Shown: positions 1-23,171 of the stretch, piece after piece
Position numbering within the stretch: position 1 is the first letter of the stretch
How the letters are laid out: the number at the start of each line of letters is the position of its first letter
IMG/VR virus record: IMGVR_UViG_3300020438_003876
Location: 1-23,171 of that record
Origin: a virus
DNA length: 23,171 nt
Direction: 5' to 3' (one strand)
The notes under the pieces: model-generated
What the model was told of the DNA's origin: nothing
Databases searched by the model: none
What the model saw: only the letters and a program-made list of their open reading frames with translations
Made by a program: the position numbers and the translations under genes

Positions 1-72
1 TTCAGCCTCTTCAGATTCGTCAGCCTCTTCGGACTCTTCAGCCTCTTCAGATTCGTCAGCCTCTTCGGCATC
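1..72. repeat. 36-bp tandem repeat, about two copies
   Basis: Positions 1-36 and 37-72 are nearly identical, differing only in the last few bases. They encode a 12-residue acidic unit on the minus strand. Further imperfect repeats of the same codons (mostly GAA, GAT, GAC, GAG) occur near 238-330. The array may continue left of the window. Confidence 0.8.
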
Positions 73-465
73 TTCTTCCTCTGCCTCTGCTTCGTCCTCA
101 TCTTCATCAGCGTCTTTAGTCTGAGCCTCTAAAGCATTAGCAACTTTTTCAACTACATCGACTTCTTCTTCAGAGTCATCAGCCTCTTCGCCTTCATCAT
201 CGTCTGATGAATCCTCTTCTGCCTCTGCCTCATCTTCATCTTCTGAATCATCTTCTTCAGAAACGGCATCATCTTCATCTTCATCTTCATCTTCTGAATC
301 GTCTTCTTCAGAAACAGCATCATCGTCACCGCTTTCTACGTCGGTTGAATCCTCTGTGGCTTCTTCCACTTCTTCTTCAACCTCGTCTGATTTGACTTCA
401 GCGTCTTCTAATAAACGCTCAAGTTCCTCAAATTTCTGAAGGTCTTCGTTAAGATTTTCACTCAT
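1..465 (-). CDS. Acidic low-complexity protein, C-terminus cut by left edge; possible scaffold
   Basis: The frame is open from an ATG at 465 to the left edge (155 codons seen), preceded by AGGAG five bases upstream. After a short helical start (MSENLNEDLQKFEELERLLE) the protein is almost entirely Glu, Asp, Ser, Ala and Val, arranged in imperfect repeats such as DDAVSEEDDSEDED and SEEADESEEAEE. It lies just downstream of the prohead protease, where HK97-like phages usually carry the scaffold and then the major capsid protein. A scaffold, or a capsid-associated acidic protein cleaved by the protease, is therefore a reasonable inference, but no domain is recognised. The Shine-Dalgarno is nearly the same as that of the protease gene. 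Confidence 0.75.
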   Translation of the reverse strand, partial: MSENLNEDLQKFEELERLLEDAEVKSDEVEEEVEEATEDSTDVESGDDDAVSEEDDSEDEDEDEDDAVSEEDDSEDEDEAEAEEDSSDDDEGEEADDSEEEVDVVEKVANALEAQTKDADEDEDEAEAEEEDAEEADESEEAEESEEADESEEAE

Positions 466-494
466 TGTTTCTCCTAAATCCTTTACAGATTATC

Positions 495-2096
495 TTACTG
501 AACACCCTCATCGGTGTCAACGTCTATATCGTTTGTTATCTTAAAATCGGGAACAAAATCTAGCGTAGCCAGCGCAAAGGCAACTTTCTCCATAAGATCG
601 CTGTGCTCAACTTTTGTAGAGAAGAGTAAGTCAATACCCCCATCTGTTTTCATTGAAAGAACAGGAACCCCGTTCATTGATTCAACGACGTCTAGTGCTT
701 GTGCGTCTTCGCACTTAACGTGGATAACATATCCAGAAAGTGCTTTTTCCCCTTGTTCCATGCCACGAGACATAGGAGCAGATGTTAAGAACTGCTCAAC
801 CTCATTGATTAGCGCTAGAGTAGAGGTTCTTAGTTCGCCAGCACCACGAATTTTCAACATCTCGTTGTAAGCCATAAGTAGTAAGGCCATTGGGTCTTTT
901 AAGTAAGAAGGTTTTGCTCTCCCATAACTAGAGTGTCCTTTTAGTCCACCCTTTTCTTCGGTTTCGCATCCGCATGCACCTTTTTCAGATTCAGCGTCTT
1001 TTGCTTCCTCTACCTCAACACCACCAAGATAGTTATTGTGTGAGTTTAGGTTTGCATTCTCATCGAACGCTGCTAAAGCCTTTTGGTACTCTTCAGGAGT
1101 TGAGCATGGTAGATAACCAGCACCTTCTGAGTGGTAGCCTTCGCAACCAAATGTCTTTGCCCATGCAAGAGCGATATCTGGTGTAGCCCATGTGCCTTCA
1201 TCAGGCTCTGCGTCTCTAACGCCCTCAGGTTCTGGAACATTTTCTTTAACCATCATTGAAGGAGGAGCAGAGTCACCCATTGGCGTGTAAGAAACCTGCG
1301 GTTTAACACGAGTTGGCTTGCTAAGTTGTAGTTGTCCACCTTCTTGTGAGAAAGTAGACATCCATGTCATATCTTCCCCAGTTTGGAAAACAACCGAGTT
1401 GTCCATAACTTGAAGAACTCTAACTGGCTTGCGTAAAGCCTGTGAAAGTGCTCTCCCGATCATTGATGACATTGCATCAGCCCTATTTTTTGGCTTATCT
1501 TTATCGTCATCATCGTAGTCCATGTATGCCTTTTCCATGATACCTTCCTCATCGTCTTTGACTGAGATAGTACCAGTCATCTGGTTTGCTCCGTGAAGAA
1601 CCGGAGAAACTTCGTATAATTCTACTTCTTTAAGAACATTTGCTTGTTTTTCAGCATCAAAATCTGCTGTAATTGTTTTGTAACCAATCGACCATTCTTG
1701 ATCTTTACCATAGAAAGCAACATTGGCAAACGCTTCTCGCCCTCGTTCTGTATTTAGATTAAACTGAACCTTTGCATAAAGTCCACCGATGCCTGCTTTT
1801 CTCATTTTTTCGGGTAGTCTAGGGTCTCTTGGCCCAACTTCATACATTTCTAGGACTTTACCGATTGGTTGATTCCAATCATGCCCCCAAACAACTCGTG
1901 GTTTGCGTCGCATAAGCGACCCTTTAAATGCACCCGGCACTACAATATCTCCAACGGAATCTTTATTTCCGATACCTGATACAAATGCTTCTACAATGCC
2001 TTCTGCTTTATCAACACCAATTTGGCCAGAAATGGCCTTAAATGCAAAGTCTTCCTCTGAAGAACCTTCTGTTGAATCTAGAAGTAAAGATGACAT
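495..2096 (-). CDS. HK97-type prohead protease with a long C-terminal extension
   Basis: This is a capsid maturation serine protease (U35-like), which cleaves scaffold and head proteins inside the prohead. The protease domain covers about residues 20-180 of 533. Candidate catalytic residues are His72 in VVWGHDWNQPIGK and Ser136 in QEWSIGYKT, with the conserved YEVSPVLHGAN segment (about 161-171) after them. The usual family length is near 200 residues. Here more than 300 extra residues follow: an Asp/Lys-rich linker, a domain with VLQVMDNSVVFQ, a Cys-containing stretch GACGCETEEK, and a final helical acidic domain. The ATG at 2096 is chosen over a longer in-frame start because AGGAG precedes it by four bases and homology starts after it. 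The gene sits between the MuF-like gene and the acidic gene. The extension may act as a fused scaffold or another head component. Confidence 0.88.
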   Translation of the reverse strand: MSSLLLDSTEGSSEEDFAFKAISGQIGVDKAEGIVEAFVSGIGNKDSVGDIVVPGAFKGSLMRRKPRVVWGHDWNQPIGKVLEMYEVGPRDPRLPEKMRKAGIGGLYAKVQFNLNTERGREAFANVAFYGKDQEWSIGYKTITADFDAEKQANVLKEVELYEVSPVLHGANQMTGTISVKDDEEGIMEKAYMDYDDDDKDKPKNRADAMSSMIGRALSQALRKPVRVLQVMDNSVVFQTGEDMTWMSTFSQEGGQLQLSKPTRVKPQVSYTPMGDSAPPSMMVKENVPEPEGVRDAEPDEGTWATPDIALAWAKTFGCEGYHSEGAGYLPCSTPEEYQKALAAFDENANLNSHNNYLGGVEVEEAKDAESEKGACGCETEEKGGLKGHSSYGRAKPSYLKDPMALLLMAYNEMLKIRGAGELRTSTLALINEVEQFLTSAPMSRGMEQGEKALSGYVIHVKCEDAQALDVVESMNGVPVLSMKTDGGIDLLFSTKVEHSDLMEKVAFALATLDFVPDFKITNDIDVDTDEGVQ

Positions 2097-2158
2097 GTTT
2101 CTCCTAAAAATATTCCAATACCCATATCCTACATACTGGGTTTTTGTACGCTTACATA

Positions 2159-2193
2159 GTTTATATAAATAGTAGTCTTTTTGTTTATATAAA
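2159..2193. repeat. Two direct copies of palindromic GTTTATATAAA
   Basis: The 11-mer occurs at 2159-2169 and 2183-2193 with a 24-bp period. Each copy contains the self-complementary core TTTATATAAA. They lie between the MuF-like gene and the protease, upstream of the protease start. The arrangement resembles paired operator sites. No matching -35 box is seen, so they are not called a promoter. Confidence 0.5.
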
Positions 2194-2194
2194 G

Positions 2195-2842
2195 TTAAAA
2201 CCCAAACTTCAGAGTACACCGACAATTTATTGTTAAGTTCGGTGGAGCAAGCGGGTCTTTGGGGAACCGTATTGGTATGCCGTTATATATAAAGGCGTCT
2301 TGAACGGGTACTTTCTCCCCATCTAGGTCCCTATGGGACATTCGGACCTTCTCATCTTTAAGAGAAAGCCATTCTTTTGTGATTGTTCTGGTGCCCCCAC
2401 TATCAAGTTCAGTCTGGACCGATGAATCAAACAAGCCTAAATTATATGCTCCAAGCACTCCAGAATCAACAATTAATGGCTTTCTTTTACTTTTTAACCT
2501 GTTGAACACGGCTTTTATGAGGGCATAAGCAAGTGCAATCTTAAATGCAATGTCTACATCACCATCGTCTCCACCTTCTCCAAGTGCAGATGCTTGAGCC
2601 AAGGCTGACACTACTTGGTCTTGCGTGGTGGAGTTAAATTCATTTACGGTTGCCACGTTTTGTGAAACTGAAGCATTCTTTGTATCTTCTGAAACAGAAG
2701 ACCCGTAACCTTCTTCAATATTGTCAACAATTCCCTGTTTGTACACATCGTCCATCATAGACGCCATAGGCATTGCGGCAGAAGTCAATATTGCCAGTGG
2801 CGCAACTGCACTAAAGTCCGCTTCTTTGCCTAAACCAAGCAA
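2195..2842 (-). CDS. MuF-like minor head protein (Phage_Mu_F / SPP1 gp7-like C-terminal part)
   Basis: The C-terminal region carries the Mu gpF-like signature: EWLSLKDEKVRMSHRDLDGE, then IPIRFPKDP, and a terminal NCRC at the end. Proteins of this family bind the portal and connect it with the capsid and the DNA entry point. The coordinates given start at the only conventional in-frame start, a TTG at 2842, giving 215 residues. That start has no Shine-Dalgarno. The frame is open and protein-like for another 48 codons upstream, into the end of the portal gene (see the neighbouring entry). The true product is therefore probably longer, either a portal fusion made by frameshift or a gene whose start was lost. 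It lies downstream of the portal and upstream of the protease. Confidence 0.8.
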   Translation of the reverse strand: MLGLGKEADFSAVAPLAILTSAAMPMASMMDDVYKQGIVDNIEEGYGSSVSEDTKNASVSQNVATVNEFNSTTQDQVVSALAQASALGEGGDDGDVDIAFKIALAYALIKAVFNRLKSKRKPLIVDSGVLGAYNLGLFDSSVQTELDSGGTRTITKEWLSLKDEKVRMSHRDLDGEKVPVQDAFIYNGIPIRFPKDPLAPPNLTINCRCTLKFGF

Positions 2843-2989
2843 TGCTTTTGTTGTATCTGATTCTAACTCGGCTAAAATTGCTTCTTCTTGAGTATCAATT
2901 ACGGAATCAACTACTTTAGAAAATTGACCCTCAAGAGACTCAACTCTGTATAATGCTTTTTCATCCCAAGTTTCAAACTTTTTTAGGGG
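2843..2989 (-). other. Start-less in-frame extension of the MuF-like gene; candidate -1 frameshift site
   Basis: Upstream of the TTG at 2842 the MuF frame stays open to 3013. It encodes plausible helical protein (FETWDEKALYRVESLEG, then VVDSVIDTQEEAILAEL), which resembles the region before the MuF domain in related head proteins. No ATG, GTG or TTG occurs in that stretch. The portal frame ends with CCC TAA inside a run of five C (2986-2990). If the peptidyl-tRNA on CCC slipped back one base it would re-pair perfectly, and reading would continue as CTA AAA AAG in the MuF frame. A sequencing indel in the C5 or A6 runs would look the same. Confidence 0.5.
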
Positions 2990-4461
2990 GTCGGCTGAAA
3001 AGGGAGGCTCTTCTCACCCTCCTGCTCAACCTCGTCACCCTCTAGTTCGCTAGGGACTTCAGCCGCAGACGCCTCGATGCGCTCTGTTCCTTGAACTGTC
3101 CCAGCCTCAACAAACCCACCTTGTTCAGGGCTAAATTCAGTGACCTGTTGCTGTCGAGCCTCAGATGCTTGTACGTCAAGAGGAACGCCCTGTTGAACAA
3201 CGCTCTCGCCACCTGCGCCACCCTCAGCCTGTGCATTAGGGTCTTCCATTGGTTTTTTGGTATTTGCAATAGGTGTTTGATTTGGGTTAGACAATAGTGA
3301 GTCAGCAATATCGGACTCAACTTGCTTTCTTCCAGCGGCTTCTCTGTACTCATTAGCACTTATCAATCCCATTTGGAATTCAGAGAGATAATGACGTTCT
3401 GCTTCTTGTTTTGAAAGAATTAAAATTGGAACCGTTGATACATCAAAATCAATATAGTGAAGTGGGTCAATAGCATCAAACCCACGAGCGATCATAGCGA
3501 GGTGAGGAGTCATCGTCTCCATCCAGAAAACCTTACCCTCTTCCATGGCATTTGAGAATGTTCTATTAGAGGAGTTGCCGATAATTGACTCAGGTACACC
3601 AAACGCAGCAAGAATTTCTTCTTTTGTAAGGGTTCTCATCTGAACATACGCTGCATCACGAGGAGAAGCCGCAGTATCAACAAAGTCTGCGCCATCATCT
3701 GATGAGATAACACCTACAGCGCCAGCACGGCCAATGTTTCCCCTAAATCGTGATCGCAACTCATCCTTGTCGTCTTCATCAATTTCGCTCCTAAGTACCA
3801 AAAGACCGCCGGGTCGGCCATCATTAATCAAGAAGTTTCTGTTGTAAATCTTAGCCAAAGATTCTACTTCAATGGCTACACCGGCTGCTTCCATTGGGGT
3901 CATGGAAAGATAAGGGTCTAGGGGATGTGGTCGCCTAATCCAAATAACGTTTTGAGGTTTAAGTGTTTTCTTTTCAGTTGCACTAATCTTTACCTCATAG
4001 CCTTTTACAAATTTATTTGTATCTGGGATGGGTGATGTGCTTTGCGGGGGAAGTAGGTGTAATGCAGTTGGTCTTCCGTCTCTACCACGAATAATCTCAA
4101 TAAAGACACCACGACTGCTCATCAGCAACTGTGCTGAAAGTCGGTAACGGAATGCAAAAGCATTCTCACCAACATTAGTTGTGTTGTTAAAAATCTTTAA
4201 TAATTCGTGATCTCCAATGACTTCACCGAATGGGCTGTTTTCTTTCCTTAAAATTACCGGCAAGGTTGCTTGGTTTGATGCAATAACATCTATGCATCGA
4301 AAAACCCAAGTAACTTTTGACACGCCTTCTTTGTAGGCTTTTACAATGTCCCACCCGTCATGGTAGCCAGTTTGTGGCTGAAGGCTAGGCGCATACGATA
4401 TAGGGGCGCCAACCGAAACAGACTTTTGGGCATCATTTTGTAATGATTTATTCCATGCCAT
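2983..4461 (-). CDS. Portal protein, HK97 family
   Basis: A 492-residue dodecameric portal through which DNA is packaged and ejected. Characteristic segments are VTWVFRCIDVIASNQATLPV (about residues 50-70), the wing and stem sequences around SLAKIYNRNFLINDGRPGG, and FGVPESIIGNSSNRTF with TMTPHL following. The last 110 residues are low-complexity (Gln, Glu, Gly, Ala, Pro), an unusually long unstructured tail. The ATG at 4461 overlaps the stop of the upstream membrane-protein gene (TAATG), and AGGGG lies eight bases before it, so translation is likely coupled. It belongs to the leftward head-assembly block while terminase is encoded divergently. Its stop lies in the possible slip site at 2983-2990. 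Confidence 0.93.
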   Translation of the reverse strand: MAWNKSLQNDAQKSVSVGAPISYAPSLQPQTGYHDGWDIVKAYKEGVSKVTWVFRCIDVIASNQATLPVILRKENSPFGEVIGDHELLKIFNNTTNVGENAFAFRYRLSAQLLMSSRGVFIEIIRGRDGRPTALHLLPPQSTSPIPDTNKFVKGYEVKISATEKKTLKPQNVIWIRRPHPLDPYLSMTPMEAAGVAIEVESLAKIYNRNFLINDGRPGGLLVLRSEIDEDDKDELRSRFRGNIGRAGAVGVISSDDGADFVDTAASPRDAAYVQMRTLTKEEILAAFGVPESIIGNSSNRTFSNAMEEGKVFWMETMTPHLAMIARGFDAIDPLHYIDFDVSTVPILILSKQEAERHYLSEFQMGLISANEYREAAGRKQVESDIADSLLSNPNQTPIANTKKPMEDPNAQAEGGAGGESVVQQGVPLDVQASEARQQQVTEFSPEQGGFVEAGTVQGTERIEASAAEVPSELEGDEVEQEGEKSLPFQPTP

Positions 4462-4619
4462 TATTCAGCCCCTAATAGATAGCCATAAATTCCGAATGCA
4501 AGGCCAGCACTTGCTAGACCCCACCCTAGGTTTAGTATACTAACACCAAGACCTATTAGAACGACGGAAGCAGACATTAAACAGTATGCAACGTTAGAAC
4601 GGTTTAAAATTTTCTTCAT
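4461..4619 (-). CDS. Small two-helix membrane protein, unknown function
   Basis: A 52-residue protein with a short basic N-terminus (MKKILNRS) and two hydrophobic segments (about residues 9-28 and 33-50) separated by a short Asn/Gly/Trp turn. It is the first gene of the leftward head block and overlaps the portal start by one base. The ATG at 4619 is preferred over an upstream in-frame TTG (4655) because a promoter-like element ends seven bases before it, predicting a leaderless transcript. No family is recognised. Its position before the portal is unusual for a holin. Confidence 0.65.
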   Translation of the reverse strand: MKKILNRSNVAYCLMSASVVLIGLGVSILNLGWGLASAGLAFGIYGYLLGAE

Positions 4620-4626
4620 GATATCT

Positions 4627-4655
4627 ATTTTATCGTGAAATTGTCTAGGAGACAA
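4627..4655 (-). promoter_or_regulatory. Leftward promoter TTGTCT-17-TAAAAT, leaderless, for head-assembly block
   Basis: On the minus strand TTGTCT (4650-4655) and TAAAAT (4627-4632) are separated by 17 bp. The -10 box ends seven bases before the ATG at 4619. No Shine-Dalgarno is present. The -35 half overlaps the Shine-Dalgarno of the divergent terminase gene. Confidence 0.6.
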
Positions 4656-4661
4656 GTAAAT

Positions 4662-5978
4662 ATGTCAGTACAGTCAGCAGATTGGGAAAAGATCAAAGAA
4701 TACTTGGAGCCAAAGCGATCAGACTATTGGGTAGAAGAACCCTCGCTAACGCAAAAAGTTTTTCTTAAATCCACGAGCAAAGAAGTGCTTTTCGGTGGAG
4801 CCGCAGGCGGTGGTAAGTCGTCCGCACTAATCATGGCTGCTTTACAGTATGTTGATATTCCAAGTTACAGCGCTATTCTTTTCAGGCGTACTTACGCTGA
4901 CCTTGCCTTGCCCGGTGCGTTGATGGATAGGTTTAGAGACTGGGTTGCAAGTTTTGATGATGTACATTGGAACGCAAACATGTACACTGCAACTTTTCCT
5001 AGTGGCGCTCGTGTCACATTCGGTTATTTGAATAATGTTAATGATTATCTTAGATACAAAGGTTCTGAATTCCAATTTATTGGTATGGACGAGGTTACAG
5101 AAATTAGAGAATCCGATTATAGGTATATGTTCTCCCGTTTGCGTCGCCCATCAACTGGTCCACTTTCAACAGTTCCATTAAGGATGCGTGCAGCAACAAA
5201 CCCTGCACCAAACTGGGTCAGGCAGAGATTCCTTGTTGAAGGGGAGAAAAACAAGAGGTTATTTATTCCATCAATGCTGACAGATAATCCGGGTATTGAT
5301 CCAGAGTCTTACAGGTCAGTCCTTCAAGAATTAGACCCTGTAGAACGAAAGCGACTAGAGTTTGGTGACTGGTGGGTAACCACGCTTGGGTCAATGTTTG
5401 ATAGAACTAATCTTGAGGTCATTGAGCCATCTGAAATGCCAGAACTTGGTAAAGATACAATCGTGGTAAGATTTTGGGACTTAGCAGGAACGGAACCTAG
5501 CCAAAGCAATCCAGATCCAGACTGGACAGTAGGAACTTTAGGGGCTTTCCATAATGGAATCTTTTATATAATAGATGTTCGACGGATTCGTGCCAAAGGT
5601 GAAAAAGTAGAAAGATTTATCAAAGATACTGCTTTTGAGGACGGTCCTGAAATATCAATCCGAATGGAGCAAGAACCGGGATCTTCTGGTAAAAACCTTA
5701 TTGATTCTTATGCTAGATACGTTTTGGAAGGGTACGACTTTACTGGACAGCGAGCCACGGGCGATAAGGTTACTAGAGCAAAGCCATTCTCTGCTGCTGT
5801 AGCAAATGGAAATGTAAAATTAATTCGTGCCGACTGGAACACTGACTTTATTGATGAGTTGTCCGCATTCCCAGAAGCCAAAGTTCATGATGACCAAGTT
5901 GATGCTACTGTGCATGCTTTTAATCTTTGTGCAGGTTTAGGTATGGGAGTGCGAAGAAAGATTGAAATCATAATCTAG
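4662..5978 (+). CDS. terL: Terminase large subunit
   Basis: The 438-residue DNA-packaging motor. The N-terminal ATPase has Walker A GGAAGGGKS (residues 45-53) and Walker B FQFIGMDE (137-144). The C-terminal RNase H-like nuclease has acidic residues at Asp273 (RFWDLAGT), in RMEQEPGSSG (about 334-343) and at Asp410/Asp411/Asp414 (HDDQVDAT). The ATG at 4662 is chosen over a GTG at 4635 because AGGAG (4647-4651) precedes it at ten bases. The gene is divergent from the portal block, with only 42 bp between starts. No small terminase subunit is recognised in the window. Confidence 0.96.
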   Translation: MSVQSADWEKIKEYLEPKRSDYWVEEPSLTQKVFLKSTSKEVLFGGAAGGGKSSALIMAALQYVDIPSYSAILFRRTYADLALPGALMDRFRDWVASFDDVHWNANMYTATFPSGARVTFGYLNNVNDYLRYKGSEFQFIGMDEVTEIRESDYRYMFSRLRRPSTGPLSTVPLRMRAATNPAPNWVRQRFLVEGEKNKRLFIPSMLTDNPGIDPESYRSVLQELDPVERKRLEFGDWWVTTLGSMFDRTNLEVIEPSEMPELGKDTIVVRFWDLAGTEPSQSNPDPDWTVGTLGAFHNGIFYIIDVRRIRAKGEKVERFIKDTAFEDGPEISIRMEQEPGSSGKNLIDSYARYVLEGYDFTGQRATGDKVTRAKPFSAAVANGNVKLIRADWNTDFIDELSAFPEAKVHDDQVDATVHAFNLCAGLGMGVRRKIEIII

Positions 5979-5981
5979 AAT
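5976..5981 (+). promoter_or_regulatory. Candidate -10 box TAGAAT six bases before the ferredoxin start
   Basis: TAGAAT overlaps the terminase stop codon and is followed by six bases and then ATG, the same geometry as the better promoters at 17392 and 10943. No convincing -35 is found 17 bp upstream (GAAGAA), and the gene lacks a clear Shine-Dalgarno. It may drive a leaderless ferredoxin transcript. Confidence 0.35.
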
Positions 5982-5987
5982 AAGCGT

Positions 5988-6269
5988 ATGAGTAACATAA
6001 AAGTTTGGATTGATCAAGATCTTTGTACCGGAGATGGCCTCTGTGCTGAAATCTGTCCCAGTATTTTTGAAATGGCTGACGACGGATTGGCCTATGTAAA
6101 AGAAGTAGACTGGCCTACTATATACACAAAAGATGGCAAGACCACCACAGGTGACCCTATCCTTCAGATGGCACAAGGAACAGCAAGTGTTCCAGAAGAG
6201 TTAGTGGAAGATGTCATTGAGTCAGCGGACGAATGTCCCGGTGAATGTATCTTTATTGACATTGAATAA
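5988..6269 (+). CDS. Single-cluster ferredoxin, Asp-containing motif (Pyrococcus-type C-x2-D-x2-C-x3-CP)
   Basis: A 93-residue electron-transfer protein. The N-terminal motif is Cys13-x2-Asp16-x2-Cys19-x3-Cys23-Pro, closely resembling the Asp-ligated ferredoxin of Pyrococcus furiosus. The distal ligand is Cys83-Pro in ADECPGECIFIDIE, with a further Cys87. A [4Fe-4S] cluster with an Asp ligand, or a [3Fe-4S] cluster, is expected by family analogy. An insertion of about 25 residues (YTKDGKTTTGDPILQMAQGT) separates the halves. It follows terminase by nine bases and overlaps the IscA-like gene (TAATG), so the two are coexpressed. No redox partner is recognised nearby; PhyH enzymes or host reductases are possible partners. 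Confidence 0.9.
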   Translation: MSNIKVWIDQDLCTGDGLCAEICPSIFEMADDGLAYVKEVDWPTIYTKDGKTTTGDPILQMAQGTASVPEELVEDVIESADECPGECIFIDIE

Positions 6270-6592
6270 TGATAACTTTAACTGACAAGGCTACTAAAAA
6301 AGTCGCAGAACTGTTAGCCGGAGAAAGCGATGAAACCCTTAGGGCACTGAGAGTTGGGGTTCGGCCCGGTGGGTGTGCAGGACTAAACTACGAAATGTAC
6401 TTTGAATCAGAGATTGCAAAAGATGACGTGGAGGCATTGTTTGGGGACTTAAAGGTTGTAGCGGACCCTACAAGCGCTGAACTTTTAGACGGAGCAAGCC
6501 TAGACTACTATGATGGACTAGGAGAATCAGGGTTCAAAGTGTCAAACAACAAGGCAAAGAAAACCTGTGGGTGTGGACAAAGTTTCTGCTAA
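6269..6592 (+). CDS. A-type Fe-S cluster carrier (HesB/IscA/ErpA family)
   Basis: A 107-residue protein carrying the three family cysteines: Cys36 in RPGGCAGLNYEM and Cys100/Cys102 in the CGCGQSFC tail, plus an extra C-terminal Cys107. Such proteins receive and deliver Fe-S clusters to apoproteins. The start overlaps the ferredoxin stop by one base. Likely clients in this window are the WhiB-like regulator, the Cas4-like nuclease and the ferredoxin (inference). The gene ends against the convergent zinc-finger gene with a 4-bp overlap and no terminator is seen. Confidence 0.92.
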   Translation: MITLTDKATKKVAELLAGESDETLRALRVGVRPGGCAGLNYEMYFESEIAKDDVEALFGDLKVVADPTSAELLDGASLDYYDGLGESGFKVSNNKAKKTCGCGQSFC

Positions 6593-6810
6593 AACAAAGT
6601 TTCAGTCTGTGGCCCCATACCACGCTTCTTTAGTCTTTGTCTGTCAACACACGCAGGGTGCGCCCATGCTTCTGGCTCTGACATCAAAGAAAGGCCATTA
6701 GTTCCACCCTGCTCACGAATTTGTGCCCAACCTGTGACTTTTCGGTAAGCGCCTTTTAAAGTGACTACGGGTTCTCCGCAGAAGTAGCATATTACTTGAG
6801 GTATGTTCAT
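6589..6810 (-). CDS. Small zinc-finger-like protein, unknown function
   Basis: A 73-residue protein with a CYFCGEPV knuckle at residues 8-15 and a distal HPACVDR (about 51-57), forming a probable Cys-x2-Cys / His-x2-Cys zinc site. The C-terminus is basic (RQRLKKR). It is the last gene of the long leftward block, five bases after the DUF932 gene. It may be partly expressed from its own leaderless promoter (TAAAAT seven bases before the ATG). A DNA- or RNA-binding role is only a guess. Confidence 0.7.
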   Translation of the reverse strand: MNIPQVICYFCGEPVVTLKGAYRKVTGWAQIREQGGTNGLSLMSEPEAWAHPACVDRQRLKKRGMGPQTETLF

Positions 6811-6815
6811 ACTAA

Positions 6816-7766
6816 CTATTTTAGTAGATCAAACACCTCTATCTTTAGACGATGACTAAAATTATCTATCTCTAAAGTGTGTTGTGCGGCATCTATTGCA
6901 TCAATATCTCGGTAAAAATCAATATACTCAATAACCGCATTGTAAAAAGCCCATCGAGTCTCACCAAAAGTGCCGCTATTGTACTCTTTCCTAAACAACT
7001 CTTCTATTTTTGAGTGAACAGACTCTGCGTGCTCTCTTTTCTTTTTGGTGTTTGCTTTTTCAACTGAAGCCACGATGTTCATGGCATCTTTCCGCATTGA
7101 AGTGCCTATTGGCTTTTGTAAAGCATTAATTGAATCGGTCATGACAAGATTCCAGTTGTTTCTTAATTCAATCGCTTCTCCTGCTTCAACGCCATGGTCT
7201 TTTAGGTTTGGCGTGTGTCTTTTTCTTAAATCAAAGTCATAAACGTCAGATGAAACCCTATACACCATGTTTCTGGTGCGGTTAACGTCAAGGTTGTAAT
7301 AACAGATAGGTATTGAGCCGTCATGAGATGACATTAGGACTAAGAAGTTGTCAATTATTGATTCTGTGTCTTGTACCTTTAATGATACAGCACCAAATGA
7401 TATGGCCACAAAGAATTTCCTACCATCATCAAGAACACCGCAACTATGAAGTTTTGCTCTTTTGTTTGATCTAGCAACTATAACTTTTGCTCTTTGTAGA
7501 AGATCAAAGTTCTGAACAACTTCATATCGTTCTTTAACTACTTCCCAACTATCGCAGTGCTGTTTGTTTGGGTTTTCCCTACAGGTTACAAACCTGTTAG
7601 GCACAATAACTGTAGTATCTGAAAGTTTATCCCAAACTTTGACTGGTTCTAAAAATACAGTATAGTCTGCTCCAGCATTTGCGAGTATCTCTTCATCGGA
7701 TTGACTGCCCAATATTGGTGAGGCAAGAGATAGCCATGATTTTTTATCGTGTGTCCCCTGAACCAT
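6816..7766 (-). CDS. DUF932 phage/plasmid-like protein
   Basis: A 316-residue member of the DUF932 (TIGR03299, phage/plasmid-like) family, judged by length and the order of segments: an N-terminal GADYTVFLEPVKVWD region, VPNRFVTCRENP, then FDLLQRAKV, GRKFFVAISFGA, and a helical C-terminal half with RWAFYNAVIEYIDFYRD. The biochemical function of the family is unknown. It is common in phages and plasmids, often near recombination genes. The start at 7766 overlaps the end of the MazG-like gene by 23 bp and has GAGGAAG about nine bases upstream. Its neighbours (MazG-like, ParB-like, PAPS-reductase-like) suggest a nucleotide- or DNA-related role. Confidence 0.8.
   Translation of the reverse strand: MVQGTHDKKSWLSLASPILGSQSDEEILANAGADYTVFLEPVKVWDKLSDTTVIVPNRFVTCRENPNKQHCDSWEVVKERYEVVQNFDLLQRAKVIVARSNKRAKLHSCGVLDDGRKFFVAISFGAVSLKVQDTESIIDNFLVLMSSHDGSIPICYYNLDVNRTRNMVYRVSSDVYDFDLRKRHTPNLKDHGVEAGEAIELRNNWNLVMTDSINALQKPIGTSMRKDAMNIVASVEKANTKKKREHAESVHSKIEELFRKEYNSGTFGETRWAFYNAVIEYIDFYRDIDAIDAAQHTLEIDNFSHRLKIEVFDLLK
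6818..6823 (-). promoter_or_regulatory. Candidate -10 box TAAAAT seven bases before the zinc-finger gene
   Basis: The sequence and distance to the ATG match the promoter at 4627. No -35 hexamer is evident, and no Shine-Dalgarno precedes the gene. Confidence 0.3.
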
Positions 7767-8070
7767 GAAGTTTCTTCCTCGCTTGCCTGTCCTCTAATTT
7801 TTGAATGTTCGCTCCAGCAACATCCCTGAGTGAATAACCAAGTTCTGAGGTTAAATTAGCAAGGTACCACAGCACGTCACCGAGTTCCAACATGATGCTT
7901 TGTCGTGCATCGTCGTCCATTTCTCCTCCGTGATCACGAATAATCTTTTTTAACTTCTCTGCAACTTCTCCGGCTTCACCAACTAAGCCAAGCGTTGTGT
8001 ATAAAATGCCTAAGTCTTTTGGGTAAATTGCTGTCTCTTTTGCTGCTGCTTGATATGCATTAACGTCCAT
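7744..8070 (-). CDS. MazG-like nucleotide pyrophosphohydrolase
   Basis: A 108-residue all-helical NTP/dNTP pyrophosphatase. The metal-binding residues are visible: Glu32 and Glu35 in GEAGEVAEKLKK, and Glu62 and Asp65 in ELGDVLWYLANL, the ExxE...ExxD pattern of the family. Phage MazG-like enzymes are proposed to clear modified or excess nucleotides or lower (p)ppGpp; the substrate cannot be read from sequence. The start overlaps the ParB-like stop (TAATG), with GGAG nine bases upstream, so it is translated as part of the same operon. Confidence 0.92.
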   Translation of the reverse strand: MDVNAYQAAAKETAIYPKDLGILYTTLGLVGEAGEVAEKLKKIIRDHGGEMDDDARQSIMLELGDVLWYLANLTSELGYSLRDVAGANIQKLEDRQARKKLHGSGDTR

Positions 8071-8603
8071 TATACTTGCTCCGTGTGTCCTGTCGGTCTT
8101 TCAATGCGAATGTCTTCTCCAGAAGCAGATTCAATTGGGACCCACGCTGGAGAATAACTATGCTGTTTAATTTTTCTCATCTTAACAAGAGAACCATCCG
8201 CCAAAACATCAAACTCGTCAGAAGTCATTTCAAGTTTACGGCGCAAATCATCATACTCATATTTTCCAGAAGCGATGACTTTCTTTAACATACGGGATAA
8301 GAACTTTGCGATAACTACCCCACGAGATCTGTTGAGGTCTATATGAAGTAGCATGGCGTCAATATCATCAATATCAACCACCATAACTGGAACAGTTTTA
8401 ATTTTTTGCTCGTTAGCAACTGTCCATCTATGGTAACCATCAATTATGGTTCCGTTTGGTTGGCAAACTATTGGCGACAAAATACCATAACTAATAATTG
8501 AGTTAGTTAAACGTCGATAATCGGGTGATACCACATAAGAGGAAGACACCCACTTCGCTGGTTTTAGTTTTGACGCTTTTATTACATCTGCATGTGGTTT
8601 CAT
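8070..8603 (-). CDS. ParB-like (ParB/Srx-fold) protein, downstream member of the triad
   Basis: A 177-residue protein with an N-terminal ParB-like domain: an approach helix (RRLTNSIISYG, about 30-40), SPIVCQPNGTIIDGYHR with the DGYHR motif at 55-59, and VPVMVVDIDD (71-80). The second half is helical with no recognised HTH. The ATG at 8603 is preferred over an in-frame TTG at 8639, which would lie inside the putative -35 box and overlap the previous gene; a promoter (8611-8639) ends seven bases before this ATG. ParB-fold proteins of this class accompany PAPS-reductase-like proteins, for example IbrB with IbrA in E. coli. It is too short, and without a parA, for plasmid-type partition. Confidence 0.85.
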   Translation of the reverse strand: MKPHADVIKASKLKPAKWVSSSYVVSPDYRRLTNSIISYGILSPIVCQPNGTIIDGYHRWTVANEQKIKTVPVMVVDIDDIDAMLLHIDLNRSRGVVIAKFLSRMLKKVIASGKYEYDDLRRKLEMTSDEFDVLADGSLVKMRKIKQHSYSPAWVPIESASGEDIRIERPTGHTEQV

Positions 8604-8610
8604 AATTATT

Positions 8611-8639
8611 AGCCTATCTATTATCGTCAAGTGAGTCAA
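8611..8639 (-). promoter_or_regulatory. Leftward promoter TTGACT-17-TAGGCT, leaderless, for the ParB/MazG/DUF932 genes
   Basis: TTGACT at 8634-8639 and TAGGCT at 8611-8616 on the minus strand are 17 bp apart. The -10 ends seven bases before the ATG at 8603. It lies over the 3' end of the PAPS-reductase-like gene. The -10 keeps only the TAnnnT core. Confidence 0.5.
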
Positions 8640-9789
8640 GGCTGTTTGCGTCCATCATTTCCTGTTGCTCTTGTTTCGCAAGCAATGCCACTCGTTTGTT
8701 ATGTGATTTTGTCCTTGGTCCTACAGGGCTAGGCGTTCCATCAAATGTATTTAAAACAATTGTCCTGACAAGGTGTTCAATGGGGTATCCGTAGGGATCT
8801 TTTGCGTGTCGCTTTTTAAACTCGTGACTGAAGACCATTGCTTCTCTGTGGATACCAGGGGTTAAGATGCTGTCATTGATACAATCTTTAACACCGTTCC
8901 ACCCCTGCTCTGAATAGTGGTCAATTAGTGCCTCAACATCAAACTCACCCCATAGTCTTGTCTGTGCTTCAATTTCAGGAAAGCACCTGTAAAGCCCATC
9001 ATAGAATTCAGGCTCAGTTCTAATAACATCAGTCAATCTTCTGGCCGCAACAGAGTGCAAAGGAATACCAACTCTTTGGTTTGCCCCGCTCATTGCTGCA
9101 TAATCATAATAGGCGCAGTATTCACCATTATGTTCTTCTGTTATGAATTTCAAAACGTCGTCTGATGTCCAGTCATAAATAACTTTTGCAAACCTCATCG
9201 GTATGGCTTTAGACAACTGGAAAGGTCTGTTTATGTAGTTTTCGTGGAGTTTTTGAACAACTGTTCTGTACCTAATCATTGACTCGTTTGCCCGCACTCC
9301 AGTAACAAACGCAGTTAGTCCCTTTTTGCCTTGCATGGTGTACTCATCAATACTGTTGGGAATTGATTCCGCTGGGTCAAGCCCAAAATGCTCTGCTCTA
9401 ATTGAGTTCTCAGGAAAAGGTCTATAAAGTCTTCCCTCTGCTTCACGCATCTTGGACCAAAGTAAAACGTATTCTCGTCTACCTAAAACCCATAACTCTT
9501 GTCCTTGGGGTAAGCAGTACCACTCCATGTCAACCCAGTCGTACTCAGAGACTCTCTTAACGTAGTCTTCAATCGCTGGGGAGATCATCTCTTCGTCTCG
9601 AAAGATAACTTTAACAGGACCAAGGTCACGCTCTTCGTGAATCTCTTTCGCTAAATACAAACAAGCAGTAGAGTCTTTACCGCCACTAAACTGTATTGCA
9701 ACAGAATCAAACCTATCGTAAACATGCTTCATTCTTTGACGGGCAGCATCTACGCAGTTTATGTCTAGGAACATCCTACGTCGTGTCAT
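8614..9789 (-). CDS. PAPS-reductase-like PP-loop protein (IbrA / DndC-related family)
   Basis: A 391-residue protein with an N-type ATP pyrophosphatase PP-loop SGGKDS (residues 35-40). TGVRANESMIRYRTV and IYDWTSDDVLKFI follow, as in phosphoadenosine phosphosulfate reductase-domain proteins. A long C-terminal region is not recognised. True PAPS reductases end in an ECG(L/I)H motif, which is absent here, so sulfate reduction is unlikely. Relatives such as DndC act in DNA phosphorothioation, and IbrA works with the ParB-like IbrB. The gene is flanked on both sides by ParB-like genes, one base from the upstream one, with AGGGG five bases before the start. A role in sulfur or adenylate chemistry on DNA, RNA or nucleotides is inferred. 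Confidence 0.87.
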   Translation of the reverse strand: MTRRRMFLDINCVDAARQRMKHVYDRFDSVAIQFSGGKDSTACLYLAKEIHEERDLGPVKVIFRDEEMISPAIEDYVKRVSEYDWVDMEWYCLPQGQELWVLGRREYVLLWSKMREAEGRLYRPFPENSIRAEHFGLDPAESIPNSIDEYTMQGKKGLTAFVTGVRANESMIRYRTVVQKLHENYINRPFQLSKAIPMRFAKVIYDWTSDDVLKFITEEHNGEYCAYYDYAAMSGANQRVGIPLHSVAARRLTDVIRTEPEFYDGLYRCFPEIEAQTRLWGEFDVEALIDHYSEQGWNGVKDCINDSILTPGIHREAMVFSHEFKKRHAKDPYGYPIEHLVRTIVLNTFDGTPSPVGPRTKSHNKRVALLAKQEQQEMMDANSLDSLDDNR

Positions 9790-9790
9790 T

Positions 9791-10570
9791 TTACCCCTCT
9801 GGTGTGTGGTTTGCTATAAAGTCAAGAAGTCTTTCTGCTGTAGTTTCACCAACCCATGTACCATCATCTTTAAGCCACCTCAAAAATGAATACCATTTTG
9901 ATTGTTGCTCGGCAGAATCAAAAACTAAAGTGAACTGGATTGCCGCATTTGTAGACCCTGATGCGTTTGTAGTTGTACTGCCTTGGGCTACAATCGTATT
10001 AGTGGGTACATCTGTTGGCCTTGGAGGTTCAACTGTGTTTTCAGTTGGGCTTGGGGCAGGCCCTGTAATGTCTTCAATAATTATCTCTGGTGCTGTCCAC
10101 CCAGAGTTGTTGTCTCGTGGTTCTCTTACGAAGTCGCTCTCAATGACTTGGTTTTCAATCACCGCTACAGCAAAGTCATCCCACTCAAGAATTTCAAAAA
10201 ACTCAGTATCGCTTCCTGCTACAGCAGATATCGCTTCAAACAGCGCTTCATTATCTGTTGTACCAAGATCAGAAATTCTGTTATCTGCTAAAGCAAATGC
10301 TAAGGCATCATCAGGGTTTAAGTCCACAATAGACACAGCAATTTGTTGCCAGCCTAGATTCTTTGCTGCTTCAAGTTGGTGATTTCCAGCAATTACAAGA
10401 ATTGAACCGTCTGTATCTTCAATGGCAACGATTGGCTTTACTTGACCAAACTTGTTATATGACGCCATGATTGCTTCAACGTTTCCACGTCGAGCATTAT
10501 TTTCTAGTGGCTTTAACATGTCAACGTCTACTGCCAGTTGTTCTATGTTGTTTGCAATGTTGTGTATCAT
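9791..10570 (-). CDS. ParB-like protein with Pro/Thr linker and C-terminal small domain, upstream member of the triad
   Basis: A 259-residue protein. The ParB/Srx-like domain spans about residues 12-100: NNARRGNVEAIMASYNKFG, VIAGNHQLEAAKNLGW (59-74) and ALADNRISD (93-101). The canonical Gly-(His/Glu)-Arg is replaced by GNHQ, so catalysis or CTP binding may be changed. A Pro/Thr/Asn-rich linker (about 165-208) leads to a C-terminal domain, QFTLVFDSAEQQSKWYSFLR, like that seen in other phage ParB-fold proteins paired with methylases or nucleases. It lies between a coiled-coil gene and the PAPS-reductase-like gene with very small gaps. Confidence 0.86.
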   Translation of the reverse strand: MIHNIANNIEQLAVDVDMLKPLENNARRGNVEAIMASYNKFGQVKPIVAIEDTDGSILVIAGNHQLEAAKNLGWQQIAVSIVDLNPDDALAFALADNRISDLGTTDNEALFEAISAVAGSDTEFFEILEWDDFAVAVIENQVIESDFVREPRDNNSGWTAPEIIIEDITGPAPSPTENTVEPPRPTDVPTNTIVAQGSTTTNASGSTNAAIQFTLVFDSAEQQSKWYSFLRWLKDDGTWVGETTAERLLDFIANHTPEG

Positions 10571-10582
10571 TTATATTCTTAC

Positions 10583-10936
10583 CTAAAACTTCACTTGACT
10601 TCTTACGTTTGCTGCAATGGTTCTCAATGCATCACAAGCAGTTCTTAAAGAATGCAACTTTTCACGCTTTGCTTTTACCAGCGCTTCCGCAACTTGCGTG
10701 TCATAATACAGGTCGCTAGTCTTGTAACCCGCCCAACTCTCTTTGTTTTTCACTGCACCTTCTGCTGCGAGATATTCTTTAAACCATGCCTTTTTATATT
10801 CGGCTTCCTTAACAGCATGATCTTTTGCTAACGTCTCAAATGCTTCAGTCTCTGACTCAATCTCTTGAGTAATTCTAATAAGTTCCGACTCAACATCCAT
10901 CGGACTGATAGGCATATTTCTGTTAGCAATGTTCAT
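10583..10936 (-). CDS. Coiled-coil protein, unknown function, first gene of the ParB/PAPSR transcript
   Basis: A 117-residue, highly helical, charged protein (VESELIRITQEIESETEAFE, then KEAEYKKAWFKEYLAAEG and EALVKAKREKLHSLRTACDA). Predicted heptads run through most of its length. Similar small coiled-coil proteins are frequent in phage genomes, but no function is known to me. A strong promoter ends six bases before its ATG, making it the first gene of a likely leaderless mRNA that continues into the ParB-like, PAPSR, ParB-like, MazG-like and DUF932 genes. Confidence 0.75.
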   Translation of the reverse strand: MNIANRNMPISPMDVESELIRITQEIESETEAFETLAKDHAVKEAEYKKAWFKEYLAAEGAVKNKESWAGYKTSDLYYDTQVAEALVKAKREKLHSLRTACDALRTIAANVRSQVKF

Positions 10937-10942
10937 AGTTCT

Positions 10943-10971
10943 ATTCTAGGCCCTTTTGGTCATCTGGTCAA
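10943..10971 (-). promoter_or_regulatory. Leftward promoter TTGACC-17-TAGAAT, leaderless, for the triad operon
   Basis: TTGACC at 10966-10971 and TAGAAT at 10943-10948 on the minus strand are 17 bp apart, followed by six bases and the ATG at 10936. The -10 overlaps the stop codon of the HNH gene. No Shine-Dalgarno is present, so the transcript would begin at or next to the ATG. Confidence 0.7.
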
Positions 10972-11323
10972 GAGTCCATTCTAAGCGAACTACTTCGTCA
11001 TACCAATCAATCTTTGCTCCTGAAACGCCTCTTTCAAGCAAGTCGTCTAACCATTCTGTGCCAAGTTCTTTTTCAATCCATCTAGCCCACACTAAAGGAT
11101 TCTTGGTTTGCTTCCAATGGCATGACGCACACAAAGCAACAGCATTACGCTCGTCTGTTCTCGTGGCAGAAATACTGCGAGAAATGATATGCGCACATTG
11201 AATCTGCCCTTCATCACGAGTTTTACCACACCATCGACAAGTAAAATTATCTCTCGTCCTGACTACCAAACTGTGTAATTTTGTGGCCTTGGCTTTTGCT
11301 TGCTTTCCATAATTGGTTGGCAT
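10946..11323 (-). CDS. HNH endonuclease
   Basis: A 125-residue HNH nuclease. Zinc-binding pairs are Cys29-x2-Cys32 (CRWC) and Cys65-x2-Cys68 (CASCH). The HNH triad is probably His45 in CAHIISRS, Asn60 in ERNAVALC and His69. The N-terminus is basic (YGKQAKAKATK). The start overlaps the PhyH stop (TAATG). It is a free-standing phage HNH and could nick DNA during packaging or recombination, or be a homing enzyme. No intron or intein is evident next to it. Confidence 0.9.
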   Translation of the reverse strand: MPTNYGKQAKAKATKLHSLVVRTRDNFTCRWCGKTRDEGQIQCAHIISRSISATRTDERNAVALCASCHWKQTKNPLVWARWIEKELGTEWLDDLLERGVSGAKIDWYDEVVRLEWTLDQMTKRA

Positions 11324-12213
11324 TACAAAGGGATGTTCTGATTCAGTGGGAAATACCAGCCACCTTGTTGGTGCTGTATTGCTGGCGAAGGCATATCAGG
11401 TCTATGATTAACGCCAGAGTAATGCAGAATTGCCGTCTCTCTCCACAAGTCAGGATCATTAGGGATAGCACCACGGTGCATGAGTCGAGCGTGCCAAAGA
11501 AGGACATCTCCTTTCTTGGCTAAGAACTTTTCAACGTTTAATTCGCCTCTGTTTAGAATGTCTTCAAACATGGGCGTTAAGAAGCGCTCTGAGTACTTCG
11601 GCCATAACGGATCACGCCTTTCTGATTCTTCTAGTCGAGAAAGCGTTTTGTCTTGTGTAATAATTGGTAAAACGTGTGACCCACGAACATACTCAAATGG
11701 ACCTGAGTCTTCATGGATGTCATCAAGCGCTACCCAAATAGCCAAGTAGTGATCGTAGTTTGAATCAGGGTTAAGGTAACCATCTTGATGCCAGTTCCTT
11801 TGAGTTGACTTCCACCCAGTTAGGTTTAAGTGCACCCCCATCGGTTCACCAATCAAAGAACGCATAATGTCTTGGAGTGGACCAAATGTTGCAATGTTCA
11901 TCAAACTCGGAACTTGATAGTAAGCACATTCACCGGGGTAACCTAATGGCCTATCATGATTTACCCTGTTGTGTTGAATCCAGTCAACACGGTATGCTTC
12001 AATCAGTGGCTCTGGAATGAAGTTGTTTAGTATTACCACCCCATCTTTACGCCAATCTTTTTGCATTTGTGAAAGTGTGGATTCGTCAACTTCTTGTCTG
12101 TCCAATAAAGGCAACAGACCATCAGAAATACTTCCCGCTAAGGAGTTCATTTCATCAAGCAAGTCAGGGTGCGAATCAATTGCGTCGCCCAAAAAGTTAT
12201 CTGATCTACTCAT
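11323..12213 (-). CDS. Phytanoyl-CoA dioxygenase (PhyH)-like Fe(II)/2-oxoglutarate oxygenase
   Basis: A 296-residue double-stranded beta-helix oxygenase. The iron triad is His142-x-Asp144 (NWHQDGYLNP) and His246 (LMHRGAIPN). Arg258 (WRETAI) is the likely 2-oxoglutarate-binding residue. The DDIHEDSGPFEYVRGSH segment (about 164-180) is typical of the family. The ATG at 12213 has GGAGG six bases upstream, better than an ATG three bases earlier. The substrate is unknown: glycans, lipids, small molecules or DNA bases are possible. It lies between two HNH genes, and a second PhyH-like gene occurs at 18423 on the other strand. Confidence 0.9.
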   Translation of the reverse strand: MSRSDNFLGDAIDSHPDLLDEMNSLAGSISDGLLPLLDRQEVDESTLSQMQKDWRKDGVVILNNFIPEPLIEAYRVDWIQHNRVNHDRPLGYPGECAYYQVPSLMNIATFGPLQDIMRSLIGEPMGVHLNLTGWKSTQRNWHQDGYLNPDSNYDHYLAIWVALDDIHEDSGPFEYVRGSHVLPIITQDKTLSRLEESERRDPLWPKYSERFLTPMFEDILNRGELNVEKFLAKKGDVLLWHARLMHRGAIPNDPDLWRETAILHYSGVNHRPDMPSPAIQHQQGGWYFPLNQNIPL

Positions 12214-12706
12214 CATTATCCTCCATCCAGAAAGGCTTAGTCTTTTTTCCTGTGAACCAACTGTGTCGAACTCTTTCAGCCTCCATATAGTGAATGTCTT
12301 TATCTGCCCAAGACGGTAGATGCAATCCTACAGTTTCGGCATCTTTTGGATTGTCAGTAACACGCCTGTGGCAAGTCCGACACAAAGCAAATAAGTTTTG
12401 TCTTTCTAGTATACTACCACCTTGGGATCTGTTTATGAGTTCATGGATGTCTTGAGTCATGCGTAGTAAGGGGTTCTTGTTATTGTCAAAACCTGCCCAA
12501 ATACCACAACCGGAACAATGTGGCTCTTCTGCTAACAACTCTTCTACAATCTTACGCCGAGTAACATAAATCTCTTTCATCTTTTGAGATCGCTGTTTTA
12601 AACGAGATCGCTTCATCTGGTTATCACCACCATTTAAAGGCGTTCGCTTCAATTGGCTATCACCACGCTTCAGCGGAGTTCTTTTCATAGGCTTGCCACG
12701 CTTCAT
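12206..12706 (-). CDS. HNH endonuclease with basic repeated N-terminus
   Basis: A 166-residue protein. The first 45 residues are a Lys/Arg-rich tail made of three copies of a 12-residue unit (KRTPLKRGDSQL, KRTPLNGGDNQM, KRSRLKQRSQKM), probably for nucleic-acid contact. The HNH part has Cys64-x2-Cys67, DIHELINRS with His88 and Glu89, Asn104, and CRTCHRR with Cys109, Cys112 and His113. The ATG at 12706 forms an ATGA overlap with the glycosyltransferase stop and is preferred over a start at 12745. It overlaps the PhyH gene at its 3' end. Confidence 0.87.
   Translation of the reverse strand: MKRGKPMKRTPLKRGDSQLKRTPLNGGDNQMKRSRLKQRSQKMKEIYVTRRKIVEELLAEEPHCSGCGIWAGFDNNKNPLLRMTQDIHELINRSQGGSILERQNLFALCRTCHRRVTDNPKDAETVGLHLPSWADKDIHYMEAERVRHSWFTGKKTKPFWMEDNDE
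12609..12680. repeat. 36-bp imperfect tandem repeat inside the HNH gene
   Basis: 12609-12644 and 12645-12680 align without gaps. They encode the repeated basic 12-mer of the HNH N-terminus, and a more degraded third unit lies to their left. Confidence 0.7.
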
Positions 12707-13800
12707 CGTTTTACGTTTCTCGCTAGTTGACCAATAGTCTTCCACAGTTTAGGTGCACCGACCTTTAGGTCAAACTTCTTAACTGCACGCCATGCTTTAT
12801 CAGACTGCTCTTGTCTATAGTCTAGGTCTACTAATTTCTTCAAGAGTTTAACATAATCGCTCGGATTCTTAGCCAATTGACCAATGCCATGTTTTTCAAC
12901 TAACTCCTCGTATTGAGGAGAGTAAGATGCCACAAACGGAACCCCACCACACGCATATTCTAAACCTTTAATGTAAGACTTAGCATGATTGAATGGAATA
13001 TCTGTTAGTGGAACTATACCAGCATCAAAGGTAAACCCCTTGTGTAACTCAGTTGGTGCCAAGAATGGTGACCTAGAAACAATGCCCGCAGAAACACCAA
13101 TCTCTTTCTCAAACTGTGGTATGTGGATTGCTGGCATATGGCCAGTGTGATGCCACGTTGCAAACTTACTAATTTCTTCTGAATGCGGGCGCAATATTTC
13201 TAAATCACCACTTCTGTGTGCTGTAGAACCCATCCACCCCACAACCATTTTTTCTGCGTTGGAATGAATTCTTCTGTCCTTATACTTCTCTCTATTAACA
13301 AAGTTCGTGTGTAGTAGCGTATTCTCATTCCACTTAGAGATCTTGTTTACCAAAAAGGGAGTTGAAGCGATGACACCATCAGACTCTTCAATTATGTTTT
13401 GATACCAATTAGTGTTTTCTTGTGGGTTGGAGTTTGGGTTTGACATTTGATATGCATGATTCTTTTCACTAAGTCCCCAATACCAGTCATCAACGTCTTG
13501 TAAAACTATTTGACCTGCTGCTTGAGCGCCCTTCATATCAGGAATTACTTGCATGTGCATGTATCTTTGCATAACGATAACGTCACAGTCAAAGTAATCT
13601 TGCTCGTCCCATGTATGAATACCAAAAGTTCCGGTCATTCGATTGTGCGCTAAGATCCCAACACATGCATCATAGCCCAACTCTCTAAATCTCTGCATGT
13701 ACTGGCCTATGCGAATATGCCCAGAGCCACCCATAACAGGGCGACCCAACAAATCAACAACAGACCTTGACCAGTCGTTTGAAGCAAAACCAACTTTCAT
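12703..13800 (-). CDS. Glycosyltransferase, GT-B fold (group 1 / GT4-like)
   Basis: A 365-residue glycosyltransferase. The N-terminal Rossmann half opens with MKVGFASNDW and contains a glycine-rich acceptor loop GGSGHIRIGQYMQRF (about 24-38). The C-terminal nucleotide-sugar half has VVGWMGSTAHRSGDLEIL and the donor-site helix KSYIKGLEYACGGVPFVAS. The nucleotide sugar and acceptor are unknown. Phage enzymes of this kind modify DNA bases, capsids or host surface glycans. The start lies one base after the stop of the coiled-coil gene and only a weak Shine-Dalgarno is seen. It sits in the same operon as the recombination genes. Confidence 0.85.
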   Translation of the reverse strand: MKVGFASNDWSRSVVDLLGRPVMGGSGHIRIGQYMQRFRELGYDACVGILAHNRMTGTFGIHTWDEQDYFDCDVIVMQRYMHMQVIPDMKGAQAAGQIVLQDVDDWYWGLSEKNHAYQMSNPNSNPQENTNWYQNIIEESDGVIASTPFLVNKISKWNENTLLHTNFVNREKYKDRRIHSNAEKMVVGWMGSTAHRSGDLEILRPHSEEISKFATWHHTGHMPAIHIPQFEKEIGVSAGIVSRSPFLAPTELHKGFTFDAGIVPLTDIPFNHAKSYIKGLEYACGGVPFVASYSPQYEELVEKHGIGQLAKNPSDYVKLLKKLVDLDYRQEQSDKAWRAVKKFDLKVGAPKLWKTIGQLARNVKR

Positions 13801-13801
13801 T

Positions 13802-14254
13802 TTAGAAATCCCACTTACCCTCTAGGGCCTTGTACAGTCGATTATCACCTTCAGACAAAACCAACTCATTATCTGCATGCCACTGCTTATGAGCCAAAAT
13901 AGCGTCTCGCAAAAAGTGAACTAACTTTGTATCTGGGTCTGGCTCATGTCCTAATAGAATCATGCGATCAACTTCTGCTAGTTTCTTTTCGGCGTGGAAT
14001 CTGAAGCGATTTGCCTTAACCCGTCTTTCGTTGATGGACGCAGCAGGGTCAGAATCAAAATCGGGGTACGCAGAGCGTAACTCTGATGCCTCAGACTCTA
14101 ATTCTTTAATTTGTTCTGACACCGTTTCAATAATGATAAGCAAACTGTCACGCCAAACTTCTTTGTGCGCCATCAAGTACTGCTTGTCTTCAGAAGACGT
14201 TTTGTTTTTGATATCTTCTGAAACTAAAATTTCAAAATCCTTCATCCGTCCCAT
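13802..14254 (-). CDS. Coiled-coil protein, unknown function
   Basis: A 150-residue charged helical protein, with long amphipathic helices (SEQIKELESEASELRSAYPD and NRFRFHAEKKLAEVDRMILL). The ATG at 14254 is chosen because it overlaps the nuclease stop (TGATG) and has GGAG six bases upstream; an earlier in-frame start at 14275 has neither. Its place immediately after the Fe-S nuclease suggests a DNA-metabolism accessory role, but no family is recognised. Confidence 0.75.
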   Translation of the reverse strand: MGRMKDFEILVSEDIKNKTSSEDKQYLMAHKEVWRDSLLIIIETVSEQIKELESEASELRSAYPDFDSDPAASINERRVKANRFRFHAEKKLAEVDRMILLGHEPDPDTKLVHFLRDAILAHKQWHADNELVLSEGDNRLYKALEGKWDF

Positions 14255-15039
14255 CACTTTCTCCAAGCAGGGCAAATTGGTTTAAAGTTGCACCAATTAC
14301 AAAGCGGCCCTGTTCTTGTTTCAAACTCACCAGATTCACAACTAACTACCAACTCATCCCAAGTGTTTTTAACGTCTTGCGAAACTCGGCCTGCTAATTC
14401 ATCGGTTACCTTATACTTAGCAAACTGACCAGCCTTAAGATAAAGAAGTTCTGCACGCTCAATCTCTTTATCCATTTCTTTGCCCAATAAAATACTGTAG
14501 ATCGTAATCTGCACTTTCTTTTCCCACTCGTACTGTGGGCGAGGCTTCTTACCAGTTTTATAATCAGAAATTACAATTTTGTCATTCTCAAGAGTCCATC
14601 TATCAATGATTCCGTAGATTGGGACACCTAGAATATCCCCATTCATCTTGGCTTCAATGCCACCAGCATCAAAGGAAGTAGGGTCTTCCATGAGAAAATA
14701 ATTTTCAACACACCACCACGCCTTCCAGCGAAACTCATTTTCATCACATTTTTCGTTTAGGTCGTGGTACTCCTCTGCCCATTTAGATCCCCAAAGTTCT
14801 CTAGCAAGTCTACGAGCAGTTTGTTCTGTTCGATTATCCTTGTCCTCCTTAAAAAGTTCTTCTAGTATCTCATGAACGAATGACCCTAATACTTGAGGCT
14901 CTGTTGACTCTTCAGGTATCCGATCAAGTTTAGCATACTTATACCGCATTGGGCACTGATTAAACGTGCCAATAGAACTTGGCGACATGTATGCTGGAGT
15001 TTCGTAAGGAAGACTACCTAAATCAAGACTATCCTGCAT
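14254..15039 (-). CDS. Cas4/RecB-like PD-(D/E)XK nuclease with Fe-S staple
   Basis: A 261-residue nuclease of the RecB/AddB/Cas4 type. Active-site features are His56 (GSFVHEILEELF), Asp146 (GIIDRW), Asp159 and Lys161 (VISDYKTGKK) and a QxxxY motif, Gln177-Tyr181. A [4Fe-4S] site is indicated by Cys29 (NQCPMRYKY) and the C-terminal Cys247-x2-Cys250-x5-Cys256 cluster. Such proteins act as 5'-3' exonucleases that feed single-strand annealing proteins. The ATG at 15039 overlaps the Rad52-like gene by 11 bp; a TTG at 15066 is less likely. The pairing with the annealing protein upstream fits a two-component recombination system. Confidence 0.92.
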   Translation of the reverse strand: MQDSLDLGSLPYETPAYMSPSSIGTFNQCPMRYKYAKLDRIPEESTEPQVLGSFVHEILEELFKEDKDNRTEQTARRLARELWGSKWAEEYHDLNEKCDENEFRWKAWWCVENYFLMEDPTSFDAGGIEAKMNGDILGVPIYGIIDRWTLENDKIVISDYKTGKKPRPQYEWEKKVQITIYSILLGKEMDKEIERAELLYLKAGQFAKYKVTDELAGRVSQDVKNTWDELVVSCESGEFETRTGPLCNWCNFKPICPAWRK

Positions 15040-15667
15040 CAGCGCTCGCAGACTTAATGAAAGCAAGCATGTCTTCTAGAAGAGTTCTTGTCACGTTCTC
15101 ATTAGTAAACTCAGCGTTGTTTGAAATAGAAGCCCAGTGCTGTTTAGCGCTCGTAATGGTATCCTGTGTATTGGAATTTAAAAGTTTGCGTAATTTATCA
15201 AAGTGCTCTTCTGAAATAGGCTGATCTGCGACTGCTTCCATGGCTTCCAAGTGCATTGACTCTTCACTCCTAGCCAGATAAATGCCAATTCCTAAATGCT
15301 GTGCTGCCTTTTTTAAAGCATCAGAAACAGCACCCTTCATCTCGTCACCAAGATCAACAATATCACCATTCCGTGTCCGTTTAATTTTCTGACCGCCTAC
15401 ACCGTCTTTAACAACTGTAAGTGCAGGGGCGCTGTCAGTAGGTACAAAACATGCAGTAAGTCTAACCTGAGCAACAACATAGTCAGGGTCAATCGCATCT
15501 CGTTCACACCTCTCAATAGTGTATGACCACATATCAACACCCAAAACTTTGTTCAGTCGAGTTATGACTTCACTAATAGGAATGTAAGTAAGGCTAGTGC
15601 CTCCCTTTTTTAGTTGCCGTTCAACCTCTTTTGGAAACGGCTCTGAAAAAGAATCAAGTAAACTCAT
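15029..15667 (-). CDS. Rad52/Rad22-family single-strand annealing protein
   Basis: A 212-residue recombinase. The Rad52-like core covers about residues 1-140: LTYIPISEVITRLNKVLGVD with WSY following, then VRLTACFV, and GDEMKGAVSDALKKAAQHLG before IGIYL, the most conserved segment. It binds single-stranded DNA and promotes annealing. The C-terminal 70 residues are a helical tail. The ATG at 15667 has AGGAGG five bases upstream and is preferred over the ATG three bases before it. Genes on both sides overlap it, so it is coexpressed with the Fe-S nuclease. Confidence 0.9.
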   Translation of the reverse strand: MSLLDSFSEPFPKEVERQLKKGGTSLTYIPISEVITRLNKVLGVDMWSYTIERCERDAIDPDYVVAQVRLTACFVPTDSAPALTVVKDGVGGQKIKRTRNGDIVDLGDEMKGAVSDALKKAAQHLGIGIYLARSEESMHLEAMEAVADQPISEEHFDKLRKLLNSNTQDTITSAKQHWASISNNAEFTNENVTRTLLEDMLAFIKSASADAG

Positions 15668-16176
15668 CATGACCTCCTAATCACAATATTCTTTTTTGGT
15701 GGACTTACTTCACAGTACTCATCAGCATCAAGGTGAAGTTCCTTAAGTTGCCCGACTTTCCAGTATGACACGCCCATGTACTGCGAAAATTCTCGCAACA
15801 TCTCCAAAGGCGACTTAGTGATCTCACCGGTATCAATATTGACACTAGTGTTAACAATTCTGCGTGCAACCTCATCAGATATGGCAGAATGGTCCCACTT
15901 CTTTCGAGCAGAACCTGACTTGATTTCTATAGTCGCTCCATCAACTTGCACGGGTTTAGGAAAGTAGTCATACTCTTTAGTGATGACATCCTGTAACTCA
16001 CCGTAAAGGTAGCCAGTTGTGCTCTTAGCCTCATGGAAGTTGGTGGCAACCTGAAGAATTTCTTGGGGATCTTGATCTAGATCGGAATTTGAAAGGTTTG
16101 CGATCAATCCTTCAAGTGTATCTAACGACTCTAGAATGCCACGGATGCATTTATCCGCTTGCTCAACAATATTCAT
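15667..16176 (-). CDS. Actinophage-type recombination-cluster protein, unknown function
   Basis: A 169-residue protein with an N-terminal helical half (EQADKCIRGILESLDTLEG) and a later GATIEIKSGSARKKWDHSAI segment. The end, VGQLKELHLDADEYCEV, resembles small proteins that I associate with recombination loci of actinophages. This is a recollection of pattern rather than a named family. GGAG precedes the ATG by five bases. It is the first gene after a consensus promoter at 16208-16236 and directly upstream of the Rad52-like gene. Confidence 0.75.
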   Translation of the reverse strand: MNIVEQADKCIRGILESLDTLEGLIANLSNSDLDQDPQEILQVATNFHEAKSTTGYLYGELQDVITKEYDYFPKPVQVDGATIEIKSGSARKKWDHSAISDEVARRIVNTSVNIDTGEITKSPLEMLREFSQYMGVSYWKVGQLKELHLDADEYCEVSPPKKNIVIRRS

Positions 16177-16207
16177 TTTTCTCCAATAGTAAATAGTAAT
16201 TACTTAA

Positions 16208-16236
16208 ATTATACTCTCTATCAGAACAAAAGTCAA
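16208..16236 (-). promoter_or_regulatory. Leftward promoter TTGACT-17-TATAAT for the recombination operon
   Basis: On the minus strand TTGACT (16231-16236) and a perfect TATAAT (16208-16213) are 17 bp apart, the best match to consensus in the window. The expected start near 16201 leaves a short leader with a Shine-Dalgarno before the ATG at 16176. The promoter sits immediately after the stop of the preceding gene. Confidence 0.8.
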
Positions 16237-16240
16237 ATGT

Positions 16241-16639
16241 TTAATCTTCTTCAACCTCAAGTAAGCGCTCTAATGATTTGTCAAAGTTTACATCATCAGG
16301 GTTATCCGAACGCTTAAGAAGTTCCTCAAGAATATTTTTCAAAGTATCGCCTAAATAGTTTAAAGATTCACTGTGTATTCTTTCCCGCACAGAACTGTCA
16401 AAGGCTTCATTGCCTATATCTTCTGCAATCTGTCTTGATATTGCCTCTTCCAATCCCTCATTCATAAACTCATTTGAAATACCAATAGTCATGTTCTTGG
16501 CATTCCACGTTAATATTTTGTAGTAGTCTTCATCTAAAGCATCAGCAGAAGCAGTTATAAACGTTACAGTAACATCGCCCTCTTTTAATACTGCAAGAAT
16601 ATCCGGCTCTAAATCAACCTCATTATATCTATCACCCAT
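16241..16639 (-). CDS. Acidic protein, unknown function
   Basis: A 132-residue acidic protein with a possible beta-rich N-terminal part (DVTVTFITAS, then YYKILTWNAKNMTIG) and a helical acidic C-terminus (LEEAISRQIAEDI, then LEELLKRSDN). The start overlaps the WhiB-like gene by 8 bp, with GAGG six bases upstream. It may be a small partner or inhibitor expressed with the regulator, but nothing in the sequence proves this. Confidence 0.7.
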   Translation of the reverse strand: MGDRYNEVDLEPDILAVLKEGDVTVTFITASADALDEDYYKILTWNAKNMTIGISNEFMNEGLEEAISRQIAEDIGNEAFDSSVRERIHSESLNYLGDTLKNILEELLKRSDNPDDVNFDKSLERLLEVEED

Positions 16640-16865
16640 GTACTACCTCAAGTTCTCGTGCTAATTCTGGACCAGTAAGGCCACCCCACACACCTAAAGT
16701 TAATTCAGCCTCCAATGCGAACTGCTTGCACTCGTTAATGTTTTCGCAAGCGTTCTTGCAAATCAACTTTGCTTCTTTTCTGTCTTTCGGATGACTTGAA
16801 AAAAATAACCTATCTTGACCTATGCAAGGCGCATCCTTAAACCATAATGGTGTGCTATCAATCAT
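16632..16865 (-). CDS. whiB: WhiB-like [4Fe-4S] transcriptional regulator
   Basis: A 77-residue Wbl protein. The four cluster cysteines are Cys14, Cys36, Cys40 and Cys46 (C-x21-C-x3-C-x5-C). The turn motif GVWGGLTGPE (58-67) follows and the start WFKDAPC is typical. Wbl proteins bind the primary sigma factor and control transcription; phage examples can inhibit or redirect host Wbl functions. The C-terminal basic DNA-binding tail of many family members is short here (LARELEVVHG). AAAGG lies seven bases before the ATG. It is the first gene of the long leftward block, under its own promoter, and the best host marker in the window. Confidence 0.95.
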   Translation of the reverse strand: MIDSTPLWFKDAPCIGQDRLFFSSHPKDRKEAKLICKNACENINECKQFALEAELTLGVWGGLTGPELARELEVVHG

Positions 16866-16896
16866 GTATGACCTTTCTAATCATATCTTAGTACCT

Positions 16897-16925
16897 AGTG
16901 TACTTTCGTAATGTCAAGTGGTCAA
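16897..16925 (-). promoter_or_regulatory. Leftward promoter TTGACC-17-TACACT for whiB-like gene
   Basis: On the minus strand TTGACC (16920-16925) and TACACT (16897-16902) are 17 bp apart. The predicted transcript carries a leader of about 25 bases with the AAAGG site. A rightward promoter begins only 13 bp away, so one regulator could control both. Confidence 0.65.
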
Positions 16926-16938
16926 CCCAATTTACACC

Positions 16939-16967
16939 TTGACACGATCAAAGGAGATCGCTAGTCT
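16939..16967 (+). promoter_or_regulatory. Rightward promoter TTGACA-17-TAGTCT
   Basis: A perfect -35 TTGACA (16939-16944) and a TAnnnT-type -10 (16962-16967) are 17 bp apart. It faces away from the whiB promoter. A transcript would start near 16974 and run through a region without an intact gene up to the next promoter at 17392. Confidence 0.6.
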
Positions 16968-17018
16968 AGGTATTAAACTTAAGGAGAAAACTACAACAAA
17001 AGAAACCGAGAAATCTCG

Positions 17019-17284
17019 ATGACATAAAGGTTTACTGAAGGACCGGAGGGTTACACTCGTTACGCAACTGGTAACAGGAATGACACTACGGGCACGCCTA
17101 CCCAAAGAGTGAAGATTTGAATCGCACGATAAACTGGAACAACATCTTTGACGAGATGCCAGTCCCTGCACGGAGAGCATTAGGACTTGAGGAGTTAGGT
17201 TCGGAACTAGCAAATGCCCACGCAGTTCCGGCACACGGGCAACTAGAGCCATATCTAGGGAGAGTGGGCGCACTGAAAAAATAG
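17019..17284 (+). pseudogene. Possible broken small gene, frameshifted
   Basis: After an ATG at 17019 a stop (TAA) appears at codon 3. The same frame then reads FTEGPEGYTRYATGNR and onward to 17120. The frame one base back continues from about 17117 to a stop at 17284, with LNRTINWNNIFDEMPVPARR and then ALGLEELGSELANAHAV, 55 residues that look convincingly coding. Joined, the two pieces would form a small protein of about 88 residues. A lost start, a nonsense codon and a -1 shift would all be needed, so decay is more likely than recoding. A separate short gene starting at TTG 17117 or ATG 17156 is the alternative. No family is recognised. Confidence 0.3.
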
Positions 17285-17333
17285 GTGCGTTTGGGGTCCA
17301 AGACGTAAATAGATCTTAGTAATACTACGGGTT

Positions 17334-17388
17334 CTACCTAGAGCCATTCGTGAGTCGGCGTCAACTGACCACACGAATGGGTAGGTAG
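17334..17388 (+). promoter_or_regulatory. Large inverted repeat / hairpin before the NodS-like operon
   Basis: The left arm CTACCTAGAGCCATTCGTG (17334-17352) pairs with the right arm at 17372-17388. CCATTCGTG/CACGAATGG is a perfect 9-bp stem, extended by CTACCT/AGGTAG across a small internal loop. The 19-base loop holds a weak inner pairing. No T-run follows, so it is a poor intrinsic terminator. It ends four bases before the -35 box of the next promoter, so an operator or the 3' structure of an upstream RNA are both possible. Confidence 0.6.
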
Positions 17389-17391
17389 TCT

Positions 17392-17420
17392 TTGCCAAAA
17401 ACAAGTCAGATGATTAGAAT
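17392..17420 (+). promoter_or_regulatory. Rightward promoter TTGCCA-17-TAGAAT, leaderless, for the methyltransferase operon
   Basis: TTGCCA (17392-17397) and TAGAAT (17415-17420) are 17 bp apart, followed by six bases and the ATG at 17427. The AGGA inside those six bases is too close to the ATG to act as a ribosome site. Confidence 0.7.
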
Positions 17421-17426
17421 AGGACT

Positions 17427-17921
17427 ATGCAGACACGAGAAGAACTAGAGAGTTGGTATCTAACGGAGGACCCTTGGGACTACCGAACCAACCCTGACGA
17501 CATCTACCGTAAAAACTTTTATCTCGCTGTTCTAGAGGACGTAGGACCGTTCTTTAACAGAGCACTCGACATTGGAGCAGGGGAAGGCTGGATAACGAAA
17601 GATCTTCCCGCCTACGAAAAGCATGCCCTTGAACTGGCTGATACAGCAGCGTCAAGACTCCCAGAAGGAGTAGAGAGGGTTCAAACCGCAAACCAAAAGT
17701 ATGATCTAATCCTAGCCACTGGGGTGTTGTACGAACAGTACGACCATACCGGAATAAGTGAGATGATTCACAACGCTGCATCAAATACGCATGGAACAAT
17801 GGTCATGGTTGCGGGCATAAAAGACTGGCTAAAGCCTTACGGATTTGGTAAACGTATACGTCATTTTGAAATACTGTACAGAGAGTACACGCATGTAATT
17901 AATGTTTGGGAGTACGCATGA
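17427..17921 (+). CDS. NodS-like SAM-dependent methyltransferase
   Basis: A 164-residue class I methyltransferase. The SAM-binding motif is ALDIGAGEGW (residues 46-55), with an acidic position after beta-2 (LELAD, 68-72) and a motif IV-like YDLILATGVLYEQYD (92-106). The opening WYLTEDPWDYRTNPDD resembles NodS-type enzymes, which N-methylate chito-oligosaccharides in rhizobia, but the substrate here is unknown. It is the first gene of a four-gene cassette and overlaps the next by ATGA. The presence of a NodB-like gene next to it strengthens the sugar-modification reading. Confidence 0.82.
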   Translation: MQTREELESWYLTEDPWDYRTNPDDIYRKNFYLAVLEDVGPFFNRALDIGAGEGWITKDLPAYEKHALELADTAASRLPEGVERVQTANQKYDLILATGVLYEQYDHTGISEMIHNAASNTHGTMVMVAGIKDWLKPYGFGKRIRHFEILYREYTHVINVWEYA

Positions 17922-18439
17922 GGTTAGCGCACAACATAGGAACCGAAGAACATTCAAACTATCACACCCGTGAACAAATCTTGGCCTGTGATGAGCCTAT
18001 CGGCTTTGATGGGGTGTACTGGAGCGTGTATGAGAACCAAGACGTTCTAGGAGGTAAATCAGGAATCATGTTTGTTATGGGAAACTGCATGGGTAAGGAT
18101 AATGCATTTGACCTAGACCATGTTCCTAAACTAGAGCCGTACTGTTCTCTTGCTCAAGTAAAGCAAATGTGTTTCACTTATGCCTTTGAAATTGGTTGGC
18201 ATACATGGTCCCATAGAGACCTAACTACTCTTTCAGACAAAGAGATTATCCAAGAGATCACTGCTCCCTTTCCGACCAAACTATTTCGTTACCCCTATGG
18301 TAAATATAACGACAGGGTAGTTGAGTTAGTGAAGAAAGCGGGCTATGAAAAAGCCTACTCTACAACTTTAGGTGTGATTGATGAAATGTCCCCTGACGCC
18401 AAGTTCAAGATTTACAGCGATTATGTCCCTTTCGTCTAG
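17918..18439 (+). CDS. NodB-like polysaccharide deacetylase-family protein
   Basis: A 173-residue protein of carbohydrate esterase family 4 type. The metal-binding HxxxH is WHTWSHRDL (His95, His99) and the RxPYG-type motif is FRYPYGKYN (Arg124 onward). Motif 1, usually TFDDG, is reduced to GFDGVYWS with one Asp (Asp31), so the metal-binding second Asp is missing or supplied elsewhere. Such enzymes remove N-acetyl groups from GlcNAc polymers or related sugars. The ATG at 17918 overlaps the methyltransferase stop (ATGA) and has GGGAG six bases upstream. No signal peptide is present, so it acts in the cytoplasm on a precursor rather than on the wall. Confidence 0.85.
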   Translation: MRLAHNIGTEEHSNYHTREQILACDEPIGFDGVYWSVYENQDVLGGKSGIMFVMGNCMGKDNAFDLDHVPKLEPYCSLAQVKQMCFTYAFEIGWHTWSHRDLTTLSDKEIIQEITAPFPTKLFRYPYGKYNDRVVELVKKAGYEKAYSTTLGVIDEMSPDAKFKIYSDYVPFV

Positions 18440-19154
18440 CAAACAAGTCTACCTTGAAAAAGGGGTTGCGGTCATACCAGCCGTATTCACAGAAGGCGAA
18501 TGCGATGAAATGAAAATATCTGCATACTCAGTCACAGACGAAGCAATAACCAAAGCAAGGTACCCACACGTCCCAAGCGAAAAAGCCTACAACAAAAAGT
18601 CTTTAATATTCTTTCCAGCATTAGCAAACTTTAACTTAAACAATGTTCGGACAGACCCAAGAATGGTACACATTGTCAAAACCTTCCTAGGTGACAATGT
18701 TCGACAAATAAATAATCAAGTTTACTTTCGTGAACCAGAAGACATTGACACATTTGCTTGGCACCGAGACACAATCTTTAGGGAAAGTTCTCAGTTCAAA
18801 ACCAACGTTGAGAATGATTACTTACAAACAATTATAGCAATAGATGACATAACAGAAGACAATGGCGCTGTTGAGTTCATAGAAGGCTCACATACATGGG
18901 AAGATTTTGAAACTCCAAACAATTTACGCCAGTTCAAAAGAGAAGGGCTTTCTGGCACTAAGTATGTTGCCCTAAAAGGGGACGTTATGGTATGGTCAGT
19001 AAAAATTGTACACGGAAGTGAAGTAAACGGGTCAGACCGATCACGCATGACATACATGAATGGGTTTTGTAAATCTGACAGTGTGCTAGACTACCCTGAC
19101 TACCTAGTCAACGGAAAAGTGGTTCATGAGATAAACCCAGAAAGGATTCCATAA
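18423..19154 (+). CDS. Second PhyH-like Fe(II)/2-oxoglutarate oxygenase
   Basis: A 243-residue oxygenase with the iron triad His114-x-Asp116 (FAWHRDTIF) and His197 (IVHGSEVNGS). Arg206 or Arg208 (DRSRMTYMNG) is the 2-oxoglutarate partner. DDITEDNGAVEFIEGSH (141-157) is the family signature. The ATG at 18423 is preferred to one at 18378, which would overlap the deacetylase more deeply; it overlaps that gene by 17 bp. It differs strongly from the PhyH-like protein at 11323, so the two are not a recent duplication. Hydroxylation of a sugar, lipid or amino-acid precursor is plausible. Confidence 0.88.
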   Translation: MSLSSSKQVYLEKGVAVIPAVFTEGECDEMKISAYSVTDEAITKARYPHVPSEKAYNKKSLIFFPALANFNLNNVRTDPRMVHIVKTFLGDNVRQINNQVYFREPEDIDTFAWHRDTIFRESSQFKTNVENDYLQTIIAIDDITEDNGAVEFIEGSHTWEDFETPNNLRQFKREGLSGTKYVALKGDVMVWSVKIVHGSEVNGSDRSRMTYMNGFCKSDSVLDYPDYLVNGKVVHEINPERIP

Positions 19155-19777
19155 TGCTAACAGTCGTAGTGGCGTCTTACTATTATGGGCACCTAGCAGC
19201 GCACTGTATTGAAAGTCTGCTGTCTCAAACAGTTCAGCCAGAAAAGATACTTTTTGTTGACGACGGTGTTGGGGATTGTGCACACCTTCCAAAAGTTTAT
19301 CCAGAAATTGAATACACCTTGCGTAAAGAAAACATGGGAACAGTTGACAACTTTCAAGACATGTTAATGAGAGTAGACACAGAGTACACTATGTTTCTTG
19401 GAGCGGATAACTGGTTAAGATCAGATGCAGTTGAAACCCTACTAAAACAAGACACCGACATCGTAACATACCATGTGATGGTTACAGGTGAACATAAAAT
19501 GGGACATAGAGATGCCAAGGAAGAAAACATCCTTAATGGGGATATTTACTGGCAGTGGGATGGGCACCACGGGTCAATGATGTACAGAACTTCCATCGGA
19601 CAAGAAGCGGGATATAAGCGACACGCTGACTTTGAAGAGGGTGACGCTGCCTGCGAAGACTGGGCATTGTGGGACAAGATGTTAGAATTAGGAGCGACTG
19701 TTTCCCATGTTGAAGAACCGCTTCTCTACTACAGGCGACATCGAGAAAACTTTATTGATTGCAAAATCAATCAGTAG
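19154..19777 (+). CDS. Glycosyltransferase family 2 protein
   Basis: A 207-residue GT-A enzyme. The start is TVVVASYYYGHLAAHCIESL and the nucleotide-binding acidic pair is in ILFVDDG (32-38). The DxD-like site is LGADNW (82-87) and the catalytic-base region is CEDWALWDKM (Glu168-Asp169). It is shorter than most GT2 enzymes, lacks membrane segments and probably adds a single sugar. It overlaps the PhyH stop (TAATG) with AAAGGA upstream. Together with the three upstream genes it forms a cassette for making or altering a sugar-containing product. The gene ends convergently, overlapping the next gene by 11 bp. Confidence 0.9.
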   Translation: MLTVVVASYYYGHLAAHCIESLLSQTVQPEKILFVDDGVGDCAHLPKVYPEIEYTLRKENMGTVDNFQDMLMRVDTEYTMFLGADNWLRSDAVETLLKQDTDIVTYHVMVTGEHKMGHRDAKEENILNGDIYWQWDGHHGSMMYRTSIGQEAGYKRHADFEEGDAACEDWALWDKMLELGATVSHVEEPLLYYRRHRENFIDCKINQ

Positions 19778-20123
19778 TAATTCTTTGTACTTGTTGAGCG
19801 TCTAGGAAAACCGTAGCAGTACCGCCGACAAGTTCAACCTGATCCATCGGAACCTTAAAATGAGATGCCAAAGTTGCACGAGTTTTTAGTTCGCTCATAA
19901 TGTCCACCTCTTCTAAGAGTCCGTCTTCTTCAAACACCTGCATAAGAGTTTTGGACTTAGGAATCAAACATTCTTTACAGCAGAGTCTGTCTTCACCAAT
20001 CTTTGGCTTACGTTTTGTCTCAAGAGAGTGACCGCACTCAAGAACAATATGCCAACTTGTGTTCCCATAATCCCCAATACGAACAGCCTCTGTAACTAAG
20101 CGCTTTGGTCCACGTTTGCTCAT
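19767..20123 (-). CDS. Cys-rich small protein, possible zinc ribbon, unknown function
   Basis: A 118-residue protein with a basic start (MSKRGPKRL), then LECGHSLETKRK and DRLCCKECLIP, giving Cys-Gly-His and Cys-Cys-x2-Cys that could bind zinc. The C-terminal half (LASHFKVPMDQVELVGGTAT) is not recognised. It is transcribed away from recA from an overlapping promoter and predicted to be leaderless. A regulatory role near recA is conceivable but unproven. Confidence 0.75.
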   Translation of the reverse strand: MSKRGPKRLVTEAVRIGDYGNTSWHIVLECGHSLETKRKPKIGEDRLCCKECLIPKSKTLMQVFEEDGLLEEVDIMSELKTRATLASHFKVPMDQVELVGGTATVFLDAQQVQRITTD

Positions 20124-20129
20124 GAAACT

Positions 20130-20158
20130 ATACTACTTAAACCCTTGACCAAGCGCAA
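20130..20158 (-). promoter_or_regulatory. Leftward promoter TTGCGC-17-TAGTAT, leaderless, for the Cys-rich gene
   Basis: On the minus strand TTGCGC (20153-20158) and TAGTAT (20130-20135) are 17 bp apart, ending six bases before the ATG at 20123. It overlaps the recA promoter on the other strand, so the two should compete for polymerase. Confidence 0.5.
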
Positions 20159-20173
20159 TGGGGACCATACAAT
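20145..20173 (+). promoter_or_regulatory. recA: Rightward promoter TTGACC-17-TACAAT, leaderless, for recA
   Basis: TTGACC (20145-20150) and TACAAT (20168-20173) are 17 bp apart, followed by six bases and the recA ATG at 20180. No Shine-Dalgarno is present. No actinobacterial SOS box (GAAC-N4-GTTC type) is seen in the 56-bp gap, so expression may be independent of LexA. Confidence 0.75.
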
Positions 20174-20179
20174 AGATTC

Positions 20180-21169
20180 ATGGATAAAGATAAACTTTTA
20201 GAAGATGCAATGAGCCAAATTGAGAAGCAGTTTGGTGCTGGTAGCCTCATGAGACTAGGCGATGCCGCAACAATGCAAGTAGAAACAGTCTCAACAGGCT
20301 CAATCGCACTTGACCTTGCACTAGGTGTTGGTGGATTACCAAAGGGAAGAGTCACTGAAATCTTTGGGCCAGAGTCCTCTGGCAAAACCACTCTTGCTCT
20401 GCATGTAGTGGCGGAAGCACAAAAACTAGGGGGCAGATGCGCATTTATTGATGCAGAGCACGCCCTTGACCCAATCTACGCAAAAGCAATTGGGTGTAAT
20501 GTTGACGAGTTGCTAGTATCTCAACCAGATACTGGCGAGCAAGCCTTAACAATTACAAATAAACTTATTGAATCAGGTGCAATAGACGTTATTGTCGTGG
20601 ACTCAGTTGCGGCCCTAACTCCTGCCAAAGAAATTCAAGGGGAAATGGGCGACAGTTTCGTAGGTCTACATGCACGCTTGATGTCCCAAGCGATGCGCAA
20701 AATTGTCGCAAATCTGAACAACTCTAAAACAATCTTAATCATGATTAACCAGTTGAGAGAAAAAATTGGAGTTATGTTTGGATCACCGGAGATCACAACA
20801 GGCGGGAAAGCCCTGAAGTTCTATGCTTCCGTGCGTCTAGACATTCGACGAATTGAAACACTCAAGGCAGACGGTGAGGCATCAGGAAACAAGACACGAG
20901 TTAAGGTTGTCAAGAATAAGGTTGCTCCTCCATTCAGGCAGGCAGAGTTTGAAATCACCTATGGTGAAGGAATTAGTCGAACCGGTGATATTGTTGATAT
21001 TGCCGCTGAAATCGGAATCATTGACAAGAAGGGTGCATGGTACGCATACCAAGGTGAAAACATTGGACAAGGTAGAGCGAATACCAAGATCTTCTTAGAT
21101 GAAAATCCTGAGATCCGTGAGACAATTGCGGACACAATTTATGCAAATATCCTGACTGACCAAAAATAG
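20180..21169 (+). CDS. recA: RecA recombinase, bacterial type
   Basis: A 329-residue, nearly full-length bacterial RecA that polymerises on single-stranded DNA and drives strand exchange. Visible motifs are Walker A GPESSGKT (63-70), [22 protein letters not shown], the L1/L2 regions around [20 protein letters not shown] and [19 protein letters not shown], and [13 protein letters not shown]. It ends at [10 protein letters not shown], without the long acidic C-terminal tail common in cellular RecA, and that loss tends to ease DNA loading. It looks captured from a bacterial host rather than being a UvsX-type phage recombinase. It complements the Rad52-like system on the other strand. Confidence 0.97.
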
Positions 21170-21173
21170 TTGT

Positions 21174-21202
21174 TTGACATTTGTAATAACCTGTGCTAAA
21201 GT
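21174..21202 (+). promoter_or_regulatory. Rightward promoter TTGACA-17-TAAAGT
   Basis: TTGACA (21174-21179) and TAAAGT (21197-21202) are 17 bp apart, just after the recA stop. The resulting leader contains the AGGAGG of the next gene, so this is a leadered transcript, unlike recA. Confidence 0.75.
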
Positions 21203-21234
21203 GGTTAGTAAACCAATTAATACAGGAGGCCGTA

Positions 21235-21600
21235 ATGGCTAAACTTACAAATAGGAAAAAGGCAACCACTGTCAAACCATATAATTGGTTGCCTGAAGAT
21301 AAACGACCTAAGGAACTAGACGAACTCAAACTAGAGGGATTTAGATTCCCCCTAGAAAAAAACAGAGTCTTTAAAGTCAACACACGACTTAAGTCAAACT
21401 CAAGAGGTTGGTGGAAAGTAATAAGCATTATGGAATGGCCCGACGGACACATTGACGTCAACGCTCACTGGTCCACGTCACGCCACTACTCTGAGAAAGC
21501 ACATTCGATGTTTAGGGCATGCACCCCAGACCAGATCAAAACAATCACCAAAGATGTTGTTGCTGGCAAGGGGCACTTCCCTAAAAGAGTTACGAAGTAA
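21235..21600 (+). CDS. Small basic protein, unknown function
   Basis: A 121-residue, Lys/Arg-rich protein: KLTNRKKATTVKPYNWLPED, then FPLEKNRVFKVNTRLKSNSR, GWWKVISIMEWPDGHIDVNA and HWSTSRHYSEKAHSMFRACT. The Trp-rich middle suggests a compact beta domain. The ATG at 21235 has AGGAGG five bases upstream and is preferred over an upstream in-frame start at 21193. It forms a single-gene unit between its own promoter and a strong terminator, a pattern often seen for highly expressed regulators or DNA-binding proteins. Confidence 0.8.
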   Translation: MAKLTNRKKATTVKPYNWLPEDKRPKELDELKLEGFRFPLEKNRVFKVNTRLKSNSRGWWKVISIMEWPDGHIDVNAHWSTSRHYSEKAHSMFRACTPDQIKTITKDVVAGKGHFPKRVTK

Positions 21601-21603
21601 TAC

Positions 21604-21646
21604 AAAAATCCCCCGCCCAGTTGTAACATTGGACGAGGGATTTTTT
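21604..21646. terminator. Bidirectional intrinsic terminator
   Basis: The stem arms at 21609-21619 and 21630-21641 have nine pairs and two mismatches around an 8-10-base loop. They are flanked by AAAAA on the left and TTTTTT on the right, so the structure can stop transcripts from both sides. It follows the stop of the small basic gene by a few bases. Confidence 0.85.
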
Positions 21647-21712
21647 CTTTAGTTAGTGAGAAGGTAAACAAAAGAATTAAAAACCCTTAACCCTAACTTG
21701 AATTTATTATAA

Positions 21713-21745
21713 GGCCATTACCAAGGGTAAATCAAGTAATGGTCC
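21713..21745 (-). terminator. Possible leftward terminator hairpin after the holin-like genes
   Basis: GGCCATTAC (21713-21721) pairs with GTAATGGTCC (21736-21745) with one bulged base. On the minus strand an A/T-rich stretch (TTATAATAAATT) follows. It sits just beyond the stop of the first holin-like gene at 21753, facing the terminator at 21604-21646. It is weaker than that one. Confidence 0.4.
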
Positions 21746-21752
21746 TATATCA

Positions 21753-21959
21753 TCAGATAACTGATGCTGAGTTTTTATCGCCAACTTTTGTTGCAACCAA
21801 TGACTTAGCAACTGAGAATGCGGCAGCCACAGCAGCGGTAGCAGCACCCTTAGCAGAACTAAGGTCGGTTACGACGAACATTGCAAAGAACGTCTGCACA
21901 AAAGTCATAGCAGATCGCTCGGCGGCCTGCTTGATAATATCCAAATTAATCTCTGGCAT
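21753..21959 (-). CDS. Holin-like small membrane protein (r1t-like type)
   Basis: A 68-residue protein: a short amphipathic start (INLDIIKQAAERSAMTFVQT), a hydrophobic helix (FFAMFVVTDL), then an Ala-rich helix (GAATAAVAAAFSVAKSLVAT) and a short polar tail. The order matches small holins of actinophages, in which a KRA-x-TFAQ-like helix precedes an Ala-rich helix. Holins permeabilise the membrane to release endolysin. AAGGAG lies nine bases before the ATG. A plus-strand frame covering the same bases is rejected. Two further small membrane genes lie just upstream, but no endolysin is seen in the window. Confidence 0.7.
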   Translation of the reverse strand: MPEINLDIIKQAAERSAMTFVQTFFAMFVVTDLSSAKGAATAAVAAAFSVAKSLVATKVGDKNSASVI

Positions 21960-21987
21960 ATAACTTTTCTCCTTGTTAGGGAATAAT

Positions 21988-22005
21988 GTGAGAGGTTTCC
22001 CTCAC
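21988..22005. promoter_or_regulatory. Short inverted repeat in the leader of the holin-like gene
   Basis: GTGAG-A-GG and CC-CTCAC form a seven-pair hairpin with one bulged base and a three-base loop, about 30 bases upstream of the ATG at 21959. On the minus strand a TAGAAT (22012-22017) lies just upstream without a clear -35, so this may be an operator or a 5' leader structure. Confidence 0.4.
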
Positions 22006-22074
22006 CCATTTATTCTACAGCACCTCAATATGCAATATCTAGTAACGTTTAGATAAAAGTTTACCTAAGATTTA

Positions 22075-22332
22075 CTAATTTGTGATATCAGATTTTGGAG
22101 CATTAAATGCACTGTCGATCTCAGATTTAGTCAAAACACCGTCGTCAGCATAAGCGGCAGCCAACTTCTGAACAACAGCAGCCGTGGAAGTAACGCCCGC
22201 AAGGAACGCTGCTTTCCATGGATCAATGCCACCAATCAAACTTGAACCACCAATGATTGCCATTGCGTTCATGCAGAACACAGCGCCAATACGCCCAATC
22301 GTGTTCCAGATCATCTCATTCGTTGCTTTCAT
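22075..22332 (-). CDS. Holin-like membrane protein
   Basis: An 85-residue protein with two hydrophobic segments (VFCMNAMAIIGGSSLIGG and AAFLAGVTSTAAVVQKLA), then a soluble tail AAYADDGVLTKSEIDSAFNA with an EF-hand-like look that I associate with phage holin or holin-neighbour proteins. The ATG at 22332 is chosen because a GAGAG lies just upstream; ATGs at 22344 and 22347 are alternatives. It overlaps the end of the next gene upstream by 17 bp. As a second holin-like protein it could be a holin, an antiholin or another lysis factor. Confidence 0.72.
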   Translation of the reverse strand: MKATNEMIWNTIGRIGAVFCMNAMAIIGGSSLIGGIDPWKAAFLAGVTSTAAVVQKLAAAYADDGVLTKSEIDSAFNAPKSDITN

Positions 22333-22549
22333 CTTCTCTCTCATCATCTATATAGTCTAATATTGTTCCAATCAAGTGTAGTGCAAGACCAGCAAAAGAT
22401 ATATATATTCCCTGCCTTAAAGTCGTTGAACTCAAAGTGATTAAAACCAAACCAGTTCCCGCTAAAGTCCACCCAAGGTAAGCGAATTCTCTGAATACCC
22501 TGCGTAAACCACCAATGGTCATTTTTCCTATACTTTTTACTTTATTCAC
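22316..22549 (-). CDS. Small membrane protein of the lysis cluster
   Basis: A 77-residue protein with a basic N-terminus (MNKVKSIGKMTIGGLRRVFR), two membrane helices (LGWTLAGTGLVLITLSS and GIYISFAGLALHLIGTIL) and an acidic tail (DDEREDESNE). It starts at GTG 22549 with a strong AAGGAGG five bases upstream. The location between the acidic protein and two holin-like genes suggests a role in lysis. No specific family is recognised. Confidence 0.72.
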   Translation of the reverse strand: MNKVKSIGKMTIGGLRRVFREFAYLGWTLAGTGLVLITLSSTTLRQGIYISFAGLALHLIGTILDYIDDEREDESNE

Positions 22550-22558
22550 GGCACCTCC

Positions 22559-23171
22559 TTACTTACCTCGTTGTGCGCTTGCCTTAGCGCTTGCTTTTGC
22601 TTTCGCTCTTCTTGATCCTCCACCGGAAGACCCTCCTCCACCGGAAGATCCTCCACCGCCTCCACCGCCAGATGATTTCGGTCCAGCACTGGCGCTTGCC
22701 GCAGCAGCAACGCTTACTGCCGCACTAGCAGCAACAACAGTACGACGGGTTTCCGTATCAACTGCGGAACCTTCAGCAACATATTCATTAAACGCTTCAT
22801 CATCAAAGATATCTACCTCTTCTTCGAACTCTGCCTTAACGTCATCGTCTGCTTCGTTAACCGCTTGAACAAGCACTTGAACGGCGGCTCCGCCTTCATT
22901 AACTATCTGCTCAAACACTTCTTCGTTTTCTAGCACTTCTGTAATTTCTTCCACGGTTACCTCACCGTCTACAATGTCAAGAAAGTCCTCAGCGAATTCC
23001 TCATCAATTTCGTCTAACTCTGTAATGACTTTTTCTTCGGCCACGTCAATTTCAGAAAGGTTTACGTCTTCAATGTCAATACCAAGATCGTTAAACTCTA
23101 GAGCAAGTTCTTGATCTTCTTCCTCAATCTCAAACTCTTCAAAGAACTCTTCCACTGAAAGTTCCTCCCCG
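22559..23171 (-). CDS. Acidic protein with Gly-rich linker and basic Ala/Lys tail, N-terminus cut by right edge
   Basis: The frame remains open at the right edge, upstream of a GTG at 23155, so this is the C-terminal part of a longer protein. About 120 residues are Glu/Asp-rich helices (EVTVEEITEVLENEEVFEQI, then DDDVKAEFEEEVDIFDD). Next come an Ala-rich hydrophobic helix (VVAASAAVSVAAAASASAGP), a Gly/Ser stretch of about 25 residues encoded by 18-bp repeats, and a basic tail (RRAKAKASAKASAQRGK). It ends nine bases before the GTG of the lysis-cluster gene. A virion surface or tail protein is possible by composition and position only. Confidence 0.7.
   Translation of the reverse strand, partial: GEELSVEEFFEEFEIEEEDQELALEFNDLGIDIEDVNLSEIDVAEEKVITELDEIDEEFAEDFLDIVDGEVTVEEITEVLENEEVFEQIVNEGGAAVQVLVQAVNEADDDVKAEFEEEVDIFDDEAFNEYVAEGSAVDTETRRTVVAASAAVSVAAAASASAGPKSSGGGGGGGSSGGGGSSGGGSRRAKAKASAKASAQRGK

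What the first reader, a model, noticed from the sequence alone, without database searches (positions are those of the whole stretch)
8070..10936. ParB-like / PAPS-reductase-like / ParB-like triad with its own promoters
A PP-loop PAPS-reductase-like protein without the ECG(L/I)H motif is flanked by two different ParB-fold proteins, one with an altered core motif (GNHQ). A promoter precedes the coiled-coil gene that starts the unit and another precedes the downstream ParB-like gene. MazG-like and DUF932 genes follow with overlaps. The pairing recalls IbrA/IbrB and, more distantly, the DndC part of DNA phosphorothioation, but no dndD, dndE or cysteine desulfurase is seen. It may be an uncharacterised module for nucleotide or DNA modification, for regulation, or for countering host defence.
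Basis: partly seen in the sequence, partly recalled or inferred. Interest (0 to 1): 0.75.

Follow-up and report, generated by a model that had tools for sequence, protein, structure and literature searches.

The report
Predicted new phage DNA-modification cassette
Three neighbouring phage genes (ParB-like, PP-loop "PAPS-reductase-like", ParB-like) form an old module that sits, in related phages, exactly where known DNA-base-modification enzymes sit, so it probably makes an undescribed chemical mark on phage DNA that could be looked for directly in phages already held in laboratories.

Summary
The triad is real and much older than this phage. Across 87 dereplicated relatives (26-100% identity) ParB1-PAPSR-ParB2 keeps order and strand in 45/47 distant and 23/30 close cases. 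MazG, DUF932 and the two promoters are not part of it.

Three results point to DNA modification. (1) In syntenic actinophage genomes a homologous ParB1 is followed, before the terminase, by PAPSR-ParB2 in some phages and by known modification enzymes in others: DpdA/preQ0 genes, Tet/JBP plus aGPT-Pplase2 and kinase, or a DNA methyltransferase; elsewhere by Mom. (2) Distant relatives add either a small methyltransferase or a GNAT acetyltransferase, never both (21 vs 16 vs 0; p = 1e-6), with at least 13 changes between them on the PAPSR tree. (3) The PP-loop protein resembles the adenylyltransferase domain of FAD synthase most closely, lacks the PAPS-reductase ECG(L/I)H motif, and has no invariant cysteine.

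Best reading: PAPSR adenylylates its target and ParB proteins place the reaction on DNA; the resulting group is capped by methyl or acetyl in distant relatives, but by no recognised enzyme in this phage's clade. DNA target: likely. Chemistry: unknown; sulfur is not required. No modified nucleoside has been measured.

The parts
9791..10570 (-). ParB1: ParB_N-type NTP-binding domain (about residues 8-150), low-confidence linker, small C-terminal LVFD...WYxFLRxLK domain; phrog_723
   Evidence: phrog_723 E 2.4e-37; AF2 model pLDDT 83.7, VIA Z 12.4 (rmsd 1.6 over 89) to CTP-analogue-bound ParB; same family precedes Mom, Tet/JBP, DpdA and is fused to a DNA methyltransferase in other phages
8614..9789 (-). 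PAPSR: PP-loop (SGGKDS) adenylyltransferase-like enzyme, phrog_2302; no ECG(L/I)H, no DUF3440 hit
   Evidence: AF2 model pLDDT 94.6; best match human FAD synthase PAPS domain, VIA Z 16.3, rmsd 2.4 over 170; profile match E 1.7e-5
8070..8603 (-). ParB2: IbrB-like ParB-superfamily protein with IDG(F/Y)HR and NR(A/S)(K/R)G motifs and a C-terminal YSxAWxP motif; starts 10 nt after the PAPSR stop
   Evidence: Pfam ParB_N 31.6 bits, phrog_2159, conserved motifs in 64 relatives; directly follows PAPSR in 80/80 close IMG/VR loci
10583..10936 (-). Small coiled-coil-like protein (phrog_1389) ahead of ParB1; kept only in the window's clade, role unknown
   Evidence: 21 of 87 representatives, phrog_1389 E 3.8e-14
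7744..8070 (-). MazG-like pyrophosphohydrolase; operon neighbour, not core
   Evidence: Pfam MazG 39.8 bits; only 5 of 87 representatives
6816..7766 (-). DUF932 protein; operon neighbour, not core
   Evidence: Pfam DUF932 E 7.5e-17; 10 of 87 representatives

Best explanation
ParB1-PAPSR-ParB2 is a phage DNA-modification module that acts on finished DNA rather than on nucleotides. Inferred mechanism: PAPSR uses its PP-loop to split ATP and adenylylate a group on the DNA (or on an adduct delivered to it), as FAD synthase, CysD, TilS and the phage asparagine-synthetase-like ligase CmoY activate theirs. The ParB proteins, NTP-binding DNA-associated proteins, hold and regulate the enzyme on DNA; ParB1 is the general accessory shared with other phage DNA-modification pathways (DpdB-like), ParB2 is the dedicated partner of PAPSR. 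In distant relatives a methyltransferase or a GNAT acetyltransferase then caps the new group, and swapping the cap changes the final mark, as expected in an arms race with host restriction. In the window's clade neither cap is present, so the product may be the uncapped adduct. Shown here: conserved triad, mutually exclusive and repeatedly exchanged caps, occupation of the same genomic slot by known DNA-modification pathways, adenylyltransferase-like fold. Inferred: DNA as target, adenylylation, order of steps, protection from restriction.
For: Order and strand conserved in 45/47 distant and 23/30 close dereplicated relatives, including isolates of Arthrobacter, Mycobacterium, Bacillus and Rhizobium and an Amycolatopsis plasmid with terminase and portal genes. 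Slot exchange: in Bclasvirinae and Gordonia/Rhodococcus phages, ParB1-[X]-terminase-(RuvC)-portal, where X is PAPSR-ParB2, TGT/DpdA plus preQ0 genes, a gene annotated TGT, Tet/JBP + aGPT-Pplase2 + kinase, or methyltransferases; ParB1 is 48-58% identical between Phlyer and Ares, JAMaL and phi1_186018, with TerL, portal and RuvC also homologous for Phlyer, Ares and JAMaL. ParB1 also directly precedes Mom (Pfam E 5e-46). Rosebush DNA carries dPreQ0 in about 28% of G (PMC6884629); its genus mate Ares is the phage read here. Caps: methyltransferase 21, GNAT 16, both 0 of 45 (p 1.1e-6); scan from the HNH gene: 28, 27, 0 of 64; at least 13 changes on the PAPSR tree. The methyltransferase is linked to PAPSR in 42/45 contigs and occurs in 18 phage records, all from groups that hold the module. 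Precedents: CmoY + ParBc in 5-carboxymethylcytosine phages (PMC12783734); ParB-like ATPase DpdB with DpdA (PMC12839542); a CRB2 ParB gene proposed as dpdB (PMC6392294).
Against: No modified nucleoside has been measured in any phage with the triad. GNAT and methyltransferase could act on RNA, protein or a small molecule. The window's clade lacks both caps, and in part of that clade ParB1 is 0.3-1.8 kb away or absent. The slot comparison rests on 12 hand-picked ParB1 loci read from other people's annotation; NHagos and FlyingTortilla there have no recognised modification enzyme, and JAMaL gp2, annotated TGT, matches Tet_JBP only below the Pfam cut-off. HNHx is not strictly tied to the module (7 of 64 loci lack PAPSR). 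ParB/Srx-fold proteins can also be small-molecule kinases (SerK, SbnI). A shared fold shows no function.
Confidence: 0.7

Rival explanations
1. DNA phosphorothioation or base thiolation: PAPSR works like DndC/SspD and moves sulfur onto DNA, with a host cysteine desulfurase as donor.
For: Weak matches to DndC (NCBIfam 1.2e-4; PADLOC 1.2e-6). One near-invariant cysteine, C225 (80/85). Dnd systems include the ParB-superfamily protein DndB (PMC10853773). A host IscS could replace DndA.
Against: Five of 85 relatives lack C225 but keep the other invariant residues; the cysteine aligns with the YCxLYD motif of human FAD synthase, an adenylyltransferase. No other cysteine is conserved, so no dyad as in DndC (PMC12839542) and no Fe-S ligand set. 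No dndD/dndE, SspB/SspC or cysteine desulfurase is annotated in Salgado (whole record), 055SW001 (whole record) or Phlyer (10.1-22 kb not read).
Confidence: 0.12
2. Transcriptional co-activator pair, as reported for IbrA/IbrB.
For: Same two domain types side by side; several phage records label ParB2 as IbrB or co-activator of prophage gene expression.
Against: Does not explain an invariant ATP-pyrophosphatase site, mutually exclusive methyl/acetyl transferases, or exchange of the module with DNA-modification pathways. DUF3440, which defines the IbrA type, is absent.
Confidence: 0.06
3. Nucleotide or cofactor chemistry: PAPSR makes an adenylylated small molecule (FAD-synthase-like) that repairs or blocks a nucleotide-depleting host defence.
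For: Closest fold is FAD synthase; ParB/Srx proteins can be small-molecule kinases; MazG lies next door in the window.
Against: MazG is rare in relatives (5/87); ParB1 matches CTP-binding ParB better than SerK or SbnI (Z 12.4 vs about 7); the ParB1 slot is otherwise filled by DNA-modifying enzymes.
Confidence: 0.08
4. RNA (tRNA) modification against host anticodon nucleases.
For: Many PP-loop enzymes modify tRNA (TilS, TtcA, NcsA; moderate structural Z about 10-11.5).
Against: Two ParB-type partners, packaging-gene neighbourhood and DNA-modification exchange partners favour DNA; no tRNA genes in the window.
Confidence: 0.04

Closest known systems
DpdA/DpdB 7-deazaguanine phage and bacterial DNA modification (Rosebush-type phages)
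   Same: ParB-superfamily partner beside a base-modifying enzyme; same genomic slot before the terminase in sister genera of Bclasvirinae
   Different: PP-loop ATP-using enzyme and a second ParB instead of a transglycosylase and preQ0 synthesis genes; product unknown
CmoA/CmoX/CmoY 5-carboxymethylcytosine system (Synechococcus phage S-B43, PMC12783734)
   Same: AMP-forming ATP-dependent enzyme (asparagine synthetase homologue) with a ParBc-domain protein in many contigs; core modification plus further hypermodification
   Different: no carboxy-SAM synthase or cytosine C5 transferase seen near the triad; different PP-loop subfamily; caps are GNAT or a small methyltransferase
Mu Mom (and ParB1-Mom in Microbacterium phage Phonegingi)
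   Same: same ParB1 family (phrog_723) directly upstream; DNA-modification protein of a phage
   Different: Mom is a single transferase; here a PP-loop enzyme with ParB2, with optional GNAT or methyltransferase
IbrA/IbrB (DUF3440 PP-loop + ParB)
   Same: PP-loop PAPS_reduct protein beside a ParB-domain protein
   Different: no DUF3440, 19-24% identity to two phage DUF3440-type proteins, ParB downstream rather than upstream in those two, extra ParB1
Human FAD synthase PAPS domain
   Same: closest solved structure (Z 16.3) and profile match, including the DW...YCxLYD motif
   Different: standalone phage enzyme with ParB partners, different helical C-terminal region, substrate unknown

Membership tests
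ParB1-slot phage DNA-modification cassette (pattern defined here) | phrog_723-type ParB1 on the same strand, upstream of the modifying enzyme | tested here: met
   phrog_723, 129.9 bits; 24/30 close and 45/47 distant relatives
ParB1-slot phage DNA-modification cassette (pattern defined here) | slot exchanged with known DNA-modification enzymes in syntenic relatives | tested here: met
   met for actinophage relatives, not directly for the window's own lineage
ParB1-slot phage DNA-modification cassette (pattern defined here) | modified nucleoside in virion DNA | not testable with these tools
   needs LC-MS/MS; no report of it was found in the paper library
IbrA/IbrB | PP-loop domain plus DUF3440 in IbrA | tested here: not met
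   no DUF3440 hit at E 0.1 in the window protein nor at E 0.05 in L081, L083, L084; DUF3440-type L086 and L087 do hit
IbrA/IbrB | adjacent ParB-domain gene | tested here: met
   ParB2 directly downstream
IbrA/IbrB | activates transcription of target genes | not testable with these tools
   no expression data
DNA phosphorothioation (Dnd/Ssp) | conserved cysteine dyad in the DndC-type protein | tested here: not met
   only C225 is near-invariant, 80/85; no other conserved Cys column
DNA phosphorothioation (Dnd/Ssp) | DndD/DndE, SspB/SspC or a cysteine desulfurase in the neighbourhood | tested here: not met
   none among conserved neighbours; none annotated in Salgado, 055SW001, or the parts of Phlyer read; IscS from the host not excluded
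Sulfate-assimilation PAPS/APS reductase (CysH) | C-terminal ECG(L/I)H catalytic motif | tested here: not met
   absent from the protein and from the family consensus and invariant columns
PP-loop ATP pyrophosphatases | SGGxDS P-loop and HUP-type fold | tested here: met
   SGGKDS invariant in 85/85; fold matches FAD synthase, CysH, CysD, TilS
FAD synthase (PAPS-domain adenylyltransferase) | makes FAD from FMN and ATP | not testable with these tools
   fold closest, but 18% identity and different partners; kept as 'works like', not 'is'
ParB partition proteins (ParABS) | partner ParA ATPase and parS sites | tested here: inconclusive
   no ParA hit among the genes scanned; the window is a 23 kb fragment and not every ORF was scanned; parS was not searched for
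ParB CTP-binding superfamily | ParB_N fold with NTP-binding motif GxHR | tested here: met
   ParB1: VIA Z 12.4 to CTP-analogue-bound ParB, motif altered to GNHQ in the window; ParB2: IDGYHR. Nucleotide binding itself untested

The most novel reading that the evidence does not exclude
A new class of phage DNA hypermodification: an adenylyltransferase-type PP-loop enzyme, directed by two ParB-family proteins, builds a base or backbone adduct on phage DNA, and phages switch its final cap between methyl, acetyl and none. phrog_723-type ParB1 would then be a general marker gene for phage DNA-modification loci, usable to find further unknown chemistries (for example the GNAT plus formyltransferase slot of Gordonia phage NHagos).
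Probability: 0.6. Interest if true: 0.88.

Novelty: new variant of a known kind. Interest (0 to 1): 0.78.

Why it matters
Phage "PAPS reductases" are usually annotated as sulfur-metabolism helper genes, and phage ParB-like genes as partition proteins or nucleases. If this reading holds, a widespread family would be reassigned to a new DNA-modification chemistry with interchangeable caps, testable at once on phages that grow on ordinary laboratory hosts (M. smegmatis mc2 155, Arthrobacter sp. ATCC 21022, B. subtilis). ParB1 would serve as a pointer to further unknown modifications, with consequences for restriction escape, phage sequencing and new DNA-modifying enzymes.

Tried and rejected
Sulfur assimilation (no ECG(L/I)H motif) and DndC-type sulfur transfer (cysteine conservation). 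The two promoters: not above shuffled sequence. MazG, DUF932, PhyH and the HNH genes as module members: present in 5, 10, 3 and 4-10 of 87 representatives; the nearby glycosyltransferase occurs on either side of the triad in some close relatives but is not constant. ParABS partition: no ParA hit among genes scanned. HNHx as proof of a restriction partner: 57 of 64 HNHx loci carry PAPSR, but an HNH nuclease beside terminase can equally serve packaging. A reverse scan with the full GNAT alignment failed (too divergent); a four-sequence subset found 8 loci, all with PAPSR. Of the three methyltransferase contigs without PAPSR, two (L256, L290) are cut at the contig edge and one (L261) carries an apparent ParB1/ParB2 fusion with PAPSR missing. 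The window assembly is a 23,171-base virus fragment, so nothing can be said about the rest of that genome. Rfam: no hits. Accessions NC_004684 and NC_005259 were not held, so the Rosebush-type layout was read from Ares. A complex of PAPSR with the ParB proteins could not be predicted with the tools allowed; ParB2 was not modelled.
Full report
The window is a 23 kb fragment of a tailed phage, with portal and head genes at one side, a plus-strand terminase at 4635-5978, and a long minus-strand operon that includes recombination genes. Within it lie, in order of transcription, a small coiled-coil-like protein, ParB1 (9791-10570), the PP-loop protein PAPSR (8614-9789), ParB2 (8070-8603), MazG and DUF932. 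Gaps are 1-12 nt or overlaps.

Conservation. From IMG/VR contigs, GenBank phages and GTDB genomes 248 loci were gathered and PAPSR dereplicated at 80% identity to 87 representatives, 26-100% identical to the window. With at least 800 bp flank on both sides, ParB1 upstream and ParB2 downstream on the same strand are found in 45 of 47 distant and 23 of 30 close representatives. The two DUF3440/IbrA-type outgroups (L086, L087) have their ParB upstream instead. Isolated phages with the triad include Arthrobacter phage Salgado gp5-gp7, Mycobacterium phage Phlyer gp1/gp4/gp5, M. abscessus prophage prophi79-1, Bacillus phage 055SW001 and Rhizobium phage P11VFA; an Amycolatopsis plasmid has it beside terminase and portal genes. 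MazG, DUF932, PhyH and the HNH genes of the window are present in only a few representatives.

The enzyme. SGGKDS, D65-E66-E67, W111, R115, GxRxxES..R, DW...D, Y228 and R239 are invariant; the ECG(L/I)H motif of PAPS reductase and the DUF3440 domain are absent. C225 is the only near-invariant cysteine (80/85) and is replaced by S, A, P or T in five relatives that keep the other invariant residues. The predicted structure (pLDDT 94.6) matches the PAPS domain of human FAD synthase best (VIA Z 16.3, rmsd 2.4 over 170 residues), ahead of APS/PAPS reductases (14.5), CysD (14.0) and TilS/MesJ (11.5). A profile search gives the same first hit and aligns C225 with the YCxLYD motif of that adenylyltransferase. 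An adenylyl-transferring PP-loop enzyme is therefore the better guess; sulfur chemistry is not excluded but nothing requires it.

The ParB proteins. ParB1 models as a ParB NTP-binding domain (Z 12.4, rmsd 1.6 over 89 residues to CTP-analogue-bound ParB), clearly ahead of sulfiredoxin (8.8) and serine-kinase relatives (about 7). Its small C-terminal domain (about 212-257) is conserved in the family; it was not searched alone. ParB2 keeps IDG(F/Y)HR, NR(A/S)(K/R)G and a C-terminal YSxAWxP motif and profile-matches ParB/Noc structures.

Interchangeable caps. In the distant relatives the gene next to ParB2 or PAPSR is usually one of two group-transfer enzymes: a small SAM methyltransferase (phrog_11826) or a GNAT acetyltransferase. 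Of 45 representatives with enough sequence, 21 have the methyltransferase, 16 the GNAT, none both, 8 neither (Fisher p 1.1e-6). A second scan that started from the neighbouring HNH gene found 64 loci with enough upstream sequence: 28, 27, none both (not dereplicated and partly overlapping the first set). On the PAPSR tree the label changes at least 13 times over 42 tips and is no more clustered than shuffled labels, so the two replace each other often. The dependence also runs the other way: scanning from the methyltransferase, 42 of 45 contigs carry PAPSR, two of the other three being cut at the contig edge; in 50,697 phage records it occurs in 18, all from Arthrobacter, Bacillus and prophi79-1 phages, the groups that hold the triad. 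A GNAT subset scan gave 8 of 8 with PAPSR. The window's own clade has none of these three neighbours.

The slot. In Phlyer the order is ParB1-gp2-gp3-PAPSR-ParB2-terminase-RuvC-portal. In related phages a homologous ParB1 (48-58% identical between Phlyer and Ares, JAMaL and phi1_186018; TerL, portal and RuvC also homologous for Ares and JAMaL) is followed, before the terminase, by: queuine tRNA-ribosyltransferase (DpdA-like) plus preQ0 synthesis genes in Ares, PenguinLover67 and Typha; a gene annotated as queuine tRNA-ribosyltransferase in JAMaL and Heath (JAMaL's protein hits Tet_JBP below the cut-off); a Tet/JBP-like oxygenase, aGPT-Pplase2 and a kinase in Wooper and Tonitrus; methyltransferases in Evaa; and in phi1_186018 the ParB1 domain is fused to a DPPY DNA methyltransferase. 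In Phonegingi the same ParB family directly precedes Mom (Pfam E 5e-46). Of 12 non-PAPSR ParB1 loci read, 10 carry recognised DNA-modification enzymes; NHagos (GNAT fusion plus formyltransferase) and FlyingTortilla (ParB fused to DUF4417) do not. In contig L337 a ParB and a helicase-DNA methyltransferase stand upstream of the same HNH gene instead of the PAPSR module. The Rosebush relative of Ares carries dPreQ0 in about 28% of its guanines and resists several restriction enzymes (PMC6884629); a ParB gene in this position was already proposed to be a dpdB homologue in phage CRB2 (PMC6392294). Replacement of PAPSR-ParB2 by established DNA-modification pathways beside the same ParB1 is the strongest evidence on function.

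Inference and limits. I conclude that the triad most likely modifies phage DNA after replication, by adenylylation chemistry, with optional methyl or acetyl capping. Precedents are CmoY, an AMP-forming ligase that hypermodifies phage DNA and often co-occurs with ParBc-domain proteins (PMC12783734), and DpdB, a ParB-like ATPase of the DpdA system (PMC12839542). No annotated dNTP-modifying enzyme was seen in Salgado or 055SW001 or in the parts of Phlyer read, which fits action on DNA rather than on nucleotides. The chemistry, the modified base, the role of each ParB and the biological benefit remain untested. The slot sample was chosen by hand and rests on deposited annotation. In ten paper searches I found no description of this triad, of the methyl/acetyl exchange or of PAPSR-ParB as DNA modification; the library lacks most subscription papers and bioRxiv.

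Noticed in passing
L375:1-2473 (Gordonia phage NHagos): ParB1 slot filled by an ABC/GNAT fusion protein (phrog_11143) and a formyltransferase-domain protein before the terminase: possibly another undescribed DNA-modification pathway.
   Followed up: partly
L378:2172-3327 (Microbacterium phage Phonegingi): phrog_723 ParB directly followed by a Mom-family protein.
   Followed up: partly
L379:2771-4351 (Gordonia phage FlyingTortilla gp113): ParB1-type domain fused to DUF4417: a candidate further modification-linked domain.
   Followed up: no
L337:312-3963: A ParB gene and a helicase-DNA methyltransferase (N6_N4_Mtase) occupy the place of the PAPSR module upstream of the HNHx gene.
   Followed up: partly
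L261:3094-3624: Apparent in-frame fusion of ParB1 and ParB2 with PAPSR missing, cap methyltransferase and HNHx kept: natural deletion or assembly chimera.
   Followed up: partly
L369:785-1759 (JAMaL gp2): Annotated queuine tRNA-ribosyltransferase but hits Tet_JBP (E 5.5e-6, below Pfam's cut-off): annotation may be wrong.
   Followed up: no
L248 (Salgado gp98-99) and L250 (055SW001 gp12, gp40, gp44): Amidoligase with glutamine amidotransferase or gamma-glutamyl cyclotransferase genes in two triad phages, far from the triad.
   Followed up: no
window 11323-13800: PhyH-type dioxygenase, HNH and glycosyltransferase genes upstream in the same operon; the glycosyltransferase lies downstream of ParB2 in some relatives (L041-L051), so it could be a cap in this clade.
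   Followed up: partly
PLSDB plasmids: DUF3440/IbrA-type PP-loop proteins are common on plasmids: 448 records matched, mostly Klebsiella and Escherichia.
   Followed up: no

Follow-up and report, generated by a model that had tools for sequence, protein, structure and literature searches.

An exchangeable phage cassette of Nod-factor-like enzymes that probably tailors an exposed glycan

The window, which is the whole stretch of DNA analyzed here, is a 23,171-base IMG/VR virus fragment and features at positions 17427 to 19777 of the plus strand a cassette of four genes. The cassette is probably an exchangeable glycan-tailoring unit, in which a family 2 glycosyltransferase (GT2) would transfer a sugar that is deacetylated, N-methylated, and perhaps hydroxylated and that caps an exposed glycan. 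The recurring linked order of the genes, together with cellular relatives in O-antigen and flagellum clusters, points to an unusual methylated amino sugar as the most likely product—built on an exposed surface, either of the virus particle or of the infected cell. The cassette and its promoter consist of the following features.

17392 to 17420, plus strand: predicted leaderless promoter TTGCCA-17-TAGAAT (position kept in relatives, no Shine-Dalgarno)
17427 to 17921, plus strand: NodS-like SAM methyltransferase (MT), 164 aa (AF2, Foldseek, profile, SAM motif)
17918 to 18439, plus strand: NodB-fold (CE4) deacetylase, 173 aa, no signal peptide, motif 1 reading FDG (PF01522, AF2, Foldseek)
18423 to 19154, plus strand: PhyH-type Fe(II)/2-oxoglutarate (2OG) oxygenase, 243 aa (PF05721, invariant residues, PDB match)
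19154 to 19777, plus strand: soluble GT-A family 2 glycosyltransferase (GT2), 207 aa (PF00535, phrog_9549, invariant residues)

The genes overlap by 4 nt (MT and NodB, ATGA), 17 nt (NodB and PhyH), and 1 nt (PhyH and GT2). The initial annotation had described four overlapping plus-strand genes of these families; its coordinates and overlaps are correct, and the families agree with three Pfam matches and a NodS-like fold of the MT. The promoter ends 6 nt ahead of the cassette ATG. Its pattern alone is within chance, with nine sites found for 7.2 expected; the leaderless promoter proposed earlier is borne out by its conservation, as six relatives have a −10 element 6 to 7 nt ahead of the ATG, in most cases together with a −35 element, and lack a Shine-Dalgarno sequence. 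The majority of other phage groups have the cassette inside an operon, downstream of same-strand genes, and a Shine-Dalgarno sequence precedes it in L068 and L002. This arrangement suggests that leaderless expression is a property of the window's phage group only.

The enzymes were assessed by protein alignments of 33 to 40 homologues each. The MT scores below every Pfam and NCBIfam cut-off, and its profile matches NodS best in the PDB (3ofj, E 1.3e-5); the AlphaFold model (pLDDT 95.4) likewise has NodS as first Foldseek hit (3ofk, TM 0.80). Its alignment keeps the SAM motif DIGxGEG and the signature DPW / TGxLY / YREY. The deacetylase matches PF01522 with 48.4 bits against a cut-off of 23.1 (E 1e-12), and its AF2 model (pLDDT 95.2) has the CE4 structures BA0330, BC0361, PplD, IcaB, and PgaB as nearest Foldseek neighbors. 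The catalytic Asp of motif 1 (D31) and both His residues of the HxxxH motif 2 (H95 and H99) are invariant in 39 sequences. At the second Asp of TFDD, a metal ligand in CE4 enzymes, all phage copies (FDG) and all of the cellular fusions described below (TFDG) have Gly instead, so that metal binding and activity are putative. The labels NodS-like and NodB-like hold for the fold of both proteins but not for membership in the equivalog families, since the MT reaches 17.5 bits with NodS NF041650 (cut-off 300) and the deacetylase 19 bits with NodB TIGR04243 (cut-off 240). The fold search with the deacetylase model also gave a weak match (probability 0.99, E 0.03) to 8qpg, the turret protein of Haloferax tailed virus 1, a hint that virion parts may contain CE4-like domains.

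PhyH matches PF05721 above the curated cut-off (E 2e-25), has EctD as nearest PDB structure, and features an invariant HxD...H iron triad (H114-D116-H197) and an invariant 2OG-binding R208. GT2 matches PF00535 with 41.7 bits (cut-off 23.3, E 1.5e-10) as well as the glycosyltransferase family phrog_9549; the GT region of TagF is its PDB match, and its acidic positions D36 and D37 (DD), D85 (AD), and E168 and D169 (ED) are invariant. Because the catalytic residues and motifs are kept in the alignments, all four proteins look like active enzymes. No stretch resembling a signal peptide or a membrane segment is present in them or their homologues, the highest Kyte-Doolittle mean over 19 residues being 1.55, in line with the earlier description of a NodB-like deacetylase that lacks a signal peptide and of enzymes working in the cytoplasm.

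Searching IMG/VR with each cassette gene singly and grouping the matches at roughly 90% similarity yielded 50 viral lineages, which are similarity clusters of fragmentary records rather than a phylogeny. MT and deacetylase occur together in 44 of these 50, and all four genes share order and strand in about 30. Of 28 NodB loci, 27 have MT and GT2 no more than 5 kb away, and the remaining one is at a contig end; GT2 accompanies PhyH in 53 of 55 loci, and NodB accompanies GT2 in 43 of 49. In addition, the sequence distances of the cassette genes co-vary (Mantel r 0.62–0.92). The four-gene order thus recurs in other phages, where independent occurrence of the genes had been named as the contrary outcome. 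This strict linkage, the co-varying distances, and the kept catalytic residues support the four genes as a true functional unit. The flanks outside the cassette differ between lineages, so the unit moves between backbones; in other phages, it is placed among epimerases, glycosyltransferases, and methyltransferases. PhyH is missing from L006, L020, L103, L116, L117, L121, and L122, which suggests that hydroxylation is optional, and GT2 is inverted in the group of L018, L046, L050, and L051.

A DNA search of known phage isolates gave no cassette match, and literature searches for the gene combination found no description. Protein searches of 50,697 phage records identified one with the MT–deacetylase pair and PhyH (MW202801.1), the uncultivated podovirus ctQWt234, which carries PhyH, MT, and NodB with another glycosyltransferase. 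The genes of ctQWt234 lie within 2 kb after the major capsid gene and ahead of the next structural genes. Terminase, portal, head-tail, or tail-fibre genes are likewise near the cassette in L120, L124, L125, L128, and L072; no structural genes adjoin the cassette of the window. As for defence systems, PADLOC gave one weak, meaningless match to the cassette (E 0.005), and this function was rejected.

Within the window's phage group, the cassette occupies a slot that was compared as the interval from an upstream RNA to a 118-aa gene or recA. The slot has the following borders.

16998 to 17385, plus strand: conserved structured non-coding RNA, marking the insertion slot and not a cassette member (alignment of relatives)
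19767 to 20123, minus strand: 118-aa protein, function unknown, at the right-hand border of the variable slot (comparison of relatives)

The slot is empty in relatives such as L150, L170, L174, L195, and L208, holds the full cassette in others, and holds the cassette without PhyH in L176 and L216. LicD, a cytidylyltransferase (CTP_transf), and the hydrophobic protein DUF3307 form an alternative cargo in L155, L161, L181, L192, and L205, and a non-homologous set of GT2, Methyltransf_23, and 2OG-FeII_Oxy_3 fills the slot in L162. That close relatives have this slot empty or filled by either set marks the cassette as exchangeable and putatively glycan-tailoring cargo; the swap of modules with similar chemistry at one site is the strongest evidence for a variable glycan product. 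Between the slot and the 118-aa gene, some relatives carry a 240-aa protein with no Pfam match (L161, 6193 to 6915, minus strand), the family of which is also found in L043, L075, and L108 and near the cassette in other backbones.

The RNA of about 390 nt features a mean column identity of 79% in seven relatives, and 25 of its 89 predicted pairs show two-sided changes. Rfam gave no match to it even at E 1, nor did the phages in GenBank, and it seems to be a phage RNA that has not been described. It occurs in about 25 additional phage contigs, most of which lack the cassette, and lies near whiB or recA in those contigs that extend over its flanks. In other backbones, the cassette starts 11 to 16 nt beyond a tRNA gene (L075, 6901 to 6985; L076, 6915 to 6990; L108, 6924 to 6999) or about 380 nt beyond a tmRNA (L055, 6135 to 6565). 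Such adjacency in unrelated backbones, like that of the RNA in the window's group, makes RNA-gene-associated insertion possible.

A genome scan returned likely phage contigs and seven bacterial loci in which a TFDG-type NodB is fused to GT2. The fusion couples sugar transfer and deacetylation. An orthologous MT directly precedes it in six of the seven loci; the pair occurs in Xylophilus, Flavobacterium, Chitinophagales, and Neomarinimicrobiota, and the fusion also in Aureimonas (L133), where no MT was read. The cellular MTs share 27 to 31% identity and the same motifs with the phage MT, as judged by four aligned loci and L138. They resemble the phage system in the MT signature (DPWGY, GVLYxQY, YREYxH), the TFDG-type NodB, and the gene order, but differ in the fusion of NodB and GT2, the lack of PhyH, and a clade of their own: in the deacetylase tree, a fully supported branch separates the phage copies from the cellular ones. 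In a wider census of four groups, no more than 1% of the genomes of any group had the fusion, which is too few for statistics. A wzt-type gene, for an ABC ATPase of O-antigen export, precedes the MT in five of the seven loci (Wzt_C confirmed in L134, L137, and L139; L135 and L136 assigned by sequence similarity), and flgK, flgL, fliW, and csrA precede it in one. Both settings are those of surface glycans built in the cytoplasm. By analogy, the product in the wzt setting could be a terminal epitope for the carbohydrate-binding domain of Wzt, a principle of recognition described in PMC11231755, and in the flagellar setting it could be a flagellin glycan.

Besides these cellular loci, the cassette compares with three known systems. 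Like rhizobial NodC-NodB-NodS, it features by fold a cytoplasmic trio of GT2, CE4 deacetylase, and N-methyltransferase with no signal peptide; in rhizobia, NodB and then NodS act successively on one terminal GlcNAc (PMC5080398). Unlike the Nod system, the phage GT2 is small and soluble rather than a membrane chitin synthase, the phage proteins are far below the NodB and NodS equivalog cut-offs, a NodA acyltransferase and a signalling context are absent, and PhyH is added. With ABC-transporter O-antigen chain terminators, such as WbdD with the carbohydrate-binding domain of Wzt, it would share modification of the non-reducing end, methylation included, and wzt adjoins the cellular relatives, but the phage copies come without transporter and polymerase. 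With hypervariable glycosyltransferase islands of phages, such as metaviromic islands and the host-recognition cluster of pelagimyophages, the common feature is variable glycan enzymes located close to regions of host recognition or accessory genes, but here the four genes form a fixed unit across unrelated backbones.

In the proposed mechanism, GT2 would transfer an N-acylated amino sugar, whose donor is probably UDP-GlcNAc or UDP-GalNAc of the host, onto a cytoplasmic acceptor glycan. The NodB-type enzyme would then take the acetyl group off the transferred sugar and the NodS-like enzyme would methylate the freed amine. This order is proposed because in Nod factor synthesis NodB must deacetylate the sugar before NodS can N-methylate it (PMC5080398), and the same analogy suggests N- rather than O-methylation. 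PhyH may hydroxylate the sugar, a substituent, or the acceptor in an optional step, which is the least secure of the pathway. The product would cap an exposed glycan and change its antigenic or receptor identity. The earlier proposal of cytoplasmic assembly of a methylated, deacetylated, and hydroxylated sugar is retained as to the sugar product, which is by far the best reading, and the cytoplasmic enzymes, while hydroxylation becomes optional given the absence of PhyH in several lineages. The solubility of all four proteins and the resemblance of PhyH to small-molecule hydroxylases such as EctD would also suit a module for scavenging or auxiliary metabolism, with small molecules or released sugars rather than a surface as its target; the near-obligate GT2 partner, the cellular NodB–GT2 fusion, and the replacement of the cassette by non-homologous glycan modules in the same slot make such a module very unlikely. 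DNA, another acceptor considered earlier, is unlikely. Glycosyltransferases and 2OG oxygenases are known in DNA hypermodification pathways, and the enzymes could in principle add a modified sugar to the bases of phage DNA as protection from restriction. Among 40 cassette-bearing records, which may be fragments but include contigs of 84 to 211 kb, an enzyme for hydroxymethylated bases was found once as TET/JBP and once as a thymidylate-synthase type, and the cellular homologues lie in surface-glycan and flagellar loci, so that base decoration is most improbable.

Two genes of the opposite operon had also been proposed to take part.

11323 to 12216, minus strand: second PhyH-type oxygenase (PhyH2), backbone gene (Pfam, persistence in relatives)
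12703 to 13800, minus strand: GT-B glycosyltransferase (phrog_7162), backbone gene (PHROG match, persistence in relatives)

Both are present in relatives whatever fills the slot, including where it is empty, and were rejected as cassette members, yet a PhyH2 homologue adjoins GT2 in L018, L022, and L023, and some members of the group of L018, with inverted GT2, show this adjacency. They may supply a constant glycan core. The window also encodes WhiB, RecA, and portal and head genes, and its terminase matches Gordonia and methanogen phages at 41 to 46%. Host and lifestyle being inferred for these phages, WhiB indicates that the window phage is probably an actinophage. A PAPS-reductase/DndC-like protein (DndC 1e-6) is encoded between two ParB-like proteins at 8070 to 10570 on the minus strand. 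At 5988 to 6592 on the plus strand, between terminase and metabolic genes, lie a ferredoxin-like gene and an A-type Fe-S carrier gene (IscA/HesB-like by eye), the second of which matches a PHROG of unknown function.

As to the acceptor, a virion protein glycan has about an even chance, and a host surface glycan altered so as to keep other phages out a somewhat less than even one. The placement among virion genes in ctQWt234, L120, L124, L125, L128, and L072 slightly favors the virion, and the O-antigen setting of the cellular relatives and the LicD alternative favor the envelope; wzt neighbors in five of seven cellular relatives and the LicD/DUF3307 cargo are compatible with an acceptor in the host envelope and with one on the virion alike. 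Two fuller schemes build on these acceptors. In the one put forward tentatively, widely different phages would share a serotype-like slot, in which the Nod-factor-like pair puts an N-methylated and mostly hydroxylated amino sugar on the virion, and swaps would represent exchangeable glycan serotypes. In the other, which is rather doubtful, the same chemistry would be directed specifically at the surface glycan of the host, which would be altered in the course of infection (or lysogeny) as a barrier against superinfecting phages. This accords with the cellular homologues beside wzt, with LicD, cytidylyltransferase, and DUF3307 as alternative cargo, and with the published reading of phage glycosyltransferases in pelagimyophages and Nanopelagicales phages (PMC7029224, PMC10202952), but Actinobacteria, the probable hosts of the window phage, have no O-antigen, the cassette enzymes come without membrane anchors and with no flippase seen, and the capsid gene or other virion genes are near the cassette in several backbones.

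Phage glycosyltransferases are usually noted singly, with product and acceptor not assigned; here, they belong to a conserved multienzyme unit. Its cellular counterparts in surface-glycan loci and the naturally empty or swapped slots make the product and acceptor of a phage glycan directly testable, and suggest that N-methylated amino sugars of a Nod-factor-like kind are present on some virions or infected cells.
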